Source of the DNA: Candidatus Saccharimonadota bacterium
Lineage (GTDB): Bacteria > Patescibacteriota > Saccharimonadia > Saccharimonadales > Saccharimonadaceae
Direction of reading: 5' to 3'
Length of the DNA stretch: 64,000 bases
NCBI GenBank assembly: GCA_017430725.1
Contig: JAFRMK010000009.1
Location: forward strand, 1-64,000
Positions 1 to 64,000 of the stretch are shown here, in pieces. The notes beneath the pieces were generated by a model, which was not told the origin of the DNA, ran no database searches, and saw only the letters and a list, made by a program, of their open reading frames with translations. Within the stretch, counting starts at the first letter, position 1. Each line of letters begins with the position of its first letter. The translations under genes were made by a program, and so were the position numbers.

Positions 1-84
1 ATAGCACGCCTCCCGTATCTGTTTAGCTCTATCGGTGGCGGAAATTTTCGGCAGTCTAAAATTAGCACAATTTCGGTTTTCTAA
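1..84 (+). CDS. Possible 3' end of a truncated gene
   Basis: Frame 1 is open from the window edge to a TAA at 82-84, giving a 27-residue tail with no recognisable motif. It lies just upstream of an extended -10 box. It could be the C-terminus of a gene cut by the window edge or a chance open frame; the sequence to the left would decide. Confidence 0.2.
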   Translation: MARLPYLFSSIGGGNFRQSKISTISVF

Positions 85-93
85 GAACCAATA

Positions 94-102
94 TGATATA
101 AT
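94..102 (+). promoter_or_regulatory. Extended -10 promoter element
   Basis: TG-A-TATAAT (TATAAT at 97-102) is a full extended -10 element. No good -35 box is seen 17 nt upstream. Predicted start of transcription is near 109, with no protein gene before the terminator at 181-205, so it may drive a short untranslated RNA. Confidence 0.4.
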
Positions 103-108
103 ATAAAT

Positions 109-205
109 GTGTTCAAAAGTTGTCGCTTTTGGAGCACCAAGCAAAGACGTCAGTATGGAGGCATAGTGGCGTGAAGAAAGCCCCCGATTTCTCGGGGGTT
201 TTCTT
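109..205 (+). ncRNA. Candidate small RNA between a promoter and an intrinsic terminator
   Basis: About 97 nt between an extended -10 box and a strong terminator, with no start codon leading to a credible protein. A 6-bp hairpin (CAAAAG/CTTTTG, about 114-131) sits at the 5' end and the terminator stem at the 3' end. I recognise no known RNA family. It could equally be remnant sequence with a spurious -10; RNA-seq would decide. Confidence 0.3.
181..205 (+). terminator. Intrinsic terminator
   Basis: CCCCCG (181-186), six-base loop, CGGGGG (193-198), then a T-rich tract. It works best on the plus strand; on the minus strand, where the gene ending at 206 would use it, the T-tract is weaker. Confidence 0.75.
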
Positions 206-724
206 TTATTCGGCAAGTTCTTTTACTGATACCTTGTCGCAGAGAATGGTGAATAGCTCAACGTCGAAGCATAGATAATCGCCCTGACGGTAGCAGTGCA
301 TGTCGAAAATATAATTTTGCCAGAGATCAACATCCGACTTGAGGTCTACTACATTATCGAAGTGTAGTAGAAATTTGTTGTCCTCTTGACGCAGAACCAT
401 ATCTGCCGACGCATTATCATGTCCGTTTTTTACGATGTGAAAGTCTTCAATATAGGCGTCATGAAACCAGAACTTTTCAGCAAAAGAATCATTCCAGCCG
501 TCAATCAGCTTGAGCGCTTCATCATATACTTCCTGGGAATTCTTTCTATGGCCTACGCCGTTTTTAGCGTAATCATGTACGCCACGCACAAATTCCACCT
601 CTTTCTCGATATGTAGTTTACCGTCTTCTTTTACCGCTAATTCGTATTCTCTTATTGCGGGAGCAAGGAAAAGTTTCAACTGCTCATATTCGCTAACGCC
701 ACGATAATCCCTATACATTAGCAT
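206..724 (-). CDS. Hypothetical protein, possible immunity-type accessory protein
   Basis: A 172-residue soluble, acidic protein with no signal peptide or membrane segment. I do not recognise the family. The mid-region 'FHDAYIEDFHI' and the alternating charged/aromatic pattern resemble small immunity or DUF4085-like proteins, but this is weak. The ATG overlaps the end of the upstream gene by 7 nt (ATGCTAA), so the two are translationally coupled. Codon use is more mixed at the third base than in core genes, as expected for acquired DNA. A nuclease/toxin-like gene lies about 0.6 kb upstream on the same strand, which makes an immunity role conceivable but unproven. Confidence 0.6.
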   Translation of the reverse strand: MLMYRDYRGVSEYEQLKLFLAPAIREYELAVKEDGKLHIEKEVEFVRGVHDYAKNGVGHRKNSQEVYDEALKLIDGWNDSFAEKFWFHDAYIEDFHIVKNGHDNASADMVLRQEDNKFLLHFDNVVDLKSDVDLWQNYIFDMHCYRQGDYLCFDVELFTILCDKVSVKELAE

Positions 725-966
725 GAGTATTCTGGCAAATAATAAGTGCTTCTTTTTTCCTGTTTAACGGCTTCATTATACGCAAGGAGCAAATACTGCA
801 GGCCATGAAGCTCGTCTTTCTGCCAATAAGATCCAGTGTTGACGTCCCGCCATTCAGCGACTCTACTATCGGACTCAATTTTCACTGAAGATTCATTCGG
901 AGGAACTAAATAGCGTAAAGCCTTATTATAGTTTTCTTCGATTACATTCCACTTATCAGATACCAC
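718..966 (-). CDS. Hypothetical small protein
   Basis: An 82-residue hydrophilic protein, unrecognised. The best start in frame is a GTG at 966-964; an out-of-frame ATG lies two bases earlier and no clear ribosome binding site is visible, so the start is uncertain. A TATAAT on the minus strand (1018-1023) lies about 50 nt upstream. Its last codons overlap the start of the next gene, forming a two-gene unit. The 'TGSYWQKDELHGLQYLLLAYNEA' area looks like a small helical fold; no function can be assigned. Confidence 0.5.
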   Translation of the reverse strand: MVSDKWNVIEENYNKALRYLVPPNESSVKIESDSRVAEWRDVNTGSYWQKDELHGLQYLLLAYNEAVKQEKRSTYYLPEYSC

Positions 967-1280
967 ATTAATTCTTCGTTTTTACTCTAATATTAGCGGT
1001 CACGTCTATCTTTCTATATTATATCTCTTATTCGGCATTTTCGCGATCATCTTCGCGTCCGGTCTGATACAAGAACAGCAAGCAAGGTTTTTGCCCTGCT
1101 GGCTTTTTCAAATTACAACATATTTTCTTAGTTGAAACAAGCGGGAGTCGACTCCCTGACATTAGTGCGGCTATATAACAAAAAAGAACCTCTTTCGAAG
1201 TTCCTTAACGGGAAGAAAGGCAGTTGATTCAATTCAGTATCTTATACTTTTCTTCCTATGCTTCCATTATACGCTTACTG
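967..1280. other. Intergenic region with a perfect palindrome
   Basis: No gene with a start codon is visible in these 314 bases. They contain a -10 box for the minus-strand unit to the left (1018-1023), a perfect 14-bp palindrome GGGAGTCGACTCCC at 1143-1156, and a minus-strand terminator at 1180-1203. A frame of about 45 codons without an initiator runs through the middle on the minus strand and might be a gene remnant. Confidence 0.5.
1180..1203 (-). terminator. Intrinsic terminator, minus strand
   Basis: Read on the minus strand, GAACTT pairs with the facing arm ending GGTTC and is followed by six T. It lies about 80 nt after the stop of the nuclease-like gene at 1281 and is its likely terminator. 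Confidence 0.55.
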
Positions 1281-1670
1281 CTATTTTATGTCAATGATAG
1301 CTCCGTCTTTCTTCAATACTTTAAGACGTTTAATGCGCGATCTTTCATTCGACATAAATTTTTTCGCCCTGGATATGCCTTGGATATCCGTCATTTTAGA
1401 GCGAGTTAAATCTAGAATTATATTCTCAGACTGCTTGCTAGCTTCGCGCAAATTATTCTGCACCGTATGTTTTCCACCTCCAGTCGGAGACTTCAGCTCC
1501 CAGCGGATATTGGTCTTTAATACATATAGGTCTGGCGTTTTACTAGAAGATCGACGCATAAAGATAAGGTTACACTGAAAATGCTGTGCTAAAAGTTCGG
1601 CCGTTTCGCGTTCATGTGGGCGCGGCTTCGAACCTCCACTCTCTTCATATGCTACCTTAAATTTAGCCAT
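1281..1670 (-). CDS. PD-(D/E)xK nuclease-like protein, CdiA C-terminal tRNase type
   Basis: A 129-residue basic protein. The central motif TPDLYVLKTNIRWELKSP has the D...(x about 11)...E-x-K spacing of PD-(D/E)xK nucleases, and the whole (N-terminal 'PHERETAELLAQ', later 'REASKQSENIILDL') resembles the stand-alone form of the tRNase domain found at CdiA C-termini. It has no signal peptide, so it is either a cytoplasmic nuclease, a toxin needing separate export, or a domesticated domain. A TATAAT (minus, 1677-1682) lies 6 nt before the ATG, with a TTTACT -35, giving a leaderless mRNA. No cognate immunity gene is certain; the 206-966 pair is the nearest candidate. Confidence 0.6.
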   Translation of the reverse strand: MAKFKVAYEESGGSKPRPHERETAELLAQHFQCNLIFMRRSSSKTPDLYVLKTNIRWELKSPTGGGKHTVQNNLREASKQSENIILDLTRSKMTDIQGISRAKKFMSNERSRIKRLKVLKKDGAIIDIK

Positions 1671-1676
1671 GATGGC

Positions 1677-1706
1677 ATTATACTATCTGAAATTAACAGG
1701 AGTAAA
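1677..1706 (-). promoter_or_regulatory. Promoter giving a leaderless transcript
   Basis: On the minus strand TTTACT (1706-1701), 18-nt spacer and TATAAT (1682-1677) end 6 nt before the ATG at 1670, so transcription should start at or next to the start codon. Confidence 0.55.
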
Positions 1707-1726
1707 GCTCGCACGGCTTGATATTA

Positions 1727-2302
1727 TCAGAGATTTGCGCAAGTCCAACCGCCTCGATGCAACAGACGAAAACTGATAATGTCCGTTTTTAGGCCGGTAT
1801 TTGAAACGAGAAAAAGATTTTCATCATCTTGCTTATCGTCGGAACAGCGTCCGCCAATATATAAAAAGACACTCTCAGACGATGCTGGGCCCATTTGCGA
1901 ATCACTCATCCGCCAGGCTACCGTCGAGACGTCGCTTGCTAGACCGGGATTTGCGACGTAATAATGCTTAGTCAGGCCACTTTTCGCCAAATCACTCTTC
2001 GTTAGGCCGTCCAGGATGTGCGATTCGGTCGAATTTTTCAAGATTTTCGCCGTACGCTTCGTTCCGCCAACATTTAGTTCACCATCACTCAGCTCGCTAC
2101 CAGAATCATCCGGCGGCTGGTTTTTGTGGCTCCGCAGGTATTCTCGCACCGCAGACTGTACGATACGCATATCGTTCCGACGCTGCTTGTCCTGCATGCC
2201 GGGAATAATTACGCAAAAAGTGATAAGAACCAATGACAGTAAAACGCCAATCACGATGGCAACTACTGCATTGAAGCCATTTTTCATATTTCCTTTAACC
2301 AT
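1727..2302 (-). CDS. Type IV pilin-like or pseudopilin-like membrane protein
   Basis: About 191 residues. A short basic leader (MVKGNMKNG) is followed by F-N and about 20 hydrophobic residues, then an amphipathic helix ending 'QSAVREYLRSHKNQ' and a globular domain with two late Cys. This is the prepilin layout with a G|F processing site, but the usual Glu at mature position 5 is absent, so it may be a minor or degenerate pilin. Three ATGs compete: 2308, 2302 and 2287. The -10 box at 2315-2310 places the transcript start near 2303, so 2308 is unlikely; 2302 would be leaderless, while 2287 has AAAGGA close upstream. Confidence 0.55.
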   Translation of the reverse strand: MVKGNMKNGFNAVVAIVIGVLLSLVLITFCVIIPGMQDKQRRNDMRIVQSAVREYLRSHKNQPPDDSGSELSDGELNVGGTKRTAKILKNSTESHILDGLTKSDLAKSGLTKHYYVANPGLASDVSTVAWRMSDSQMGPASSESVFLYIGGRCSDDKQDDENLFLVSNTGLKTDIISFRLLHRGGWTCANL

Positions 2303-2309
2303 TATCATT

Positions 2310-2339
2310 ATTATAGCTAATTTGTGATAAAATAGACAA
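2310..2339 (-). promoter_or_regulatory. Promoter of the pilin-like gene
   Basis: TTGTCT (2339-2334), 18-nt spacer, TATAAT (2315-2310) on the minus strand. It overlaps a TAAAAT -10 box on the plus strand (2328-2333) for the divergent oxidase gene, so the two promoters are back-to-back. Confidence 0.55.
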
Positions 2340-2353
2340 GAAATGGGTGGAAA

Positions 2354-3931
2354 ATGAACAGAATAGCAACATACATCAACCGATATATTGATGGCGTGGC
2401 CTATAGCTCGCCAGACATTTTAAGTGCACACGCGACGGATCGCTCCGTGCTGAAATATCATCCGCGCATCGTGGCTTTTCCGCACAACACCAAAGACATT
2501 AGTCGCTTGTTGCGCTTTAGTTTTCAGCTTAGCAAAAAAGGCATTGAACTTCCCGTCACGCCGCAAGGAGCCATGCGCAGCAAAACCGGTTCTTCGCTCG
2601 GTAGTGGCCTTGTCGTATCAACTCAAAAGCTCGACCGAATCCTTGAACTCGACACACGTCAGCGCCTGGTACGCGTGCAGCCTGGCGTCACCTACCGCAC
2701 GCTACGCAACGCATTGCTATGCCAAGGGCTGGATTTGCCGCTCGTCGCCGACGATTCCGAAACGATTGGCGGCATTATCGCGCGCGGCGCAAGGGGTAGT
2801 ATCAATTCAGAGTCGCTCGACATTGCCGAAATTGTCCAGAAACTCGAATTCGTCATGTATGACGGCACGGTCGTTGAGTCGAACGAAATCAATCTTACTA
2901 AACTTAAAAAACAAAAGCATCTCAAGCCTAGCGAAAAAAAGCTCTACGAGCAACTCGCCAAACTCCTGCGGTCGATGCCCGACAAGGCCGACGCACACGA
3001 CCATCGTGGCTATTATGGCATCGCCGGCCAAAGTCTCAAAAAGTTCAATATCGCAAAGTTACTGTGCGGCTCAGAAGGAACGCTTGGTGTGATTTCGGAA
3101 GTCATCCTACGCTGCGAGGCGCTTTATGAAGAACCCGAATACGTCGCCATCCTCTGTCGCAATAACGCAAAACTGACACAAACCGCCGAACTTCTCAAAA
3201 AGCTACAGTTCTCGGATGTCACTTGTTATGACGCAGAATTTTTCAACGCTAAAGCCTCGACCGGCAAAGATAGTGCTTTCTTCCGCAGCGCGCCAGACGA
3301 TGCGTTCTTGCTGACCGCCACTGTCAAGGATGACGCCAAACGACAACGCCGACGTAAGCTTAAAAAACTCCGTAAGCAACTGCCAAAAGACCTGAAACTA
3401 ATCCGCTCTACAGAAGTTGGGGCTGAGGAATTCTCGGTTCTTCCCGCCAAACTAAGCGCCTACTTCAACGATGACGCCGCCGTTCGCCATCTTCCGCTGG
3501 CAGATGATGTATATATTCCGCCCGCCCAGCAAAAACATTTTCTTGATGGCGTAAATTACCTCTCGGAATCCAAGCACCTCTCCCTAGCCGTACTCGCCAA
3601 ACTGGACCACAATCTCTTCACGATTCGCCCAACTTTCAACGTTGCAAGCGCCAGCGACCGGCAGCGCATGATTGATTTTCTGCGTAATTATGTTGAGTTA
3701 ATTGACGGCGTTGGTGGCTCGCCATGCGGTAACGCTTCCGAAGGCCGTTTTCTCGCGCTATTTACTAACTCGCACCGTGACGCCTCAAGACTTCAGTTCG
3801 ACACCGAAATAAAACAAATCTTCGACCCTACCGGACTCTTGAATCCGGACTTGAAACAATCCGCCGACGCTAAATCAACTCTGCGCCACTTCCGCACCAG
3901 CCACGACACCGGCCTATCCTCGATTGATTAG
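2354..3931 (+). CDS. FAD-binding oxidoreductase, GlcD/D-lactate dehydrogenase family
   Basis: A 525-residue protein with an N-terminal PCMH-type FAD-binding domain (about residues 35-260: 'VTPQGAMRSKTGSSLGSGLVV', 'VQPGVTYRTLRNAL', 'ETIGGIIARGARGS', 'GSEGTLGVISEV') and a C-terminal FAD-oxidase cap with the closing 'KQIFDPTGLLNP' motif. The family oxidises 2-hydroxy acids such as D-lactate or glycolate with FAD; the substrate cannot be read from the sequence. No Fe-S C-terminal extension is present. It starts at an ATG preceded by GGGTGG. It is monocistronic, followed by the promoter of tig. Confidence 0.85.
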   Translation: MNRIATYINRYIDGVAYSSPDILSAHATDRSVLKYHPRIVAFPHNTKDISRLLRFSFQLSKKGIELPVTPQGAMRSKTGSSLGSGLVVSTQKLDRILELDTRQRLVRVQPGVTYRTLRNALLCQGLDLPLVADDSETIGGIIARGARGSINSESLDIAEIVQKLEFVMYDGTVVESNEINLTKLKKQKHLKPSEKKLYEQLAKLLRSMPDKADAHDHRGYYGIAGQSLKKFNIAKLLCGSEGTLGVISEVILRCEALYEEPEYVAILCRNNAKLTQTAELLKKLQFSDVTCYDAEFFNAKASTGKDSAFFRSAPDDAFLLTATVKDDAKRQRRRKLKKLRKQLPKDLKLIRSTEVGAEEFSVLPAKLSAYFNDDAAVRHLPLADDVYIPPAQQKHFLDGVNYLSESKHLSLAVLAKLDHNLFTIRPTFNVASASDRQRMIDFLRNYVELIDGVGGSPCGNASEGRFLALFTNSHRDASRLQFDTEIKQIFDPTGLLNPDLKQSADAKSTLRHFRTSHDTGLSSID

Positions 3932-3963
3932 CGTTCATGCTTTCGCGCTCATCTGAAAAATGG

Positions 3964-3969
3964 TATAAT
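3964..3969 (+). promoter_or_regulatory. -10 box of tig, leaderless arrangement
   Basis: TATAAT ends 7 nt before the tig ATG. The -35 region (TTTCGC at 3941-3946, 17-nt spacer) is weak. No ribosome binding site can fit between the expected transcript start and the ATG. Confidence 0.5.
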
Positions 3970-3976
3970 TTTTGGC

Positions 3977-5281
3977 ATGAAAAGTACCAGCACGAAGCAA
4001 AAAAGCTCGATTGAATTTAAAGTAACTTTTGAACAGGAAGATTTTGAACCGGCTCGACTCCGCGCACTTGAACGCCTCGCTCGCCGCGTCAAGATTCCCG
4101 GCTTCCGCAAAGGCCGCGCTCCGGCAAACGTAGTCGAACAGTACGTTGACCCGAACGAACTCGCCGACACCATGCTCGACACCATGATTCGCACAAACAT
4201 TCCGAAACTAATTGCCGACGCAGATATCGACCCCATCTCGATCCCGCATGTCGATGTCATGAAGCACGTGCCGGGCGACACCGCTGAAATCGTCATCAAA
4301 ATAGACATTATGCCAGATGTTAAACTTCCGGATTATCGCAATATGAAAGTGCCGTTCCCCGAGCAAAAATATGCTGCGTCTGACGTCGACGACGTGCTAA
4401 ATCGCATCGCTGACAGTATGTCCGAAACAAAGGTCGTCAAACGCGCGGCCAAAGCCGGCGACCAGGTCATCATCGACTTTAAGGGGCTAAAAGACGGTAA
4501 AGCCTTCGAAGGGGGCAGCGCAAAAGACTACCCCCTGGCGCTTGGCTCTAATATGTTTATACCCGGATTCGAGGAAGGTATCATTGGCCACGCTACAGGC
4601 GATAAATTCGACCTCAAACTGACTTTCCCGAAAGATTATGGCGCCAAACACCTTGCCGGCCAAAAAGTCACTTTCGAGGTGCTTGTTAAACAAGTCAATG
4701 AAGTGAAAGTGCCACCCATCGATGATGAACTCGCGAAAAAAGCCGGCCAGAAAAACCTCGCCGCATTACGCAAAGAAATCGAACAGTCCATTTCCGAACA
4801 GCAGGCCGAAGCCAACCGTCGCCAATATGCCGATGCATTGCTAAACGAGATTATCTCCAAATCCAAAACAACTCTGCCAGAAAACCTCGTCAACGACCAA
4901 ACGCTACGTTTGCGTGAAGAAATGGAAATGCAAGTCCAGCAAAACGGCGCAAGCCTCGACGACTACCTTGCCGAGCGCAAGCTCACGCCAGAAAAATACG
5001 CCGCACAGCTACGCGAAATGGCCGAACGGCGCGTTAAGGGCGAGATCGTGTTACGCAAAATTGCCGACGAGCTCGCCGTCAAAGTGACTGAGGCGGAAGT
5101 CGAGCAGCGCCTCGAGCAATTCCTCAAACAGGCTCACCACGACAAAGAACTCAGTGAGGCCGAGCGAAATCAGCTAATGATGCGCCTGCGTCACGATTTG
5201 CGCATGGACAAAACCATCGCCGAAATCATCAATTTCAACCTGCCAAAAACCAAAACAAAAGCCGCTCGCAAACGCCAATAG
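3977..5281 (+). CDS. tig: Trigger factor, ribosome-associated chaperone/peptidyl-prolyl isomerase
   Basis: A 434-residue protein, the normal length. The N-terminal ribosome-binding domain carries the signature 'GFRKGRAP' (residues about 38-45); a central FKBP-type domain covers roughly 145-240 ('AKAGDQVIIDFKG', 'GFEEGIIGH', 'VTFEVLVKQV'); the C-terminal half is the helical chaperone domain. It binds at the ribosomal exit tunnel and holds nascent chains. The ATG is placed directly after a TATAAT with no room for a Shine-Dalgarno sequence, suggesting leaderless translation. It appears to be a single-gene unit; the next gene has its own consensus promoter. Confidence 0.95.
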   Translation: MKSTSTKQKSSIEFKVTFEQEDFEPARLRALERLARRVKIPGFRKGRAPANVVEQYVDPNELADTMLDTMIRTNIPKLIADADIDPISIPHVDVMKHVPGDTAEIVIKIDIMPDVKLPDYRNMKVPFPEQKYAASDVDDVLNRIADSMSETKVVKRAAKAGDQVIIDFKGLKDGKAFEGGSAKDYPLALGSNMFIPGFEEGIIGHATGDKFDLKLTFPKDYGAKHLAGQKVTFEVLVKQVNEVKVPPIDDELAKKAGQKNLAALRKEIEQSISEQQAEANRRQYADALLNEIISKSKTTLPENLVNDQTLRLREEMEMQVQQNGASLDDYLAERKLTPEKYAAQLREMAERRVKGEIVLRKIADELAVKVTEAEVEQRLEQFLKQAHHDKELSEAERNQLMMRLRHDLRMDKTIAEIINFNLPKTKTKAARKRQ

Positions 5282-5282
5282 C

Positions 5283-5311
5283 TTGACATTTTCGGTCAAG
5301 TGTGCTATAAT
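5283..5311 (+). promoter_or_regulatory. Consensus sigma-70 promoter, leaderless
   Basis: TTGACA (5283-5288), 17-nt spacer, TATAAT (5306-5311): a perfect consensus. The ATG of the next gene begins at 5318, 6 nt after the -10, so the mRNA should start at the start codon. It begins only 2 nt after the tig stop codon. Confidence 0.8.
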
Positions 5312-5317
5312 AACACC

Positions 5318-5647
5318 ATGAGTGTTGTGAGATATTTTCTGCATCTCTATCAAGAGAAAAAACAGGTTGCGCTGCTAGCATGGGCCTACGCCATAATTAT
5401 GGTGATTTCGACGCTAATTGCGGGCTTGGTGGCGCTTTTTGACCAATCGCTTGGCGTTGGGCTTTTAATCGTGCCTCTCATCGCCCTGGTGGCCTTTTCG
5501 GTCAACATCCTGATGTGGGCAATGGTGCGTTTCATCATCGAGTCCGCCGGCATCCGTATGGCTGAAAAACATGCTGCACCGCTGCGTAAACTAGGCCACG
5601 AAGCAACCAGAATCGCCAACAAAAGCGACAAGCATGAACGCAAGTAA
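5318..5647 (+). CDS. Small membrane protein of unknown function
   Basis: A 109-residue protein with two hydrophobic segments (about residues 18-41 and 45-73) joined by a short loop, and a basic cytoplasmic tail ending KSDKHERK. I do not recognise the family. The start is fixed by the perfect promoter whose -10 lies 6 nt before ATG 5318; an upstream in-frame TTG-type start would lie inside the promoter. The end overlaps the following RNA methyltransferase gene by 14 nt, so the two are cotranscribed. Confidence 0.7.
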   Translation: MSVVRYFLHLYQEKKQVALLAWAYAIIMVISTLIAGLVALFDQSLGVGLLIVPLIALVAFSVNILMWAMVRFIIESAGIRMAEKHAAPLRKLGHEATRIANKSDKHERK

Positions 5648-6182
5648 CGACTCGCGCAATCTGGTCGACCGCTTCAAAGGTCTGCCGAACGAGCAAATCG
5701 TGGCAGAGCTAGACAAGACGCGCGTGCCGCTCGAAATCGCTATCGAGAACCTTTCTCACGACTTTAATATCGGCACCATTATTCGTAACGCCAACGCCTT
5801 CAATATTTCAAAAGTCCATATTATCGGCAAACGCAAATACAATCGACGTGGCGCCATGGTCACAGATAAATATCTTCACATCGACCACTTTTCCGATGTT
5901 GCAACTTTCGTCCAAGACGCTCGTAAGCGCCAAAAAACCTTGATTGCCATCGAAAACAACACGCCAGACAGTCGACCACTCCGCGAGGCGACGTTCCAAG
6001 AAAATGCCATCCTGATTTTTGGTTCCGAATCTGACGGTATATCCGCAGAGCTGCTGCGCGCCTGCGACGACTGCTTCTATATCGAGCAGCTCGGCTCGAC
6101 TCGCTCCATCAACGTTGGCTGCGCTTCAGCCGTCGCGCTGTATGAAGCCGTCCGCAAGCTTGGCTATCTCGCCAATGCCTAA
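5634..6182 (+). CDS. TrmH/SpoU-family RNA 2'-O-ribose methyltransferase
   Basis: A 182-residue SPOUT-class protein. The three family motifs are visible: 'LSHDFNIGTIIRNANAF' (N-terminal, SAM/RNA contact Arg), 'ILIFGSESDGIS' and the C-terminal knot 'FYIEQLGSTRSINVGCASAVALYEA'. It should methylate a ribose 2'-OH in tRNA or rRNA with SAM; the target site is not readable. It lacks the N-terminal substrate-binding domain of TrmB-type relatives. Its ATG is inside the 3' end of the membrane-protein gene. Confidence 0.85.
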   Translation: MNASNDSRNLVDRFKGLPNEQIVAELDKTRVPLEIAIENLSHDFNIGTIIRNANAFNISKVHIIGKRKYNRRGAMVTDKYLHIDHFSDVATFVQDARKRQKTLIAIENNTPDSRPLREATFQENAILIFGSESDGISAELLRACDDCFYIEQLGSTRSINVGCASAVALYEAVRKLGYLANA

Positions 6183-6197
6183 AACCGCCAACAATGA

Positions 6198-6203
6198 TAC
6201 AAT
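6198..6203 (+). promoter_or_regulatory. -10 box of the MurF-like operon
   Basis: TACAAT ends 8 nt before the ATG at 6212, with no Shine-Dalgarno sequence between, so the transcript is leaderless or nearly so. No convincing -35 box. Confidence 0.35.
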
Positions 6204-6211
6204 AATAGGCA

Positions 6212-7480
6212 ATGACGGTAATTGCAAAATTCAAAAAGAAATTCTATTTCGTCGCCTCGAGCTATTTTAAACTCTGGGCGAATATCTCATTTAAACGCTG
6301 GCATCCTCGCGTCATCATGATTACTGGCTCAGCCGGCAAGACTACGATGTTGAATCTGCTCGAAAGCCAACTCGGCACAAAGGCGCATTATTCCCACAAC
6401 GCCAATTCCGCCTTTGGTATTGCCTTCGATATTCTTGGCATGCATGGCATAACCGGCAGCAAGCTTCACTGGTTAACCTTGCTATTTGGCGCCCCATTTC
6501 GCGCCATCAGCTATCGCCGCAAAGAAAGATTCTACGTCGTTGAATGCGACGGCGAGCGCCCGCACGAAGCCGAGTTTATCGCCAAATGGCTCAAGCCCGA
6601 AGTATCAATTTGGGTTAGCCTTGGGCGCTCACACGCTGTTTTCTATGAAGACGTGGTCGCCAATGGCGAATTTGAGACAATTGACGAAGCCATCACGCAC
6701 GAATTCGCTTCAATTCCTGCATACACCCAGAAGCTCGTCCTGATTGACGGCGACAACGCCGAAATGGTCGCATCAACCAAGATGGTCGATGCTGAAGTCG
6801 CCAAGTTGAGCAAAAATTCACTAAAAACCTATGAAGTATACCCGAATCGCGCCGTCTTCAAGTTTTCTGGTCACAGTTTCGAGTTTGACCAGCCAATGCC
6901 GCGCGACGTCGCCATTCAGCTCGCCATGCTCGAGCGACTGATGGAATATCTGAAGCTCCCCGTCAACTACAAGCTGTCTAATTTCGCCATGCCGCCCGCC
7001 CGCAGTAATTTCCTAAAGGGCAAAAACGGCCTCAAAATCATCGATAGCAGCTACAACGCCCATATTATCAGCATGACGACTATGCTGGACACCTTCAAGT
7101 TAATGAAAGTGCCACACAAATGGATGGTAATAGGCGACATCATCGACCAGGGCAAACTTGAAGGCGAAGAACATAAAAAGCTCGCAAAGCTACTACTCGC
7201 CGTCAGGGCAGAAAAAGTCATCCTGTTGGGCAGACGCACGCATCAATATTGTTATCCTCTCATGAAAGAGCAGTGTGACGTCGTTTCGTTCCTTAAGCCG
7301 CAACAAGCGCTCAAATATCTCGAAGAAAACCTCACTGGAAAAGAAACTATTCTTTTCAAAGGCAGTCAATACCTCGAGTGGATCATCGAACAGCTACTCG
7401 AAGACCCCGCCGACGTCAGCCAATTGGCGCGCCAAGATGAGGCACATCGCCGCCGCCGCGCCAGCTGGGGGCTGAAATGA
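6212..7480 (+). CDS. MurF-like Mur ligase family protein
   Basis: A 422-residue ATP-dependent ligase-like protein. The P-loop 'ITGSAGKTT' (about residues 37-45) is intact; the central ATPase domain follows ('VVECDGERPHEAEF' holds the Mg-binding acidic residues), then the C-terminal Rossmann domain beginning 'IIDSSYNAHIISM', the counterpart of the MurF DDAYNANP motif. The N-terminal UDP-substrate domain is almost absent, so the substrate may differ from UDP-MurNAc-tripeptide. It is first in an operon with an alpha/beta hydrolase and two FemAB proteins (ATGA overlaps), which points to peptidoglycan precursor synthesis or modification. Confidence 0.8.
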   Translation: MTVIAKFKKKFYFVASSYFKLWANISFKRWHPRVIMITGSAGKTTMLNLLESQLGTKAHYSHNANSAFGIAFDILGMHGITGSKLHWLTLLFGAPFRAISYRRKERFYVVECDGERPHEAEFIAKWLKPEVSIWVSLGRSHAVFYEDVVANGEFETIDEAITHEFASIPAYTQKLVLIDGDNAEMVASTKMVDAEVAKLSKNSLKTYEVYPNRAVFKFSGHSFEFDQPMPRDVAIQLAMLERLMEYLKLPVNYKLSNFAMPPARSNFLKGKNGLKIIDSSYNAHIISMTTMLDTFKLMKVPHKWMVIGDIIDQGKLEGEEHKKLAKLLLAVRAEKVILLGRRTHQYCYPLMKEQCDVVSFLKPQQALKYLEENLTGKETILFKGSQYLEWIIEQLLEDPADVSQLARQDEAHRRRRASWGLK

Positions 7481-8175
7481 GCAAGACCCTATATATCATC
7501 CATGGCTGGACCTATCGTCCGGAACCGTGGCAAGAAGTCATCAAAGAACTCAAAACTGCGCACCACATCGACGCAGAATTACTACGTGTCCCCGGACTTG
7601 GCACGAAATCCGCAAAAACCTACAACATCAACGACTATGTAGAATGGGCTAAACGAAATATCCCCCAAGGCGGTATCGCACTCGGACATAGCAACGGCGG
7701 TCGCATTTTGTTGAATCTACTGAGCGGCGACAGCTCATACCTCTCCGGCCTTATTCTGCTCGATTCGGCCGGCGTCTACGAAAAGAGCATCAAGCGCAGC
7801 CTGTCCCGCGCCGCCAGCAAACTCTTGTCGCCTCTGAAAAAAATCACAGTTCTGCGCAAACTTGCCCACAAAATTCTCGGCGCCAACGATTACGCTGCCG
7901 CACCCGAAAACATGAAGCACACTCTCAGCAACATGCTCGAATCGGATAAATACCTCGACATTACGAAAGTCAAAACACCTACCGCTATCATCTGGGGCGC
8001 AGCCGACGACATTACGCCACTCCGACAGGGAAAGACCATCCACGACGCCATCAAGGGCTCCAGCCTCACCGTCAAGCCAGGCTGGCGCCACTCACATTAT
8101 CTCGTGTCGACCAGCGAACTCGCCACTGAAATTGCGAAGGCTTATGCCTCGCTGACGGAGAGTAAGCATGCTTAA
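7477..8175 (+). CDS. Alpha/beta hydrolase
   Basis: A 232-residue alpha/beta-hydrolase fold protein. The oxyanion region 'IIHGWTYRPEPW' is near the N-terminus, the nucleophile elbow is GHSNGG with Ser72, the acid is probably the Asp in 'GAADDITP', and the catalytic His lies in 'WRHSHYLV'. Substrate unknown; its position between a Mur ligase and FemAB genes suggests an envelope ester or amide, which is inference. It starts within the stop of the Mur ligase (ATGA) and overlaps the next gene by 8 nt. No signal peptide. Confidence 0.8.
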   Translation: MSKTLYIIHGWTYRPEPWQEVIKELKTAHHIDAELLRVPGLGTKSAKTYNINDYVEWAKRNIPQGGIALGHSNGGRILLNLLSGDSSYLSGLILLDSAGVYEKSIKRSLSRAASKLLSPLKKITVLRKLAHKILGANDYAAAPENMKHTLSNMLESDKYLDITKVKTPTAIIWGAADDITPLRQGKTIHDAIKGSSLTVKPGWRHSHYLVSTSELATEIAKAYASLTESKHA

Positions 8176-9184
8176 GGTACGCAAACTAAGCCCGGCCGAA
8201 TTTGACAGCTACGCCCGCAATCAGCACCCTGAATCAAATTTCCTCCAGAGCGCCGACTGGGGCAAAGTATACGAAATTGACGGCGAAAAATGTTTCTATC
8301 TCGGCCTCGTCAAAGACAAACAAATCCTAGGTGCCGCACTATTGGTGCTCAAACGCGCTAGACGAGGCGCCTACCTAGAGATTCCTGGCGGCCCCCTACT
8401 TAACTGGCGAAACGCCGAACAGACAAGCACGATGCTGCGCGCCATAAAAGAACTCGCAAAGACCGAAAACTGCGTATTTGTACGAATGCGCCCCAACATC
8501 CCAGATAGCCCAGACCAACGTCGCGCCATGAAAGAATATGGCCTGCACGAATCACCCATGCACCTCCACGCAGAGCATACCGTTATGCTCGATCTGACCA
8601 AGAGCGAGGACACGCTGATGGCGGAAATGCGTCGCCAAACGCGCTACGAGGTACGCCGCGCCCAAAAACTCGGCATTACAGTCAGCTCCACCGATGATAA
8701 GCAGGCTTTTGAGGCCTTTTACCGCCTTCAAGAACAGACTGCGGCCCGCCAAGGTTTTATCCAATATCCGCGCAGCTTTATCATGGCGCAACAAGCGGCC
8801 TTCAACGGCAAAGCCAAAATATATAGTGCGAACCTTGACGGAAAGACGCTCGCACAGGGACTAATCATCCTGCAGAAGCCTGAAGCTGTTTATAACGAAG
8901 CCGCCTCAACACCGGACGGCCGCAAATTACCAGGCGCCTACGCGCTCCAGTGGCAAGTGATCCGCGACGCAAAAGCCGCCGGCATGACACGATATAATCT
9001 CTTCGGTATCGCACCGCCCAACTCCCCACATCATCGCTACGCCGGAGTTACAACCTTCAAGACGGGCTTTGGCGGCGAGAAAATCACCTACCTGCCCGCC
9101 CAAGACCTCGTCATCAAACCGATGCGCTATCAATTTGTCCGCATCATCGAAAGCATTCGTAAACACAGGAGAAAACTCGGATGA
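8168..9184 (+). CDS. FemAB-family aminoacyltransferase, first copy
   Basis: A 338-residue protein of the Fem/FmhB type: two GNAT-like halves ('NFLQSADWGKVYE', 'YLEIPGGPLLNW', 'TVMLDLTKSEDTLMAEMRRQTRYEVRRAQKLG', 'YNLFGIAPPNSPHHRYAGVTTFKTGFGGE'). The family adds amino acids from aminoacyl-tRNA to lipid II to build the peptidoglycan cross-bridge. The coiled-coil arm of staphylococcal FemA is absent. It is followed at once by a paralogue through an ATGA overlap; two sequential enzymes could attach successive residues of an interpeptide bridge. Confidence 0.85.
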   Translation: MLKVRKLSPAEFDSYARNQHPESNFLQSADWGKVYEIDGEKCFYLGLVKDKQILGAALLVLKRARRGAYLEIPGGPLLNWRNAEQTSTMLRAIKELAKTENCVFVRMRPNIPDSPDQRRAMKEYGLHESPMHLHAEHTVMLDLTKSEDTLMAEMRRQTRYEVRRAQKLGITVSSTDDKQAFEAFYRLQEQTAARQGFIQYPRSFIMAQQAAFNGKAKIYSANLDGKTLAQGLIILQKPEAVYNEAASTPDGRKLPGAYALQWQVIRDAKAAGMTRYNLFGIAPPNSPHHRYAGVTTFKTGFGGEKITYLPAQDLVIKPMRYQFVRIIESIRKHRRKLG

Positions 9185-10215
9185 AAAAGCTCATTGCCCA
9201 AGACGCAACCGAACGCGATACCTGGGATTCGTTTATTTCGCAACATTCTGAAGCAAATTTTTTGCAAGCATGGGCTTGGGGCGAATTTCACCGCGATAGA
9301 GGAAAAACCGTCATCCAGCGTTTCGTAATCGACGAAAGCACTGGCCGGCCGCTCGCGGCCTATGTCGGTCAGGTTGAAACCGCCAAGCGTGGCAAATATC
9401 TAGCGATTGCCGGCGGACCAATCACCGATTGGGGTGATGAAGAATTGACGAAGTTCTTGTTTCGGGACATCACCGCGCAAGCCAAACGCCAAAAGTGCGT
9501 CTTTGTGCGCATTCGGCCGCAGCTCGAAGAAAGCCCCGAACACCGAAGGCTATTCGAACAAACACTTGGCCTCAAGCCTGCGCCGATGTACCTGTCGGTC
9601 GAGTTAGCCGGCGTACTTGACCTCACCAAGACCGAAGACGAAATTCTCGCCAATGCTTCGCAACGCTTACGCCGCGCCCTCCGCAAAGGCAAGAAAGAAG
9701 GAATCGCCGTCGAGTCCAGCGTCAATCCGGAGGACATTAAGCAGTTCTACCAAATTGAGCTTGAAACCGCAAAGCGGCACGGCTTTGTCGAATTTTCTGA
9801 AGATTTCCTTGAAAAACAATTCCGCGCTTTTGCCAAATATGGCCAAGTCAAACTCTATACGGCCAAGTATCAAGGCGAAATACTCGCCCAAAACTTCATG
9901 ATTTTTTATGGCAATGAAGCCTCCTACCACTACGGAGTTTCGACCGCGCTTGGTACCAAGCACTCGGGCGCACCGCTGTTACACATGCAGGCGATGCGCG
10001 ACGCACGTGAACGCGGCATCAAACGCTACAACTTCTGGGGCATTACTGCCGTCGATGATACCAAACACCGTTTCTATGGCGTAAGTCAATTCAAGCGCGG
10101 ATTCGGCGTCTCCGAGTTACCGTATCTACACGCCCACGACATCGTACTCCGCCCATTCCATTATCGTCTCAATTATATTTTCGAAAAAATTCGCGCCAAA
10201 TTGCGCCACGTATAG
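9181..10215 (+). CDS. FemAB-family aminoacyltransferase, second copy
   Basis: A 344-residue paralogue of the preceding gene with the same motif order ('NFLQAWAWGEFHRDRGK', 'YLAIAGGPITDW', 'GVLDLTKTEDEILANASQRLRRALRKGKKEG', 'YNFWGITAVDDTKHRFYGVSQFKRGFG'). The clear divergence between the copies suggests distinct acceptor or amino-acid specificity rather than recent duplication. It is the last gene of the operon that begins at 6212; the next gene has its own ribosome binding site after a 69-nt gap. Confidence 0.85.
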   Translation: MKKLIAQDATERDTWDSFISQHSEANFLQAWAWGEFHRDRGKTVIQRFVIDESTGRPLAAYVGQVETAKRGKYLAIAGGPITDWGDEELTKFLFRDITAQAKRQKCVFVRIRPQLEESPEHRRLFEQTLGLKPAPMYLSVELAGVLDLTKTEDEILANASQRLRRALRKGKKEGIAVESSVNPEDIKQFYQIELETAKRHGFVEFSEDFLEKQFRAFAKYGQVKLYTAKYQGEILAQNFMIFYGNEASYHYGVSTALGTKHSGAPLLHMQAMRDARERGIKRYNFWGITAVDDTKHRFYGVSQFKRGFGVSELPYLHAHDIVLRPFHYRLNYIFEKIRAKLRHV

Positions 10216-10284
10216 CGTCTCAGCCACTTGTAAAACGCTCATGTTTAGCGTAAAATTATAGCAAAGAAAGAGGAGTTTTTTGCA

Positions 10285-10905
10285 GTGAGTAAAACAACCA
10301 AAAAGTTTATCGAGAGCCACTGGCTCACCTTCGCACTGAAAGGTGCAATATCAGTTATCGCAAGTATGTGTTTGATGTTTACGGGTGGCGGCGACACCGA
10401 ATTGTTAATTCAGGTCGTCGGTTGGACCATGATTGGCCTGGGCGCAATCGAACTGGCGAACATGATACACCGCAGCCACAAGCAACACAACTGGGGCTTT
10501 CCGCTATTCTTGGGCTTACTCGAAATCGCCATCGCTATCTCGCTCCTCGTCACCACCTGGCCTAGTATTGGCTCGTCTGACTTAATCTGGCTACGGATTG
10601 CCATCCTGAGCGGCTACGTCCTGTTCGCATCATTAGTTACCATCCTAATTGGCTTCGGCAGCTTCACGAACATGACCGACCGCTTCATGTGGGTCGTCAA
10701 TGGTATGCTAGGCGCTATTTTGGCCTTCGTCATGTTGCCCGGCTCAGCCTATAATCCCACCGCGCACATCAGCTTCTTCGGCGTTTATCTACTAGTCAAC
10801 GGCCTTACTGACCTCTTCTTTGGCGTACATTCGCGCGACCAAGCGCTTGAAGCCAAAGCGCAACGTGCGGCTAAGCGCAAAGCCAGTCTGAGAGGTCGGA
10901 AGTAA
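10285..10905 (+). CDS. Multi-pass membrane protein, DUF308/HdeD-like
   Basis: A 206-residue protein with about six hydrophobic segments in three hairpins and a basic C-terminal tail. The layout and short loops resemble the DUF308/HdeD family, whose function is not established. The start is GTG at 10285, chosen because AGGAG lies 9 nt upstream; a TAAAAT box precedes that. The last base of its stop is shared with the ATG of the Mur-ligase-like gene that follows (TAATG), so they form a pair. Confidence 0.65.
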   Translation: MSKTTKKFIESHWLTFALKGAISVIASMCLMFTGGGDTELLIQVVGWTMIGLGAIELANMIHRSHKQHNWGFPLFLGLLEIAIAISLLVTTWPSIGSSDLIWLRIAILSGYVLFASLVTILIGFGSFTNMTDRFMWVVNGMLGAILAFVMLPGSAYNPTAHISFFGVYLLVNGLTDLFFGVHSRDQALEAKAQRAAKRKASLRGRK

Positions 10906-11855
10906 TGCCATTCTGGCCACGCCGTAGAGTTGAGCGTTTTCTCAAAAAGCATCCCGAAACACGCACGATCGTGGTTGCGGGTGCTTTTGGACGCAAATCA
11001 GCAATTCGCGCGCTTGGCCTCACCCTTGGCCAACGCTTCACCGTAACAATGGGCGTTAATCCAAAAATCGTACCCGACTTCGTCATTCTTGACTACAAAT
11101 CATCACTTGATTTTCCAGCAATCACGCCAGACGCTGTGGTCATAACTAGTTGCCGCACCGACGCGCAAGCCCAGCAATTCTTCGCACTCGCCAACCAAGC
11201 CAAGGCCGTCTTCGTAAACTACAACGATGTACCGCAAGAATTCGCCAAATATCTGCAGAATCCCGAAGTCACGACCTACGGCGACGACCTGCCGGCGCAT
11301 TTCTATTTCGAAGAACAGGCCTTTAGTATTGAGGGTTATGCCGGTGATATGGTTAACCCCGAACGTGAACATATTCCGATGCAAGTCAGAGTGCTGGGCG
11401 AGCATAATCTGCGCCCCATCGCTATGGCGGTCGCCGTCGCCGAGCATTTCGGAATGCAACGCGGCGACATCCTCAAAGGCGTAATGGATATCACGCCACT
11501 GCGCGGCCGAATGTCACCGGCCAAAGGACTGCGCGGCTCAATCATCATCGATGACAGCGCCTATATCTCCGCCCAATCGGTCCACCAGGGCATCCAGACG
11601 ATTGAAGAACTCGAAGCCGCCGCTAAGATGGTTGTCACCGACAGCACCCAAAAAGTCGACCCCAAAGACTACGACCGATTAACCGATATCGTTATCTTAG
11701 GTAAAAAAGACGCCAACGCGCCAGATAATCCCAAGATTCACTATTTCGACCGCGAAATCGAGCTTCTCCACTATGTTGGCTCGCGCCTCGAACCAGGCGG
11801 AATCGTGCTCCTCGAAATCCCGTTGCCCGAAATAATAGAAAGTTATATGTGGTAG
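10905..11855 (+). CDS. Mur-ligase-like protein with degenerate P-loop
   Basis: A 316-residue protein that keeps the Mur ligase plan: ATP-site position near residue 25, 'VLGEHNLRPIAMAVAVAEHFG' (the G-x-HN-x-x-N motif of the central domain), 'PLRGRM', and 'IIDDSAYISAQS' (the DDAYNANP position). The P-loop reads GAFGRKS instead of GxxGK(T/S), so the phosphate-binding Lys is displaced. It may be an inactive paralogue or partner of the intact ligase at 6212. It is short for the family and lacks the N-terminal substrate domain. It follows the HdeD-like gene with a TAATG overlap. Confidence 0.65.
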   Translation: MPFWPRRRVERFLKKHPETRTIVVAGAFGRKSAIRALGLTLGQRFTVTMGVNPKIVPDFVILDYKSSLDFPAITPDAVVITSCRTDAQAQQFFALANQAKAVFVNYNDVPQEFAKYLQNPEVTTYGDDLPAHFYFEEQAFSIEGYAGDMVNPEREHIPMQVRVLGEHNLRPIAMAVAVAEHFGMQRGDILKGVMDITPLRGRMSPAKGLRGSIIIDDSAYISAQSVHQGIQTIEELEAAAKMVVTDSTQKVDPKDYDRLTDIVILGKKDANAPDNPKIHYFDREIELLHYVGSRLEPGGIVLLEIPLPEIIESYMW

Positions 11856-11858
11856 AAT
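11853..11858 (+). promoter_or_regulatory. -10 box of parA, leaderless arrangement
   Basis: TAGAAT ends 6 nt before the parA ATG and lies inside the 3' end of the preceding gene. No Shine-Dalgarno sequence fits in the gap. Confidence 0.4.
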
Positions 11859-11864
11859 AGACAT

Positions 11865-12629
11865 ATGGCAAAGGTCATCACAATTACGAATCAAAAAGGA
11901 GGTGTCGGTAAAACAACGACCTCTGTTAACTTGGCCTTTTATCTCGCCAAAGCTCGCAAGAAAACCCTGATTATCGACCTCGACCCGCAGGGTAATGCCA
12001 CCTCTGGGTTCGGCATCGAAAAAAAGGACCTCGGCAAAACAATGTGCGATGTCATTCTGCGCGAAGCTGAACTGCCTGATGTCATTCTCGACAACAAAAA
12101 CAAATATCTGTTTATCGCTCCCACCATACCAGAGCTAGCCAATGTCGAGCAGCAAATCAGCACGATGGAAGGGAAGTTCACCGTCTTGCGCGACGCCATC
12201 AATAAAGTCCGCAAGGATTATGATTTCATCTTGATTGATAGCCCGCCTAGTCTTTCGCTCCTGACCGTAAATGGTATGATTTCCGCAGACTATTACATCA
12301 TTCCTGTCCAGACCGAATTCTTCGCAATGGAAGGTGTCGCGCAGCTCCTCGGCACCGTCAAGCACGTCAAGGCCCTGGCCAACCCCAATCTCGAACTACT
12401 TGGCGTTCTGGCGACCATGTACGACCGTCGCACTACGCTCAGCTCGCAGGTGCTCAGTGAAATCAAAGGCGCCTTCAAGGGCAAAGTTTTTGAAGCCACC
12501 ATCCCGCGCAATGTCCGTTTGGCCGAAGCGCCCAGCCATGGCGTACCAATCGGGCTGTATGACCGATTCAGTAAAGGTGCCAAAGCCTATAAAAACCTCG
12601 CTCAAGAGGTAATCGAGAGGACGAAATGA
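11865..12629 (+). CDS. parA: ParA/Soj chromosome-partitioning ATPase
   Basis: A 254-residue deviant Walker-A ATPase: '[11 protein letters not shown]' at residues 8-18 with the signature Lys, Walker B 'FILIDSPPS', and '[13 protein letters not shown]'. Length is typical of chromosomal Soj. It forms nucleoid-bound ATP dimers that move ParB-parS complexes. parB follows with an ATGA overlap. The gene starts right after a -10 box with no visible ribosome binding site. Confidence 0.95.
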
Positions 12630-13501
12630 AAGGATTAGGCCGCGGCTTCAAAGATATCATACCGAATGAACTTGACGATTTTTTTGACCCAACCGCCGAA
12701 GAAGACGAAAAGCTCAGCCGTCTATATGATATTGAGCTATCGAAGATCATTCCAGACGAAAACCAGCCTCGTCGTAAATTCAATCTCGAGCAACTCGAGG
12801 CGCTTGCCGACTCAATCAAAGAACACGGCGTACTACAACCCATTGTCGTCACCAAAGAAGGCAACAAATACAAGATTGTCGCCGGCGAGCGGCGCTGGCG
12901 CGCCTCGAAAATCGCCGACTGCGAGACTATCCCGGCCATCGTTCGCACCGTCGACGCTCAAAATCGCCTCGAAATGTCACTCATCGAAAATGTTCAACGC
13001 GAAGACCTCAACGCCATTGAAACTGCCACCGCCTATGCAAAGCTGCGCGACCAGTTCAACCTAAACAACGAGCAAATCAGCCAACGGGTCGGCAAAAGCC
13101 CCTCGTCAATCATCAACACCATGCGCCTGCTCAGCCTACCCGAAGAAGCCAAACACGCCATGGTCGAGCATGGCCTATCCGAAGGACAAATGCGCCCACT
13201 CATCACCGCCACGCCCGCCGAAATACACGCCGTGCTGCCACGCATCATCGCCGAAAACTGGTCGGCGCGCCGCGTAGAGCAGTACATGGTCAGTCAACGC
13301 GCCAAAAACAAGACCGCGCGCAAAAATCGCAAAAACATCAACGTCGACGACTCGCCAATCATCGAACGCGCCGACAAACTCAGCAAACACCTCGGCGTTG
13401 GCGTCAAAATTCACAGCAGCAGCCGTGGCTCTGGCGACATTGTGTTAAAATTTAAAGATAAGAAGGAGTTTGAGAAACTATGTACGATTCTGACAGCGTA
13501 A
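12626..13501 (+). CDS. parB: ParB/Spo0J partition protein
   Basis: A 291-residue protein with an N-terminal ParB/Srx domain ('[12 protein letters not shown]', '[13 protein letters not shown]', 'GERRWRAS', the CTP-binding region), a central HTH ('[30 protein letters not shown]') that binds parS, and a basic C-terminal dimerisation region. It clamps onto parS DNA and is segregated by ParA. The 3' end overlaps the ribosome recycling factor gene by 22 nt, an unusual link between partition and translation. I could not locate parS sites in this window. Confidence 0.93.
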
Positions 13502-14025
13502 AGCAAGAAATGTCTCATGTGCTGGACAATTTTCAAGAGCAGATGAAAAAAGTTCGCACTGGCCGCGCCCATCCTGACATGCTGAGCGGGATTCGCGCCG
13601 AAGTTTATGGCCAAATGACGCCTCTCAATCAGGTCGCCAATGTGACCGTTTCGGGTGGCTCGATGCTTCAAGTCACTCCCTATGATGTCGCAAATATCGC
13701 CAAAATCAGTGCCGCCATTCGCGCCGATCAATCGCTTGGCCTCAATCCGACCGATGACGGTCGCGTAATCCGCGTCCCAATTCCGCAGCTCACCGAAGAA
13801 CGTCGCAAAGAAATCGTCAAAACTGCCAGCTCAAAAGTCGAAGAAGCCAAAATCGCCCTCCGCAAAGTTCGCGACGACGCTCGCAAGGCCATCAAGAACA
13901 CCAAAGAATACACTGAAGACGACCGCAAGAGCTCCGAAAAAGAGCTAGACGAAATCATTAAAAAGTTTAACGCTGATATCGACCGCCTTTTTGCCGAAAA
14001 AGAAGCGGATATAATGAAAATATAG
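13480..14025 (+). CDS. frr: Ribosome recycling factor
   Basis: A 181-residue protein, the usual length for RRF. The family hallmarks are present: 'KVRTGRAHPDML' near the N-terminus, 'RADQSLGLNPTDDGRVIRVPIPQLTEERRKE', and the C-terminal helix. With EF-G it splits the post-termination ribosome. The ATG lies inside the end of parB, with AAGGAG 11 nt upstream. pyrH, its usual neighbour, is absent here. Confidence 0.95.
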   Translation: MYDSDSVKQEMSHVLDNFQEQMKKVRTGRAHPDMLSGIRAEVYGQMTPLNQVANVTVSGGSMLQVTPYDVANIAKISAAIRADQSLGLNPTDDGRVIRVPIPQLTEERRKEIVKTASSKVEEAKIALRKVRDDARKAIKNTKEYTEDDRKSSEKELDEIIKKFNADIDRLFAEKEADIMKI

Positions 14026-14032
14026 GAGCAAT

Positions 14033-14638
14033 ATGCACAAACAGGGTGGAAAAAAGTCAAACTACATTACGATTAATCAAACAATCTTCATCTTCATGAT
14101 TGTTCTGAATGTCATCGTACTAATGCTAAGCCTAGTTCTGCTCGGCATGCAGCTGATTCGTCGCGAAGAAAACCAGCGCTACGCCGAACAGGGCAGTTAT
14201 ATCGAAGAGATGCTACCGCTCAATTACAAAGAATTGGGCTCCTTCGGCTTTCAGGGGGAGAGCAATAGCTTTATGCCTTCCGCCGTCTCGGCCACAGACC
14301 AGTTCAGCTATCAAGTTATTACCAGTCAGACCGAGCTGTCCAGTCTGCTGGATGAAATTCAGCGCCAAAACGCCAACGGTGGCACCAGTCTCGAATTTGG
14401 GCGAAGCGTTAGCGATAAATTTTTTGAAACTGGCTGCGTAATTGCCGTCACGTACCAAGACGCAGGGCTCGAAAAATTCAGCATCGGTAAAATCAACCGA
14501 GACGAGCAGGGCGCAATCGACATCATTGCCGAGGTTTCAACAAACCCCGACGCTGAAGGCGTATTTGGCAAGTTCGTACTGCTTCAAATCGACAACATTC
14601 GCGCCAAAGAAGTTAAACTCAACCTCGGTACCGATTAG
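14033..14638 (+). CDS. Membrane-anchored protein of unknown function
   Basis: A 201-residue protein with one N-terminal membrane segment (about residues 16-43) and an extracytoplasmic domain of roughly 155 residues; no known family recognised. TAGGAGCA precedes the ATG, 7 nt after frr. It resembles in layout the other single-pass proteins of this window (27683, 29376, 33090). Its stop codon converges on trxB, sharing 4 bp with its end. Confidence 0.6.
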   Translation: MHKQGGKKSNYITINQTIFIFMIVLNVIVLMLSLVLLGMQLIRREENQRYAEQGSYIEEMLPLNYKELGSFGFQGESNSFMPSAVSATDQFSYQVITSQTELSSLLDEIQRQNANGGTSLEFGRSVSDKFFETGCVIAVTYQDAGLEKFSIGKINRDEQGAIDIIAEVSTNPDAEGVFGKFVLLQIDNIRAKEVKLNLGTD

Positions 14639-15528
14639 GCTAAATTCAGCAAATCTACCGCCGAAGTTGCAGCAACTGCCCCATCTGCGCTTGCTGTCAC
14701 CAGCTGGCGCAATTCTTTTGTGCGCAAATCGCCCGCCACAAAAACCCCCTTCAGCTTTGTCTTGCAATCCGACTTGGCGCACACGAAACCATGTTCGTCC
14801 AGGTCCAGGCCCGCAATCAACCGAGAACCAAACGGCACTCGGCCAATCGCGACAAACAATGCGCTCACGGAAAGCTTCCTGCCATCCTTCAGGACTAGCT
14901 CTTCAAGATGCGACTCGCCCAACAAGTCGACGATTTCGGCATCCAACCAAAAATCAATATTGTCACGCTGCTTGGCACTGGTAATCAGCTGAGGATTGGC
15001 GCGCAATTTTGAACTGCGATTTATCACATAAACCTTTGTCGCAACGTCGGCAAGATAGTTTGCTTCGTGCAGAGCGGTATCGCCGCCGCCGTAAACGGCT
15101 ACAGTTTTACCCTTAAAAAACGCTCCGTCACAGGTCGCACAATACGACACGCCGCGTCCCTCAAAGCGCGCCTCATTGGCCAGACCGAGCTTGCGCGGAA
15201 TCGTGCCGCAAGCCAAAATAAGCGTTTTTGCATGATATTCGCCATCTTCAGTCGAAATCCTGAAATCGCCAAAATCACCAACGATACCACTAACCTCTTC
15301 AAAAATGAATGCGACGGCTAAATCTCGCGCCTGCTTCTCGAGGCTCTGACCAAAAGCCAAGCCACTAATGTGCGGCAAAGCCGGGTAGTTATCAATAGCT
15401 GAACTATTGAGTATCTGCCCACCGACGGCCGTCGACTCAAATACCGCCACGTTCTTACCCGCCCGAGCGCCATAAATCGCCGCCGTCAGACCAGCCGTAC
15501 CGCCGCCGATAATCGCAATATCAAACAT
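14635..15528 (-). CDS. trxB: Thioredoxin reductase
   Basis: A 297-residue low-molecular-weight flavoprotein reductase. The FAD-binding 'IIGGGTAGLTAAIYGARAGKNV' motif starts at residue 6, the redox-active CATC lies in 'YCATCDGAFF', the NAD(P)H-binding 'VYGGGDTALHEANYLA' follows, and the C-terminal FAD motif is 'GVFVAGDL'. It should reduce the thioredoxin encoded immediately upstream. In the unit gpx-trxA-trxB it is the last gene, adjoining trxA with no gap. Confidence 0.93.
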   Translation of the reverse strand: MFDIAIIGGGTAGLTAAIYGARAGKNVAVFESTAVGGQILNSSAIDNYPALPHISGLAFGQSLEKQARDLAVAFIFEEVSGIVGDFGDFRISTEDGEYHAKTLILACGTIPRKLGLANEARFEGRGVSYCATCDGAFFKGKTVAVYGGGDTALHEANYLADVATKVYVINRSSKLRANPQLITSAKQRDNIDFWLDAEIVDLLGESHLEELVLKDGRKLSVSALFVAIGRVPFGSRLIAGLDLDEHGFVCAKSDCKTKLKGVFVAGDLRTKELRQLVTASADGAVAATSAVDLLNLA

Positions 15529-15843
15529 CTAGGCCTTCTCCATCATCTTAATAATCTTCGCCTTCGGCTTCAGGCCAACCATTCGCTCGAACTCGGCCCC
15601 ATCCTTAAATGCCACCAAGCAAGGAATTGACGACACGTCAAATTGCTCCGCTAGCTCTGGCGATTCGTCGATATCAACCGAGACAATTTCGAAGCTATCC
15701 GCCTCGTCGGACAACTCCACCAAAATCGGATGCAGGGCCTGGCAAGGCGGGCACCATTCAGCATTGAAATCGACCAATACGGGCAAGGTACTCCGTAAAA
15801 CTACCTCGTCAAAGTTGGCCTGATTAACATCTTTTATACTCAC
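15529..15843 (-). CDS. trxA: Thioredoxin
   Basis: A 104-residue thioredoxin fold with the active site WCPPC ('FNAEWCPPCQALHP') rather than the canonical WCGPC; the cis-Pro lies in 'VSSIPCLVAFKDG'. The Pro for Gly change may shift redox potential. The start is a GTG whose bases overlap the stop of gpx (GTGA). It is the electron carrier between TrxB and, probably, the peroxidase encoded upstream. Confidence 0.9.
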   Translation of the reverse strand: MSIKDVNQANFDEVVLRSTLPVLVDFNAEWCPPCQALHPILVELSDEADSFEIVSVDIDESPELAEQFDVSSIPCLVAFKDGAEFERMVGLKPKAKIIKMMEKA

Positions 15844-16304
15844 AATAACTCCTTAATATCTTTTTCGATTTTTTCTGGTTTCACGATAGAGCCATAACGT
15901 TTGACAATTTCACCCTGACGATTCACTAAAAATTTCGTAAAATTCCACTTAATTTTACCGCCCTTTTGCGCCGTAAGCCACTGGTATAACGGCGCGGCAT
16001 TATCACCGTTCACTTCAATTTTCGCCATTTGATCAAACTGCGTCTTGTATCGGCCGGTACAAAATTCGTGTATTTCCTCGTCACTGCCGGGCGCTTGGTG
16101 TCCAAATTGATTGCAGGGGAAATCCAATATCTCAAGCCCCTCTTCATGATAAAGCTCATACAACCGCTCCAGACCTTCGTACTGAGGCGTAAATCCGCAA
16201 CCAGTCGCAGTATTCACGACTAATACTACCTTATCTTTCAGCTCAGCAAGCTTATAGTCTGAGCCATCGCGCTTGCTGACCGTAAAATCATAAAAACTTG
16301 CCAT
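15840..16304 (-). CDS. Glutathione peroxidase-family thiol peroxidase
   Basis: About 154 residues. The catalytic Cys36 is in 'NTATGCGFTPQYEGL', followed by 'LDFPCNQFGHQAPGS' (Gln and resolving Cys region) and 'KWNFTKFLVN' (catalytic Trp and Asn). Non-selenocysteine members use thioredoxin, which fits the neighbouring trxA-trxB. The start at 16304 has AAAGGAG upstream; longer in-frame extensions would cross the promoter. It detoxifies peroxides. A TATAAT on the minus strand (16332-16327) precedes it. Confidence 0.88.
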   Translation of the reverse strand: MASFYDFTVSKRDGSDYKLAELKDKVVLVVNTATGCGFTPQYEGLERLYELYHEEGLEILDFPCNQFGHQAPGSDEEIHEFCTGRYKTQFDQMAKIEVNGDNAAPLYQWLTAQKGGKIKWNFTKFLVNRQGEIVKRYGSIVKPEKIEKDIKELL

Positions 16305-16343
16305 AGAAATGCTCCTTTTCGAATTTATTATAGCATGGGGGAT

Positions 16344-16372
16344 TTTACAAAAACTAACAGATATGCTAAAAT
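16344..16372 (+). promoter_or_regulatory. Promoter of rpmG
   Basis: TTTACA (16344-16349), 17-nt spacer, TAAAAT (16367-16372), 9 nt before the ATG, so a nearly leaderless transcript. It stands back-to-back with the minus-strand -10 box for the peroxidase operon. Confidence 0.6.
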
Positions 16373-16381
16373 ATACGCAAT

Positions 16382-16591
16382 ATGGCAAAGAAAAGTAACA
16401 CGAAGCGCAAGCTGGTCGGTTTGGTGTCGGAAGAGTCAGGCATTCGCCAATACTACACCAAAAAGAACACTATGAACACGCCCGACAAGCTGAGTCTGCG
16501 CAAATATGACCCCGTGCTGCGCAAACACGTGGTCTTCACCGAGACGAAAAAGAATCTCGGTCGCAACGAAGTCAAAGAAAAGAAGCGCTAA
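16382..16591 (+). CDS. rpmG: 50S ribosomal protein L33, cysteine-free form
   Basis: A 69-residue basic protein with the L33 core ('[33 protein letters not shown]'). The zinc-binding Cys pairs of the C+ form are absent, so this is the zinc-independent type. The C-terminus extends a little beyond the standard 50-55 residues. It is a single-gene unit between its promoter and a terminator. Confidence 0.9.
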
Positions 16592-16622
16592 AAAAATCTC
16601 CGCCGAAGCGGAGACTTTTTTA
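16591..16622. terminator. Bidirectional intrinsic terminator
   Basis: TCTCCGC, loop CGAA, GCGGAGA with A- and T-tracts on the two sides (stem 16597-16614). It serves rpmG on the plus strand and rplA on the minus strand. Confidence 0.85.
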
Positions 16623-16632
16623 TGTCCACAAC

Positions 16633-17544
16633 TTAGTTAAAGTTGTTTTCGACCAGGATACTGGGACCCATGGTGGTCGAAATATAGACGCTCTTGACAT
16701 ACTGCCCCTTAATTGAGGCGGGTTTTTGTGCCTTCAAGCTGTCCGTAAATGCTTGGATATTCTCCATCAGCTTGTCGGCGCCGAAGCTCAACTTGCCAAG
16801 ACCAACATGCACGATGGCTTGCTTGTCGACACGATACTCAATCTTGCCAGCCTTGGCTTCCTTCACCGCCTTTTCAATATCGGTCGTAACCGTACCGGCC
16901 TTCGGATTTGGCATCAAGCCTTTCGGCCCCAACAAACGAGCATACTTACCAAGTTTCGGCATGTATTGCGGCATACTAATCAAAACATCGAAATCGAGCT
17001 GTTCCTTGTCGAGTTTAGCCAAGAATTCTTCATCCTCGGCGATGTCGGCACCAGCCGCCTTCGCGAGCTTGCAGGCATCAAGTGGCGCAAAGACCGCCAC
17101 GCGCACATTTTTACCGGTTCCGGCCGGCAAAGTCACGGTCGCGCGAATGTTTTGGTCCGCCTGGCGCGGGTCCACGCCCAAACGAAAATGCATTTCCAGC
17201 GTAGCGTCAAACTTTACCGGACTCGTTTCAATTGCCAATTTCACAGCATCCTCAAGGCTGTAGGCTTTATTCTTTTCAACCTTCTCAGAGACCTTGCGGT
17301 AACCCTTGCTGCGTCGCTCTAAACGACTGCGCGTCACGGGTTTTGGACCAACTTTCTTCTCGCCTTCTTGGGCGGCGCTGGCCTTACGCTCCTGACGCTC
17401 GGCTTCGGCCTTCACCTCCTCAACGTGCTTCTTTGAGCGTTTCCCGGCTTTCGCAAAGTTTTCTTGCTCAGCGACCGTTGCTTCCTCGGTCACGGCCACG
17501 TCCTCGGTCTTGATATCTTCTTTGGCGCTTTTATCTTCTGCCAT
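16633..17544 (-). CDS. rplA: 50S ribosomal protein L1 with charged N-terminal extension
   Basis: A 303-residue protein; the L1 core (about 225 residues) begins near residue 75 ('RSKGYRKVSEKVEKNKAYSLEDAV') and holds the RNA-binding signature 'MPKLGKYARLLGPKGLMPNPKAGTV'. The first 70 or so residues are Glu/Lys/Ala-rich and not part of canonical L1. L1 forms the mobile stalk near the E site and in many bacteria represses its own operon through the rplK leader. It follows rplK by 54 nt. Confidence 0.95.
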   Translation of the reverse strand: MAEDKSAKEDIKTEDVAVTEEATVAEQENFAKAGKRSKKHVEEVKAEAERQERKASAAQEGEKKVGPKPVTRSRLERRSKGYRKVSEKVEKNKAYSLEDAVKLAIETSPVKFDATLEMHFRLGVDPRQADQNIRATVTLPAGTGKNVRVAVFAPLDACKLAKAAGADIAEDEEFLAKLDKEQLDFDVLISMPQYMPKLGKYARLLGPKGLMPNPKAGTVTTDIEKAVKEAKAGKIEYRVDKQAIVHVGLGKLSFGADKLMENIQAFTDSLKAQKPASIKGQYVKSVYISTTMGPSILVENNFN

Positions 17545-17598
17545 ATTATTTCCTTTCGCGGTTCAAACGAGCTAGGCTCTCCCGACATTTACAATTTA

Positions 17599-18021
17599 TT
17601 ATTCTGTAACTTCAACGCCCATTGAACGCGCCGTACCAGCAATAATCTTGCAAGCGCCTTCAATGTCAATCGCGTTCAGTTGTTCACGCTTCACTTCGGC
17701 AATTTCACGAATTTGCTCCATGCTGATTTTGCCGACTTTCTCTGTATTTGGACGACCGCTACCTTTATCGAGTTTGATTTTTTCACGAATCAAATCATCG
17801 ACCGGTCGACCAAGACAGACCCAGTCAAAACTGCGATCTTCATAAACCTTGATGTGCACAATCACATCTTTTCCTTGGTATTCCTTCGTCTGTTCATTAA
17901 ACGGATTAATGAAATCCATCATGTTCAAGCCCCACTGACCAAGCGTGCTACCAACTGGCGGTCCAGCCGTTGCGCGGCCACCGGGAATCCGCAATTTCAG
18001 ATTTCCAATGCATTTTGCCAT
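17599..18021 (-). CDS. rplK: 50S ribosomal protein L11
   Basis: A 140-residue L11. The start at 18021 (MAKCIGNLKLRIPGG) is chosen over an upstream ATG because AGAGG lies 7-8 nt before it. The N-terminal domain motif normally PPVGPALGQ reads PPVGSTLGQ, and the rRNA-binding C-terminal domain ends 'GTARSMGVEV'. L11 binds the GTPase-associated centre of 23S rRNA. Changes near the conserved Pro-rich loop lie where EF-G and thiostrepton act, which may matter given the odd EF-G in this window. Confidence 0.94.
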   Translation of the reverse strand: MAKCIGNLKLRIPGGRATAGPPVGSTLGQWGLNMMDFINPFNEQTKEYQGKDVIVHIKVYEDRSFDWVCLGRPVDDLIREKIKLDKGSGRPNTEKVGKISMEQIREIAEVKREQLNAIDIEGACKIIAGTARSMGVEVTE

Positions 18022-18092
18022 TATTTTTCCTCTTTCCGGCCGCCGAAGCATGCGACCAAGTTTACGTTTCAAAAACGTGCGTAACGAACGCT

Positions 18093-18121
18093 ATTATAAC
18101 AGATAAAATCTAAAAAGTAAA
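18093..18121 (-). promoter_or_regulatory. Promoter of rplK-rplA
   Basis: On the minus strand TTTACT (18121-18116), 17-nt spacer, TATAAT (18098-18093). The roughly 65-nt leader that follows contains an ACGTTT/AAACGT hairpin and may carry the L1 autoregulatory site; that is inference. Confidence 0.75.
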
Positions 18122-18123
18122 AC

Positions 18124-18675
18124 CTAATCGTTGATTTTCTTGACCTGCAGAGCATCCAGCTCAACTGCCGTCTCACGACCGAACATCGAAATCATCACTT
18201 TCAGCTTGCCCTTGCCGCTATCAATCTCGGAAATTGTACCCTCAAAACCCTTGAACGGGCCATCGGTCACTGCGACGACCTCATTAACTTCATAACTGAC
18301 AGTGTACTTCGGGTCTTCGACGCCCATCCGCTTCTTAATCTTCTCGATTTCGCTCTTGCTGACTGGCGTTGGCTGCGTACCGGTTCCCACGAAACCCGTT
18401 ACGCCGGGCGTGTTACGAATGATATACCATGTCTCATCCGACAAACGCATTTCGACCAAGACATAGCCTTGCAGAATCTTATTATCGGCAATGCGACGTT
18501 TACCATTCTTAATCTCAATCTGTTTCTCCTTCGGCACCAAGACGTCGAAAATCTTGTTGGCAAAATCTACGGTCTTCAGACGCTGCTGGATAGAGTCTGC
18601 TACCTTATCCTCATAGCCAGAATAAGTTGAAATCGCATACCAGGCGCGCGAATCATCATAACGGTTTACCGCCAT
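18124..18675 (-). CDS. nusG: Transcription termination/antitermination factor NusG
   Basis: A 183-residue protein with the NGN domain ('AWYAISTYSGYEDKVADSIQQR', 'GYVLVEMRLSDETWYIIRNTPGVTGFVG') and a C-terminal KOW domain ('VVAVTDGPFKGFEGTISEI'). It binds RNA polymerase and couples transcription to translation. The ATG shares a base with the secE stop (TAATG). Length is normal. Confidence 0.96.
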   Translation of the reverse strand: MAVNRYDDSRAWYAISTYSGYEDKVADSIQQRLKTVDFANKIFDVLVPKEKQIEIKNGKRRIADNKILQGYVLVEMRLSDETWYIIRNTPGVTGFVGTGTQPTPVSKSEIEKIKKRMGVEDPKYTVSYEVNEVVAVTDGPFKGFEGTISEIDSGKGKLKVMISMFGRETAVELDALQVKKIND

Positions 18676-19205
18676 TACATGTTTCCTCCGATTAGTTTAT
18701 TAAATATCAGCTTCAAAACGGCATCGAGCACGGTCAAGAGCAGGGCAACCAACAAAATGTAGACAATTACCGCAAAAGTCAGCTTCCAGGTCTGCTTGCG
18801 ATTGGGCCACCGCACCTGCCGAATCTCTCGAAAAGCCCCCCGGAAATAGCCAGGATGCTCGTCGCGATACTCTTTTTTCAGCTCCTTAAGTGCCTGTTTC
18901 GCCTTGCGAGTCTCCGCCTTCTTTTCGGCCTTATCCTTAATCTTTTTGGCCTTTCTCAGCTCCGCTTTCGCTGCGTCTCTTTTAGCGAGATAGGCGTCTT
19001 TGATGGCACGTTTTTCGGCGCGGTCTTTTTCGCGCATTGCTAAATCGCGCTCGGCTTCTCGTTCGAGACGACTCTTTGCGACGCGTTTGTTCGTGCTGTT
19101 TTTTGCACTGACACTGACTTTTCGCACCGGCTCAGACGTAGACTTCGCTTTTGGCGTTTTTTTCTTGCCATCATCCTGAGCTTTAATTCTTGTGACTTTT
19201 GCCAT
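18675..19205 (-). CDS. secE: Preprotein translocase subunit SecE with long basic extension
   Basis: A 176-residue protein. Only the last 60 or so residues are SecE: the amphipathic 'GAFREIRQVRWPNRKQTWKLTF' motif and a single membrane segment ('VIVYILLVALLLTVLDAVL'). The first 110 residues are Lys/Arg/Ala/Glu-rich and predicted helical, much longer than in most single-span SecE proteins. It partners SecY (49090) and is cotranscribed with nusG, as in most bacteria. Confidence 0.9.
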   Translation of the reverse strand: MAKVTRIKAQDDGKKKTPKAKSTSEPVRKVSVSAKNSTNKRVAKSRLEREAERDLAMREKDRAEKRAIKDAYLAKRDAAKAELRKAKKIKDKAEKKAETRKAKQALKELKKEYRDEHPGYFRGAFREIRQVRWPNRKQTWKLTFAVIVYILLVALLLTVLDAVLKLIFNKLIGGNM

Positions 19206-19218
19206 TGTTTGCTCCCAT

Positions 19219-19239
19219 TAAAAAATAGTCCAACGGACT
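19219..19239 (-). terminator. Intrinsic terminator or attenuator before secE
   Basis: On the minus strand AGTCC, loop GTT, GGACT, then a run of T. It lies between the phosphorylase stop (19260) and the secE start. A TTGACA just before it overlaps a competing CTCTTG/CAAGAG hairpin, so terminator and secE promoter seem to overlap. Confidence 0.5.
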
Positions 19240-19259
19240 CTTGTCAAGAGTATAACAAG

Positions 19260-21014
19260 TTAGAACAAGAAATTCAAGTAGTCACGCATCATCCGGGTCC
19301 CCGACACGACATCTAGATAGGCCAACAACTCGCGATGAATCCAATACTCCAAATCAAAATCATTCCGCCAAGCTCGGCCGGCCACTTCCATTTGTTCATA
19401 CAGCTGCTTCGCCTCAGCCGACTCGCTCTTGCCGTCAATCGAGAGATAGGAGTCCGCCGGGCAGTCCGCCACACCGCCATCGTGCGTTGAAATCAATAGG
19501 CCAAGGTTTGCGATATCCTTCATCCAGCTTGTGCCACAGGCCTCAAGACCGACAATCGGCGTGTTTATGGAGGCATTGGCACCAAGCGACAACGCCCAGC
19601 CTAGTTCCTCGTCGTAGTCCGGCAAATAATGCACTCGCTCGCGCAACACCGCATTCTCGTCAATCAGCTTCAAAAGCCCCATCAACTTCTCAAACATCAC
19701 GGCATCGCCCATGTGGACCCGACCCGCCAGAATATAATGCGCATCTTGCTCACGCAGGATTCTCGCCAGACGCTCCGGCTCAGTGAAGGGCAGCCAAGGA
19801 CGCTTATAGTCCACGAAACGACGTTTGAAGTCGAATAGCATCGCATCCTCGGGGATTTGGATTGAATTACCATACTGGTCGGTGCGTCCTTGCAAAACTT
19901 CATTGAGTTTGGCGCGACCAATTCTCTTCAAGTGTCGGATATCGTTCGCAGAAATCTTGTTCACTTTTTCTTCAAATTGCCGCGTACTTGGCAGGTCAAA
20001 CTTGTCAAGAATCTCATGTTGATGATAATAATCCATAATCTCCGGCAAAACCCACGTGCGCAGATGGATACCGTTCGTAACGGCTTTAAACTTGACCTTA
20101 TTGCCGTTAATATCATGGTAGTTCGCAACGCGCGCATGTAGCTTCGAAACACCAGAGCGCAACTCGGCAATCTCTACCGTCGGCGTCGACAGCCGAATCA
20201 TTCCGTTGGTAAACTTATCCGACAACCAACGCCGCACCGCTACGGACTTGATATTCGGAAAAACATATCTTTCAAACTGACCATAGTTGAAGGTCGCCTC
20301 AGCCGCCTGGACTAAGGTGTGGTTCGTATACAGCGTGTGTTTACGGGTATAGACCACAGCTTCATAAAAATCCATACCGGAACTGACTAGCTCATCCAAC
20401 CGCGCCACCGCGGCAAAAAATGTCGCCACTTCGTTCAGCTGGATGATGCCTGGACGACAACCAACCAATTTAAGCGCCTTATAGCCACCAAAGCCAAGCG
20501 AAACCTCTTGGTAAAGACGGTGATCCGAACCGGATTCGCCGGCATAAAGTTCGCCAAAATTCGGCTCCGTAATGCATAAAAAACGCGTACTTCCCAGGCG
20601 TTTTTCGACAACGTCAAGTGCGACAGCGCCAGTCGAAGTTTGGATATTAATCGTGTCGACAAAATTAAAACCAAAGTCTTCGTAGCTTTTTTCGGTATGA
20701 AAATCTATTTGCTTGAGATTCTCCATCTTCTGGTGCGACTCCCAGGGATAAAAAGGCGTCACTAGCACAAAGGGCACTTGCAGTTGTTCGGCCACCCGGC
20801 GCATATCGGCGGCTAGCACGCCTAAACCGCCGCCGCCACGAATCCCGTTCGATTTATCATAAGTCTCTATCGTCCAATAGCAATATGGCCGCTCTGGCGC
20901 CAGTTTATGCGTCAGTTTTTCGCGACGAATCGCCTGATAAAACTCCTCGACGTCTTCGACGCTCTCCAAGGGGTGGTATACTCTGGCGCTACTGTCATTT
21001 GTTTCGTTTTGCAT
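19260..21014 (-). CDS. Alpha-glucan (glycogen) phosphorylase, short form
   Basis: A 584-residue protein of the GT35 short-form phosphorylases. Clear motifs are 'HLNEV'-like 'IQLNEVATFFAAVARL', 'YTNHTLVQAAE', 'VTNGIHLRTWV', 'FDFKRRFVDYKRPWLPF', and the PLP-site region 'NTPIVGLEACGTSWMKDIANLG' with the PLP-binding Lys. It releases glucose-1-phosphate from alpha-1,4-glucans. The N-terminus includes a 'GGGLGVLAADMRRVAEQL' segment typical of this branch. With the GH13 enzyme at 33807 it could form a glucan-use route. A TAAAAT-type -10 lies about 8 nt before the ATG. Confidence 0.85.
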   Translation of the reverse strand: MQNETNDSSARVYHPLESVEDVEEFYQAIRREKLTHKLAPERPYCYWTIETYDKSNGIRGGGGLGVLAADMRRVAEQLQVPFVLVTPFYPWESHQKMENLKQIDFHTEKSYEDFGFNFVDTINIQTSTGAVALDVVEKRLGSTRFLCITEPNFGELYAGESGSDHRLYQEVSLGFGGYKALKLVGCRPGIIQLNEVATFFAAVARLDELVSSGMDFYEAVVYTRKHTLYTNHTLVQAAEATFNYGQFERYVFPNIKSVAVRRWLSDKFTNGMIRLSTPTVEIAELRSGVSKLHARVANYHDINGNKVKFKAVTNGIHLRTWVLPEIMDYYHQHEILDKFDLPSTRQFEEKVNKISANDIRHLKRIGRAKLNEVLQGRTDQYGNSIQIPEDAMLFDFKRRFVDYKRPWLPFTEPERLARILREQDAHYILAGRVHMGDAVMFEKLMGLLKLIDENAVLRERVHYLPDYDEELGWALSLGANASINTPIVGLEACGTSWMKDIANLGLLISTHDGGVADCPADSYLSIDGKSESAEAKQLYEQMEVAGRAWRNDFDLEYWIHRELLAYLDVVSGTRMMRDYLNFLF

Positions 21015-21096
21015 TCCTATTTATTTTATCATAAGCATTATCGCAAGACCAATTTTTGCCATTTTTTGCAAAATATACTAGAATATATCCAGCCGT

Positions 21097-21171
21097 TGGG
21101 GATTCGCCAAGTGGTAAGGCAGTGGGTTCTGGTCCCACCATTCGGGGGTTCGAATCCCTCATCCCCAGCCA
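21097..21171 (+). tRNA. tRNA-Gln (anticodon CTG)
   Basis: The full cloverleaf can be drawn: acceptor TGGGGAT/ATCCCCA, D-arm GCCA...GGC, anticodon stem GTGGG/CCCAC with loop TTCTGGT (anticodon CTG, reading CAG), T-arm GGGGG-TTCGAAT-CCCTC, discriminator G and an encoded CCA (21169-21171). A start with T1-A72 is typical of bacterial tRNA-Gln. A terminator lies at 21267-21289. The last 13 bases overlap the opposite-strand end of an integrase remnant. Confidence 0.95.
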
Positions 21172-21422
21172 TTTTTTGTTTTTGAGTCCAAAAGGTTCCG
21201 AGCGAAAGGTCCTGACCCCTGTAATATCAGTCCGCTAGGTCCTAAAGTTCGGTTCGAGCACGTGACGAGACCAATGAGGTCTCTTTTTTCGGCCGTTGTG
21301 GCGACGTCGAATAATTTATCGGCATATTTAAAGACTTTTAAGATGTAGCCAGCGTTCGTATAGAAGTTGTCGTCGGCACGATCTAGCGCGGCTTCTTGCG
21401 CCTGGATCTCAGTAATAGTTAT
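21159..21422 (-). pseudogene. C-terminal remnant of a large serine recombinase
   Basis: No start codon, but the minus strand encodes about 87 residues ending in a TGA within the tRNA-Gln gene. The stretch 'EIQAQEAALDRADDNFYTN', then 'ILKVFKYADKLFDVATTAEKRDLIGLV' and 'CSNRTL' is the typical C-terminal coiled region of large serine integrases (E-K-R-D/E-L-L pattern). Upstream the frame becomes non-homologous and meets a TAG near 21446, so the catalytic and DNA-binding parts are lost. It marks a former mobile-element insertion next to the tRNA and helps define the island to its right. Confidence 0.65.
21267..21289 (+). terminator. Intrinsic terminator after tRNA-Gln
   Basis: GAGACC (21267-21272), loop AATGA, GGTCTC (21278-21283), then six T. 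It lies within the antisense integrase remnant. Confidence 0.7.
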
Positions 21423-21452
21423 TATAGCTATGCTATTTTTACTGCTTTTCTA

Positions 21453-21481
21453 TTGACATTTCATGTCACTTGTGCTATAAT
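21453..21481 (+). promoter_or_regulatory. Perfect consensus sigma-70 promoter
   Basis: TTGACA (21453-21458), exactly 17 nt, TATAAT (21476-21481). It drives the PgeF-like gene after a structured leader of about 150 nt. Confidence 0.85.
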
Positions 21482-21524
21482 ATAAGACAATTCGTAGGAA
21501 TGGTTCTTTAATATGGTTATTGCG

Positions 21525-21600
21525 CTGCCGCAGATAGGCAGACGCCTGATTTCTCGGGCTTCTACCTATCTGTGGCAGTTATTGTTTCTCCGCAGATAGG
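21525..21600 (+). promoter_or_regulatory. Leader with mutually exclusive hairpins
   Basis: CTGCCGCAGATAGG (21525-21538) pairs with CCTATCTGTGGCAG (21565-21578) over 14 positions with one G-T pair. A second copy, CCGCAGATAGG (21590-21600), can pair with the same central arm over 11 positions. Only one helix can form at a time, as in attenuators and riboswitches. Neither is followed by a T-tract; the ribosome binding site lies about 30 nt further on. No known riboswitch class recognised. Confidence 0.5.
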
Positions 21601-21641
21601 TTCGCATAAAACGTTTTGAAAAAATCTGAGGAGGAATATGC

Positions 21642-22718
21642 TTGAACAGGCCAAATATTCGAAGTGGCTGGCTAGAACTTAATCGCTCTTTTGGCGCATT
21701 TAAGTTTAGCAGCGTCCCACCTTTGTGGAGGTCCAGAGCCAACAAGAACTATGTCCGCACTCTCGTGTCAGAAACGCAAGTTTCGTGCGCATTTATGCCT
21801 TTGAGTGAGGGGCGGTTTTACCAAGACGACGACACGCGTTATATAGCTGCCGATGTAAGGTTTAACCTCTACAAACAAAGCTACGCGAACGCCGAGTCTG
21901 ACACGGTAAATACTTTGATGCTGCTTCACGCCACAGTGGAGCAACCGGATCTCTCTTACTCGACACGGTTAATCTACACGACTAATCAGGTGACCCTGGT
22001 GGACGAGGAGGGGATTCGATTAGTAAATCCAGTGTCGGGCAACGACGATGGCTTTATCGCATCGAAAGATTATCGGTTATTTAACGAGCCGATGCAGCTG
22101 CGCGCTGATGCCATGATTACCAACACTCCTGGCGTAAGCTTGATTGCCTACGCGGCGGATTGCGCCCTGGCGAGGATTGAGGACAAGAGAACCGGCGCAG
22201 TAGGGGTATTCCATGCCGCCTACAAAAACGCCACTGGACTCTCCGAAAACTGCACGGGCGGCAAATCTATTATTGCGACTACTATTGAGCAGATGGATAA
22301 ACAGTTCGGCTCCATGCCGGAAGATTTGACGGTAACACTGTTTCCGGCAATCAGCAGCCGCACGCTTACTCTGGGTGGCACCGGCAAGATTTGGCTGGAG
22401 CAGCTGTGCGAGCAGGGTTTCTCTGACTGTATCAACGGCGAGCATCTCAGCTTGACGAAAGTAGTCGTTAAAGAACTGATTCGTCATGGCGTCAAAAAGC
22501 ATAATATCGCCCTGACGCCATTGACGACGGATTCTCCGTTGCTGCAAAACTATCGGCTGGCACGCCCCGCTGAATGCGAGAATCCGTATTTTGCCGCCGA
22601 CAGAGAAGTGCGAGGTTGCACAATTAGCCCCGATGACTTCGTTGAACTGGACGCATATGCCGCGCCGCAGATGACGCGGTCAAACGCTGCTAATTTGTTG
22701 GTCGTGACGAAGAAGTAG
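21642..22718 (+). CDS. PgeF/YfiH-like (polyphenol oxidase/peptidoglycan editing factor) family protein
   Basis: A 358-residue protein whose middle matches the YfiH/PgeF family: 'ADAMITNTPGVSLIAYAADCALARI', 'GAVGVFHAAYKNATG' (the AHAGWRG position) and a matching C-terminal layout. Family members bind zinc by His-Cys-His; here the Cys and second His are present, but the first His site ('NQVT' in place of QVHG) looks lost. It is longer than typical members by about 100 N-terminal residues. The start is TTG 21642, 7 nt after GGAGG; an ATG at 21638 in another frame gives only 14 codons. Codon use is less C-biased than core genes. Confidence 0.6.
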   Translation: MNRPNIRSGWLELNRSFGAFKFSSVPPLWRSRANKNYVRTLVSETQVSCAFMPLSEGRFYQDDDTRYIAADVRFNLYKQSYANAESDTVNTLMLLHATVEQPDLSYSTRLIYTTNQVTLVDEEGIRLVNPVSGNDDGFIASKDYRLFNEPMQLRADAMITNTPGVSLIAYAADCALARIEDKRTGAVGVFHAAYKNATGLSENCTGGKSIIATTIEQMDKQFGSMPEDLTVTLFPAISSRTLTLGGTGKIWLEQLCEQGFSDCINGEHLSLTKVVVKELIRHGVKKHNIALTPLTTDSPLLQNYRLARPAECENPYFAADREVRGCTISPDDFVELDAYAAPQMTRSNAANLLVVTKK

Positions 22719-22730
22719 CAGAAAGGTGGA

Positions 22731-23189
22731 ATGGTTATGTTTTTCTGGACAATCGTTCTAAAGATCGTAATAGGAGCGACATACATTGTATTATTGACGA
22801 TAACGTTTTTCTATGCCTTTGTCGTCGCTTTCGATGCCGCCGGAATCATCGCCAATAGGCTGGCAAGAGTCTTAGCTCGAATCGCGATTGTCGTTGTAGA
22901 TATTTTAGCTATTAGCGGTATTACCTGGGGCCTCTTAGCGACCTGTACTGCACTTGAAAACTGGGCTCAAGAGCGAGGTTTTAGCCTGTTTAGCTGCGTA
23001 GAAGAATCAGAGCTGATTTCAGACGCACGAGAGAAAGGCTCTAAGATTGTCGTCGTGGACGAGGATGGCGAAATGCATGAATACTATGTTCTGGCCGAAA
23101 ATGACAAATCTTCTGACTCTCAAAAGGATAGCGACGATACTGAAGTTCGGTATTTCCCCGACGGTGTTACGATTACAAAAGGACTCTAA
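22731..23189 (+). CDS. Membrane protein of unknown function
   Basis: A 152-residue protein with two hydrophobic segments (about 4-30 and 46-72) followed by an acidic, hydrophilic C-terminal half. The family is not recognised. It starts at ATG 22731 after AAAGGTGG, 12 nt downstream of the PgeF-like gene, and ends before a terminator at 23216, so the two form one operon. Confidence 0.55.
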   Translation: MVMFFWTIVLKIVIGATYIVLLTITFFYAFVVAFDAAGIIANRLARVLARIAIVVVDILAISGITWGLLATCTALENWAQERGFSLFSCVEESELISDAREKGSKIVVVDEDGEMHEYYVLAENDKSSDSQKDSDDTEVRYFPDGVTITKGL

Positions 23190-23215
23190 CAAGCACCAAG
23201 CAATAACCATTACGA

Positions 23216-23242
23216 AAGCCCCGGCATTAGTCGGGGCTTTTT
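23216..23242 (+). terminator. Intrinsic terminator
   Basis: AAGCCCCG, short loop, CGGGGCTT, T-tract (stem 23216-23239). It ends the operon begun at 21453. Confidence 0.85.
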
Positions 23243-23255
23243 CCTGCTGACATTC

Positions 23256-23305
23256 CCACCCCTGGCAAGCATAATAAAGATAAAGCCTACACTTGTCGGG
23301 GGTGG
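23256..23305. repeat. Orphan 14-bp stem-loop
   Basis: CCACCCCTGGCAAG (23256-23269) and CTTGTCGGGGGTGG (23292-23305) pair fully if G-T pairs are allowed, around a 22-nt loop. It lies between two convergent terminators, outside any gene, so it is not explained by the annotated transcripts. Confidence 0.45.
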
Positions 23306-23500
23306 AGGAGAACAGAGCTTTAAGAAACCGGTTGGTTTTCTGCTGACTTAGCATGCTTTATTCGTCAAAAAACGAAGCGGTTTACGCGCTTGGGCCAAGC
23401 GATGGCATCACCAGTTTGGGTTTCCCGTTTCAACTGATTTGTTGACAGTTTCGTCATGGCATGGCCTGAAAAAAATGCACCAAAATATTCGAAAAAATAT
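23306..23500. other. Intergenic stretch with an inverted repeat
   Basis: No gene is visible between the stem-loop and the minus-strand terminator. A near-perfect palindrome CGCTTGG-G-CCAAGCG occupies 23387-23401, and TTCGT...ACGAA lies just before it (23361-23376). Either could be a protein-binding site; no evidence beyond symmetry. Confidence 0.35.
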
Positions 23501-23524
23501 GAGAAAAAGGGCGCCGGAGCGCCC
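23501..23524 (-). terminator. Intrinsic terminator, minus strand
   Basis: On the minus strand GGGCGC, loop TCCG, GCGCCC, then five T. It terminates the small gene at 23568-23798. Confidence 0.8.
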
Positions 23525-23567
23525 TTCATTGTTGATGCATGTGTGTTTGAAAACTTACAACAGACTA

Positions 23568-23798
23568 TTACTTACCGTAGTCCGTATATTTGTTGCCGTT
23601 TCTGTCCGTGTGGACATTCTTGATGCTTCCGTCAGGATATTCATCCCACGAAAGGTGCCGGTTTTCTTTCTTAGAATAAGCCGTATTGTGAATGTGGTCG
23701 CCCTCCCTTTTGGAAGACACACCTCCACCACTGTCCAGAATGGACTCCGCCGCTCTTTCGACGTCGACTTTTCCAGGATTACTGTATGAACGTGCCAT
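23568..23798 (-). CDS. Small hydrophilic protein of unknown function
   Basis: A 76-residue, highly polar protein rich in Ser, Asp, Lys and Asn, with no hydrophobic core evident. The ATG at 23798 has a strong AAGGGGGG ribosome binding site, and a terminator follows, so expression is likely. The repeated 'DGSIKNVHTDRNGNKYTD' pattern is reminiscent of short beta-hairpin repeats. Function unknown. Confidence 0.55.
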   Translation of the reverse strand: MARSYSNPGKVDVERAAESILDSGGGVSSKREGDHIHNTAYSKKENRHLSWDEYPDGSIKNVHTDRNGNKYTDYGK

Positions 23799-23895
23799 CG
23801 AAATACCCCCCTTCTCAATGAACGAACCAGTGCACCAACATCATTATAATGACATAATACAAGAAATTCGTCAATAGCTATTTTACGAATCCAAG

Positions 23896-23922
23896 AAAAA
23901 ACCACCCATTTGGGTGGTTTTT
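23896..23922. terminator. Bidirectional intrinsic terminator
   Basis: ACCACCC, loop ATTT, GGGTGGT with A- and T-tracts on both sides. It ends the HTH regulator gene on the minus strand. Confidence 0.85.
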
Positions 23923-23927
23923 GATGA

Positions 23928-24728
23928 TTAGAAGACGTCTCTGAGAGCGATGAATGCGCTCAAGAACTCCCGATCGTCCACGAACAAGTCGTAGAGCCCA
24001 GATGTCCTCGTTATCTCGAGCAACATCGCAAGCAATGCTACCTGCCCGACGGTCAGCTGCGCGCACTCGGGTCGCAAAATAATTTCATTGGTGCGGCTAC
24101 GCGTGAGTTCCGGTACCTCATTCTCCGCCAACTCGCCGTTGACCAAAATTCTTCCTTCATCAACGAAGACATCGATAGAGGAGCGCTCGGCCCTATCGCG
24201 ATAATCGAGTCCTTCTTCGAGCTCTTCAAGGATTTGATGAACTTTTGCCCACATGCTCGTCGGCTCGACTGCGACTTTGACGGCCTCTTCGGCTTCAGTC
24301 GTGCTAGGCTTAACCTCCGGCGCGCTCTTTTTGTCACACTTCTTTCTGCCGCACCCTTCCACTAGGGACTCGCGCGACACGCCCATCTCATCGGCAATCT
24401 CCTGCAGATAGTTGTAAAGAGTCCACACGCTAATGCCGCACTGTTTTGCGATATCGGGATTACTGAGTCCTGCCTTATGCAGGTCAGGGTAGCGCTCGAA
24501 GAGCTTAATTACCCCATCGCTGTTCGGGCGCTTAGACCTCGTGCTGTTTTTCTCCAGCAGTGATTCCCGCGAAACACCCATGTTCTGAGCGATATCACCG
24601 AGATGGGATAAGACCGTTCGATAAGAAACTCCGCAAAAATCAGCAATTTCTTTGTTGGTCATGCCCTTATCGTAGAGATCGGGATACGTCTTAATCATTT
24701 TTAATGTTCTTTCATTCTCGTTTGCCAT
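23928..24728 (-). CDS. Putative DNA-binding regulator with two tandem HTH repeats
   Basis: A 266-residue protein. Two copies of a roughly 45-residue unit near residues 10-60 and 70-120 share 'YPDLxxxGxxNxxIAxxCGxSxxTxxxxLxxIAxxMGVSRESL', each a helix-turn-helix. An acidic linker rich in Glu, Ala and Val follows, then a C-terminal domain ('SSIDVFVDEGRILVNGELAEN') with no known match. The start at 24728 follows GGGAGGG and sits about 50 nt downstream of a perfect promoter. Tandem HTH units suggest binding to a repeated DNA site; targets are unknown. It belongs to the accessory island by codon use. Confidence 0.55.
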   Translation of the reverse strand: MANENERTLKMIKTYPDLYDKGMTNKEIADFCGVSYRTVLSHLGDIAQNMGVSRESLLEKNSTRSKRPNSDGVIKLFERYPDLHKAGLSNPDIAKQCGISVWTLYNYLQEIADEMGVSRESLVEGCGRKKCDKKSAPEVKPSTTEAEEAVKVAVEPTSMWAKVHQILEELEEGLDYRDRAERSSIDVFVDEGRILVNGELAENEVPELTRSRTNEIILRPECAQLTVGQVALLAMLLEITRTSGLYDLFVDDREFLSAFIALRDVF

Positions 24729-24782
24729 AGAAACCCTCCCTTTCGTATACCTATCGTGTGGCAATGAGACTTGAGTACTATA

Positions 24783-24811
24783 ATTATAGCACACAATCGA
24801 TTTTTTGTCAA
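24783..24811 (-). promoter_or_regulatory. Perfect consensus promoter of the HTH regulator gene
   Basis: On the minus strand TTGACA (24811-24806), 17-nt spacer, TATAAT (24788-24783). The ABC-F stop lies 10 bp upstream. Confidence 0.85.
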
Positions 24812-24820
24812 GAATAAGCC

Positions 24821-26464
24821 CTAAACGAGCTCTGAATTCAGGTAATAATAGTACTCTAGCAACTCGTGCGAATAATTTTTTAGTGTCGCCTTCGGTGGTA
24901 GCTCACTTGCCGTCCGCTCCAGCACTAGCATACGGTCGATCCCGATTTGCTCCACAAAATCAGGATTGTGGCTCACCAAAATCAAAGTACCGGGGAAGTC
25001 ACGAAAATTTTCACCAATAGTCTTCTGTGTAATGGGGTCAAAATGATTAGTCGGCTCATCAAGCACCACCAAGTTCGCTCCCTCGCACAAAATCTTGCAA
25101 AGCGCCAGCCGCGCCTTTTCGCCCGGCGACAGCACGCTGACCCGTTTTTCAATGTCTTGCCCCTCAAACAGATAATTCGCAAGAATACCCCGCATTTCCG
25201 TGTCGGAATAATCGTACGACCGCACGTTCTCAAACACCGTACGCCGCTCATCTAACACCTCAAGCTCCTGCGCGTAATACGCAATTTCCGTATTGTTGCC
25301 AATAATCACGCTACCAGCTTGTGCCTCAAGCTGACCAACAATCAGCTTCAATAGCGTACTCTTGCCGATGCCATTCTCGCCACATATCAACAAACGTTCG
25401 CCCCGCCGCAACTGAAAAGACAGGCCATCATAGAGCGGCGGCATGCCCGGATAACAAAAACTTACATTTTGCAACTCCAACGGCGTCTTACTACCCAGAT
25501 GATTCATCTTAAAATCAATCGAAACGTGCGCGCGTGGCGCTTCCCGCAGCTCCAATTGCGCCAACTTCTTCTCGAGCATCTTTTCACGCACGTGCCCCTG
25601 CCGAATCAGCGCCGTATTGGAGCGTTTAGCGTTGCGCGCCCTGAGCACAAACTCCTGAATTCGCTGAATCTCGCGTTCTTGCAAGTTGATGCGTTTACTT
25701 TGTTCCGCCATCTCGGCCGCATACAGACGTCGAAATTCCGAATAATTGCCGTGATAAGTCTTCATCCGATGCGTTGTTTTGTTCAAAAACAGCGTCTTGT
25801 TCGTGACGACATCAAGGAATTCAACATCATGGCTAATCACTAGAACCATCCCCCGATAATTCCGTAAGAAATTAGACACAAACTGCTTCGTCGATGCGTC
25901 AAGATGGTTCGTCGGCTCATCAAGCAACAATAAGCCGGCATTTTCAAATAGCACCCGCGCAAAAGCCACCTTTGATTTCTGGCCGCCAGACAATTCGCCC
26001 ATCTTTTTATCAACCAGGTCATCCAGTCCCATCCTATCCACCAGCTTCAGCAACTCGTGGTCAGCATTCGCGATATCGTAGCTATCAATCAAATCCTGCA
26101 AATCATTGATTCGCGCCAAAATCGCCTGGCTCTCTGGATACTTGGCATATTTTTCATACTCCAAATTCAATTTATCCTGCAGCTCATCCACCGGCCGACC
26201 ACTAGCAATGTAGTCCCAGACCGACTGCTGCGCCACCGTCCGCGAAAGCTTAATCTCTTGCGGCAAATATGCCAGCCGCAGGGCCGGCAATTCAATTTCT
26301 CCCTCATCTAGCGCTTGGCGGCCGAGAATTACCTGAAACAGGGTACTTTTGCCGGCACCGTTCACGCCAACCACGCCAACTTTGTCTTGAGCCTCAAAAT
26401 GAAACGAGCAGTCTCGATATAACTTGCTCGCGCCAAAACTCAAAGCTAAATGCGACGCTTTCAT
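24821..26464 (-). CDS. ABC-F family ATPase
   Basis: A 547-residue protein with two ABC ATPase domains: Walker A 'GVNGAGKST' and 'GENGIGKST', signatures 'LSGGQKSKV' and 'LSPGEKARL', Walker B 'LLLLDEPTNHLD' and 'LVVLDEPTNHFD'. A charged linker of about 80 residues lies between them (the P-site tRNA-interaction motif), and there is no membrane domain. ABC-F proteins act on the ribosome, as translation factors (EttA/Uup type) or by protecting it from antibiotics; which subtype cannot be told here. Confidence 0.9.
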   Translation of the reverse strand: MKASHLALSFGASKLYRDCSFHFEAQDKVGVVGVNGAGKSTLFQVILGRQALDEGEIELPALRLAYLPQEIKLSRTVAQQSVWDYIASGRPVDELQDKLNLEYEKYAKYPESQAILARINDLQDLIDSYDIANADHELLKLVDRMGLDDLVDKKMGELSGGQKSKVAFARVLFENAGLLLLDEPTNHLDASTKQFVSNFLRNYRGMVLVISHDVEFLDVVTNKTLFLNKTTHRMKTYHGNYSEFRRLYAAEMAEQSKRINLQEREIQRIQEFVLRARNAKRSNTALIRQGHVREKMLEKKLAQLELREAPRAHVSIDFKMNHLGSKTPLELQNVSFCYPGMPPLYDGLSFQLRRGERLLICGENGIGKSTLLKLIVGQLEAQAGSVIIGNNTEIAYYAQELEVLDERRTVFENVRSYDYSDTEMRGILANYLFEGQDIEKRVSVLSPGEKARLALCKILCEGANLVVLDEPTNHFDPITQKTIGENFRDFPGTLILVSHNPDFVEQIGIDRMLVLERTASELPPKATLKNYSHELLEYYYYLNSELV

Positions 26465-26475
26465 CTCGCATATTA

Positions 26476-26481
26476 TATAAT
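26476..26481 (+). promoter_or_regulatory. -10 box, leaderless arrangement
   Basis: TATAAT ends 6 nt before the ATG at 26488. It stands back-to-back with the start of the ABC-F gene. Confidence 0.5.
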
Positions 26482-26487
26482 AAGCTC

Positions 26488-27183
26488 ATGAAAAAGTTCT
26501 TAAGTATCACATTCATCATCTTTGCCATCGCCGGCCTGGCCGCCATTATCGGCGCCGGAGTTTACGGCGTGCTGCACGAATCGGACAATTCGACCACCCA
26601 AACTCTGCCACTGCCAGAAAAAACCGGCGGCATACGAGGTCAACTCGGCATCGACAAAAACATCAACGAAGACAACATCGACCAATACCTCGGTCGCGCC
26701 GACAGCGTATACCGCGACATGCGTATGCTAGTCGACGAAGCCGATTATGCCAAAATCGGCGGGGATTCTTATCTGTCAGGCTTCGTAGAGGGCTTTGAAG
26801 TTGTCCCATATCCCAAACTCGTCAATGTCAGCGGTCTGCCGCCCGAAGTCGGGCAAAGCTATCAAGGCCCGACACTCTTCACGCAAAGCTCGTTTGGGCT
26901 CAAGGCCAACTATCTCGAATCAGAGGATATTCTCGAATACTTTTTTCCGAAAGACAAAAACATTTTCCTGATGTGCGGAGGTGGCGGCTATGCCGGCATG
27001 ACCAAAAACCTTCTCACGCAACTCGGCTGGGACGAAAATCGCATCTGGGTGGTTGGCGGATATTGGTACTACAATGGCGAACATGCCGTACAAGTCAAGC
27101 GCCAAATGGGCACCGAAACAATTTATGATTTCTGGAAAGTAAACTATCACGACCTTGACTTTACGGAGTTACATGAAAAATAA
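26488..27183 (+). CDS. Membrane-anchored rhodanese-like protein
   Basis: A 231-residue protein with an N-terminal membrane anchor (about residues 4-28) and an extracytoplasmic domain. 'IFLMCGGGGYAGMTKNLLTQLGWDENRIWVVGGYWYYNG' matches the end of a rhodanese domain with the active-site loop beginning at Cys163, though the usual Arg closing the loop is absent. Rhodanese domains handle sulfane sulfur or thiols. The start at 26488 is fixed by the TATAAT 6 nt upstream. The next gene, a thioredoxin-like protein, overlaps its end by 11 nt, so the pair may act together in thiol chemistry outside the cell. Confidence 0.6.
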   Translation: MKKFLSITFIIFAIAGLAAIIGAGVYGVLHESDNSTTQTLPLPEKTGGIRGQLGIDKNINEDNIDQYLGRADSVYRDMRMLVDEADYAKIGGDSYLSGFVEGFEVVPYPKLVNVSGLPPEVGQSYQGPTLFTQSSFGLKANYLESEDILEYFFPKDKNIFLMCGGGGYAGMTKNLLTQLGWDENRIWVVGGYWYYNGEHAVQVKRQMGTETIYDFWKVNYHDLDFTELHEK

Positions 27184-27646
27184 ACAAAAACATCTGCTCA
27201 GTGTCATTCTGGCCGTCGTTGCCACGCTATCTGCTGGCTTTGCCTGGCTGATATACGACCAATCCGATGCGCGTTTTTCGCTTGAACCGGAGCTCTATCA
27301 GGGAAGTGAAATCAAAGAGATCGGCGCAGCCGACTACCAGAAGCTTATCGAGCAACGTAAAAGCTTCGTAGTTATCGCACATATGGATTTCTGCCCAGCC
27401 GAAACACCGCTCACCACAACCGCCGAAGCACTCGCCCATGAAGACGGCCTCACTTTTTACGGACTAAACAGTGACGAATTCGCCAAAACAGCACTCGCCA
27501 CCGAAATTCGTTATTTGCCAAGCGCCGCCATCATCCGTCAGGGCGAACTCGTTCGCTATCTTGACGCCGAATCCGACGACGACATTCCATACTACCAAAC
27601 AGCTAGCGCATTTCGGGATTGGCTCAGCAAAGACATTCAGCTCTGA
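27173..27646 (+). CDS. Membrane-anchored thioredoxin-fold-like protein
   Basis: A 157-residue protein with an N-terminal signal anchor and a domain 'KSFVVIAHMDFCPAETPL...RYLPSAAIIRQGELVRYL' of thioredoxin-fold pattern. Only one Cys of the CxxC is present (FCPA) and the cis-Pro is at 'LPSA'. The ATG at 27173 has GGAG 5 nt upstream and lies inside the previous gene. Possibly a partner for extracytoplasmic disulfide or persulfide handling; weak evidence. Confidence 0.55.
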   Translation: MKNKQKHLLSVILAVVATLSAGFAWLIYDQSDARFSLEPELYQGSEIKEIGAADYQKLIEQRKSFVVIAHMDFCPAETPLTTTAEALAHEDGLTFYGLNSDEFAKTALATEIRYLPSAAIIRQGELVRYLDAESDDDIPYYQTASAFRDWLSKDIQL

Positions 27647-27682
27647 CAATTGCGCTATAATATAAACCATAAGGAGATTACT

Positions 27683-28282
27683 ATGCGAAACGACACTGGC
27701 GCAAAATGGAAAATCATTTCAATCATCCTGGGCATCGTCGCCGTCACTGGCATCGGTTTTGCCGGCTTGATGACCTATAAGGCCACTGTCCACTCCGAAG
27801 AAAGCGCCCAACTCGCCGCGGAGCTTGAAAAATATCACTCCATCACCGGCACCAGCACGCCAGATGAACTGACCGGAAAAGTCGTCGCCTACGACATTGA
27901 TTTCGCCAGCCTGTACGCCAAAATCGACGAAAGCCTCCCCGAAAATCACAAATCATTTGCCAACGTCGCCGACATTAAAACCAGCCAGGACGGCAAATAT
28001 GTTGTCGTGAACATGCTTAACTACAACGCAGAGCTAGACGCTAAAACCCGCTACAACCTTGACACCAACCTGGAATCCGCAACTTACTACTACAAGGGCA
28101 TCGACCAAACCGAATGGCACGCTTCATCTTTTAATAGCCAAGACAATCTCTTGTGCAGCGAAATCAGCCAGACCGAACTGAATATATTCAAAGGGCTCGT
28201 CTTTGGCGGCGACAACAGCGAGCTAAGCTGCCTTGACAACAACGGCACGCAAGTGACCGTCTCGCAATACCTCAAGAACTAG
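27683..28282 (+). CDS. Membrane-anchored protein of unknown function
   Basis: A 199-residue protein with one N-terminal membrane segment (about residues 9-31) and a soluble extracytoplasmic domain with two Cys near the C-terminus ('LLCSEI', 'LSCLDN') that could form a disulfide. Unrecognised family. The start at 27683 has AAGGAG 7 nt upstream; a TATAAT at 27656-27661 precedes it. Third in a run of envelope proteins. Confidence 0.6.
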   Translation: MRNDTGAKWKIISIILGIVAVTGIGFAGLMTYKATVHSEESAQLAAELEKYHSITGTSTPDELTGKVVAYDIDFASLYAKIDESLPENHKSFANVADIKTSQDGKYVVVNMLNYNAELDAKTRYNLDTNLESATYYYKGIDQTEWHASSFNSQDNLLCSEISQTELNIFKGLVFGGDNSELSCLDNNGTQVTVSQYLKN

Positions 28283-28283
28283 C

Positions 28284-28312
28284 TTTACTTTTTCAACAAA
28301 AATTGCTAAACT
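28284..28312 (+). promoter_or_regulatory. Promoter of rpsL-rpsG
   Basis: TTTACT (28284-28289), 17-nt spacer, TAAACT (28307-28312), starting 2 nt after the previous stop. Confidence 0.6.
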
Positions 28313-28319
28313 AAACCAA

Positions 28320-28362
28320 AGAGTTTCGTAAACTCTGCTTGTTTATGCTGGACAACAGAGTT
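28320..28362 (+). promoter_or_regulatory. rpsL leader with competing helices
   Basis: AGAGTTT (28320-28326) pairs with AAACTCT (28330-28336). The same central arm, as AACTCTG, can instead pair with CAGAGTT at 28356-28362. Possible autoregulatory leader; the short arms make chance pairing plausible. Confidence 0.3.
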
Positions 28363-28401
28363 AAATAGCATCAATAACTAATAATAACAAAGAGGATTTT
28401 T

Positions 28402-28814
28402 GTGCCTACAATCAATCAATTAGTTCGCAAGCCGCGCAAAAAAGCCGCCAAGAAGAGCAAGGCGCCTGCACTCGGCTCAATTGTGAACACACTCAAAACT
28501 CGCTACTACAAGCAATCCGCTCCGCTCAAGCGTGGCGTTTGCGTGAAAGTTACCACCAAACCCCGAAGAAGCCGAACTCCGCCTTGCGTAAGGTCGCTCG
28601 CGTTCGCCTCACCAATGGCCAAGAAGTCTGGGCCTATATCGGCGGCGAAGGCCACAACCTGCAAGAACACGCTGTCGTGCTGGTGCGCGGTGGCCGTGTC
28701 CCCGATTTGCCAGGTGTACGCTATCACGTCGTTCGCGGCACGCTCGATCTACAGGGCGTCCAGGGTCGCAAACAGGGCCGTTCAAAATACGGCGCCAAGA
28801 AGGAGGATAAGTAA
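28402..28814 (+). CDS. rpsL: 30S ribosomal protein S12, frameshifted by one base
   Basis: The first 53 codons from GTG 28402 encode a normal S12 N-terminus ('[14 protein letters not shown]', '[10 protein letters not shown]'). The rest ('[17 protein letters not shown]' to '[12 protein letters not shown]') is in the -1 frame and ends at 28814. The switch is at AAA-CCCC (28558-28564): one extra A would restore the frame and give 137 residues, the usual length. S12 monitors decoding and the break sits in the Lys-rich loop where streptomycin-resistance changes occur. A sequencing or assembly error in the homopolymer is the simplest explanation; a real lesion or -1 recoding are alternatives. AGAGG precedes the start. 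Confidence 0.85.
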
Positions 28815-28816
28815 TT

Positions 28817-29296
28817 ATGCCACGCAAAGTTACCAGTAGCCTTCAGCGCAAAGTCATGCCAGACCGCAAATACCAAAGCGTCCTGGTCCAGCGTTTGATT
28901 AACAAATCCATGCTCAACGGCAAAAAACAGGTCGCCGAACGCGCCGTCTATTCGGCCATCGAAGGCGCCTCCAAAAAGCTCAAAAGCGAAAACCCCGTCG
29001 AGGTCCTCGAGCAGGCCATCAAGAATGTCAGCCCGGACTTCGAAGTTAAATCACGTCGCGTCGGTGGCGCTAACTACCAAATCCCATTCCCGATAAGCGG
29101 ACACCGCCAATTGCATTTCGCCATGATGTGGCTCGTGCAATCAGCTCGCGCGCGCAGCGGCATGCCATATGCAAAACGGCTCGAAGCTGAAATCGTCGAC
29201 GCCTACAACGAGGCTGGCGCTGCCTTCAAGAAGAAGGAAGACTGCCACCGCATGGCCGAAGCCAACCGCGCTTTCGCGCACTTCGCCAGAGGCTAG
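28817..29296 (+). CDS. rpsG: 30S ribosomal protein S7
   Basis: A 159-residue S7 of normal length, with 'MPRKVTSSLQRKVMPDRKYQSVLVQRLINKSMLNGKK'-type N-terminus and the 'RRVGGANYQIPFPI' rRNA-contact segment. It nucleates the 30S head. It follows rpsL with GGAGG upstream. fusA, normally next, lies about 6 kb away behind envelope genes. Confidence 0.96.
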   Translation: MPRKVTSSLQRKVMPDRKYQSVLVQRLINKSMLNGKKQVAERAVYSAIEGASKKLKSENPVEVLEQAIKNVSPDFEVKSRRVGGANYQIPFPISGHRQLHFAMMWLVQSARARSGMPYAKRLEAEIVDAYNEAGAAFKKKEDCHRMAEANRAFAHFARG

Positions 29297-29304
29297 GCAA
29301 AACC

Positions 29305-29337
29305 AAAAATCCACTCCAATTACGGGGTGGATTTTTC
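29305..29337 (+). terminator. Intrinsic terminator after rpsG
   Basis: AAATCCACTCC pairs with GGGGTGGATTT, followed by T. It separates rpsL-rpsG from the envelope operon that follows. Confidence 0.8.
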
Positions 29338-29361
29338 ATGCAAAAACCGACAAGCTTATGC

Positions 29362-29367
29362 TAAAAT
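29362..29367 (+). promoter_or_regulatory. -10 box of the wall-hydrolase operon
   Basis: TAAAAT ends 8 nt before the ATG at 29376, again with no room for a Shine-Dalgarno sequence. Confidence 0.35.
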
Positions 29368-29375
29368 AAATATAA

Positions 29376-30029
29376 ATGTGGGATACCAGAAAAGTGCGGC
29401 AATTAGCGCGCATTTTAGCAATTATTGCAATTCTCGGCGCACTAGCTTTTGTGGGCATATTTTTCGTTCCACACTTAATCAACAATGCGCGTATTGACAT
29501 TATCGTGGCGCCACAAAATGCCCAAATTACCATTAACGGCAAAAGCTACGCTAACGGCTATCATGCAATTCGCCCCGGCAACGCTAAGGTCTCAATCACC
29601 GCCGACGGCTACCAAACCAAAGAACTCGAAATCGAGCTAAAACCGCACCAAAACCTCCAGCTCCACGCTTATTTGCTCGATACGGACGGCGGATTATTCG
29701 CCTACACAAAATCACGCAACGACTACGAACTGCTTAAACTCGTTGCAGACGACGATGCCTCGATATCATTCGTCAACAACTACGAATCGGCGCTCCGCAT
29801 CAAGACCGCCTTACCAATCACTTATTACTATACGGGCAATAATCAATCGTACAGTCAATCATTCTCCGCACTCCAAAGCACTATTATCACCGACGCCACC
29901 GACGACGAGAACTGCTACAGCACACTCTGCCTCAAAGTCAGCGGCGAAAAGAAAAGCCAGGCAGACGCAGAATTCGTCTTGAAACAATCCGGTCTCGACA
30001 TTAAGTACTACGACGTGTTCTATGAATAG
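29376..30029 (+). CDS. Membrane-anchored PEGA-like domain protein
   Basis: A 217-residue protein: membrane segment (about residues 13-35), then a PEGA-type beta unit ('IVAPQNAQITINGKSYANGYHAIRPGNAKVSITADGYQTKELEIEL'), then an unrecognised C-terminal domain with two Cys. PEGA domains occur in envelope-associated proteins. It is the first gene of an operon with the large wall hydrolase (8-nt overlap) and the protein at 33090, whose layout and C-terminal pattern are similar, suggesting that the two anchor or regulate the hydrolase. Confidence 0.6.
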   Translation: MWDTRKVRQLARILAIIAILGALAFVGIFFVPHLINNARIDIIVAPQNAQITINGKSYANGYHAIRPGNAKVSITADGYQTKELEIELKPHQNLQLHAYLLDTDGGLFAYTKSRNDYELLKLVADDDASISFVNNYESALRIKTALPITYYYTGNNQSYSQSFSALQSTIITDATDDENCYSTLCLKVSGEKKSQADAEFVLKQSGLDIKYYDVFYE

Positions 30030-33000
30030 GCGCTTCTTCGTCAAACAATTCACCAAAAGCCTGTCGCTCACATCACTGGCAATCGCCATGGTGCTTTTCA
30101 TGCCAATCCCGGTTCACGCCGATGTCGAAGATTTCATCGATAAATTTGCCGCCAACAATATCATGTTCTACAACCCTGACGAGTGTAAAGATGGCGCAAC
30201 ACAAAGTAGTGGCTCTATCACAATCGACCGCTCCAGTCTCCCCGAAGAAACCATCAAAAAACTCGAAAATGCCGGCGTAGAAAACCTTGCCCAGCAAAAC
30301 CTAGCCGCCTATAAAAAAGGTGCCGAGGCCCTCAACATCCCGTGGCAGATGCTCGCCGCACTTCATTTCCGCGAAGCCGGCATGAATCCATCCCGCTCGA
30401 TGTCAAATGGCGCCGGACTCGGCACCGGCAGAAACGTCGACGGACTAGTCGTTGGCAACACGCTGGAAGAGGACGCCGTCAAGGCGGCTCGCCACTTCGT
30501 AGAAATGGCCAAAAGCGTCTATGGCATCGAGCTATCGGCAAATTCAAGCCCCGAAGACGTCGCACAGGCTTTCCTGGCATACAACCGTGGCGCTATGTAC
30601 AAGAACGCTGGAGCCACTTACGACCAGTCGCCATATGTCATGAATGGTGTCGACGAATCACACATGAACATGCACTGGATTCATGCCGACTCCTATAGTG
30701 GCTCCCGAAAACTCAACAATATAGAAGGTAGTCTCGACCAAAACCCGGGCGCAATGGCTGTTTATGCCTACCTCGGCGGCAACGCCGGTGGCAACGCGAC
30801 TACGACAAACAGCGCCAAAGCCAACCAGGGCTCCAATGTCACAATCATTGGCGACGACGTCGCTCAATCCGCCTTAAGCAGCCTGCAGAGCAAATTCGGC
30901 CAAGCCGACATCCATGTCAATAGTGGCATGCACATGCTCGCCAGCACCGAAAACGACAACAGCGTCGAATCTGTCATCAAACAGCTTTCTGCCGCCGGCC
31001 AACTGCGCGACGTGCTTGTCATTTCTGCAGGGAACAACGACCCAAACGGCTTCACGGATGCCGACCTGTCCGCCCGCATCCTCGCCAATGCGCCGGACGT
31101 CCAAAAAATCATCTTCGTCGAAAACTATGATGCCAACAACCCAGACCTGTTTAACTCCAACAATCAGGCCTACACCGCACTCGCAAATTCAAACAGTCGT
31201 GTCGACGTCGCAAAATGGAAAAACTCTGCACAAAACAACCCCGGATATCTTTCCGGCATCACGCCAACCGCAGACGGCGCCAACGAGTTAGCCAGCGTGA
31301 TTGCTGACGCCGTCGGTGCCGACATGTACGGCAAAAGCGACGCCAAAATCTGTGAATGCTCGACCAATACTGGCTCAGTCGAAGGTGGTCTCGACTTAGG
31401 CCAAGCCGATGAACTTGCTAGGCAATACCGCAGCGACACTCATAGTGGCGAATACAACAAAGTTATCCGCATCAATAACTGCGTCAACGCCACCGCATTC
31501 TTCGTCCAGACCTTCACCTCCATCGGCAAAGTCGGCCGCAAATGGGGCAACGGTGTTGAAACTGCGCACCGCTTAGCCAAAGATTTTAACCTGCCAGAGG
31601 GCAATGAACCAAAACCTTTCTCGATTTTCAGCGTCAGCGCTGGAGGATTTGGCCACACGGGCGTCGTTCTGGCCGTCAATGGCGACGACATCGTAACACT
31701 CGAAGCACACTATTCCAAAGACGTCTCTGCCGCAAAAATCTATCACCATTCAAAATCATATTTCAAAAACAGCGTATATGGCACTGCATTTACTTACCTA
31801 GATTCGGTCGTGGACGCCGGTAAAGTTTCATCAGCACTCGGCGGCACCGCCATCAAGACCAGCACCCAAGAGAAAGTCACCGTTGACGCCAAATGGAATA
31901 ATGGCTGGGTTAGCAACGGGCTCAGTGGATATGTCAAAGAATCGGCCATTGAAGCCGAGCAGACCGGCAAGATTAAACTGGCAAGCACGGACTACAACGA
32001 AAGCTTTGCTACCAAGAACAGCCAGGGCAATACTGGCGCAAACAAAATCACAATCTTCAGTACCGAAACCGCTGGCGCGAATGGCGGGCTTGCAAACTAT
32101 GGCACGGACGGCGCCCGGCCGCCACATTTTACCGTAGACATCAAGAATAAGCGCATATATCAACACCTCCCCATCTCGAAGCCTGCTACCAGCCTAGTCG
32201 CCCACAACAATACCGCCGGCATCCAGATTGCAGTCATCGGCTATTCATCATCATCCAGTCCCGGATTCAGCGAAGATTGGAATCTTCAAAACAGCAGCAG
32301 CTTCGGCGATGCCGAATGGGCCTATCTCGCCACCCTAATGACGGCAATTTCCGACGCAACCGGCATCGAGATGAACAGCAGCGTCGAATGGGATACGCCC
32401 AGCCGACTCAACGCCACCGATTTTGCTCGCTACAATGGTGTGCTTGGCGCCATGCACGTACCAGACAACGCAACCAACGGACCTGGCAATATCTGGGCAA
32501 TGCTGTCAAAGTCACTCGGTGCAATGGCCAACAGCGCTGAATGCGGCAACAGCTACGACAGCAGCGACTTCCCGTGGTACGACCAAGGTGACAAGAGATG
32601 GCGCAGCTCGCCATTTGGCTCAGGCACCGTCGGTGAAGCCGGCTGTGGCCCGACTTCGTTTGCTATGATGGCGACCGCTCTTTTGCGTAAGACCATTCTG
32701 CCAGATGAAACCGCTAAATATGCCGGCGAACATGGCGTATATATCCCCCATGCCGGCTCAAGTTGGACAGTCACGAAAGTACTAGCTGACCGATACGGCC
32801 TCGAGTACAAAGACGTCGGTGGCTCTTCGTCGGACGCCGAAACTATCGCAACGGTCTCGAAGCTCCTTCGCGAAGGCTGGATGATACACACAAGCGGCGC
32901 CGGCTCCGCACCGTTTACAAAAAACGGACACTATATCGGCATTCGTGGTATCACGGCTGACGGTAAGTGGCTGATTGCTGATTCTAACGGCCAGAAGGGC

Positions 33001-33090
33001 AAAGCAAACACCGCCAAAGAATGGGAACCTCAAGAAATCCTAAACGCCGGCATGCGAAAAGAAAATATCAAAGCCATACGGAGGAAGTAA
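30022..33090 (+). CDS. Secreted multi-domain peptidoglycan hydrolase
   Basis: A 1022-residue exported protein. A signal peptide (about 1-33, cut after VHA) is followed by: a lysozyme/transglycosylase-like domain (about 70-250, candidate Glu118 in 'HFREAGMNP'); an SGNH-hydrolase-like domain (about 270-440) whose catalytic Ser is Asp279 (GDD) and whose DxxH box is lost, hence inactive; a CHAP-type Cys/His amidase/endopeptidase (about 465-600, Cys487, His545); an Amidase_2/PGRP-like domain (about 690-840, His702 and His728); and a C39_2-like cysteine peptidase (about 855-1005, Cys875, His970). It should cleave peptidoglycan at several bond types outside the cell. Target may be its own wall or a host's; the latter is inference. 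Confidence 0.8.
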   Translation: MNRRFFVKQFTKSLSLTSLAIAMVLFMPIPVHADVEDFIDKFAANNIMFYNPDECKDGATQSSGSITIDRSSLPEETIKKLENAGVENLAQQNLAAYKKGAEALNIPWQMLAALHFREAGMNPSRSMSNGAGLGTGRNVDGLVVGNTLEEDAVKAARHFVEMAKSVYGIELSANSSPEDVAQAFLAYNRGAMYKNAGATYDQSPYVMNGVDESHMNMHWIHADSYSGSRKLNNIEGSLDQNPGAMAVYAYLGGNAGGNATTTNSAKANQGSNVTIIGDDVAQSALSSLQSKFGQADIHVNSGMHMLASTENDNSVESVIKQLSAAGQLRDVLVISAGNNDPNGFTDADLSARILANAPDVQKIIFVENYDANNPDLFNSNNQAYTALANSNSRVDVAKWKNSAQNNPGYLSGITPTADGANELASVIADAVGADMYGKSDAKICECSTNTGSVEGGLDLGQADELARQYRSDTHSGEYNKVIRINNCVNATAFFVQTFTSIGKVGRKWGNGVETAHRLAKDFNLPEGNEPKPFSIFSVSAGGFGHTGVVLAVNGDDIVTLEAHYSKDVSAAKIYHHSKSYFKNSVYGTAFTYLDSVVDAGKVSSALGGTAIKTSTQEKVTVDAKWNNGWVSNGLSGYVKESAIEAEQTGKIKLASTDYNESFATKNSQGNTGANKITIFSTETAGANGGLANYGTDGARPPHFTVDIKNKRIYQHLPISKPATSLVAHNNTAGIQIAVIGYSSSSSPGFSEDWNLQNSSSFGDAEWAYLATLMTAISDATGIEMNSSVEWDTPSRLNATDFARYNGVLGAMHVPDNATNGPGNIWAMLSKSLGAMANSAECGNSYDSSDFPWYDQGDKRWRSSPFGSGTVGEAGCGPTSFAMMATALLRKTILPDETAKYAGEHGVYIPHAGSSWTVTKVLADRYGLEYKDVGGSSSDAETIATVSKLLREGWMIHTSGAGSAPFTKNGHYIGIRGITADGKWLIADSNGQKGKANTAKEWEPQEILNAGMRKENIKAIRRK

Positions 33091-33800
33091 TGAGAAATAA
33101 TCCAGAACTCATGCGCATAATCGGTATCTACGGCGGAATCGTCATTCTCGCCATCGGCATCATCGCCTACTTATATCATGTTGTGCGAATCGAGACCGGT
33201 CGAGGCACCGACATCATCTCCGGCGAAACAATCGACAACTACCAGGGGACCGAAAGTCCCGGCATCGACCTTATCGGCCTGAAACAGCTCCAAGAAAACG
33301 GTTTTTCTGCGCAATCTTATGACTCACTATGCGACAAAGTTAAATCCTACGTCCGCATCGTCTCGCCAAAAACTACAACAATCAGCATCGTCAAAGATAG
33401 CCTAAAGAAAACCGACAACTCATATGTTTTCCGCATCAAAACCGACACGAAGCAAGAATTCACAATCAGCGCAGACGAACTATCGGCCACCGACTACAAA
33501 TTTACTATCAGTAACAAGTATGGCGAACTCTATCACTATGATAGCTCTAAATTCAAGAAGCCCCTCAACCGAAAAGAAACTTTGGTCGAAAATTTCCTGC
33601 CATATAGCAATCAAACCGCCGACGGCGACACTTTCGTCTTTCACTACACGCTTGGCGGCGCATACGAAATTCAGGTCAGCTCGTGCGGCGACGCCAACAT
33701 CAAACAGCGAGCCGAAGAATCAGTTCGCGCGTGGCTCAAGAGCATCAATTACAATCCCGATGAATTCACCTTCACGGTACCGGACTATTGCAACGGATAA
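33090..33800 (+). CDS. Membrane-anchored protein of unknown function, operon partner of the hydrolase
   Basis: A 236-residue protein with one membrane segment (about residues 10-32) and an extracytoplasmic domain ending in a charged helix and a Cys-containing tail ('RAEESVRAWLKSINYNPDEFTF'). The start at 33090 shares a base with the hydrolase stop (TAATG) and follows GGAGG. It resembles the first gene of the operon in layout. Function unknown; co-regulation with the hydrolase is clear from the overlap. Confidence 0.6.
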   Translation: MRNNPELMRIIGIYGGIVILAIGIIAYLYHVVRIETGRGTDIISGETIDNYQGTESPGIDLIGLKQLQENGFSAQSYDSLCDKVKSYVRIVSPKTTTISIVKDSLKKTDNSYVFRIKTDTKQEFTISADELSATDYKFTISNKYGELYHYDSSKFKKPLNRKETLVENFLPYSNQTADGDTFVFHYTLGGAYEIQVSSCGDANIKQRAEESVRAWLKSINYNPDEFTFTVPDYCNG

Positions 33801-33806
33801 CACCAA

Positions 33807-35228
33807 ATGCCAAAACGCAAACTCATCTATCAAATTTACCCCAGCGCCGTTGGCTCACTCGAAGATATTCGCGCCCTTATTCCGCAAATCGCCGCACAAA
33901 TCGGCCCCGACTATATCTGGCTCAGTCCGATTTTTCAAAGCCCCTGGGTTGATGGCGGTTATGACATCAGCGATTACCGCAAGATTGACCCACGCTTCGG
34001 AAACCTCAATGACTTTCGTAAACTCATCGCAACCGCAAAACGCTACCACATCGAAATCCTCCTCGACCTAGTCCTGAACCACAGCTCTAGCGCACACCCC
34101 TGGTTTAAGAAATCAGCCAACCACGACCCCCGCTACAAAGATTACTATGTCTGGACAGACAAGCCGCTCAATTGGCAATCATTCTTTAGCGGCCCCGCCT
34201 TCAGCTACAATCAAGTCCGCGGCAAATATTACTTGCACCTTTACGACACCTCGCAGCCAGACTTCAATTACAACAACCCACAAATACTGCGCGAATTCAA
34301 GGAAATCATCGATTATTGGACCAAGAAGGGTGTCGCCGGTTTTCGCGTTGACTCCGCCAATATTCTCGCCGAATCAAGCCTCAAGCCCGGTCTTTTGCCA
34401 CGTATTACTGGTTTTACGCACTATTACCAGACCGCCAACACGGTAACTATTCTCGAAAAACTCCTTGCTCGACCAGACGTCTTCGCCATCGCCGAGCCGA
34501 TTGGCGGCGACTTTCTCAGCAAGCGCCGGTTTCGCGCGCTAACCAACAAGGCCTTCGACGCATCGTTTAATATCGGCACACTCGATGTCGCTGACACCTT
34601 CCTCTCCATCAAAGGGCACCCCCTCAAAGTGAATTACCGTCGCTGGCTCCGTAAGCTTGCTGATTGGTCCAACGAGCCCACCTTTTCGCTAGCACTCGAG
34701 TCACACGACACGCCACGCGCCCCTTCGCGTTTCCATGCCGACCCCCGCGTTCTAGCCATGCTGCAATTCCTGTTACCGACCAACTATCCTTGCATCTATC
34801 AAGGCCAAGAGCTCGGCACCAAAAACCCAAAACTAAGCAGCAATATCAATGATTATCCTGGCGTCGAATCACGCATGGTCTATCGTCAGCTCCGCCGAGA
34901 GGGCAAGACCAAAGCCCAGGCCATGCGCATCGTCAAACAGCGCTCGCGCGATAACGCCCGCCAGCCAGTTGATTGGGGCGCCTATATCACCCAGTCCAAA
35001 CAGCCAAACTCTCCACTCTCAACTTATCACCGCCTCATTCAGCTCTGGCGCACCGATCCCGTGCTCATTCACGGTAAGCTCAAAATCAAGCGCATCACCA
35101 AAACCGGCATTTTCGACTTCTATCGCATTTATCGCAATCGCCGCTATTTCGTACATCTTGATTTCAGCGGGCACACCGTCTCGTATCTGCAAAATGCCGC
35201 CGGCGAAAAAATCATCAAGAGTCGCTAG
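33807..35228 (+). CDS. GH13 alpha-glucosidase/alpha-amylase family enzyme
   Basis: A 473-residue (beta/alpha)8 glycosidase: 'YQIYPSAVG' start, region I 'LLDLVLNHSS', region II 'GFRVDSANI' (nucleophile Asp), region III 'AIAEPIG' (acid/base Glu), region IV 'LESHDTPR' (Asp). 'GFRVDSA' and the 'SSAHPWFKKSANHDPRYKDYYVW' insert resemble oligo-1,6-glucosidase/alpha-glucosidase relatives. No signal peptide, so probably cytosolic use of alpha-glucans, perhaps with the phosphorylase at 19260. It starts 6 nt after the previous gene without a clear ribosome binding site. Confidence 0.85.
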   Translation: MPKRKLIYQIYPSAVGSLEDIRALIPQIAAQIGPDYIWLSPIFQSPWVDGGYDISDYRKIDPRFGNLNDFRKLIATAKRYHIEILLDLVLNHSSSAHPWFKKSANHDPRYKDYYVWTDKPLNWQSFFSGPAFSYNQVRGKYYLHLYDTSQPDFNYNNPQILREFKEIIDYWTKKGVAGFRVDSANILAESSLKPGLLPRITGFTHYYQTANTVTILEKLLARPDVFAIAEPIGGDFLSKRRFRALTNKAFDASFNIGTLDVADTFLSIKGHPLKVNYRRWLRKLADWSNEPTFSLALESHDTPRAPSRFHADPRVLAMLQFLLPTNYPCIYQGQELGTKNPKLSSNINDYPGVESRMVYRQLRREGKTKAQAMRIVKQRSRDNARQPVDWGAYITQSKQPNSPLSTYHRLIQLWRTDPVLIHGKLKIKRITKTGIFDFYRIYRNRRYFVHLDFSGHTVSYLQNAAGEKIIKSR

Positions 35229-35230
35229 TC

Positions 35231-35259
35231 TTTAAATCTATCAAAAAATATGCTATGCT
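35231..35259 (+). promoter_or_regulatory. Promoter of fusA and short leader
   Basis: TTTAAA (35231-35236), 17-nt spacer, TATGCT (35254-35259). The leader can form ACAGCA/TGCTGT (35276-35281 with 35287-35292) or the competing GCTG/CAGC pair (35269-35272 with 35277-35280); these short helices are suggestive only. The ATG follows AAGGAAT. Confidence 0.5.
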
Positions 35260-35320
35260 AAGCAGAAAGCTGTTCACAGCATTGTTTGCTGTTGTCAAAA
35301 AATAATAATTAAGGAATAAT

Positions 35321-37417
35321 ATGGCGAATCAAAAAGTCAAGGACTTAGCTAATTACCGCAATATCGGCATTATTGCCCATATCGACGCCGGTAAAACCAC
35401 TACCTCCGAAGCGATTCTATATCGCACCGGCCTCAAACACAAAATCGATCTCGTGAAAGGCGACACTGGCGGCGCCACCACCGACTGGATGGACCAGGAA
35501 AAAGAGCGGGGCATCACTATCACGTCTGCTGCCGTCACCGCCTATTGGAAAGACCACAAAATCAATATCATCGATACGCCGGGACACATCGACTTCACCG
35601 CTGAAGTCGAGCGCTCACTCCGAGTGCTTGACGGCGCTGTCGTCGTTTTCGACGGCAAAATGGGCGTTGAGGCCCAATCCGAAACCGTCTGGCGCTAAGC
35701 CGACAAATATGGCATTCCGCGCATCTGCTTCATCAATAAAATCAACCAAATCGGCGGCGACTTCTACAAATCGCTCGAATCAATCCACAAACGCCTCAGC
35801 AAAAACGCTTTTGCGATTCATTTGCCAATCGGCTTCGAAAAAGACATCTGCGGCGTGGTCGATTTGCTCGAAATGAAAGCCTACACCTACAAAGATTATG
35901 CTGACCACGAATTAACCGTAGGCGATATTCCGGCCGACATGCTTGAAAAAGCCAAAAACTATCGCTCAATGCTGGTTGAAGAGGCCGTCCAGGCCGACGA
36001 AGCCCTGATGGAGAAATTCTTCAACGAGGGCGAAGAGGCTATCACTGTTGACGAACTCAAATCAGCCTTGCGCAAACGCGTCATTGACGGCCAATTCTTC
36101 TTGGTGACCGGCGGTGACGGACGCGGCGTGGTGGTCGAAAAAGTCCTTGACCTAATTACCGACTTCCTGCCATCTCCCGTTGACATCCCAGCCATCTTGG
36201 GCAAATCCCCCAAAACCGGCGAAGATATCGTGCGCCACAGCGATGAATCCGAACCTCTGACCGCACTAGCCTTCAAGATTGCTACTGACCCATTTGTCGG
36301 CAAACTCATCTTCATTCGCGTCTATTCCGGCAAACTCAAGTCTGGCTCCTACGTACTCAATGCCACAACCGGCAATAAAGAACGCGTCGGCCGCTTAGTG
36401 CGTATGTTCGCCGACAAGCGCGAAGACATTGACGAAATTGGCGCTGGCGACATTGCCGCCGTGGTCGGTCTAAAAGACACAACAACTGGTACCACCATCT
36501 GCGACCCGGCTCACCCGATTCACCTTGAATCAATCGAATTCCCCGATCCGCCAGTCTCAATCGCCGTCGAGCCAAAATCAAAAGCTGACCAAGAAAAAAT
36601 GGCCATCGGCCTTGGCAAGCTTGCCGAAGAAGACCCGACTTTCCGCGTCCACACAGACGAAGAATCCGGCCAAACTATTATTTCCGGCATGGGCGAATTG
36701 CATCTCGACATTATCATCGACCGCCTCAAGCGCGAATTTAACGTCGAAGCTAATACTGGCGAACCGCAAGTTGCCTATCGTGAAACCATCCGCGGCACCG
36801 CCGAAGCACAGGGTAAGCACATCAAACAATCCGGTGGTCGCGGTCAATACGGCGACGTCTGGGTCAAGTTTGAGCCAAACGAAGCCGGTAAAGGCTTTGA
36901 GTTCATCGACCAAATTAAAGGTGGTGTTGTGCCGCTCGAATACCGCAAACCGGTTATGGAAGGCATCAAAGAAACGCTCGATGGCGGCGTAATTGCCGGC
37001 TATCCAGTGCTTGACGTCAAGGCTACGCTCTACGATGGTAGCTACCACGATGTTGACTCCAGCGAGCTCGCCTTCCACCTGGCCGGCGTTCTGGCGACAC
37101 GCGAGGGTATCAAGAAAGCCACGCCAGTCTTGCTTGAGCCGGTCATGAAAATTGAAATCACTACGCCAGAAGATTTCATGGGCGACGTCATCGGCGACCT
37201 CAACTCACGTCGTGGCCGCATCGACAATATGGAAGACCGCGAAAACGGCATCACGGTCATCACCGGCTTCGTACCACTCGCGACCATGTTCGGCTACACC
37301 TCGGATTTGCGCGGTATGTCACAAGGGCGCGCCGCTTCTACGATGGAGCTCAATGGCTACGAGGAAGTTCCACCGAACATTGCGCAAGAAATCATTGAAA
37401 AACGCAACGCAAAATAA
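35321..37417 (+). CDS. fusA: Elongation factor G with an in-frame stop codon and altered NKxD motif
   Basis: Reading through one TAA gives a complete EF-G of 698 residues: P-loop 'AHIDAGKTT', switch '[10 protein letters not shown]', G3 'DTPGHIDF', then domains II to V to the end. Codon 126 (35696-35698) is TAA where EF-G has Gln ('VWR[15 protein letters not shown]'); one C-to-T change explains it. Sixteen codons later the G4 motif, normally NKMD, is N139-K-I-N142, and the next residue is Gln for Arg. In Ras-like GTPases Asp to Asn there weakens guanine binding and favours xanthine nucleotides. EF-G drives translocation and recycling, so a null allele should be lethal unless another fusA exists, the stop is suppressed, or the sequence is wrong here. 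Confidence 0.88.
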
Positions 37418-37426
37418 AGTTAACAC

Positions 37427-37455
37427 TTTACACCTCAGCTAAAATACTATAAAAT
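37427..37455 (+). promoter_or_regulatory. Promoter of tuf
   Basis: TTTACA (37427-37432), 17-nt spacer, TAAAAT (37450-37455), just after fusA. So tuf can be expressed independently of the damaged fusA. Confidence 0.6.
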
Positions 37456-37528
37456 AACCCCATAGGCTTTTGGGCTGGTTAATATTAGTGCTCAAAAAAC
37501 ATAATAATAAAAGGAGAAAATACCAAAC

Positions 37529-38710
37529 ATGGCAAATTTCGACCGAAGCAAGGATCACGTCAACGTCGGTACCATGGGTCACGTCGACCACGGTAAAACC
37601 ACTTTGACGGCCGCCATCACAACCGTTCTCGCGAAGAAGCTTCCGACCGAGATCAACAAATCTGTCGCTTATGACCAAATCGACAACGCGCCAGAAGAGA
37701 AAGCGCGTGGTATCACCATCGCCACCTCTCACCAAGACTATGAAACCGCAAAGCGCCACTATGCTCACGTTGATATGCCGGGTCACGCCGACTATATCAA
37801 GAACATGATTCCCGGTGCCGCTCAAATCGATGGCGCCATCCTCGTAGTCGCCGCCAACGACGGTCCACTTCCGCAGACTCGCGAACACGTCCTCTTGGCT
37901 CACCAGGTGAACGTGCCAAAAATCATTGTCTTCTTGAACAAAATGGACCTCGCTGACCCAGAACTCGTTGAGTTGGTCGAAGAAGATGTCCGTGATTTGC
38001 TCGAAAAGAACGGCTTTGACCGCAACTGCCCAATCATCAAGGGGTCTGCCACCAAGGCGCTCGAAGGCGATCCTGAAAACGAACAGGCCATCATGGACCT
38101 ACTCAAGGCCATGGATGACTACTTCGAAGTTCCTGCTCGCGACCTCGACAAGCCATTCTTGATGCCAATCGAAGACGTCTTCTCGATTAAAGGCCGTGGT
38201 ACCGTTGCTACCGGTCGTATCGAACAGGGCACCGTCCACGTCAACGACGAAATCGAAATTGTCGGTTTGAAAGAAACGCAAAAGTCCGTCGTAACCGGAA
38301 TTGAGGCCTTCCACAAGACGCTCGACCAGGGTCAAGCTGGCGACAACGCCGGTCTCTTGCTCCGCGGCATCGAACGTGACCAAATCGAGCGTGGCCAAGT
38401 GATTTGTGCTCCTGGCACCATCACCCCACACACCGAATTTGAAGGCCAAGTCTATGTCTTGAAGAAAGAAGAAGGTGGCCGCCACACGCCGTTCCAGAAC
38501 GGCTACAAGCCACAGTTCTACTTCCGCACCACTGACGTGACTGGCGAAGTTGAATTGCCAAAAGACAAAGAAATCGTCATGCCTGGCGACACGGTAACCT
38601 TCAGCGTCAAGTTGAACGCGCCAATCGCCATGAACGATAACGACCGCTTTGCTATCCGCGAAGGTGGCCGCATGGTCGGCTCAGGCGTCGTCACGAAGAT
38701 TATCAAATAA
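37529..38710 (+). CDS. tuf: Elongation factor Tu
   Basis: A 393-residue EF-Tu with all GTPase motifs intact: 'GHVDHGKTT', 'RGITIATSH', '[12 protein letters not shown]', 'LNKMD', 'GSATKALEG', plus domains II and III. Small differences from the consensus (Met for Cys in DCPGHAD, Pro for Thr in NMITGAAQ) are noted. It carries aminoacyl-tRNA to the ribosome. AAAGGAG lies 13 nt before the ATG. The contrast with the adjacent fusA, whose G4 motif is altered, is notable. Confidence 0.97.
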
Positions 38711-38724
38711 TCATCGTTTCGCTA

Positions 38725-38752
38725 AAATGCGCTCCATCAGGGGCGCATTTTT
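38725..38752 (+). terminator. Intrinsic terminator after tuf
   Basis: AAATGCGC and GCGCATTT stem around a short loop, then T. It separates tuf from rpsJ. Confidence 0.8.
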
Positions 38753-38760
38753 GTTGTTTA

Positions 38761-38789
38761 TTGACTTTTTCAGTAAAATTTGATATAAT
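38761..38789 (+). promoter_or_regulatory. Promoter of rpsJ
   Basis: TTGACT (38761-38766), 17-nt spacer, TATAAT (38784-38789). The 80-nt leader contains the palindrome TAGACGT-T-ACGTCTA (38827-38841) and an ATAAC/GTTAT hairpin (38843-38859). Confidence 0.8.
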
Positions 38790-38878
38790 TAAGATATAAA
38801 TTATTAAACATTTTCGCAAAAACTCATAGACGTTACGTCTAGATAACATCTGAGGTTATGCGAACAAGAAAGGAATCT

Positions 38879-39190
38879 ATGGCAGAAGGCCTCAAAATCC
38901 GCATTCGCCTGAAGGCGTACGATCACCGTCTCATCGACCAAAGCGCAAAGCAGATTGTCGACACCGCAATCCGCACTGGCGCGAAGGTCAGTGGGCCAGT
39001 CCCGCTACCAACCAAACGCTCGACCTTTACGGTCGTCAAGAGCCCACACGTCTATAAAACCGGCGGTGAAACTTTTGAAATGAAAGTCCACAAGCGCCTC
39101 ATCGACGTCATCGATGCCACGCCTAAAACGATTGATTCGCTCCAGAATCTCTCGCTTCCGGCCGGCGTAGACGCCGAAATCAAAATGTAG
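38879..39190 (+). CDS. rpsJ: 30S ribosomal protein S10
   Basis: A 103-residue S10 of normal length ('[25 protein letters not shown]', '[18 protein letters not shown]'). The start at 38879 is preceded by AAAGGAA. S10 is in the 30S head and is also NusE. Unlike the usual S10 operon, it is flanked by a promoter and a terminator and is separated from rplC, which has its own promoter and leader. Confidence 0.96.
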
Positions 39191-39198
39191 CAAAAAGC

Positions 39199-39229
39199 AG
39201 CTCGCTCCCCAAAAAGAGCGAGCTTTTTG
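39199..39229 (+). terminator. Intrinsic terminator after rpsJ
   Basis: AGCTCGCTC pairs with GAGCGAGCT (39199-39224), then five T. Confidence 0.85.
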
Positions 39230-39238
39230 ATGAAAAAC

Positions 39239-39267
39239 TTGTTTTTTGTCTGAAAGTATGGTATTCT
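39239..39267 (+). promoter_or_regulatory. Promoter of the rplC-rpsH ribosomal operon
   Basis: TTGTTT (39239-39244), 17-nt spacer, TATTCT (39262-39267). Transcription should start near 39274, giving a roughly 100-nt leader. Confidence 0.6.
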
Positions 39268-39292
39268 AAGAACGTATATTATAAAAACAACA

Positions 39293-39352
39293 TCACGTTG
39301 GCGCAAGAGGTAAGGTCCGGAATCTTCCGGATACCGCTCAAAAGCCAAGTGA
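39293..39352 (+). promoter_or_regulatory. Structured leader of the rplC operon
   Basis: An outer helix TCACGTTGGC/GCCAAGTGA (39293-39302 with 39344-39352, one bulge) encloses a second hairpin TCCGGA/TCCGGA (39316-39331) flanked by GG/CC. The two-storey fold directly upstream of rplC-rplD suggests a binding site for a ribosomal protein that represses the operon, as L4 does in E. coli, though the structure is not the E. coli one. Confidence 0.5.
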
Positions 39353-39377
39353 TTTTAATGGGAAAGGACGCCCACAG

Positions 39378-39998
39378 ATGAAAATCATCCTCGGCACCAA
39401 GATTGGTATGACCCAGATCATCGGTGATGACGGTATTGTGACCCCTGTCACGATTCTGCAAGCCGGCCCGTGCACGGTGACTCAGACTAAATCTGTCGAA
39501 ACTGACGGATATAGCGCTGTGCAGTTGGCATTTGGTCAGGGTAAGAATCTGAGCAAGGCCGTGTCCGGACACGCCAAAAAATCCGGAAAAGACATCAAAC
39601 CAAAATACATCCGTGAATTCCGCGTCGCCGAAATTCCCGCCGAAATCAGCCTCGGCAGCGAACTTACGGTGAGCGCATTCGAACTTGGCGACAAAGTGCA
39701 AGTCACCGGCACTAGCAAAGGTAAGGGCTTCGCCGGCACCGTCAAGCGCCACAATTTCCAAGAATCACGCAACACGCACGGTTTCAAGGGCAATATCCGT
39801 CGCGTTGGCTCAATCGGCTCGATGTATCCGCAAAAAGTCTTCAAAGGCAAGAAGATGCCAGGACGCATGGGGCACGACCGTGTCACCGTCAAAAACCTGA
39901 CCGTTGCCTATATCGATACCGAACACAACCTTATCGGTCTCAAGGGCGCCGTTCCTGGCCCCAACAAGGGCCTCGTCATGGTGGAGGGAAAGGAGTAA
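39378..39998 (+). CDS. rplC: 50S ribosomal protein L3
   Basis: A 206-residue L3 of normal length with 'GTKIGMTQI' at the N-terminus and the basic loop 'GFAGTVKRHNFQ...HGFKGNIRRVGSIG...KKMPGRMGHDRVTVKNL'. It is one of the first proteins to assemble on 23S rRNA. GGAAAGGA precedes the ATG. It opens a gene run to rpsH with gaps of a few bases. Confidence 0.97.
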   Translation: MKIILGTKIGMTQIIGDDGIVTPVTILQAGPCTVTQTKSVETDGYSAVQLAFGQGKNLSKAVSGHAKKSGKDIKPKYIREFRVAEIPAEISLGSELTVSAFELGDKVQVTGTSKGKGFAGTVKRHNFQESRNTHGFKGNIRRVGSIGSMYPQKVFKGKKMPGRMGHDRVTVKNLTVAYIDTEHNLIGLKGAVPGPNKGLVMVEGKE

Positions 39999-39999
39999 T

Positions 40000-40602
40000 A
40001 TGGCAGAAGCAAAACTAAATAAAGACATCTTCGGCCTCTCCGTCGAAAACCACGAATTGGTCAAATTGGCCTACGATGCATATCTTGCCAATTCACGCAG
40101 TTCACACGCCAAAACTCTCAAGCGCGGCGAAGTGCGCGGTGGTGGCAAAAAGCCCTGGAAACAAAAAGGCACCGGCCGAGCGCGCTTCGGCTCAACCCGC
40201 AACCCGATTTGGCGTCATGGCGGCGTCGCATTCGGTCGCACTGGCGAAGAAAACTTCACCAAGAAAATCAGTAAAAGCGCCAAGCTCTTGGCCGTCCGCC
40301 AAGCACTTTCGATGCAAAATCAAGACAAATTGGTCAAAGTCATCGCAAAATTCGATGCCAAGACCGGCAAGACTAAAGACGCCGTGAAAGAGCTAAAGCT
40401 CACAGACGACAAAAACTATTTGTTGGTCGTACCAGAGAAAACCGACAACATTCTACGCGCCACCAATAACATTCCAAATCTGAAGCTTGTCCGCCCCAAT
40501 TACCTCAACGTCTTTGACATTCTTAACGCCGACGAAATTCAAATTGTTGAAGCGGCACTCCCCAGCATCGAAGCCTGGTTAATCGGAAAGGAGAACGCAT
40601 AA
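40000..40602 (+). CDS. rplD: 50S ribosomal protein L4
   Basis: A 200-residue L4: 'LVKLAYDAYLANSR', then the tunnel-lining loop 'GEVRGGGKKPWKQKGTGRARFGSTRNPIWRHGGVAFG'. The start at 40000 follows AGGAG and the rplC stop by one base. L4 is the classical autoregulator of this operon. Confidence 0.96.
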   Translation: MAEAKLNKDIFGLSVENHELVKLAYDAYLANSRSSHAKTLKRGEVRGGGKKPWKQKGTGRARFGSTRNPIWRHGGVAFGRTGEENFTKKISKSAKLLAVRQALSMQNQDKLVKVIAKFDAKTGKTKDAVKELKLTDDKNYLLVVPEKTDNILRATNNIPNLKLVRPNYLNVFDILNADEIQIVEAALPSIEAWLIGKENA

Positions 40603-40922
40603 TGTTGATCCGTCCTATCCAAACCGAAAAAGCATATCGCGAAGAAGCGAAGCGTGGCTATATGTTCATGGTGCCAAACAGCGCCAGTAAACAAGCCATC
40701 GCCAAACAAGTCAGCGAACAATATCAAGTTACAGTCTTATCGGTCCGCACCGCCATCCGTAAAGGCAAACCCACGCGTTTTAGCCGTGGAAAACACGCCT
40801 ATCCTGGCACGACCTATCGCCAAGACCACAAAATTGCCTTTGTCACCCTCAAAGAAGGCGACAAGATCAAGGTCTTCAACGAACCAGCGGCCGAAGAATC
40901 CGACAAGGGAGGAGATAAATAA
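40602..40922 (+). CDS. rplW: 50S ribosomal protein L23
   Basis: A 106-residue L23 ('RPIQTEKAYREEAKRGYMFMVPNSASKQAIAKQVSEQY'), with a short acidic C-terminal tail. It forms the docking site for trigger factor at the exit tunnel. The ATG overlaps the rplD stop (TAATG). Confidence 0.94.
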   Translation: MLIRPIQTEKAYREEAKRGYMFMVPNSASKQAIAKQVSEQYQVTVLSVRTAIRKGKPTRFSRGKHAYPGTTYRQDHKIAFVTLKEGDKIKVFNEPAAEESDKGGDK

Positions 40923-41758
40923 TGAGTATTAAGACTTATCGCCCGACCACGCCGGCTCAGCGCCAAAAAACTACCCAAGATTTTGATATGATTACGACTC
41001 GTAAGCCTCTCAAGAGCTTGGTCAAAAGCAAAAAGCAAAACGCTGGTCGCAACAACAAAGGCCGCATCACCGTCCGCCATCGCGGCGGCGGCGTAAAACG
41101 CCACTATCGCATCTTGACACACAATCTACCAGCTGGCCTGAAATTGCGCGTCGAAGAAATCGAATACGACCCAAATCGCAGCGCTCGCATCGCTCGTGTC
41201 AAAGACCAAAATGGCGTCTACTACTATGTTTTGGCCGACACGAACATGCATAAAGGCCTCGAATTCCAGACCGGCGACGAAGCACCAATCGAAGCCAGCA
41301 ACCGCATGACGCTGGAACAGATTCCAGTCGGCACTCAAGTTTACGCCATTGAGCTGACGCCAGGCAAGGGCGCCCAAATCGTACGCTCCGCCGGCACGAC
41401 CGCCCAGCTCATGGCCAAAGAAAACGGCTATGCGACTTTGCGCCTGCCATCCGGAGAAGTTCGTAAAGTTCTCACGACTTGCAGCGCAAACATTGGTGTC
41501 GTCGGCAACATGCAGCACCAAAACATCAAAATCGGCTCCGCCGGTCGCAAACGCCGCAAGGGCATCCGCCCGACCGTTCGCGGTGTCGTGATGAACGCAA
41601 CTGACCACCCGCACGGTGGTGGTGACGGCGGTCGCCACGGCTCTGGCAAGGCGCCACGCACGCCATGGGGTCAATTAACCTTGGGTTATCGCACCCGTCG
41701 CAACAAGCAAACTAATAAGATGATTGTCCGCAGTCGTCACGAAGGAAAGAGGAGATAG
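40922..41758 (+). CDS. rplB: 50S ribosomal protein L2
   Basis: A 278-residue L2 with the peptidyl-transferase-proximal 'NATDHPHGGGDGGRHGSGKAPRTPWG' loop and an intact OB and SH3-like core. GGAGG precedes it; the ATG shares a base with the rplW stop. Confidence 0.97.
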   Translation: MSIKTYRPTTPAQRQKTTQDFDMITTRKPLKSLVKSKKQNAGRNNKGRITVRHRGGGVKRHYRILTHNLPAGLKLRVEEIEYDPNRSARIARVKDQNGVYYYVLADTNMHKGLEFQTGDEAPIEASNRMTLEQIPVGTQVYAIELTPGKGAQIVRSAGTTAQLMAKENGYATLRLPSGEVRKVLTTCSANIGVVGNMQHQNIKIGSAGRKRRKGIRPTVRGVVMNATDHPHGGGDGGRHGSGKAPRTPWGQLTLGYRTRRNKQTNKMIVRSRHEGKRR

Positions 41759-41761
41759 CCT

Positions 41762-42049
41762 ATGTCACGTTCTCTCAAGAAAGGGCCTTTCGTGGACTAC
41801 AAGCTTCAGAAAAAAGTTGAAGCCCTCTCCGCTGAAGACCGCACTATTATCAAAACCTGGGCGCGCCAATCCACTATCAGTCCAGAAATGGTTGGTCGCA
41901 CCATCGCCGTACACAACGGCCGTGTTCACGTTCCAGTATTTATCACTGAAAATATGGTCGGTCACAAACTCGGCGAATTTGCTCCGACTCGTAAATTTAG
42001 GCGCCATGGCGGCAAAAAAGCCGCTGAGGCAGCAAAGAAGGGGGCATAA
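41762..42049 (+). CDS. rpsS: 30S ribosomal protein S19
   Basis: A 95-residue S19 ('[20 protein letters not shown]', '[38 protein letters not shown]'). It sits in the 30S head beside S13. Spacing to rplB is 3 nt. Confidence 0.96.
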
Positions 42050-42052
42050 AGT

Positions 42053-42454
42053 ATGGCAACTAAAACTGCACATGCATATATCAAAGGAGTCGACGTTCAG
42101 CCACGCAAGGCCGGCATCGTCGCGAGCCTAGTACGCGACCGCTATGTCGCGGACGCTATCGTCATCTTGGAACACACGCCGCGCCGTGCCGCAAAACCCG
42201 TTATGAAAGCTATTCAGTCCGCCAACGCGAACTTGATGCAACAGGGCAGCATCGACACCAAAACTATCGCTATCAAGCGCATTTCAGTCACTGCCGGCAC
42301 TCGCATGCGTCGCTATGTACCCGCCAGCCGCGGCCGCGCCTTACCGTTCGAAAAGATTTCATCAAATATCTTCGTCGAAGTAACTGGTGAAGAAAAAGCG
42401 AAAAAAGCGCCTGCCAAGCAAAGCGCAGCTAAGAAAGAAAAGGAGAACAAGTAA
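42053..42454 (+). CDS. rplV: 50S ribosomal protein L22
   Basis: A 133-residue L22: core 'AGIVASLVRDRYVADAIVILEHTPRRAAKPVMKAIQSA' and the tunnel-reaching hairpin, then a Lys/Ala-rich C-terminal tail of about 20 residues. The stop shares a base with rpsC. Confidence 0.94.
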   Translation: MATKTAHAYIKGVDVQPRKAGIVASLVRDRYVADAIVILEHTPRRAAKPVMKAIQSANANLMQQGSIDTKTIAIKRISVTAGTRMRRYVPASRGRALPFEKISSNIFVEVTGEEKAKKAPAKQSAAKKEKENK

Positions 42455-43080
42455 TGGGTCAGAAAGTCAGCCCAATTAGCTACCGTCTCCAGGTGAATAA
42501 AAACTGGGCCAGCAAGTGGTTTGCGCGTAAAGCCGACTACCGCAAGTGGCTAATTGAAGACACCAAAATCCGTGAGGTCATTGAAGAACGCTTCAAGAGT
42601 CGTCCGACTATCGATCGCATCAGCATCGAACGAAGCCCGAACCTCACCACAATCACGATTCGCACCGCCAAAGCCGGTGCCGTCATCGGCAAACAGGGCT
42701 CCGGTATCAACGAGCTGAAAAAGCAACTCGAAAAAGTTACCGACAGCCCACTCCGCATCAACGTTGAGGAAGTTAAGAAGCCAGAACTCAGCGCCAAGCT
42801 GGTCGCCGAAAACATCGGCTTCCAACTCGGCAAGCGCATGAACTTCCGCCGCGCCGTCAAAATGGCACTCTCTTCGACCATGAATGCCGGCGCTAAAGGT
42901 ATTCGCGTCGAAGTTTCCGGCCGTCTCAACGGCGCCGAAATGTCTCGTCGTGAAAAATTCATCGAAGGTTCCGTGCCGCTTCACACACTGCGCGCCGACA
43001 TCGACTTCTACGTCGAGCACGCCCAGACCACGGCCGGCATCGTTGGCGTAAAAGTTTGGATTTACAAGGGGGAGAAGTAA
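42454..43080 (+). CDS. rpsC: 30S ribosomal protein S3
   Basis: A 208-residue S3 with the KH domain ('TITIRTAKAGAVIGKQGSGINELKKQLEK') and the C-terminal domain 'MNAGAKGIRVEVSGRLNGAEMSRREKFIEGSVPLHTLRADIDF'. It forms part of the mRNA entry site. Start ATG overlaps rplV. Confidence 0.97.
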   Translation: MGQKVSPISYRLQVNKNWASKWFARKADYRKWLIEDTKIREVIEERFKSRPTIDRISIERSPNLTTITIRTAKAGAVIGKQGSGINELKKQLEKVTDSPLRINVEEVKKPELSAKLVAENIGFQLGKRMNFRRAVKMALSSTMNAGAKGIRVEVSGRLNGAEMSRREKFIEGSVPLHTLRADIDFYVEHAQTTAGIVGVKVWIYKGEK

Positions 43081-43081
43081 T

Positions 43082-43501
43082 ATGGCACTCAGTCAACCGC
43101 GCAAAGAAGCGCACCGCAAAGTTCGCAAGGGCAAAAACACCGGCATCGCCAGCCGCTGCAACACCGTTGCATTTGGCGATTTCGGCCTAATGAGCCTCGA
43201 CAACGAACGCATCAACGGCCGACAAATCGAAGCCGCCCGTCAAGCCATCACACGCTACGTCAAGCGTGGCGGTCAAGTTTGGATTCGCATCTTCCCGCAC
43301 ATCCCGGTCTCGAAGAAGCCACTTGATGTCAAGATGGGTAGCGGCAAAGGCGAGCCCGCCTTCCATGTCGCCAAAGTCAAGAAAGGCACCGTAATGTTTG
43401 AAATCGCCGGCGTAACCGAGGAGCAGGCGCGCGAAGCACTGCGGCTCGCCAGTCACAAACTACCAGTACGCTGCAAGATTTTGAAACGGGAGGAGCAATA
43501 A
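43082..43501 (+). CDS. rplP: 50S ribosomal protein L16
   Basis: A 139-residue L16 ('RKVRKGKNTGIASRCNTVAFGDFGLMSLDNERINGRQIEAAR', 'KPLDVKMGSGKGEPAFHVAKVKKG'). It lines the A-site region of the 50S. Follows rpsC by one base. Confidence 0.96.
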   Translation: MALSQPRKEAHRKVRKGKNTGIASRCNTVAFGDFGLMSLDNERINGRQIEAARQAITRYVKRGGQVWIRIFPHIPVSKKPLDVKMGSGKGEPAFHVAKVKKGTVMFEIAGVTEEQAREALRLASHKLPVRCKILKREEQ

Positions 43502-43502
43502 T

Positions 43503-43733
43503 ATGGCAAACGCAAAGCAAAGTAGTAAAAAGGCTCCAGCCAAAGCAGCCAAAGCAGCCAAAACCACCGAAAAGCAATCTTTGCCTGAACAGCTCGCCGC
43601 CAAACGCGCCGAACTGCTCACGGCACAGCAAGGCCTTGGCAGTACGCTCCAGAACCCACATCACATCAAGGCCCTGAAGAAAGAGATTGCCCGCATTCTA
43701 ACGAAAATTAACGCCACGAAAGGAGATAAGTAA
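43503..43733 (+). CDS. rpmC: 50S ribosomal protein L29
   Basis: A 76-residue L29 with the '[39 protein letters not shown]' core and an extra Lys/Ala-rich N-terminus of about 20 residues. Its stop shares a base with rpsQ. Confidence 0.9.
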
Positions 43734-44038
43734 TGGCACGCACATTGACAGGAGTTGTGTCTTCCGACAAGCGTGACAAGACGATTACCGTCATGATCAC
43801 CTCTCGTGAAACGCACCCTCTCTATAAAAAGCAATTTACGATTACGCGTAAATATACCGCCCACGACGAAAAGAACCAGGCGCACGAAGGCGACAAGGTG
43901 ATGATTGCCGAGACTCGCCCCATCAGCAAAACCAAGACCTGGACCCTCGTCAAGGTACTCGAGAAGAGTCATGGCAAAGTCGAACTGAAAGAAGAAGTTA
44001 CTCAGGTCGAGGAAGCTTCTGAGAAAGGGGAGGAATAG
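43733..44038 (+). CDS. rpsQ: 30S ribosomal protein S17
   Basis: A 101-residue S17: OB-fold core '[43 protein letters not shown]...[21 protein letters not shown]', then a charged C-terminal tail of about 20 residues beyond the standard length. Confidence 0.94.
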
Positions 44039-44041
44039 GCC

Positions 44042-44410
44042 ATGATTCAAGCAGAAAGTCGTTTGAAAGTCGCTGACAACAGTGGCGCAAAAGAGCTCGG
44101 CGTTATCCGTGTACTCGGTGGCACCCGCGCTCGCTATGCCCACGTTGGCGATATCGTAACCTGTAGCGTAAAAGAGGCTTCGCCGACCGGCAACGTCAAA
44201 AAGAAAGCCGTCGTCCGCGCCGTTATTGTCCGCACGCGCGCCACAATTCGTCGCCCAGACGGTTCAACCATTCGCTTTGACGACAATGCCGCCGTACTCG
44301 TTAACGAAGACAAGACCCCACGAGGCACTCGCGTCTTCGGTCCCGTACCACGTGAGTTGCGCGACCTCGGCTACAGCAAAATTATCAGTTTAGCTCCGGA
44401 GGTCATCTAA
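44042..44410 (+). CDS. rplN: 50S ribosomal protein L14
   Basis: A 122-residue L14 of normal length ('[26 protein letters not shown]', '[37 protein letters not shown]'). It sits at the subunit interface. Confidence 0.97.
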
Positions 44411-44730
44411 TGGGTGTACGAATTAAGACCGGCGACACCGTGAAAATCATTTCCGGTGCAGACAAAGGAAAAACCGGCAAAGTAATCAAAGTCATGCCAC
44501 GAGACAACAAAGTCTTGATTGAAGGCATCGGCAACCGCGAACGTCACATGCGCAAAGGTATGAACGGCCGTGGCGGCAAAAAAGATATCCAAGTCGCTAT
44601 CGACGCCAGCAAAGTTGCGCTGGTCGTTGATGCCAAAACCGGCAAAACCAGTCGTATTGGTTATGCCAAGAACGACAAAGGCGAAACCGTCCGCATCGCG
44701 CGTCAAGCAAACAATAAGGAGGTGAAGTAA
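44410..44730 (+). CDS. rplX: 50S ribosomal protein L24
   Basis: A 106-residue L24 with the KOW motif 'KTGDTVKIISGADKGKTGKVIKVMPRDNKVLIEGI'. It initiates 50S assembly. TAATG overlaps at both ends link it to rplN and rplE. Confidence 0.95.
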   Translation: MGVRIKTGDTVKIISGADKGKTGKVIKVMPRDNKVLIEGIGNRERHMRKGMNGRGGKKDIQVAIDASKVALVVDAKTGKTSRIGYAKNDKGETVRIARQANNKEVK

Positions 44731-45302
44731 TGGCTGAAACAAAATACGTTGCTCGCCTGAAAACGCTCTACAATGACAATTACGCCAAAGAGCTAAAAGA
44801 AGAGCTTAAACTAGACAACATCAATCAAGTGCCAAAACTCGAGAAAGTGATTGTCTCTTCCGGCGTCGGCAAGAAGCGCGACGACAAACGCTATACCGAA
44901 ACGGTCGAGCTCACGCTCGCCAAAATCACCGGCCAAGCCGTCACGAGCCGACTCGCCAAAAAGTCAATCGCTCAGTTCAAGATTCGCAAAGGCATGGGCG
45001 CACCAGTCGGCTACTTGACGACGCTACGCGGCAACAAAGCCTATGAATTTACTGACCGTTTCATCAATATCGTGTTGCCACACGTCCGTGACTTTCACGG
45101 CGTATCCCGCAAATCCTTCGATGCTCAAGGTAATTACAGCATCGGTCTCAAGGACCAGACCGTATTCCCAGAAATTAGCTTCGAAGACTCTGCCGTCCAA
45201 CACGGTGTCGAAATCACATTTGTTATCAAAAATGGCTCAAAGGAAGGAAGTACTAAATTGTTAGAAAAGTTTGGTATGCCGTTTGAGAAGGAGGGCAAGT
45301 AG
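44730..45302 (+). CDS. rplE: 50S ribosomal protein L5
   Basis: A 190-residue L5 ('[25 protein letters not shown]', '[11 protein letters not shown]' end). It binds 5S rRNA and helps form a bridge to the 30S head. Confidence 0.96.
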
Positions 45303-45303
45303 T

Positions 45304-45573
45304 ATGGCGAAAAAGAGTGCCGTCCTTCGCGATGAAAAACGACGCAAAATGTACGAAAAATACGCAGCAAAGCGCGCAGAGCTCAAAGCCGCCGGCGACC
45401 TGGAAGGTCTCCAGAAGCTGCCACGCAACGCCAGCCCAACTCGCCTCAAAAACCGCGATATGCTGGATGGCCGCCCCCGTGGTTATATGCGTCGCTTCGG
45501 CTTAAGCCGCATTAACTTCCGCGAAAAAGCCAGCAAGGGTGAAATCCCGGGCGTAACAAAGAGTAGTTGGTAA
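45304..45573 (+). CDS. rpsN: 30S ribosomal protein S14, zinc-free form
   Basis: An 89-residue S14 of the long, C-minus class: '[52 protein letters not shown]'. The CxxC...CxxC zinc site of short S14 is absent. The start at 45304 follows GGAGG and the rplE stop by one base. Confidence 0.95.
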
Positions 45574-45593
45574 GAGGAGAAAGGAGAGAAAAT

Positions 45594-45995
45594 ATGTCTA
45601 TTCAAACAACTGACCCAGTAGCAGATTTGATCACCCGCATCCGTAATGCCATCGCTGTAGGAAAGACCGAAATTCGCGTTCCTACTAGCAAGCTTAAATT
45701 CGCCGTTGCGGACAAACTGCAAAAGATTCACTACCTAGAAAAAGTCGAGTTGGAAGAGTCCGAGCCACGCTCAATTCTCCACGTCGTCATAAACAATCCA
45801 GACGAAATCGCTCGCATCAATGAAATCTCCAAGGTGTCAAAGCCAGGCCGCCGCGTTTACGCCGGCGTCAACGAGATTCCAAAGGTGAAATCCGGACGTG
45901 GCACCGTCCTCGTATCCACGAGCAAGGGTATCATGACCGGTCAAGAAGCCGTCAAAAACAAGCTGGGCGGCGAAGTCTTAATTAAAGTCTGGTAA
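45594..45995 (+). CDS. rpsH: 30S ribosomal protein S8
   Basis: A 133-residue S8 ('TTDPVADLITRIRNAI', 'SKPGRRVYAGVNEIPKVKSGRGTVLVSTSKGIMTGQEA'). The start at 45594 follows GGAG. In E. coli S8 represses the spc operon. Here it is the last gene before a terminator; rplF resumes the cluster after a 1-kb insertion. Confidence 0.96.
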   Translation: MSIQTTDPVADLITRIRNAIAVGKTEIRVPTSKLKFAVADKLQKIHYLEKVELEESEPRSILHVVINNPDEIARINEISKVSKPGRRVYAGVNEIPKVKSGRGTVLVSTSKGIMTGQEAVKNKLGGEVLIKVW

Positions 45996-46007
45996 AAGCC
46001 AGTCCAA

Positions 46008-46039
46008 CAAAAAATATCCCCAAAAGGGGATATTTTTTA
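46008..46039 (+). terminator. Intrinsic terminator after rpsH
   Basis: AAAATATCCCC, loop AAAA, GGGGATATTTT (46011-46036). It splits the spc cluster into two transcription units. Confidence 0.85.
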
Positions 46040-46073
46040 AAACAAACATCAAAGCTCGATACATGAGCCCAGC

Positions 46074-46098
46074 AAAAAGCCCAGCAATTTGCCGGGCT
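46074..46098 (-). terminator. Intrinsic terminator of the antisense insertion
   Basis: On the minus strand AGCCCGGCA pairs with TGCTGGGCT, then five T. It ends the sortase-like gene. Confidence 0.75.
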
Positions 46099-46117
46099 CT
46101 TGTTTGTTGCTTAATAA

Positions 46118-46846
46118 TTAATAATTACACCAATACGTTAAGCGAATACCGCCGTTCGAATTAATGCAGGTGCGCATAATTACGTCGCATGGTGCGCCTT
46201 CCACGGCATTGTTACCATTTTCGTCCAACAGATCATAACTATTGTTATACCCATTGAAGCATGACGTACAAACCAAGTTGACTCGAGTACCGTCAGGATA
46301 GTCGATATGAGCCGTGTCGCCAACGGTGACATTCAGCAGACTCCCAAACTCCTGGGTCCGATGGTCGCTGATGACAAAGATGCCGTAATCGTAGCCGCAA
46401 GTCGCGCTATCGGAGCGATCTGTTACCGCTTGTGCTACCTGAAAGTTTTCAGGCGTAATTTCATAGTAGTACAGAGCAACGCTCACGCCATCCGGCAGAT
46501 ACAAACGACCAGCTGTGCCATAGTTCACGTTTTGCGGCACGACTGCCTCAGTTGACGGCTCGGTCGCCGCTGGCGCCTGCGTCGTGGTCGGCGGCGTCGC
46601 CGTAGTTGGCGCTTGCGTAGTTGTAGGCTGCGTAGTTGGCGCCTGCGTAGTCGATGTCGTCGATGCAGTCGTCGTGCTGACGGTCGTTGTCTCACGTTGG
46701 CGCATCACGCCAGTAATCAAAGACGTACCCATCGGCGTGCCGCCACCCTCGCTCAAAGCCAAAGAGTTATCTAAAAATAGATTAGCACCACAAGCTAATA
46801 AGGCTACTACGACTGTCGCAATGACCGATAAAGACAATTTCTTCAA
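46118..46846 (-). CDS. Secreted sortase-fold protein with Thr/Pro-rich linker
   Basis: About 242 residues. An N-terminal hydrophobic segment ends in LLAC, a possible lipobox; a Thr/Pro-rich linker (about 55-105) leads to a C-terminal sortase-like domain ('RLYLPDGVSVALYYYEI', 'VISDHRTQEFGSLLNVTVGDTAHI', 'IMRTCINSNGGIRLTYW') with His162, Cys227 and Arg235 in the sortase His-Cys-Arg order. It may therefore be a transpeptidase or a related peptidase. The start is TTG 46846, 8 nt after AGAGGGGG; an upstream ATG at 46924 would lie within the promoter. Codon use differs from the surrounding ribosomal genes, and it runs antisense within the spc cluster: a likely insertion. Confidence 0.65.
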   Translation of the reverse strand: MKKLSLSVIATVVVALLACGANLFLDNSLALSEGGGTPMGTSLITGVMRQRETTTVSTTTASTTSTTQAPTTQPTTTQAPTTATPPTTTQAPAATEPSTEAVVPQNVNYGTAGRLYLPDGVSVALYYYEITPENFQVAQAVTDRSDSATCGYDYGIFVISDHRTQEFGSLLNVTVGDTAHIDYPDGTRVNLVCTSCFNGYNNSYDLLDENGNNAVEGAPCDVIMRTCINSNGGIRLTYWCNY

Positions 46847-46904
46847 GTTTATTACCCCCTCTTTTAAGCAACAATTTAAAGGACGAAGATGTTCTTCGAT
46901 ACTT

Positions 46905-46934
46905 ATTATAACATATATAACCATATTTTGTCAA
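46905..46934 (-). promoter_or_regulatory. Promoter of the sortase-like gene
   Basis: On the minus strand TTGACA (46934-46929), 18-nt spacer, TATAAT (46910-46905). A CGAAG/CTTCG hairpin follows in the leader. Confidence 0.75.
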
Positions 46935-46970
46935 GTAACACAGCAAAAAACATTAGCGCCAACAGAGTAG

Positions 46971-46999
46971 TTGCATTTCTCTAACAGATATGATAAAAT
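46971..46999 (+). promoter_or_regulatory. Promoter of the rplF-rplO unit
   Basis: TTGCAT (46971-46976), 17-nt spacer, TAAAAT (46994-46999). It restores expression of the spc genes after the insertion. Confidence 0.65.
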
Positions 47000-47029
47000 A
47001 TCCGAGATATCATTAAAAAGAGGAACGCA

Positions 47030-47566
47030 ATGAGTCGTATCGGAAAACTACCTGTAGACATCCCTGCAGGCGTGACAATCACGGTCGGCGACACTGAAAT
47101 CACCGTCGCTGGACCGAAGGGCACGCTCCAGGTTCCTGTCCAGGAAAACACCACGACGAAAGTCGAGGGAACCCAAATCATCGTAACGCGTAAAGACGAC
47201 GAGCCAAAGTCGAAAGCTTGGCACGGCCTTCAGCGCGCGCTACTCAATAATGCCGTAACTGGCGTCACTAAAGGCTTTGAGAAGAAGCTCGAAGTCAATG
47301 GCGTCGGCTTCCGTCTTTCGGGCGGCCCCAAAGAAATCGAGATGGCGCTAGGTTTTTCACATCCCGTGAAATATAAAGCTCCAGAAGGAGTCGACCTCAA
47401 GACCGACAAAATGGTCATCACCGTCAGCGGCATCGACAAACAAAAAGTCGGCCAAGTTGCCGCCGAGATTCGCGCACTCAAGAAGCCAGAGCCATACAAG
47501 GGTAAAGGCATTAAGTACGTCGATGAAGTTATCATCCGTAAAGCCGGTAAGGCAGGGAAGAAATAG
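47030..47566 (+). CDS. rplF: 50S ribosomal protein L6
   Basis: A 178-residue L6 with the two repeated domains and the signature 'PEPYKGKGIKYVDEVIIRKAGKAGKK'. It lies near the factor-binding site. AGAGG precedes the ATG. Confidence 0.97.
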   Translation: MSRIGKLPVDIPAGVTITVGDTEITVAGPKGTLQVPVQENTTTKVEGTQIIVTRKDDEPKSKAWHGLQRALLNNAVTGVTKGFEKKLEVNGVGFRLSGGPKEIEMALGFSHPVKYKAPEGVDLKTDKMVITVSGIDKQKVGQVAAEIRALKKPEPYKGKGIKYVDEVIIRKAGKAGKK

Positions 47567-47568
47567 CC

Positions 47569-47898
47569 ATGAAAGCAGATCTTAGGAAGAATCGCACTCG
47601 CGCAAAGATTCACGGCACGGCTGAACGCCCACGCCTCAGCGTAAACATCAGCAATATGCATGTCACCGCTCAGCTCATCGATGATGACAAGGGTGTCACG
47701 CTTGCCTATGCCACCACAGTTGGTAGCAAACAAAAGGGCAACAAGACCGAGCTCGCCGCCTATATCGGCAGCGAAATCGCTAAAAAAGCAAAGAAAGCCA
47801 AGATCAAGACCGTCGTCTTTGACCGAGGTGCTCACCTTTATGCTGGTCGTCTCAGCGCACTCGCCGATGCCGCCCGCAAGGAAGGATTGGAGTTTTAA
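47569..47898 (+). CDS. rplR: 50S ribosomal protein L18
   Basis: A 109-residue L18 ('RLSVNISNMHVTAQLIDDDKGVTLAYATT', 'VVFDRGAHLYAGRLSALADAARKEGLEF'). It binds 5S rRNA. Confidence 0.96.
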   Translation: MKADLRKNRTRAKIHGTAERPRLSVNISNMHVTAQLIDDDKGVTLAYATTVGSKQKGNKTELAAYIGSEIAKKAKKAKIKTVVFDRGAHLYAGRLSALADAARKEGLEF

Positions 47899-47899
47899 T

Positions 47900-48517
47900 A
47901 TGGACAACAAGCAAGCAAAAGTCATCAATAAATCCGGCACAACGCGCCTCACCGACGAAGCGGTCGCCGCACGCGAAGCCCGTGCTCAAAAAGACTTCCG
48001 TGGCGGTCGACGCCGCGACAATCGCCGCGGTCGTCGTGCGGCCGAAGAGGGCAAAAAGGAATTCGATTCCGTCAACATCTCAATCAACCGCGTCTCCCGC
48101 ACCGTCAAAGGCGGTCGCCGGATGCGCTTCCAGGCACTCGTCGCCATCGGTGACCACAAAAACCGCGTCGGCGTCGCGATGGCCAAAGGCTCCGATGTCA
48201 CTTCGGCCGTCCAGAAAGCCGAACGTCGCGCCAAGAAGAATATGATTACTATCAACCTAAACGGCGACACCATCTGCCACGAAGTCGAAACCAAAGTCAC
48301 GGGCGCACACGTCCTGATGAAACCGGCTTCACCTGGTACTGGGATTATTGCCGGTGGGGTAGTTCGCTCTATCATTGGCCTAACCGGTGTTAAGAACCTT
48401 ATCAGCAAATCGCTCGGTTCGACCAATAAGACCAACATCGCCTACGCCGTTATCGAAGGCCTGCGCCAACAAGTTCCTCGCGAACAATGGCACGACGCCA
48501 AAAAGGAGGCCAAATAA
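47900..48517 (+). CDS. rpsE: 30S ribosomal protein S5
   Basis: A 205-residue S5 with an extra charged N-terminus of about 50 residues before the core ('SVNISINRVSRTVKGGRRMRFQALVAIGD', 'PGTGIIAGGVVRSIIGLTGVKN'). The start at 47900 follows the rplR stop by one base. The next gene is rplO; rpmD (L30), which normally lies between them, is absent, as is typical of CPR bacteria. Confidence 0.96.
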   Translation: MDNKQAKVINKSGTTRLTDEAVAAREARAQKDFRGGRRRDNRRGRRAAEEGKKEFDSVNISINRVSRTVKGGRRMRFQALVAIGDHKNRVGVAMAKGSDVTSAVQKAERRAKKNMITINLNGDTICHEVETKVTGAHVLMKPASPGTGIIAGGVVRSIIGLTGVKNLISKSLGSTNKTNIAYAVIEGLRQQVPREQWHDAKKEAK

Positions 48518-48984
48518 TGAAATACCATGAACTCGAGACCAATAAAAACCAGTCCGTCAAGCGAGTCGGACGCGGCATCTCGGCCGGACAGGGAAAAACT
48601 TCCGGACGCGGCACCAAGGGTCAAAAATCACGCACTGGTCACCGCAAAATGCCGGCCGGCTTCATGGGCGGTCAACGCGCCATCATGCAGGCGATTCCAA
48701 AGCTGAAAGGATTCAAGTCAATTCATCCGAAAGCACAAATCGTCTACACAGATGCACTGAATGAATTGAAGGGCAAAGTGGACAATTTCGTCCTGGCCGA
48801 TGCATCACTCATCGCCAATCCATACGCGAAAGTCAAAATCATCAGCCGCGGCGAGCTAAAAGCCAAAATTGAACTTGAAACGCAATTCGCCAGCAAAAGC
48901 GCTGTTGCGGCCATCAAGCAAGCCGGCGGCAAATACAAGCAAGTCGCCGTGCCTGCGCGCCAAAAACAAAGCAAGCAGGACTAA
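48517..48984 (+). CDS. rplO: 50S ribosomal protein L15
   Basis: A 155-residue L15 ('KRVGRGISAGQGKTSGRGTKGQKSRTG', 'MPAGFMGGQ'). The ATG shares a base with the rpsE stop. A terminator follows, so secY has its own promoter. Confidence 0.95.
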   Translation: MKYHELETNKNQSVKRVGRGISAGQGKTSGRGTKGQKSRTGHRKMPAGFMGGQRAIMQAIPKLKGFKSIHPKAQIVYTDALNELKGKVDNFVLADASLIANPYAKVKIISRGELKAKIELETQFASKSAVAAIKQAGGKYKQVAVPARQKQSKQD

Positions 48985-49002
48985 TTGGCCTCAATCCACG
49001 GG

Positions 49003-49028
49003 AAAATCTCCCATCAGGGAGATTTTTT
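49003..49028 (+). terminator. Intrinsic terminator after rplO
   Basis: AAAATCTCCC, loop ATCA, GGGAGATTTT followed by T. Confidence 0.85.
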
Positions 49029-49089
49029 CTATGAGATTTCACAGACAACATGATTTATGATAATATAAGATGAGTAAATAAGAGGGATT

Positions 49090-50496
49090 ATGAATTTTAA
49101 GACGATTTTTAAGTCTTTCAAGAATAAGGAGATGCGCAAGCGAATTTTGACGGTACTTGGCATTCTTGTCGCCTACCGCATTCTCGCCCACGTCCCTGTG
49201 CCACTTGGAGACGCCAGCACATTCAAACAAGCCGTAGACAATCTGATTAACAGCACCGACCTCGGCGGCTTCATCAACCTGATTTCCGGTGGCGGTCTCA
49301 CGAATTTCTCGATTATCCTAGTTGGCCTTTCGCCATACATCACCTCGTCCATCGTCATGCAATTGCTGACCAAGGCCATTCCCCGCATGGAAGAATTACA
49401 CAACGACGGCGAAACCGGCCGCCGCAAAATCTCCCAATGGACACGCATTGCAACCGTTCCGCTCGCCATCATGCAGTCTTTTGCGTATGTCTATATTCTG
49501 TTCCAGGACGTCATCAGCGCCAACACCAACAGCACCCTAACGCTCACTAGCTATGACTGGGCCGTCGCCGTTACGGCAATGACCGCCGGCTCCGTTCTAT
49601 TGATGTGGCTCGGTGAACTCATCACCGAACAGGGTATCGGCAACGGTATTTCGACCGTGATTCTTTGCAGCATCGTCGCCAGCCTGCCAACCACCCTTTC
49701 GGCCGTCGGCACTCAACTGTTCGACACATCACAAGGCACACTCAATCTCTTTGGCTGGCTCGAGCTACCGGTCAATCCAACCATGTTTGGCATCGTGTGC
49801 GGCATCGGCGTAGGCCTGCTCGCCGTTCTCTACTTCTTGGTCAAACTCAACGAAGCACAGCGCATCATCACCATCAACTACGCCAAGCGCGTACACGGCA
49901 ACAGCGCCTATGGCGGCATCAAATCAATCATGCCAATCAAAATGATTGCCGCAGGCGTCGTTCCTGTCATCTTTGCGGTCGCCTTCTTGTCGCTACCATC
50001 CTTCCTTGGCCAAATCATTCAGCGCAACGACCCCAACAGCACCATCGCCCAAAACCTCGTCAAGTGGTTCTCGGCGCCAAATGCCAGCAATTTCACCGGC
50101 CTCAGCTGGGAAAGTTTCGTTTACCCAATAACCTACTTCCTGCTAGTCGTGATGTTCACGTATTTCTATACCAGTATCATCTTCAACGCCCGTGAGATTG
50201 CCGAAAATATCCAAAAACAGGGCGGCTTCATCCAGGGCGTTCGCCCCGGCCACGCCACCGAAAAATACTTCAAGCAAGTCGTTAATCGCCTCAACTTATT
50301 CGGCGCACTCTCGCTTGGCCTCATCGCCATGCTGCCATACATCGCCGACTACATATTCATCATGACACTTGGCTACCCCATCGGGTTGTCAATTTCCGGC
50401 ACCGGCCTGTTGATTATCGTAACAGTCGCAATCGAAAATCTCAGGCAAATTAACTCGCGCGCATTAATGGTAACATACGACGACTATAAGGAATGA
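49090..50496 (+). CDS. secY: Preprotein translocase subunit SecY
   Basis: A 468-residue protein with ten predicted membrane segments. Typical motifs include 'LVGLSPYITSSIVMQLLTKAIP', 'GIGNGISTVI', 'SAYGGIKSIMPIKM' and 'GFIQGVRPGHATEKYF'. It is the channel for protein export and membrane insertion, with SecE at 18675. A TTCACA and TAATAT pair 17 nt apart lies upstream. adk and map, its usual followers, are missing; a sortase-fold gene takes their place with an ATGA overlap. Confidence 0.96.
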   Translation: MNFKTIFKSFKNKEMRKRILTVLGILVAYRILAHVPVPLGDASTFKQAVDNLINSTDLGGFINLISGGGLTNFSIILVGLSPYITSSIVMQLLTKAIPRMEELHNDGETGRRKISQWTRIATVPLAIMQSFAYVYILFQDVISANTNSTLTLTSYDWAVAVTAMTAGSVLLMWLGELITEQGIGNGISTVILCSIVASLPTTLSAVGTQLFDTSQGTLNLFGWLELPVNPTMFGIVCGIGVGLLAVLYFLVKLNEAQRIITINYAKRVHGNSAYGGIKSIMPIKMIAAGVVPVIFAVAFLSLPSFLGQIIQRNDPNSTIAQNLVKWFSAPNASNFTGLSWESFVYPITYFLLVVMFTYFYTSIIFNAREIAENIQKQGGFIQGVRPGHATEKYFKQVVNRLNLFGALSLGLIAMLPYIADYIFIMTLGYPIGLSISGTGLLIIVTVAIENLRQINSRALMVTYDDYKE

Positions 50497-51182
50497 GCCT
50501 CAAAATCAGTAAAACAGCTAACAATATAATCAAAATTGTCGGGTGGATAGTTGTCATCATACTGATAGTCTTGATGGCCAAAATTCTCATCTGGGAGCGC
50601 GGATATTACTCCAATAAGAGCGCAGAGCGCCGTGCGACCGCCCCAGCCGTCATCACGGAAATTGCCGCCGCAATTGATCCGTCGGAAATCCAACCAGGCG
50701 AAGACGAACTGAACAACCACCAAGTCGCTGCCGACGAGCCGCGCTATCTGGACATCCCGCGCCTCGAGCTGCAAAAGGTCATCGTGCAAGGCACCACGGT
50801 CAACGTGCACGTACTCCAAGTTCCAGACAATATCTATGAAACCGCCTGGTATTCTGGCTCAGCTCGCCCCGGAAAAGGTGGCTATATCATCATCTCCGGC
50901 CTAGCCAGTGGCAATAGTGGCGCGGCCGGCGCTTTTGCCAACCTGGACAGCCTCGAATCTGGCGACGAAATCACGCTCACGACTGGCGCCGGCGAACAAT
51001 ACCACTACGCAGTCCGTTCTACGAGCATCATCGAAGAAAGCAACGCCAAAGAGCAGCTCATTGCCGCCCAGCAGACAATTGAAGACAAAGAGACCCTCGT
51101 CCTGGTAACAAACCTCAAGCCGAGTAACGCCGAAAACTACAGCTCCGTCGCCATCGTTCGCGCCGTCCGCAAAGACGACTAA
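50493..51182 (+). CDS. Membrane-anchored sortase homologue lacking catalytic His and Cys
   Basis: A 229-residue protein with an N-terminal membrane anchor (about 13-35) and a sortase-fold domain of class D/E type ('LDIPRLELQKVIVQGTTVNVHVLQVPDNIYETAWYSGSARPGKGGYIIISGLASG', 'GAFANLDSLESGDEITL'). At the AGH site of sortases it has SGL with Leu137 instead of His, and at the LITC site VTN with Asn207 instead of Cys; the Arg near the end (Arg223) is kept. It cannot be a normal transpeptidase, and may be a binding or regulatory pseudoenzyme. It overlaps secY by ATGA, so it is made together with the translocon. Confidence 0.75.
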   Translation: MSLKISKTANNIIKIVGWIVVIILIVLMAKILIWERGYYSNKSAERRATAPAVITEIAAAIDPSEIQPGEDELNNHQVAADEPRYLDIPRLELQKVIVQGTTVNVHVLQVPDNIYETAWYSGSARPGKGGYIIISGLASGNSGAAGAFANLDSLESGDEITLTTGAGEQYHYAVRSTSIIEESNAKEQLIAAQQTIEDKETLVLVTNLKPSNAENYSSVAIVRAVRKDD

Positions 51183-51199
51183 TCCAGCAAAAACAGCTA

Positions 51200-51228
51200 T
51201 TTACTTTTTGCCAGTTTTTTGGTAAAAT
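51200..51228 (+). promoter_or_regulatory. Promoter of the infA-rpsI unit
   Basis: TTTACT (51200-51205), 17-nt spacer, TAAAAT (51223-51228), 13 nt before the infA ATG. Confidence 0.55.
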
Positions 51229-51241
51229 CAACTAGTAATTT

Positions 51242-51532
51242 ATGGCTAGCCGAAAAAAGTCGACAAGAGGTATCAAGTCGAAGCGTCGTTCTGATGCTTC
51301 GAACGAAAACAAACCTAAAAAGGAAGTTATCAAGCTTACCGGTAGGGTTGTTGAGGCCCTACCGGGCACGATGTTTCGCGTCGAACTTGAAAACGGTCAT
51401 AATATTATCGCTCACATGTCGGGTAAAATGCGAAAAAACTATATCCGACTTGTCCCGGGCGACAAAGTCGACGTTGAACTCACGCCCTACGATCTCACGA
51501 AGGGGCGCATCAGCTATCGACAAAAAGATTAA
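51242..51532 (+). CDS. infA: Translation initiation factor IF-1
   Basis: A 96-residue IF-1: the S1/OB-fold core ('[63 protein letters not shown]') is preceded by about 28 basic residues not found in standard IF-1 (about 72 residues). It closes the A site during initiation. It heads the unit ending in rpsI. Confidence 0.95.
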
Positions 51533-51616
51533 AGATAAGCGAAAGCGAGATAACAGTAATTGCCGATTTCGGCAAAATACTACAACGATGCTTTCCAGAA
51601 AGGACATTTTCATTAC

Positions 51617-51733
51617 ATGAAAGTTCGTGCCAGTGTAAAGAAAATTAGCCCTGACGATATTATCGTGCGTCGCAAAGGCGTACTGCGTATCATCAATAAG
51701 AAAAAACCTAAGAACAAGCAAAGGCAGGGTTAA
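51617..51733 (+). CDS. rpmJ: 50S ribosomal protein L36, cysteine-free form
   Basis: A 38-residue protein starting [14 protein letters not shown], with '[22 protein letters not shown]'. All four zinc ligands (three Cys, one His) of the common form are replaced. The gene is short and easily missed; it lies between infA and rpsM in the canonical order, 2 nt before rpsM. GAAAGGAC precedes it. Confidence 0.93.
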
Positions 51734-51735
51734 GC

Positions 51736-52122
51736 ATGGCCAGAATCGCCGGTGTTACAATCCCCAGCGACAAGCAAGTCGAAATTGGCTTGACGTATGT
51801 TTATGGGATTGGTCGCACCTCAAGCAAAGCCATCCTTGCGGCGGCTAAAATCGAGCCGACCACTCGGGTGAAAGATCTCACCGAGGCTCAAGAGCAAAAG
51901 CTCAACGATATTATTTCTAGTAAATATTCCGTTGAAGGAGACTTGAAGCGCCTCGTGACCAACAATATCAAACGTATCAAGGATATCAATTCCTACAAGG
52001 GGCTTCGCCACAAAGCCGGACTCCCCGTCAACGGACAGCGCACCCGCACGAATGCGCGCACCCGCAAAGGCAAAGGAGTCGCCGTTGGAGGCGCACAGCC
52101 CAAAGCAGCAAGTAAAACTTAA
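51736..52122 (+). CDS. rpsM: 30S ribosomal protein S13
   Basis: A 128-residue S13 ('[33 protein letters not shown]', '[30 protein letters not shown]'). It contacts the P-site tRNA and the bridge to L5. Confidence 0.97.
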
Positions 52123-52131
52123 GGAGTTAAT

Positions 52132-52566
52132 ATGGCAGAAGATACATCAGTCAAATCAGCTCCTGAAGTGGAGCAAGCCGCCGCACCAACCAAACGCGGC
52201 AAAAAAGGCAAACGGATTGTTCAGTCGGGTGAAGTCCATATTCAAGCGACTTTCAACAATACCATTATCAGCGCAACCGATAAGAAAGGTGAAGTCCTCG
52301 CCGCTTCTTCAGCTGGCGCCAACGGCTTCCGCGGCTCAAAGAAGGGCACCGCATACGCCGCCCAAATCGCCTCTGAAAAAGTTGCCGAAATCGCCAAGCG
52401 CGACCACGGCATGAAGAGCGTTGACGTCTTCGTCAAAGGAATCGGCCTCGGCCGCGACAGCGCAATTCGCGCCTTCAGCGCCCAAGGCATCACCATCAAC
52501 AGTATCACCGACAAAACGCCAATTGCGCATGGCGGTTGCCGACCTAAGGGAGAGAGGAAACCATAA
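52132..52566 (+). CDS. rpsK: 30S ribosomal protein S11
   Basis: A 144-residue S11 with a 25-residue extended N-terminus before the core ('GEVHIQATFNNTIISATDKKGEVLAASSAGANGFRGSKKGTAYAAQIA', 'HGGCRPKGERK'). The stop shares a base with rpsD. Confidence 0.96.
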   Translation: MAEDTSVKSAPEVEQAAAPTKRGKKGKRIVQSGEVHIQATFNNTIISATDKKGEVLAASSAGANGFRGSKKGTAYAAQIASEKVAEIAKRDHGMKSVDVFVKGIGLGRDSAIRAFSAQGITINSITDKTPIAHGGCRPKGERKP

Positions 52567-53183
52567 TGGCACGCGATTTATCACCAATTGGCAAGCAATC
52601 TCGCCGTGAAGGTTACGCGCTCGCACCGAAAGCGGCCAAAATCATGGCCAAAAAATCCGGCATCCCCGGCGAACACGCCGACATGCGGATTCGGGGCGGC
52701 AGCCTCTACCTCACGCAATTGCGCGAAAAACAGAAAGTTCGCCGCATCTACGGCTTACTGGAAAAACAATTTGCAAAACTAATGCGTGAAGCGCAACGCG
52801 CCGAAGGCATGACGGGCGAAAAGCTCCTCGAATTCCTCGAGCGTCGTGCCGACAACGCAGTTTATCGTGCTGGATTCGCGACGACACGTCGTGCCGCACG
52901 CCAGCTCGTCTCGCACGGTCACTTTACCTTGAACGGCCGCCGCATCGACATTCCCAGCATTCGCCTCAAACCAGGCGACGTTCTGGAGGTTCGACCAAAG
53001 GCCAAAAAGAACAGCTATTTCGCAAATTTGGCAAACATCGCCGGCTCGACTGAGCAAACTCAGCTTTCCTGGCTGAAAAGCGATGTCAAAAAAATGAAAA
53101 TTGAAATCACTGGAACACCGAAGCGCGAAGAAGCCGAGGTGGGCATCAACGAACAATTAATCGTCGAGTATTACTCACGCTAA
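52566..53183 (+). CDS. rpsD: 30S ribosomal protein S4, zinc-free form
   Basis: A 205-residue S4. The N-terminal zinc-knuckle Cys residues are absent; the S4 RNA-binding domain follows ('LERRADNAVYRAGFATTRRAARQLVSHGHFTLNGRRIDIPS'). S4 nucleates 30S assembly and represses the alpha operon in E. coli. Confidence 0.96.
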   Translation: MARDLSPIGKQSRREGYALAPKAAKIMAKKSGIPGEHADMRIRGGSLYLTQLREKQKVRRIYGLLEKQFAKLMREAQRAEGMTGEKLLEFLERRADNAVYRAGFATTRRAARQLVSHGHFTLNGRRIDIPSIRLKPGDVLEVRPKAKKNSYFANLANIAGSTEQTQLSWLKSDVKKMKIEITGTPKREEAEVGINEQLIVEYYSR

Positions 53184-53192
53184 AGGAGAACT

Positions 53193-54116
53193 ATGACAAA
53201 AGTAATTCACGAAGCAGAACTAGCAGAGATCAAAGACCTTGGTGAAAACAGTTCCAGCTTTGTTATCAAGCCATTGTACTATGGCTACGGTAACACTCTT
53301 GGCAATTCACTTCGTCGCGTTCTCTTATCAAGCATCAAAGGTGCCGCCATTACCGCGTTTCGGATTGAGGGCACCACGCATGAATATTCCGCCATTCCCG
53401 GCATCGTCGAAGATACGGTCGATATCATGCTGAACCTCAAAAACATCCATCTGAAGTCCCATTCGGATGCTCCAGTCGAAATCCATCTCGAGAAGAAGGG
53501 TACCGGTACTGTTTTGGCGGGCGATATCAAACTCCCGGCCGAAATCGAAATCGCCAACCCACAACAAGTCATCTGTAACATTGACGACCCGAAGTTCACG
53601 CTCAAGATGGACATGATTGTCGACACCGGCCGTGGCTACCTCAGCATCGAGCAATCCAGCGAAGAACGCGTCCACAGCGACATGATTGCGCTCGACGCCG
53701 TATTTACGCCTGTGCTACGGGTCCGCTACAACGCCGAAAACACTCGCGTCGGACAAGACACCAATTTACAACAGCTAACGCTAACGATTGATACAGACGG
53801 CACCATCACCCCGCGTGAAGCATTCGAAGAAGCTGCCGCTATTTTAGTCAATCAGTATCAAGCGCTCGCCGGCAAAACTACTGTAGAATCAGCACCTGCC
53901 CCCAGCGCAACTCAAGCCGAGGACGATTCTGGCCTGATGCTCCCAATCGAAGAGCTCGGCCTGTCGGCTCGCACCGCCAACGCGCTTCTCAACAACGAGA
54001 TTCACACGGTGCGCGACCTCGTCGTATTATCAGAAAGTGACCTCAAAGAGCTGAAGGGCTTCGGCGCGAAAGCACTCGACGAGGTTCACGAAAAACTTAC
54101 GGAGTTACAAATCTAA
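53193..54116 (+). CDS. rpoA: DNA-directed RNA polymerase subunit alpha
   Basis: A 307-residue alpha subunit: N-terminal dimerisation domain ('YGNTLGNSLRRVLLSSIKGAAITAFRIEG') and C-terminal DNA/activator-binding domain ('ELGLSARTANALLNNEIHTVRDLVVLSESDLKELKGFGAKALDEV'). Length is normal. It abuts rplQ with no gap. Confidence 0.97.
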   Translation: MTKVIHEAELAEIKDLGENSSSFVIKPLYYGYGNTLGNSLRRVLLSSIKGAAITAFRIEGTTHEYSAIPGIVEDTVDIMLNLKNIHLKSHSDAPVEIHLEKKGTGTVLAGDIKLPAEIEIANPQQVICNIDDPKFTLKMDMIVDTGRGYLSIEQSSEERVHSDMIALDAVFTPVLRVRYNAENTRVGQDTNLQQLTLTIDTDGTITPREAFEEAAAILVNQYQALAGKTTVESAPAPSATQAEDDSGLMLPIEELGLSARTANALLNNEIHTVRDLVVLSESDLKELKGFGAKALDEVHEKLTELQI

Positions 54117-54509
54117 ATGCATCGCCATGGATATAAAGGGCGCAAGTTCGGTCGCGAAACCGACCAACGCACTGCACTAACACGCGGTCTGATGCGCTCC
54201 CTGTTTAAATATAAGGCCATCAATACAACATTGGCCAAGGCGAAAGAGCTTCGCCGTCCTGCCGAAAAATTGATTACTCTGGCCAAAAGAGGCGATTTGG
54301 CATCCCGCCGTCTCGTCATCGCTCGCCTGAATGACCAACTGCTCGGCAACGACCTCGTCGACAATATCGCACCACAAATCAAGCGCAATAGCGGCTATCT
54401 CCGCATTGAACGCACTGGTTTCCGCCGGGGCGATAACGCCGAAATGGCCACCATTTCCTTTGTCGACGAAATCAAAGAAAAGTCCGCCGACAAAAAGGAG
54501 GAGAAGTAG
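54117..54509 (+). CDS. rplQ: 50S ribosomal protein L17
   Basis: A 130-residue L17 ('MHRHGYKGRKFGRETDQRTALTRGLMRSLF', 'RIERTGFRRGDNAEMATISFV'), with a Lys-rich tail. The ATG comes directly after the rpoA TAA. Confidence 0.96.
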   Translation: MHRHGYKGRKFGRETDQRTALTRGLMRSLFKYKAINTTLAKAKELRRPAEKLITLAKRGDLASRRLVIARLNDQLLGNDLVDNIAPQIKRNSGYLRIERTGFRRGDNAEMATISFVDEIKEKSADKKEEK

Positions 54510-54511
54510 CC

Positions 54512-54937
54512 ATGAAAACCTACAGCCAAAAACCTTCTGAAATTCAGCGCGAATGGTGGATGATCGACGCCTCGGTATTGCCACTCGGCAAACTGGCGGT
54601 AGTCATCGCGGATAAATTGATGGGCAAATCAAAAGTCAGCTATACGCCGCACACCGACAACGGCGACTACGTTGTGGTCGTTAACGCCAAAAACCTCAAG
54701 GTTACCGGCGAAAAAATGACCGACAAACACTATTACCGCCATTCCGGCTATCCTGGTGGGCTGAAGGACCTGACTCTGGCCGAAATCATCGAAAAAGACC
54801 CCGGTCTCGCCATTCGTCAGGCAGTCGCCGGCATGCTGCCAAAAAACAAGTTACAAGCCGACCGTCTGGCACGCCTACGCGTCTTTCCTGGCGCCGAGCA
54901 CAGTCACACGGCTCAACAGCCAAAGGAGATTAAGTAA
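54512..54937 (+). CDS. rplM: 50S ribosomal protein L13
   Basis: A 141-residue L13 ('WWMIDASVLPLGKLAVVIADKLMGKSKVSYTPHTDNGDYVVVVNA', 'HYYRHSGYPGG'). It is an early 50S assembly protein and is paired with rpsI as in most bacteria. Confidence 0.96.
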   Translation: MKTYSQKPSEIQREWWMIDASVLPLGKLAVVIADKLMGKSKVSYTPHTDNGDYVVVVNAKNLKVTGEKMTDKHYYRHSGYPGGLKDLTLAEIIEKDPGLAIRQAVAGMLPKNKLQADRLARLRVFPGAEHSHTAQQPKEIK

Positions 54938-55335
54938 TGCCAGCCAAGAAATATACCTACGGGAACGGCAGTCGCAAATCCGCCACTGCCACCGCTCGTC
55001 TCTACAAAGGTAAAGGCGAAATCACCATCAACGGCAAACCGGCCCTCGAATACCTCAGCAACAACAAGACCTTGCTTGCCGAAGTGACCGATCCGCTCGC
55101 CATGGTGCAGAAACAAAAAGAATACGACATCACCATCCTCGTCAAGGGCGGTGGTCTCGCCGGTCAGGTTGACGCCATCAAGCTCGCCATCTCACGTGCG
55201 TTAGTTACGGAAGTCCCAGAATTCCGCCCCGTACTGAAGAAGGCCGGCCTCATGAAGCGCGACCCACGCGAAAAAGAACGCAAACACTACGGTCTCCGCA
55301 GTGCCCGCAAACGCGAACAGTTCTCCAAGCGTTAA
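54937..55335 (+). CDS. rpsI: 30S ribosomal protein S9
   Basis: A 132-residue S9 ('YGNGSRKSATATARLYKGKGEITINGKPALEYL', end 'RSARKREQFSKR'), whose C-terminal tail with Lys-Arg contacts the P-site tRNA. It is the final gene of the unit. Confidence 0.97.
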   Translation: MPAKKYTYGNGSRKSATATARLYKGKGEITINGKPALEYLSNNKTLLAEVTDPLAMVQKQKEYDITILVKGGGLAGQVDAIKLAISRALVTEVPEFRPVLKKAGLMKRDPREKERKHYGLRSARKREQFSKR

Positions 55336-55349
55336 AACGCACTTCATAC

Positions 55350-55382
55350 AAAAAATCTCCGCCCAAACAGCGGAGATTTTTT
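55350..55382. terminator. Bidirectional intrinsic terminator
   Basis: AAAATCTCCGC and GCGGAGATTTT stem (55352-55380) with a 7-nt loop and A/T tracts on both sides. It ends rpsI and, on the minus strand, overlaps the stop of the membrane gene. Confidence 0.85.
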
Positions 55383-56013
55383 AATCGCCGAATTTACGAA
55401 ATTCCATATTCGGAAAGATGCTGCGCATCCGATCGTCACCATAATGTGTATCCAGATAACTGTCCACCCCGTTCCTGGCCGGCTGCTCCGCCAGCCGCGC
55501 TCCCCAACGCCATACCGCTAAGCTAGTCATCGTAAAATTCATCACTAGCCATACGGTCGCAATAATACCCAAAACGCGCCACAAGCGCCCCTCAAGCCGC
55601 CCCAGCACTCGCGCCAGCAAAGGGTAGAGCAAATAATAGAACAGCATACCCAAAATCCCCCAAAACATCGTCATTTCAAGGTTAATAAAGCCCCAGAAGG
55701 CGCCACCATAGTCCCAAGAACGCGAGCCGAACACCAGATTTTGCGCCAAACCGCTGACTAGCTCCAATACCGCACCACTCAGCGCAAATAGGACAAAGCG
55801 CAATACAAAATTCAATCGCCCAAAGCAGCGCGACAGCAGAAAAAGCACCACCAAACCAAGACCGTAGATAATGCAAAGCGGCCCCCAGACGGTCGCTGAA
55901 TGGTTCATCCAGGCGCCAAAACGATACCAACTCCACAAGCCCTCTATCACAAAACCCAACACGCTACCGAATAAGAACAACCACAACAGGCCAAAATAGC
56001 CAATCTTCTTCAT
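55381..56013 (-). CDS. Membrane protein of the putative ABC-transporter type IV (CmpB-like) family
   Basis: A 210-residue protein with five or six membrane segments. 'FGSVLGFVIEGLWSWYRFGAWMNHSATVWGPLCIIYGLG' and 'WDYGGAFWGFINLEMTMFWGILGMLF' match the PF06541-type layout (small, often called ABC_trans_CmpB although transport is unproven). Function unknown. It is convergent with rpsI and divergent from the acyl-ligase gene. Confidence 0.65.
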   Translation of the reverse strand: MKKIGYFGLLWLFLFGSVLGFVIEGLWSWYRFGAWMNHSATVWGPLCIIYGLGLVVLFLLSRCFGRLNFVLRFVLFALSGAVLELVSGLAQNLVFGSRSWDYGGAFWGFINLEMTMFWGILGMLFYYLLYPLLARVLGRLEGRLWRVLGIIATVWLVMNFTMTSLAVWRWGARLAEQPARNGVDSYLDTHYGDDRMRSIFPNMEFRKFGD

Positions 56014-56104
56014 TTCCTAATTATAGCATATTTTACCAAAAAAGTCCAGTATAAGCGCATTAGTCACGACAACTAACTGAAAAAATAGTAAAATAGAGTC
56101 AAAT

Positions 56105-57670
56105 ATGAAAGAAGTCAACGCCGATTACCCGTACTACGAGCATCCAAAAATCTCCGACCTGCACCAACTCCTCAAGTTGCGCCGCAATTCACCCAAAACC
56201 GCCTACTTTTGGCGCGAAAACGGCAAAAACCAGAAACGTAGTTTTCACGACGTCTATCAAGACACCACTCGCCTCGCCGCGCTATTCAACCAATCGTTCC
56301 AATCAAAGCAAATCGCCGTCATCGGCGAAAACTCCTATGCTTGGCTCATTTTCAGCCTCGCCATTATTTTTAGCGGCAACACTTGCGTTGCGCTCGACAA
56401 AGACGCCAGTCCAGAAGAAATCAAACAACGCCTCAAACAATGCAAAGTAAAAGCCATCTGTTATTCTGAAAGCTACTGCCCAGAAGTCGCAGCGCTTGCA
56501 AAGGACAGCTTCGGCTTCGCTGAGCTTGACGAATTAGTCGCCAAAGGGCGCAAAGCGCACAACGATTATCGCTGCGACCCCGATCGCCCAGCCGTAATCT
56601 TCTTCACGTCCGGCACTACTGGCGCCGGCAAGGCCGTCATGCTCAGCGAGCGCAATCTTGCCGCCGATATCTACGGCGCTTCATCCTTATTCTTCCCGCA
56701 TGGCACCGCCGCAAGCTTTCTGCCGTACCACCACGCCTTTGGCTATAACACCTCCGCGCTAAAACCGCTCTATTATGGCGTGCCCACGTTTATTTCCAGC
56801 AGCCTTAAACACCTAACCAGCGATTTCAAAATCGCTCACCCCGCCATCATTTTTGCCGTGCCACTGGTCGTCGAGACATTTTATAAGCAAATCTGGCGCC
56901 AAGCCCGACGCGAACACCGCGAAAAGCGGCTCAAAATCGCTCTCCGTATCAGCCAAAACGCCCACAAACTCGGCATCGACCTTCGCCCCAAGCTCTTTCG
57001 CAGTATTCATGCCGAATTTGGCGGTAAACTTCAACACATCATCTGCGGCGGTGCATACCTCGACCCAAAATATGTCAAATGGTTCCGCGAAATCGGCATC
57101 GAGATCCTCAACGGCTACGGCATCACCGAATGCTCGCCCGTGCTATCCGTCAACCGCAACAATTTCCATCGCGACGGCAGTATCGGCCAAATCTGCCGCG
57201 ACGTCGAAGTCCACATCATTGACGGCGAAATCGTCGCCAAAGGCGACATCGTCATGCTCGGTTATTACGACAATCCATCAGAAACCGCTAAAGTGCTCAA
57301 GAATGGCCATTATTTCACAGGCGACCTTGGCTATATCGACGAAGACGGCTTCCTCTTTATTACTGGACGCAAGAAAAACCTAATAATCCTCAGCAATGGC
57401 GAAAACCTCAGCCCCGAAGCCATCGAAACGACACTCGGCAAAGACCGCGCTATCGACGAAATCCAAGTGTACGCCCAAAGCGGCCGCATCATCGCCGAAA
57501 TATTCCCCACGGAAAGCTATCTCGGCGACCAAGAATACTTTGATGATATAATCTACAAGTACAACCAAAGCCAGCCGACCAATCATCAAATCGCATTTGC
57601 AAAACTGCGCAATCGCCCATTTCCGCGCAACAATAGCGGCAAAATTATTCGCAAACAAACGGAGGACTAG
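56105..57670 (+). CDS. AMP-forming acyl-CoA/acyl-ACP synthetase-like ligase
   Basis: A 521-residue ANL-superfamily enzyme: P-loop-like 'FFTSGTTGAGKAVMLSERN', A5 'LNGYGITECSP', A7 'TGDLGYIDEDGFLFITGRKKNLIILSNGENLSPEAIE', and C-terminal catalytic Lys in 'NNSGKIIRKQ'. It should activate a fatty acid to acyl-AMP and transfer it to a thiol. The ACP gene starting 3 nt later makes ACP the likely acceptor, so an acyl-ACP synthetase (AasS-like) role is favoured over acyl-CoA. A TAAAAT lies 10 nt before the ATG. It heads the lipid cluster. Confidence 0.8.
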   Translation: MKEVNADYPYYEHPKISDLHQLLKLRRNSPKTAYFWRENGKNQKRSFHDVYQDTTRLAALFNQSFQSKQIAVIGENSYAWLIFSLAIIFSGNTCVALDKDASPEEIKQRLKQCKVKAICYSESYCPEVAALAKDSFGFAELDELVAKGRKAHNDYRCDPDRPAVIFFTSGTTGAGKAVMLSERNLAADIYGASSLFFPHGTAASFLPYHHAFGYNTSALKPLYYGVPTFISSSLKHLTSDFKIAHPAIIFAVPLVVETFYKQIWRQARREHREKRLKIALRISQNAHKLGIDLRPKLFRSIHAEFGGKLQHIICGGAYLDPKYVKWFREIGIEILNGYGITECSPVLSVNRNNFHRDGSIGQICRDVEVHIIDGEIVAKGDIVMLGYYDNPSETAKVLKNGHYFTGDLGYIDEDGFLFITGRKKNLIILSNGENLSPEAIETTLGKDRAIDEIQVYAQSGRIIAEIFPTESYLGDQEYFDDIIYKYNQSQPTNHQIAFAKLRNRPFPRNNSGKIIRKQTED

Positions 57671-57672
57671 AA

Positions 57673-57912
57673 GTGAACATCGATAAAAAAATCATCAAAC
57701 TCATCGCAAAAACGCTCGAACTCAAAGAAAAAGACATCAAGCCTGAAACTCGCCTTACCCAAGATCTCGAAATCGATTCGCTCGATCTGGTCGACCTGGT
57801 CGCGGCTTTCGAAGAAGAATTTAATATCGAAATCGCCGACCAAGATATCAAAAAACTCCAAACCGTCCATGACATCATCGAATACGCCAACCAACACCAG
57901 GCCGACGCTTAA
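57673..57912 (+). CDS. Acyl carrier protein
   Basis: A 79-residue acidic four-helix protein with the phosphopantetheine site 'EIDSLDLVDL' (Ser36). Start is GTG 57673, 3 nt after the ligase stop. No fatty-acid synthase genes are nearby, so its acyl group probably comes from the ligase. Its 3' end overlaps the phosphopantetheinyl transferase gene by 44 nt. Confidence 0.88.
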   Translation: MNIDKKIIKLIAKTLELKEKDIKPETRLTQDLEIDSLDLVDLVAAFEEEFNIEIADQDIKKLQTVHDIIEYANQHQADA

Positions 57913-58348
57913 AATTTACGTTTCCGACTGTCTCAGCTCCAAGGAATTGCTCGACCAAGTCCTGACTCGGCACCATGTCAAAGACAAGCGTTTGCGCTAT
58001 GGCGCCAATGGCAAGCCGTATCTGAAAAGCGGCGAACTTTACTTCAGTATCAGCCACAGCGCTGGCCGCACGATCTGCGCCGTTGCTGATCAAGAAATCG
58101 GCACTGACATCCAGAAAATCACTTATCGGCCACGCGTGGCTCGACGTATCTGCCAAGACCACGAACTCGCCGAGGCCAACAGCCCGGCCGGCTTTACGCG
58201 ATTATGGGCGCTCAAAGAAAGCTTCGTCAAAGCAAACGGCACTGGTCTCGCCTATGGCCTCAAAAACATCGACAGCCATAAGCTAAAAACCGCCAAATGT
58301 TGGCGCCTGGATGATTTTTTCATTGCAATCTGCTACAATGGAACATAA
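57869..58348 (+). CDS. 4'-phosphopantetheinyl transferase, Sfp type
   Basis: A 159-residue Sfp-superfamily protein: 'LYFSISHSAGRTICAVADQEIGTDIQ' and 'RLWALKESFVKANGTGL' (W-x-x-KE-x-x-x-K). The metal-binding box normally D-x-E reads D-I-Q, so one ligand differs. It should activate the neighbouring ACP with CoA-derived phosphopantetheine. It is short for Sfp, more like single-domain forms. The only plausible start is ATG 57869, inside the ACP gene. Confidence 0.75.
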   Translation: MTSSNTPTNTRPTLKIYVSDCLSSKELLDQVLTRHHVKDKRLRYGANGKPYLKSGELYFSISHSAGRTICAVADQEIGTDIQKITYRPRVARRICQDHELAEANSPAGFTRLWALKESFVKANGTGLAYGLKNIDSHKLKTAKCWRLDDFFIAICYNGT

Positions 58349-58353
58349 TCGTG

Positions 58354-59169
58354 ATGAATATATTATTTTGCGGCGACAAGAACATCCTTGACGGCCTGAT
58401 AATTTCAACACTCTCTCTCGCAAAACACAGCAGCCAACCGCTGAATATTTTTGTGATGACCATGAAACAGCGCGGCTACAAAGAAATCCCGCAAAGCGCC
58501 ATCTCGGCTCTCGAAAAAATCCTGCAAAAACGCAACCCAAAACACAAGATACATCTGATAGACGCCACTCAGCAATTCAATTCTGACCCACCACGCGCCA
58601 ACATGCGCAGCCTCTTCACGCCGTATAGCCTGCTTCGACTCTATGCCGACCTCGTCGAAGAACTCCCCGAAAAAATCCTCTATCTCGACACCGACGTTGT
58701 TGCGCTTCAGGACCCCAATCAACTTTACCAAATCGATAACAGTGAATATGAAATCGTAGGCGCTCTCGACTATTATGGTCAGCATTGGATTCGCACTAAT
58801 CCATTCGAAAAAAGCTATATGAATTCCGGCGTATTGCTACTCAACCTCAAACAAATCCGCGCCACCGGGCTATTCCAGAAAACCCGCAAACGCGTGAAGC
58901 GCACCAAAATGCTCCTGCCTGACCAAACCTCGCTCAATATCTACGCCAAACGCAAGCTTCTGGTTGACCGTCGCTTCAACGAACAAAAAAATGCAACTTC
59001 CACCACCGTCTTTCGACATTTTTCCACCACCTTCCGCTTTTGGCCCGTCTTCCACACGCAGAAAATCAAACCCTGGGACATTGAGCGCGTTCACAAAATT
59101 CTCAAATATCACGGCATCGACGACATCCTCGACGAATACCAGTCTATAAAACAGGACATCACCAAATGA
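58354..59169 (+). CDS. Family 8 glycosyltransferase, first copy
   Basis: A 271-residue GT8 (LgtC-like) protein with the metal-binding DxD in 'ILYLDTDVVAL' and 'MNSGVLLLNLKQI', 'LLPDQTSLNIY'. These enzymes transfer galactose or glucose from UDP-sugars with retention. An adjacent in-frame GTG at 58351 is an alternative start. The next gene is a second GT8 with ATGA overlap; they probably build a glycolipid or surface glycan head group. Confidence 0.85.
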   Translation: MNILFCGDKNILDGLIISTLSLAKHSSQPLNIFVMTMKQRGYKEIPQSAISALEKILQKRNPKHKIHLIDATQQFNSDPPRANMRSLFTPYSLLRLYADLVEELPEKILYLDTDVVALQDPNQLYQIDNSEYEIVGALDYYGQHWIRTNPFEKSYMNSGVLLLNLKQIRATGLFQKTRKRVKRTKMLLPDQTSLNIYAKRKLLVDRRFNEQKNATSTTVFRHFSTTFRFWPVFHTQKIKPWDIERVHKILKYHGIDDILDEYQSIKQDITK

Positions 59170-60131
59170 GCCGGCAGCCCGTGATTCCAATTTTTTTTAC
59201 GACCGATGAACGCTATGCGCCATATCTGTCCGTCGCGATAATTTCTCTAATAGAGCACAGCAGCCCCCAAAATCACTACGAAATCAATATCGTCTACCAT
59301 CGTCTCCGCTACCGAACACGCCGCAAAATCGCCAGACTGGCACGACAGCATAAACACATCAGAGTTATCTTCTCGCCAATGCAAAAGAACATCGAGGGCA
59401 TCTCCGACCGCAAAGAAACGCGCCTCAAGGCCGACCACTTCACACCGACCATTTACTATCGCCTGTTCCTGCCAGAAATATTCCGCCACTATGACCGCGC
59501 CATCTACCTAGATTGCGACACGCTCATTCTGACCGACGTCGCCAATCTTTACCAAATCAAGCTCGACAAACACCCAATCGCCGCATGTCCGGACACGTCC
59601 ACGCAAGGCAACAAGCTTTTTGCGCGATACTTCAAAGATGCCATCGGCGTAGACCCACAAAAGTACTTCAATTCCGGCGTCCTGCTAATGGATTTTCAGA
59701 AACTCAGAGCAGAAGAGTTTTGCGAGCACTTCCTTTATTTGCTTAACGCCTACGATTTTGACACCGTTGCGCCAGACCAAGATTATTTGAATGCTATGCT
59801 AAAAAACCGCGTAAAATATCTGCCAATCACCTGGAACACCATGCCGTCCGCTCCTCACGCTGAAAAAACGCCAAACATTATCCACTACAATCTCTTCTTC
59901 AAGCCCTGGCACTACGACAATACGCCATACGGCGAATATTTCTGGCAATATGCCGCAAAATCACCGTTTATCCGTCAAATTCAGCGTGAAAAACGAAACT
60001 TTAGCAAGAAAAACGCCAAAACCGATGACCAGCGCCTCGCTCTCATGAGTACGCGCGTGCAAGAAATCCTTGACAGCAAACGCAGTTTCAAAAAAATTGC
60101 TGATCGAAACAAGAAAGGTGACGCAAAATGA
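59166..60131 (+). CDS. Family 8 glycosyltransferase, second copy
   Basis: A 321-residue GT8 with DxD in 'AIYLDCDTLIL', 'FNSGVLLMDFQKLRAEEF' and 'APDQDYLNAML'. It is more LgtC-like in its N-terminus ('IPIFFTTDERYAPYLSVAIISLIEHSS') than the first copy, and has a basic tail. The start overlaps the previous stop. Confidence 0.87.
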   Translation: MSRQPVIPIFFTTDERYAPYLSVAIISLIEHSSPQNHYEINIVYHRLRYRTRRKIARLARQHKHIRVIFSPMQKNIEGISDRKETRLKADHFTPTIYYRLFLPEIFRHYDRAIYLDCDTLILTDVANLYQIKLDKHPIAACPDTSTQGNKLFARYFKDAIGVDPQKYFNSGVLLMDFQKLRAEEFCEHFLYLLNAYDFDTVAPDQDYLNAMLKNRVKYLPITWNTMPSAPHAEKTPNIIHYNLFFKPWHYDNTPYGEYFWQYAAKSPFIRQIQREKRNFSKKNAKTDDQRLALMSTRVQEILDSKRSFKKIADRNKKGDAK

Positions 60132-61003
60132 TTATTGGTGGCGACAAATCCGCAGTCATTGAGCATATTCGCAAACTCGCAAATGAGGGCAAACTCAACC
60201 AAAAAGCCGAGCTGGACGACCCAAATCTCAGCGAAGCCGGCTCGCTCCGGGCTATCGCCACCTATGAACGTGCCTGCAGCCACAAAATTCGCCACTATCT
60301 AGCCAGCCGCCCCGCCTATGCGCTACACAGTCTTGCCGTTTTAATGCACCAGCCCCGCACCACAATCGTTGGTCTCGAAAAACTCGACAATATCAAAGGC
60401 GGCGCCATCATAACCTCCAATCACTTCAATCCACTCGACAGTATTTTCCCGCGCCAAGTCATCCGCAAAAAATTTCATCGCTTTCCCTGGATTGTCAGCC
60501 AAGAAACCAATCTCGCAATGACCGGGTTCCATGGCTATTTTATGAATCACCTCCCCATCTTGCCGCTCAAAAACAGCCCAAACTATATCATCAAAAAATT
60601 CACCCCCCAACTCAAGAAGCTCATCAAACAAGGCGAATTTGTCTTAATATACCCCGAAGAAGAACTGTGGTTCAACTACCGTAAACCTCGCCCCAGCAAA
60701 CGTGGCACCTTTCTCTTCGCCTCACAGGCCAACGCGCCAGTCATTCCCTGTTTTGTCGAAATGCAGGATACTGGCAAAAAAGACAACGCGCAGTTCAATA
60801 AGCTAGCCTATACCGTACATGTACTTGACCCAATTTATCCCGACCCGACAAAAAGCCACAAAACCAACAGCCGGAATATGGCAGAGCAAGATTACGCCCA
60901 AAAATGCCAAGCCTACGAACAGGCTTACGGCAAAAAGCTCAACTATAAATTCACCTACGACGACATTGCCGGCTACCAAACTAAGACTTCCGCCGATAAA
61001 TAA
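60128..61003 (+). CDS. PlsC-like 1-acyl-sn-glycerol-3-phosphate acyltransferase, first copy
   Basis: A 291-residue acyltransferase with the H-x4-D motif in 'NHFNPLD' and the 'LIYPEEELWFNY' (EGTR-region) motif. It should acylate a lysolipid or glycerol phosphate, using acyl-ACP or acyl-CoA. ATGA overlap links it to the GT8 gene. The last 23 bp converge with the oppositely oriented paralogue. Confidence 0.8.
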   Translation: MIIGGDKSAVIEHIRKLANEGKLNQKAELDDPNLSEAGSLRAIATYERACSHKIRHYLASRPAYALHSLAVLMHQPRTTIVGLEKLDNIKGGAIITSNHFNPLDSIFPRQVIRKKFHRFPWIVSQETNLAMTGFHGYFMNHLPILPLKNSPNYIIKKFTPQLKKLIKQGEFVLIYPEEELWFNYRKPRPSKRGTFLFASQANAPVIPCFVEMQDTGKKDNAQFNKLAYTVHVLDPIYPDPTKSHKTNSRNMAEQDYAQKCQAYEQAYGKKLNYKFTYDDIAGYQTKTSADK

Positions 61004-61739
61004 CATATTCGCAATCACTTGTTTTAGCGCGCCGCTGCATCAACTGGCGAACCGCGCGTTCATACCATGCTTGCAAGGCTTTACGTCTCAGCCCATCCGG
61101 CGCAATCAACGGCCCATCAAGGTATATTATCTGCTTCGGACGCTTTAACCATCGAGTCTTTCTGTAGGTCGTCGTTGCAACGTAAACCGGCGCTTCGACC
61201 TTTGATGCATAATGAAATGCGCCAGCCTCGAACGGACGCACGTCGGTATAATATGGCCAAACATGCCCCTCCGGGTACACCACGACCGCATGACTATCGG
61301 CAATATGCCGCACTACCACGTCCGAAAACACCTTAAGCTGCGCCAACTTATCAGGAATCGGCAAAGCACCAGCTAGCGGCAACCAACGGCCAATCACCGG
61401 TATTCCCAGATTTGCCGGACTACACAAAATACGCGGTCGCTTCGGCCAACACAGCGCATAAGGGTTCACGACGTCGCCAAACACCTGCGTATGGTTCGAA
61501 AACAAGAAATAACCACGCTTTTCTTTTCGCAATAAGCGCCGATTCTTAATACGTACGCGCGCCACAAAACGACGATATATCGCATCAATCAACCAGGCCG
61601 CTCCATGCAGCAAAACGCCGGCAATTTTCCGAGCAAAGCCCGGCTGTTCCCATTGATAATCTGCTGGCAACCGATAATCTTGCCCACGCGAAGTGGCGAA
61701 ATCTGTATCAAAACTGTCGTAATATAAAATCTTTGACAT
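60981..61739 (-). CDS. PlsC-like acyltransferase, second copy
   Basis: A 252-residue protein: 'FSNHTQVFGD' in place of the H-x4-D box (H-x5-D, as in a known branch with NHTQPxGD), then 'YPEGHVWPYYTDVRPF' and 'YLDGPLIAP'. It is encoded convergently to the first copy and followed by tRNA-Ala on the right. Similar job, different substrate likely. Confidence 0.75.
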   Translation of the reverse strand: MSKILYYDSFDTDFATSRGQDYRLPADYQWEQPGFARKIAGVLLHGAAWLIDAIYRRFVARVRIKNRRLLRKEKRGYFLFSNHTQVFGDVVNPYALCWPKRPRILCSPANLGIPVIGRWLPLAGALPIPDKLAQLKVFSDVVVRHIADSHAVVVYPEGHVWPYYTDVRPFEAGAFHYASKVEAPVYVATTTYRKTRWLKRPKQIIYLDGPLIAPDGLRRKALQAWYERAVRQLMQRRAKTSDCEYVIYRRKS

Positions 61740-61815
61740 TGCCTAAAGCTTGATTGGATTATATCACTGAAATCGTAAGCTAAAAAATGGAGCCCAGCGG
61801 CTCGTGACGATATCA

Positions 61816-61892
61816 TGGTGGAGCATATGAGATTCGAACTCATGACCTCTTCAATGCCATTGAAGCGCTCTAGCCAGCTGAGCTAATGCCCC
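61816..61892 (-). tRNA. tRNA-Ala (anticodon GGC)
   Basis: On the minus strand: acceptor GGGGCAT/ATGCTCC, D-arm GCTC...GAGC, anticodon stem CTTCA/TGAAG with loop ATGGCAT (anticodon GGC, reading GCC), T-arm TGAG-TTCGAAT-CTCA, discriminator A and encoded CCA (61818-61816). The G3-T70 pair at the acceptor stem is the classical alanine identity element. GCC, the codon it reads, is very frequent in the core genes here. Confidence 0.95.
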
Positions 61893-61936
61893 ATCGGTTT
61901 TAATTATATCATTTTTCATGCTAAAATTAAAGTATT

Positions 61937-62968
61937 ATGCAAACAATCTTAACCGGCGTCCGCGTAAACGAAGAACCCACACTCGGCAATTTTCTCGGGG
62001 CATACTTGCCGATGATTCGACTCGCCGCCGAACATGGCGCCGACAGCCACATCAACATGTTCATCCCCGATCTTCACTCGTTTACGACACCAATCGACCA
62101 CTCGAAGCTTTATCGACAAGTTATCAATGGCATCAAATACTACATCGCCGCCGGCCTGGATGCTACGGCACCAAACGTCCACATTTACCGTCAATCGCGC
62201 GTTCCCGCACACAGCGAACTGTGCTGGATTCTTGACTGCTTCACATCTTTTGGCGAGGCCAGCCGCATGACGCAATTCAAAGAAAAGTCATCCGACAGCA
62301 ATAACACTTTTGTTTCGGTTGGTCTTTTTAATTATCCTGTCTTAATGGCCGCCGACATCTTGCTATACGATGCTTACCATATCCCCCTTGGCGAAGACCA
62401 ATTCCAGCATCTCGAGCTGGCCCGCAACGTCGCTATACGCTTCAACCATAAGTTCCAACAAGACGTCTTCACCGTTCCCGCATCTGAAGCCGAACAAATC
62501 AAATTCATGCATCTCGAAAATGGCCTGCGCATCCGCTCCCTCACCGAGCCGCAAAAGAAAATGAGTAAGAGCAACCCAAACGACAAGAGCAAAATTAACC
62601 TCAACGACCGACCAGAAGAAGCCAGCAAAAAAATCATGTCCGCCACAACTGACAGTGTCGGCACGATACGCTTCGACATGATAAACCAACCCGGCATCAG
62701 CAACCTGTTACAAATTGAGGCGCTCATCAACAATCGGCCACTCCAGGATGTAATATCCGATTGGGCAGGGCAGACCAGCTATGGCGACCTCAAGCGAAAG
62801 GTTGCCGATTCGGTTGCGCATTTCCTGGCCGACTTCCAAGAACGCCTCGCCGACATCGACGATGCCACCGTCGAACAAATTCTAGCGCAGGACGAAACCT
62901 ATGCCAACGAAGTCGCCAATCGCAAGTTACATCAAGTCCAACGCATCGTCGGACTACGCAAAGCGTAG
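61937..62968 (+). CDS. trpS: Tryptophanyl-tRNA synthetase
   Basis: A 343-residue class I synthetase. The HIGH-type motif is 'PTLGNFLGA' after 'TGVRVNEE', and the KMSKS motif is intact ('KKMSKSNPND'). It is a normal bacterial TrpRS length. A TAAAAT box lies 9 nt before the ATG. It is followed 5 nt later by the pseudouridine synthase. Confidence 0.95.
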   Translation: MQTILTGVRVNEEPTLGNFLGAYLPMIRLAAEHGADSHINMFIPDLHSFTTPIDHSKLYRQVINGIKYYIAAGLDATAPNVHIYRQSRVPAHSELCWILDCFTSFGEASRMTQFKEKSSDSNNTFVSVGLFNYPVLMAADILLYDAYHIPLGEDQFQHLELARNVAIRFNHKFQQDVFTVPASEAEQIKFMHLENGLRIRSLTEPQKKMSKSNPNDKSKINLNDRPEEASKKIMSATTDSVGTIRFDMINQPGISNLLQIEALINNRPLQDVISDWAGQTSYGDLKRKVADSVAHFLADFQERLADIDDATVEQILAQDETYANEVANRKLHQVQRIVGLRKA

Positions 62969-62972
62969 CATT

Positions 62973-63851
62973 ATGGCTAAGAAATTCAGCAAACCCGAAC
63001 TGTCACGCCGCATCAACGGCGACCTTCCCATGCCCGCCACGACAGAAGAGACGGCTGAAGCAAAAACCCGTTTAGACCTAGCGGTCTACGAGAAATACCC
63101 GGCTTTCAGCCGCGCCACCATCCAGAAGTTCATCAAAAATCGCCAAGTTACGGTTGACGGCTCCATCATCGATAAGCCAAACACGCTCATCACAGAGGGC
63201 GCCCAGCTGGAACTGCGGCTTGCATCTCCGCGCCTAACCGCGCCAAAACCCCATGTCATCTTCGAAAACGACGACATCATCGTCCTCGACAAGCCCGCCG
63301 GCATGTTGACTGTCTCAAAGGGTGCCTTCAATCCAGAGCACACCCTTGAAGATTACGGCCTAATCGTGCACCGCCTCGACCGCGATACTTCTGGCGTAAT
63401 TATCCTCGCCAAAAATGCCGCTGCCAAAACTTATCTCCAAAAGCAGTTTCATGACCGCAAAGCACATAAAACATACTATGCCGTAGTCGTCGGACGCCCC
63501 AAAATCCCCCACGCCGTCATCGACATCCCCATCACGCGCAATCTGAAACGCCCCACAACTTTCATGGTCACCAAAACCGGGCGGTCGGCCATCACCGAAT
63601 ACCAAGAAATCGCTCACAACCAAACGTATTCTTTGCTTGAGCTGAAACCTCGCACTGGTCGCACCCACCAGCTGCGGGTTCACCTCGCCCATCTCGGCAC
63701 GCCTATCCTCGGGGACAAGGTATATAACCCACAATCGTCCGCCGACCGAATGTACTTGCACGCCAATATCTTGGAAATAACCATTCCCGGCGGCGAAAGG
63801 CTGACGTTTACGGCCGCGCTCCCAGAAAGTTTCCGCAATGTGGTTCAATAA
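62973..63851 (+). CDS. RluA-family pseudouridine synthase
   Basis: A 292-residue protein: N-terminal S4 domain ('AVYEKYPAFSRATIQKFIKNRQVTVDG') and RluA catalytic domain with the Asp in 'VHRLDRDTSGVIILAKN', and 'PRTGRTHQLRVHLAHLGTPILGDKVYN'. It converts uridine in rRNA or tRNA to pseudouridine; target site unknown. The start at 62973 follows the trpS stop closely. Its end overlaps the next gene by 14 nt. Confidence 0.92.
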   Translation: MAKKFSKPELSRRINGDLPMPATTEETAEAKTRLDLAVYEKYPAFSRATIQKFIKNRQVTVDGSIIDKPNTLITEGAQLELRLASPRLTAPKPHVIFENDDIIVLDKPAGMLTVSKGAFNPEHTLEDYGLIVHRLDRDTSGVIILAKNAAAKTYLQKQFHDRKAHKTYYAVVVGRPKIPHAVIDIPITRNLKRPTTFMVTKTGRSAITEYQEIAHNQTYSLLELKPRTGRTHQLRVHLAHLGTPILGDKVYNPQSSADRMYLHANILEITIPGGERLTFTAALPESFRNVVQ

Positions 63852-64000
63852 CATCGCCGATATCGCTACTATTGCCCAAAAATCCGGTTTTTGCATCTTC
63901 GAATTGCCGAATGCACAACTTTTTGCCGACATTCTCCCAAAGAGTGTTCGCATAAAACGCCTCAACCGCGACCCCGCTACCGGCAAAAGCGCCACCACAA
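63838..64000 (+). CDS. 5' fragment of an unidentified gene, cut by the window edge
   Basis: An open frame of 54 codons from ATG 63838 (starting MWFNNIADIATIAQKSGFCI) runs off the right end. It overlaps rluA by 14 nt, a common arrangement here. Nothing in the N-terminus identifies it. Confidence 0.6.
   Translation, partial: MWFNNIADIATIAQKSGFCIFELPNAQLFADILPKSVRIKRLNRDPATGKSATT

Follow-up and report, generated by a model that had tools for sequence, protein, structure and literature searches.

The window analyzed here, a 64,000-nucleotide stretch of a Saccharibacterium contig, encodes a mosaic wall hydrolase of 1022 amino acids in which putative glycan-cutting and peptide-cutting domains are combined with two modules whose catalytic residues are gone. 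That this organism has a secreted wall hydrolase of several modules is well supported, and sequence comparison indicates that the protein belongs to a shuffled family, encoded with two membrane partners of its own, and is not an isolated oddity. The enzymes are of known kinds; the architecture and the evolution appear to be new. The open-licence papers that could be searched contain no description of the shuffled tagged family or of its two partners, and absence there is not proof. The reading given slightly better than even probability is that the protein is a detached and diversified relative of the wall hydrolase of a type IV secretion system (T4SS), exported to loosen the wall at the cell–host contact, with its dead modules kept for wall binding or regulation.

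Export Signal and Genomic Background

The source genome is 0.69 Mb in 10 contigs and 98% complete. The gene is one uninterrupted frame of 1022 codons, and its product begins with a hydrophobic signal that ends near Ala33, just before the mature start; Ala33 is invariant in the 10 relatives compared (Table 1). This intact frame and the Sec-type signal bear out the single exported protein proposed in the first-pass annotation, and export is expected on these grounds. Behind the signal peptide lies a short tag with the pattern FYxPxxC, which is conserved across Saccharibacteria. A single-sequence scan of named genomes with the mosaic hydrolase gave no match, and an alignment-based scan gave 28 loci. 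The relatives that carry names are nearly all "Candidatus Saccharibacteria" assemblies, many of them from the ruminant gut.

Table 1. Features of the cassette and of the mosaic hydrolase (positions in the window; residues of the hydrolase)
Feature	Positions	Strand	Basis
Stem-loop with T-rich 3′ side, between rpsG and the cassette	29305..29336	+	Fold −17.8 kcal/mol, z −4.8
Partner 1, single-pass membrane protein with PEGA-like domain, 217 aa	29376..30029	+	Pfam PEGA E 0.0014, marginally below threshold
Mosaic wall hydrolase, 1022 aa	30022..33090	+	ORF, Pfam, residue checks, AlphaFold, Foldseek
Sec-type signal peptide, residues 1–33	30022..30120	+	Sequence; Ala33 unchanged in all 10 relatives compared
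Conserved N-terminal tag, residues about 34–60, VEDFIDKFAANNIMFYNPDEC	30121..30201	+	Common to differently built proteins and the T4SS-locus hydrolase
LYZ, lysozyme/transglycosylase-like (weak assignment), candidate catalytic E118, residues 66–256	30217..30789	+	Conserved Glu, SLT match in a relative, fusions
SGNH, OatA-type, dead (D279 for Ser, S411 for Asp, T414 for His), residues 262–440	30805..31341	+	Residues, profile, AlphaFold, Foldseek
CHAP with C487, H545, E561, residues 441–609	31342..31848	+	Pfam, residues, AlphaFold, Foldseek
Amidase_2/PGRP-type, dead (F679, A810, G820 for zinc ligands H, H, D), residues 615–845	31864..32556	+	Residues, profile, AlphaFold, Foldseek
C39_2 peptidase with Q855, C875, H970, D987, residues 846–1022	32557..33087	+	Pfam, residues, AlphaFold
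Partner 2 (PART3), single-pass membrane protein, no recognised fold	33090..33800	+	Translationally coupled, TAATG 33088–33092

Five Modules in One Polypeptide

The modules follow one another in the order LYZ-like, SGNH, CHAP, amidase-like and C39. This is the order that the first-pass annotation had given; on the present evidence its weakest call is the lysozyme-like one. In Pfam searches with the protein alone, C39_2 is above the cut-off (E 7e-10) and CHAP just below it (E 1.5e-5; score 25.9 against a cut-off of 26). With profiles built from relatives, the SGNH module matches the OatA catalytic domain (PDB 5ug1, E 1e-22; also 6vjp), and the amidase module gives a weak match to a PlyL-type Amidase_2 domain (2l47, E 0.01). 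AlphaFold, run on an input alignment of 37 rows, predicts four of the folds confidently, with pLDDT of about 95 for SGNH, 88 for CHAP, 95 for the amidase and 83 for C39, but not that of the lysozyme-like part (about 25–73). Foldseek connects the models of SGNH to OatA (3.5e-6), of CHAP to the CHAP fold (2k3a, 4e-4) and of the amidase module to AmiE, AmiA, PGRP-LE and Ph2119 (2e-3 to 9e-3). The Cys-His-Glu/Asn triad of CHAP and the Gln, Cys, His, Asp/Asn set of Peptidase_C39_2 are both present.

The lysozyme-like identity of the first module is a weak assignment. Its candidate catalytic Glu lies in an SLT-like motif, IPWQMLAALHFREAG, and is invariant in 8 aligned copies; one relative matches Pfam SLT (E 0.0025), and relatives in distant Patescibacteria are fused to NlpC, CHAP, C39 or M23 and stand once directly behind a VirB4 gene. 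Comparison with Phage_lysozyme2 copies gave no profile match. If the assignment holds, one exported protein combines a glycan-cutting domain (LYZ-like) with two peptide-cutting domains (CHAP and C39), and any enzymatic activity of the mosaic hydrolase would reside in these three modules.

Loss of Catalytic Residues in the SGNH and Amidase Modules

The SGNH module lacks all three residues of the Ser/Asp/His triad, as the first-pass annotation had recognized. That annotation had counted four modules with catalytic residues and one without, which does not hold for the amidase-like module: it too has lost all three zinc ligands, present as H/H/D in 25 of 34 family copies, so that two of the five modules are dead. 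In a survey of 60 distinct proteins from the collected loci, the Ser and His of SGNH are kept almost without exception. Judged by its residues, the dead SGNH is thus not typical of the tagged hydrolase family, and a conserved pseudoenzyme was ruled out because the triad is kept in almost all relatives.

Catalytic residues of both SGNH and amidase modules have also been lost in another genome, G023 (locus L038). A single loss shared with the window protein was rejected, since L038 groups with the live copies L079 and L080; the losses in the two proteins are therefore separate. Other members of the tagged family also have amidase or CHAP modules that are dead. Three loci (L050, L069, L070) encode a glucosaminidase-amidase-CHAP protein in which the catalytic residues of both amidase and CHAP are lost and both partner genes still flank the hydrolase gene.

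The two dead modules of the window protein differ in how far they have diverged. The dead amidase shares 39% identity with live copies, within the live–live range of 38–50%, whereas the dead SGNH shares 25.6% with live copies against a live–live range of 28–36% and is more diverged than any live copy, so that drift without function is possible for it. Both keep confidently predicted folds. Taken together, divergence and folds fit retention for binding or regulation better for the amidase than for SGNH.

Both modules have known counterparts. The SGNH module resembles OatA-type SGNH domains (PDB 5ufy/5ug1, 6vjp) in fold and profile match, but it lacks the integral-membrane acyltransferase half of OatA as well as the catalytic triad. 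SGNH matches in ORFs of about 600 amino acids were considered as OatA transferases and turned out to be T4SS-locus hydrolases. The amidase module matches the fold of Amidase_2/PGRP proteins (PlyL, AmiE, PGRP-LE); in having lost the zinc ligands it departs from the enzymes and is similar to non-catalytic PGRPs.

Module Exchange Among Saccharibacteria

Outside the T4SS locus, 40 tagged proteins have 26 architectures, a count that is approximate because the NlpC and 3D labels come from home-made profiles and may have drifted, and differences between close species are strong. The pool of modules comprises two lysozyme kinds, glucosaminidase, SGNH, amidase, CHAP, C39, NlpC, M23, M15 and 3D. In one pair of genomes, CHAP and C39 are 93% and 89% shared and SGNH just 34%, which is direct evidence of module replacement. 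For the window protein, the nearest relative likewise differs by module, being L073 for the amidase and L033 for SGNH. The first-pass annotation had called the stacking unusual and had suggested a search for the same architecture in other Saccharibacteria. The order of modules recurs in two of them (L033/L074 and L073), so the five-module stack is not unique; the front glycosidase is a different one there.

Rapid exchange of enzymatic modules behind a common leader region is also seen in modular phage endolysins and polymorphic toxins. The mosaic hydrolase differs from these in being chromosomal, Sec-exported and tied to membrane partners, with no phage or toxin-export genes adjacent. The two dead modules, and the presence of Phage_lysozyme2 in relatives, could suggest a decaying prophage endolysin gene, an origin that is scarcely credible for a protein with no PHROGs match, a LYZ module without match in phages or plasmids, and, in many genomes, a Sec signal, an unbroken reading frame and a conserved operon.

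The Three-Gene Cassette and Its Membrane Partners

The hydrolase gene is the middle one of three overlapping genes, between those of a PEGA membrane protein (partner 1) and the membrane protein PART3 (partner 2). The partner 1 gene overlaps the hydrolase start (ATGAATAG), and the start of PART3 lies inside the hydrolase stop codon. Partner 1 was aligned in 21 cassettes. Of 295 genomes of the order, 110 have a match to its profile at E<=1e-3, which in some cases concerns the PEGA domain only. One or both partner genes lie within 1.5 kb (<=1.5 kb) of the hydrolase gene for 46 of the 49 distinct tagged mosaic proteins, the other three being ORFs cut at the end of the retrieved stretch.

The model of partner 2 is well predicted and has no structural match in the PDB, so that its anchoring is inferred only from the transmembrane helix. 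A VirB8/NTF2-like fold, to which a weak match to a designed NTF2 protein had pointed, was considered for it and set aside. Homology between partners 1 and 2 was likewise rejected, as the two share just a short C-terminal motif (20 columns), which is too little. These two small membrane proteins would keep the hydrolase on or close to the cell surface.

Retention bears on the question of whether the protein is a bacteriolysin released against competing bacteria and not against a host. Secreted bacteriolysins and endolysins combine glycan- and peptide-cutting modules and swap them, and the mosaic hydrolase has this mixed, exchanged composition. Such a role is nevertheless very unlikely: the two co-encoded membrane partners suggest retention, and neither a classical wall-binding repeat nor an obvious immunity gene was recognized.

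In the window, the cassette lies between rpsG and fusA and not with virB4. The stem-loop that separates it from rpsG is probably the intrinsic terminator of the rpsL–rpsG part, although a consensus terminator scan did not flag it. In many genomes, the str operon (rpsL, rpsG, fusA) contains a cassette or directly follows one, and in others the cassette comes after rplM–rpsI; the cassettes beside ribosomal operons (L053, L033, L043, L044, L066, L067 and window positions 28817–35321) represent recurrent insertion. One locus (L103, genome G216) carries a tandem pair of mosaic cassettes with several PART3 genes in between. Upstream of rpsL in the window (26479–27646) lie the genes of two further proteins, one with a signal and the other exported and similar to thioredoxin (Pfam Thioredoxin E 0.0014).

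A position beside ribosomal operons would suit housekeeping, and many modular bacterial hydrolases act on their own wall, so that the protein could be an autolysin that remodels or splits the Saccharibacterium's own peptidoglycan in growth, budding or pilus/T4SS assembly. We regard this as somewhat unlikely. Module content varies widely within the genus while the T4SS-linked copy stays fixed, a probable terminator stands between rpsG and the cassette, and some genomes have several cassettes while some members of the genus have no match to the window protein.

Relationship to the T4SS Wall Hydrolase

The T4SS locus of the same genome (contig 10) encodes PrgI, a VirB4-type ATPase (TraG P-loop) and a CHAP protein, and then a hydrolase with the tag and a PEGA protein. 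Behind these genes come recF, dnaN and dnaA (the last three named by eye from the sequence). Within the genus, virB4-adjacent hydrolases have the composition tag-Phage_lysozyme2-SGNH-NlpC in 15 of 15 loci, one with an added 3D domain, and each of the 15 is followed by a PEGA gene; in other families of the order, a PEGA gene again adjoins the hydrolase in the T4SS locus. The T4SS copy is therefore essentially fixed within the genus, in contrast to the freely varying detached copies. The cassette and the T4SS pair have tag and PEGA partner in common, which makes the two paralogues. The cassette would be a detached copy and the T4SS pair the earlier form, as the occurrence of the latter is fixed and wider.

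Two T4SS loci depart from the common arrangement. In L107 (5948–12599; genome G243), tagged hydrolases of LYZ-NlpC and Phage_lysozyme2-SGNH-M23 composition flank one PEGA gene, an arrangement that looks like a duplication intermediate. In L111 (8129–10273, minus strand), the hydrolase position is occupied by a protein with a Beta-lactamase2 domain (Pfam E 2.7e-13) in place of any recognized lysozyme.

The family is comparable to the VirB1-like two- or three-domain hydrolases of monoderm T4SSs (TraG of pIP501, PrgK of pCF10), in which an exported muramidase or SLT domain is joined to a CHAP or LytM peptidase, and the paralogue in the same genome adjoins virB4. Unlike them, mosaic hydrolases are detached from virB4, have up to five or six modules in an order shuffled between species, add OatA-like and amidase modules, and have PEGA and PART3 partners of their own. 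The role of the LytM and CHAP domains of PrgK seems to be regulation and not catalysis (PMC12857230).

The tag and the PEGA partner are identical in kind at both loci, and in L107 the second tagged hydrolase stands directly after PEGA in the T4SS locus. Both observations would be expected if tag and PEGA recruited the mosaic hydrolase to the secretion apparatus as an exchangeable cutting head, replacing or working beside the fixed hydrolase. This is unlikely for a detached cassette that has its own PEGA paralogue and PART3, the latter occurring in the source genome only at the cassette.

Proposed Role at the Contact With the Host

S. epibionticum requires its T4SS to grow as an epibiont on its host (PMC10633639), and the peptidase and lysozyme genes that follow its virB4 are reported to be essential (PMC12102498).

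The favored reading, a detached T4SS hydrolase relative acting at the host contact, would involve the following course. A T4SS-type pair of hydrolase and PEGA genes may have become detached and been joined by PART3, after which exchange of modules diversified the hydrolase. The exported hydrolase would be retained at or near the cell surface through its two membrane partners, where the lysozyme-like domain would cleave glycan and the CHAP and C39 domains would cleave stem or cross-bridge peptides. For the catalytically dead OatA-like SGNH and PGRP-type amidase, the most likely roles would be to bind the wall, to position it or to regulate the live domains, by analogy with PGRPs and enterococcal PrgK. 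The substrate would be the wall where the cell touches a bacterial host, and not the cell's own wall. That close species differ so widely suggests that the target varies, and the host wall is the obvious candidate and a plausible substrate.

More tentatively, and at less than even probability, the cassettes may form a polymorphic host-wall lysin system derived from the T4SS hydrolase, in which a fixed tag and two partners are combined with exchanged live and dead modules that match host wall chemistry and help to set host range. For the breach of host walls by episymbiotic Saccharibacteria and for the determinants of their host range, the tagged family offers concrete targets for gene deletion and protein assays. 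The family also appears to provide a natural series in which wall enzymes become non-catalytic modules more than once.

Follow-up and report, generated by a model that had tools for sequence, protein, structure and literature searches.

Sortases, which normally attach exported proteins to the cell surface, in general catalyse with three residues, a histidine, a cysteine and an arginine, and pseudoenzymes are well known in other protein families. Saccharibacteria are very small bacteria that live on surfaces, and their attachment to hosts is presumably governed by proteins of the cell surface. According to passages of PMC6744442, over half of CPR genomes carry a sortase family. A physical proximity of sortase and the export machinery has been discussed for streptococcal sortase and SecA, where passages of PMC3676364 describe a disputed association and mixed microscopy. 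In the open-licence PMC literature we found no published natural sortase pseudoenzyme, the inactive sortase in the relevant passages of PMC3516528 being an engineered mutant. Within the same literature, passages of publications on Saccharibacteria and Patescibacteria sortases did not deal with the gene described here, and the word ‘sortase’ is absent from the main text of PMC10633639. Here we describe a sortase-domain gene that follows secY in Saccharibacteria and that, in one clade, almost certainly encodes a conserved pseudoenzyme.

The SecY-linked gene and its former active site

The gene was found in the window, meaning the whole 64,000-nucleotide stretch of DNA that was analysed, where the open reading frame list places ribosomal genes downstream of infA (Table 1). 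The first-pass annotation had called this reading frame and its ATGA overlap with the secY stop, and both proved real. It had also called the domain sortase-like, which was borne out by a PF04203 match (E=3.3e-15; score 56.4 bits, cut-off 26.6). Below, copies lacking all three catalytic residues are called dead and those keeping them active; PF04203 was also above its cut-off in all five other family members scanned (three dead, two active).

Table 1. Features of the secY–sortase–infA locus in the window
Feature	Position	Strand	Basis or remark
secY, 468 aa, preprotein translocase channel	49090..50496	+	PF00344 E=9e-90; TIGR00967 above cut-off
Sortase-domain pseudoenzyme, 229 aa	50493..51182	+	ATG overlaps stop of upstream secY (ATGA); orthologues found
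Single hydrophobic segment, residues 15–33, predicted N-in membrane anchor	50535..50591	+	Mean hydropathy 3.06
Sortase domain, residues 81–229	50733..51179	+	PF04203 aligned to residues 86–225
Former catalytic His site, Leu137	50901..50903	+	Alignment to SecY-linked orthologues
Former catalytic Cys site, Asn207	51111..51113	+	Alignment to SecY-linked orthologues
Former catalytic Arg site, Val219	51147..51149	+	Alignment column; 6bwe comparison; triad counts
infA, next gene downstream	51242..51532	+	Defines secY–sortase–infA order; open reading frame and cross-locus gene order

A hydropathy scan of the protein detected one strong hydrophobic segment and no second one, and the net charge before this segment is +3. 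Together these features predict a protein anchored N-inside by one N-terminal membrane segment, with its domain outside the cell. The membrane segment is followed by a conserved WExxYY stretch, and residues K30, W34, E35, Y38 and R47 are invariant among 30 non-redundant dead sequences. The closest solved-structure matches of the protein were sortases. AlphaFold2 models of the full protein with one orthologue (mean pLDDT 53, pTM 0.50) and of the domain alone (pLDDT 48, pTM 0.48) were both too weak for reading the former active site, and only their fold matches were used: the top 50 Foldseek matches listed for the poor first model (pLDDT 53) were all sortases (best E=3.5e-6), and the best VIA Z score for this same low-confidence model was 7.1.

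Three other features of the neighbourhood were recorded. In the window and in locus L052 the infA product is 94–96 aa long and extended by a basic stretch at its N-terminus, compared with 74 aa in L053 and L054. A 268-aa Thr/Pro-rich, mucin-like and presumably exported protein is encoded on the opposite strand (46118–46924, −) within the ribosomal-protein operon, between the reading frames at 45567–45995 and 47030–47566. Directly after the ribosomal genes, also on the opposite strand, lies a gene for a PF06541 (CmpB-like) membrane protein (55381–56013, −).

The catalytic sites were compared in an alignment of 89 unique sequences, each with SecY upstream on the same strand and with duplicates merged; three contig-edge fragments (L033, L085, L088) and four loci with no SecY upstream within the fetched stretch (L001, L087, L126, L128) were left out before counting. 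His, Cys and Arg were complete in 48 sequences, Cys alone was lost in four, and all three were lost in 37, which derive from 36 genomes (G030 contributes two loci). Alignment to SecY-linked orthologues that keep these residues upheld the earlier assignment of the His site to Leu137 and of the Cys site to Asn207. The same annotation had regarded Arg223 as a retained catalytic residue, and here it was mistaken: the catalytic Arg column sits four residues upstream, at Val219. That column holds Arg in 52/52 non-dead sequences and in the Corynebacterium diphtheriae sortase chain 6bwe, while at column 223 the active copies differ (L054 has Tyr and L144 has Lys) and the dead ones carry Arg, Gln, His or Lys. 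With Leu137, Asn207 and Val219 at the triad columns the whole triad is gone, and the window protein has none of the residues by which a catalytic sortase is recognised.

Across the dead clade the His site is I, L or V in 36 sequences and Q in one, and the Arg site is I, L, V or F in all 37. The distance between the Cys and Arg sites has also changed, to 12, 13 or 7 residues, compared with 14 in 52/52 of the other sequences. The match to the sortase profile and the strong purifying selection described below would both be expected if the protein still acted on peptides through other residues. This is improbable, because nearly every dead copy has hydrophobic residues where the triad used to be, Asn occupies the Cys site in only 4/37, and a search for a replacement Cys or His conserved across the clade found none.

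Distribution and history at the secY locus

Genus labels (g1, g27, g32, g133) were used as given by the search tool. Among 45 genomes assigned to the same genus as the window (g1), the gene was present in 40, as 38 full-length copies and two contig-edge fragments. In the remaining five neither the SecY-linked sortase nor secY was found, and since secY was missing too these genomes are uninformative on gene loss. Thirty-six of the 38 full-length carriers had no triad residue and two (G013 and G002) had all three; the two fragments also lacked triad residues at the sites they cover, as judged by eye. In the other genera of the family the sortase at this locus had the full triad, apart from four copies that had lost only Cys. 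These loci were the best 30 from 55 genomes selected for having a match, and the g27 sequences were hand-picked from the listed matches, mostly high-ranked ones, so that ‘active elsewhere’ does not describe a random sample.

It had been anticipated that relatives keeping His and Cys at this locus would expose a local sequence error. Such relatives do exist, in other genera and in the two genomes labelled as congeners, but they do not imply an error; they mark the ancestral state. Beyond these intact relatives nothing suggests that the window was misread or misassembled, and the explanation can practically be set aside, as the same three losses occur in 36 genomes, one of which is also the named MAG CAMJLE010000011.1.

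Trees were built with FastTree. Support for a single clade of dead sequences was SH 1.0 in the sortase tree (37/37) and 0.988 in the SecY tree, and in both the clade lay nested among carriers of active sortase. Fitch counting on the SecY tree placed the active state at the ancestral nodes along the path to the dead clade, although the immediate sister relation of the clade was weakly supported (0.168) and some deep SecY nodes were low (0.168, 0.197). The two active ‘g1’ genomes grouped with g27 in both trees, and g1 may therefore not be monophyletic. G030 carries two secY–sortase loci, L017 and L082; L082 differs hardly at all from L023, which belongs to a different genome, and is probably bin contamination.

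Outside the family, inspection by eye found infA within 1.5 kb after secY in 15/15 loci and no sortase, adk or map between the two genes in any of them; in 14 out-of-family genomes with a sortase match, the match was not near the listed position of secY. The lack of a sortase at these secY loci indicates that the family probably acquired the SecY-linked gene at its base or close to it. Eight family loci have secY without a SecY-linked sortase. One scan of viral contigs with A2 found no relative. The 15 out-of-family loci also contradict the proposal that the sortase replaced adk and map, since relatives without the sortase have neither gene at this place. ADK-family genes were located away from secY in 7/7 genomes tested, including three without the SecY-linked sortase (G110, G060 and G069), and adk was therefore not displaced by it.

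Selection on dead and Cys-only copies

In seven close pairs of dead sequences dN/dS (NG86) was 0.02–0.21, three of the pairs coming from one near-identical group and thus not all being independent; close pairs were relied on because dN/dS of wide pairs was near saturation. The divergence of the sortase relative to SecY was 2.29 for dead copies, 2.15 for g27 with the two labelled congeners, and 1.92 for other active copies. Both the low dN/dS and a ratio near that of active copies indicate that the dead clade is constrained. The constraint has a changed distribution. From active to dead copies, conservation fell from 0.97 to 0.42 at residues 135–141, from 0.85 to 0.37 at residues 204–210 and from 0.66 to 0.34 at residues 211–229, with no drop at residues 1–12, 13–29 and 142–160; in the alignment, conservation is collapsed mainly around the former active site. 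For the sortase domain alone the ratio to SecY was 2.25 in the dead clade compared with 1.81 and 1.65 in the active groups, and this somewhat faster evolution means that part of the constraint on the domain was relaxed. Conversely, the N-terminal 47 residues evolved more slowly in the dead clade (2.19) than in the active groups (2.58 and 2.67). An apparent N-terminal gain of conservation, seen against all active copies, was discarded: against g27 and the two labelled congeners conservation was only retained, and the rate modestly slower. By this comparison the weight of selection has shifted modestly, away from the active site and to the membrane anchor.

The Cys-only copies present a different picture. 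They comprise L055, L107 and L118 (g32) and L113 (g133), in which Cys is replaced by Phe or Thr and His and Arg are kept. The four lie in separate parts of the SecY tree but together in the sortase tree with low support (0.445). Their sortase/SecY divergence ratio of 3.95, from only five pairs, makes them appear fast-evolving, and two g32 loci (L057 and L061) have secY without the sortase. To judge from these rates, the Cys-only copies look like genes in decay, more so than the dead clade does. Both observations suggest that a SecY-linked sortase can decay, and the dead gene might likewise be on its way to loss. This we regard as very improbable: every dead-clade genome with a readable secY region has the gene, the copies contain no internal stops, dN/dS is far below 1, and the overall rate relative to SecY is nearly unchanged.

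Possible roles beside the translocon and comparison with known sortases

The earlier suggestion of a dead sortase tied to the translocon gene found strong support across genomes on both counts, pseudoenzyme status and gene linkage. In the window and at all 37 dead loci the gene has SecY before it and infA after it on the same strand in the fetched stretches, and the distance from the secY stop to the sortase start is −4 to +13 nt in 37/37 dead loci. Among active relatives, L118 with its untraceable SecY being left out, this distance runs from overlapping genes up to a gap of 97 nt. The loss of all triad residues combined with retention beside secY under selection suggests a second, non-enzymatic job, and we put the probability that the dead sortase is a selected, non-catalytic adaptor at roughly one in two.

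Gene order and trees show that a sortase gene entered the secY–infA interval, probably in an ancestor of the Saccharibacteria family, and was passed on together with secY as an ordinary enzyme with His, Cys and Arg. Along the branch leading to one clade the three catalytic residues were lost and the Cys-to-Arg stretch was shortened, after which the dead gene remained tightly linked to secY and subject to purifying selection. The likeliest reading is that the pseudoenzyme now serves as a non-catalytic adaptor or holder at the Sec exit that binds emerging surface-protein precursors or partner proteins, and that transpeptidation is left to the sortases with a complete catalytic site, one of ~430 aa and the other of class B.

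The window genome does contain three further sortase matches, all with catalytic motifs by eye: one of 440 aa, a type found across the genomes searched, and two that are class-B-like. By eye, L001 likewise retains H, C and R. L003 scores as a class B sortase under TIGR03064, and its catalytic motifs are intact in sequence. A strong orthologue of L003 occurs in 35/36 dead genomes, the one lacking it being G020 (73% complete), and in 0/2 active ‘g1’ genomes and 0/15 genomes of other genera; within these 15, the match in G342 is a distant one of 40%, and those in G125 and G137 are weak and confined to the N-terminus. Because the dead clade is one lineage, this co-occurrence amounts to a single evolutionary event and is weak, and a putative hand-over of catalysis to the class B sortase is suggestive, no more. 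The class B sortase that almost every dead-clade genome carries and most active relatives lack lies at L149:7219–8130 (G000:C4), beside genes that, from their appearance by eye, are presumably nusB and leuS.

Whether the adaptor would work at the translocon itself is a separate question, and physical work there we hold only as a tentative reading, at somewhat below even odds. Substrate sorting or holding at the translocon would be compatible with the predicted topology, the secY linkage, the retained domain and the presence of LPxTG-type proteins in the genome, although C-termini of this type are shared by dead and active genomes. The narrower proposal that the pseudoenzyme is a Sec accessory subunit, catching LPxTG-type precursors as they leave SecY and passing them to the class B or the ~430-aa sortase, is unlikely. 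The lost residues include the surroundings of the active-site groove, so peptide binding may have been lost too. A role as stand-in for a missing SecG was ruled out, SecG being present in 16/16 genomes tested.

Adjacency to secY need not mean action with SecY, as the locus may only give strong constitutive expression. The retained protein could instead serve in the envelope or as a structural component, independently of Sec, and its position would then only reflect inherited ribosomal-operon expression. The locus was inherited from an active ancestor, so that linkage is no evidence of a new Sec role, and the constraint is spread over the fold and the membrane anchor. Against this stand the uniformly tight spacing in the dead clade, where active copies are more variably placed, and the slower N-terminal 47 residues, which fit a membrane partner without specifying SecY. 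A Sec-unrelated envelope role, itself a possibility held at distinctly less than even odds, is nearly as likely as non-catalytic binding at the Sec exit or close to it. If the selected adaptor did act as a translocon subunit, recognition would be split from catalysis in the anchoring of surface proteins. The active form, the dead clade and the Cys-only losses all occur at one conserved locus, and with these three states one can address which functions a sortase has apart from catalysis and whether there is a physical link between sorting and export.

Among described sortases, class F (NF033748) was the best NCBIfam match of the dead protein at 48.5 bits, and the active SecY-linked L034, L053 and L064 scored 91.3, 73.4 and 69.4 bits; all four fall short of the 166 bits that class F requires. 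Weaker matches of the dead protein were to class E and class D sortases. It differs from class F in having no His, Cys or Arg, in the shortened Cys-to-Arg stretch of its clade and in being encoded behind secY. The active SecY-linked sortases (for example L034, L053, L059 and L064) are its orthologues by position (secY–sortase–infA), length and trees; they retain H, C and R, of which the dead clade has none. L003, the class B sortase (TIGR03064), also belongs to the sortase superfamily, but to another class and at another place in the genome. With streptococcal Sortase A near SecA, the ExPortal idea treated in passages of PMC3676364, the SecY-linked pseudoenzyme shares the notion of a spatial coupling between export and sorting. 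In those same passages localisation studies conflict, and the streptococcal enzyme, unlike the window protein, is catalytically active.
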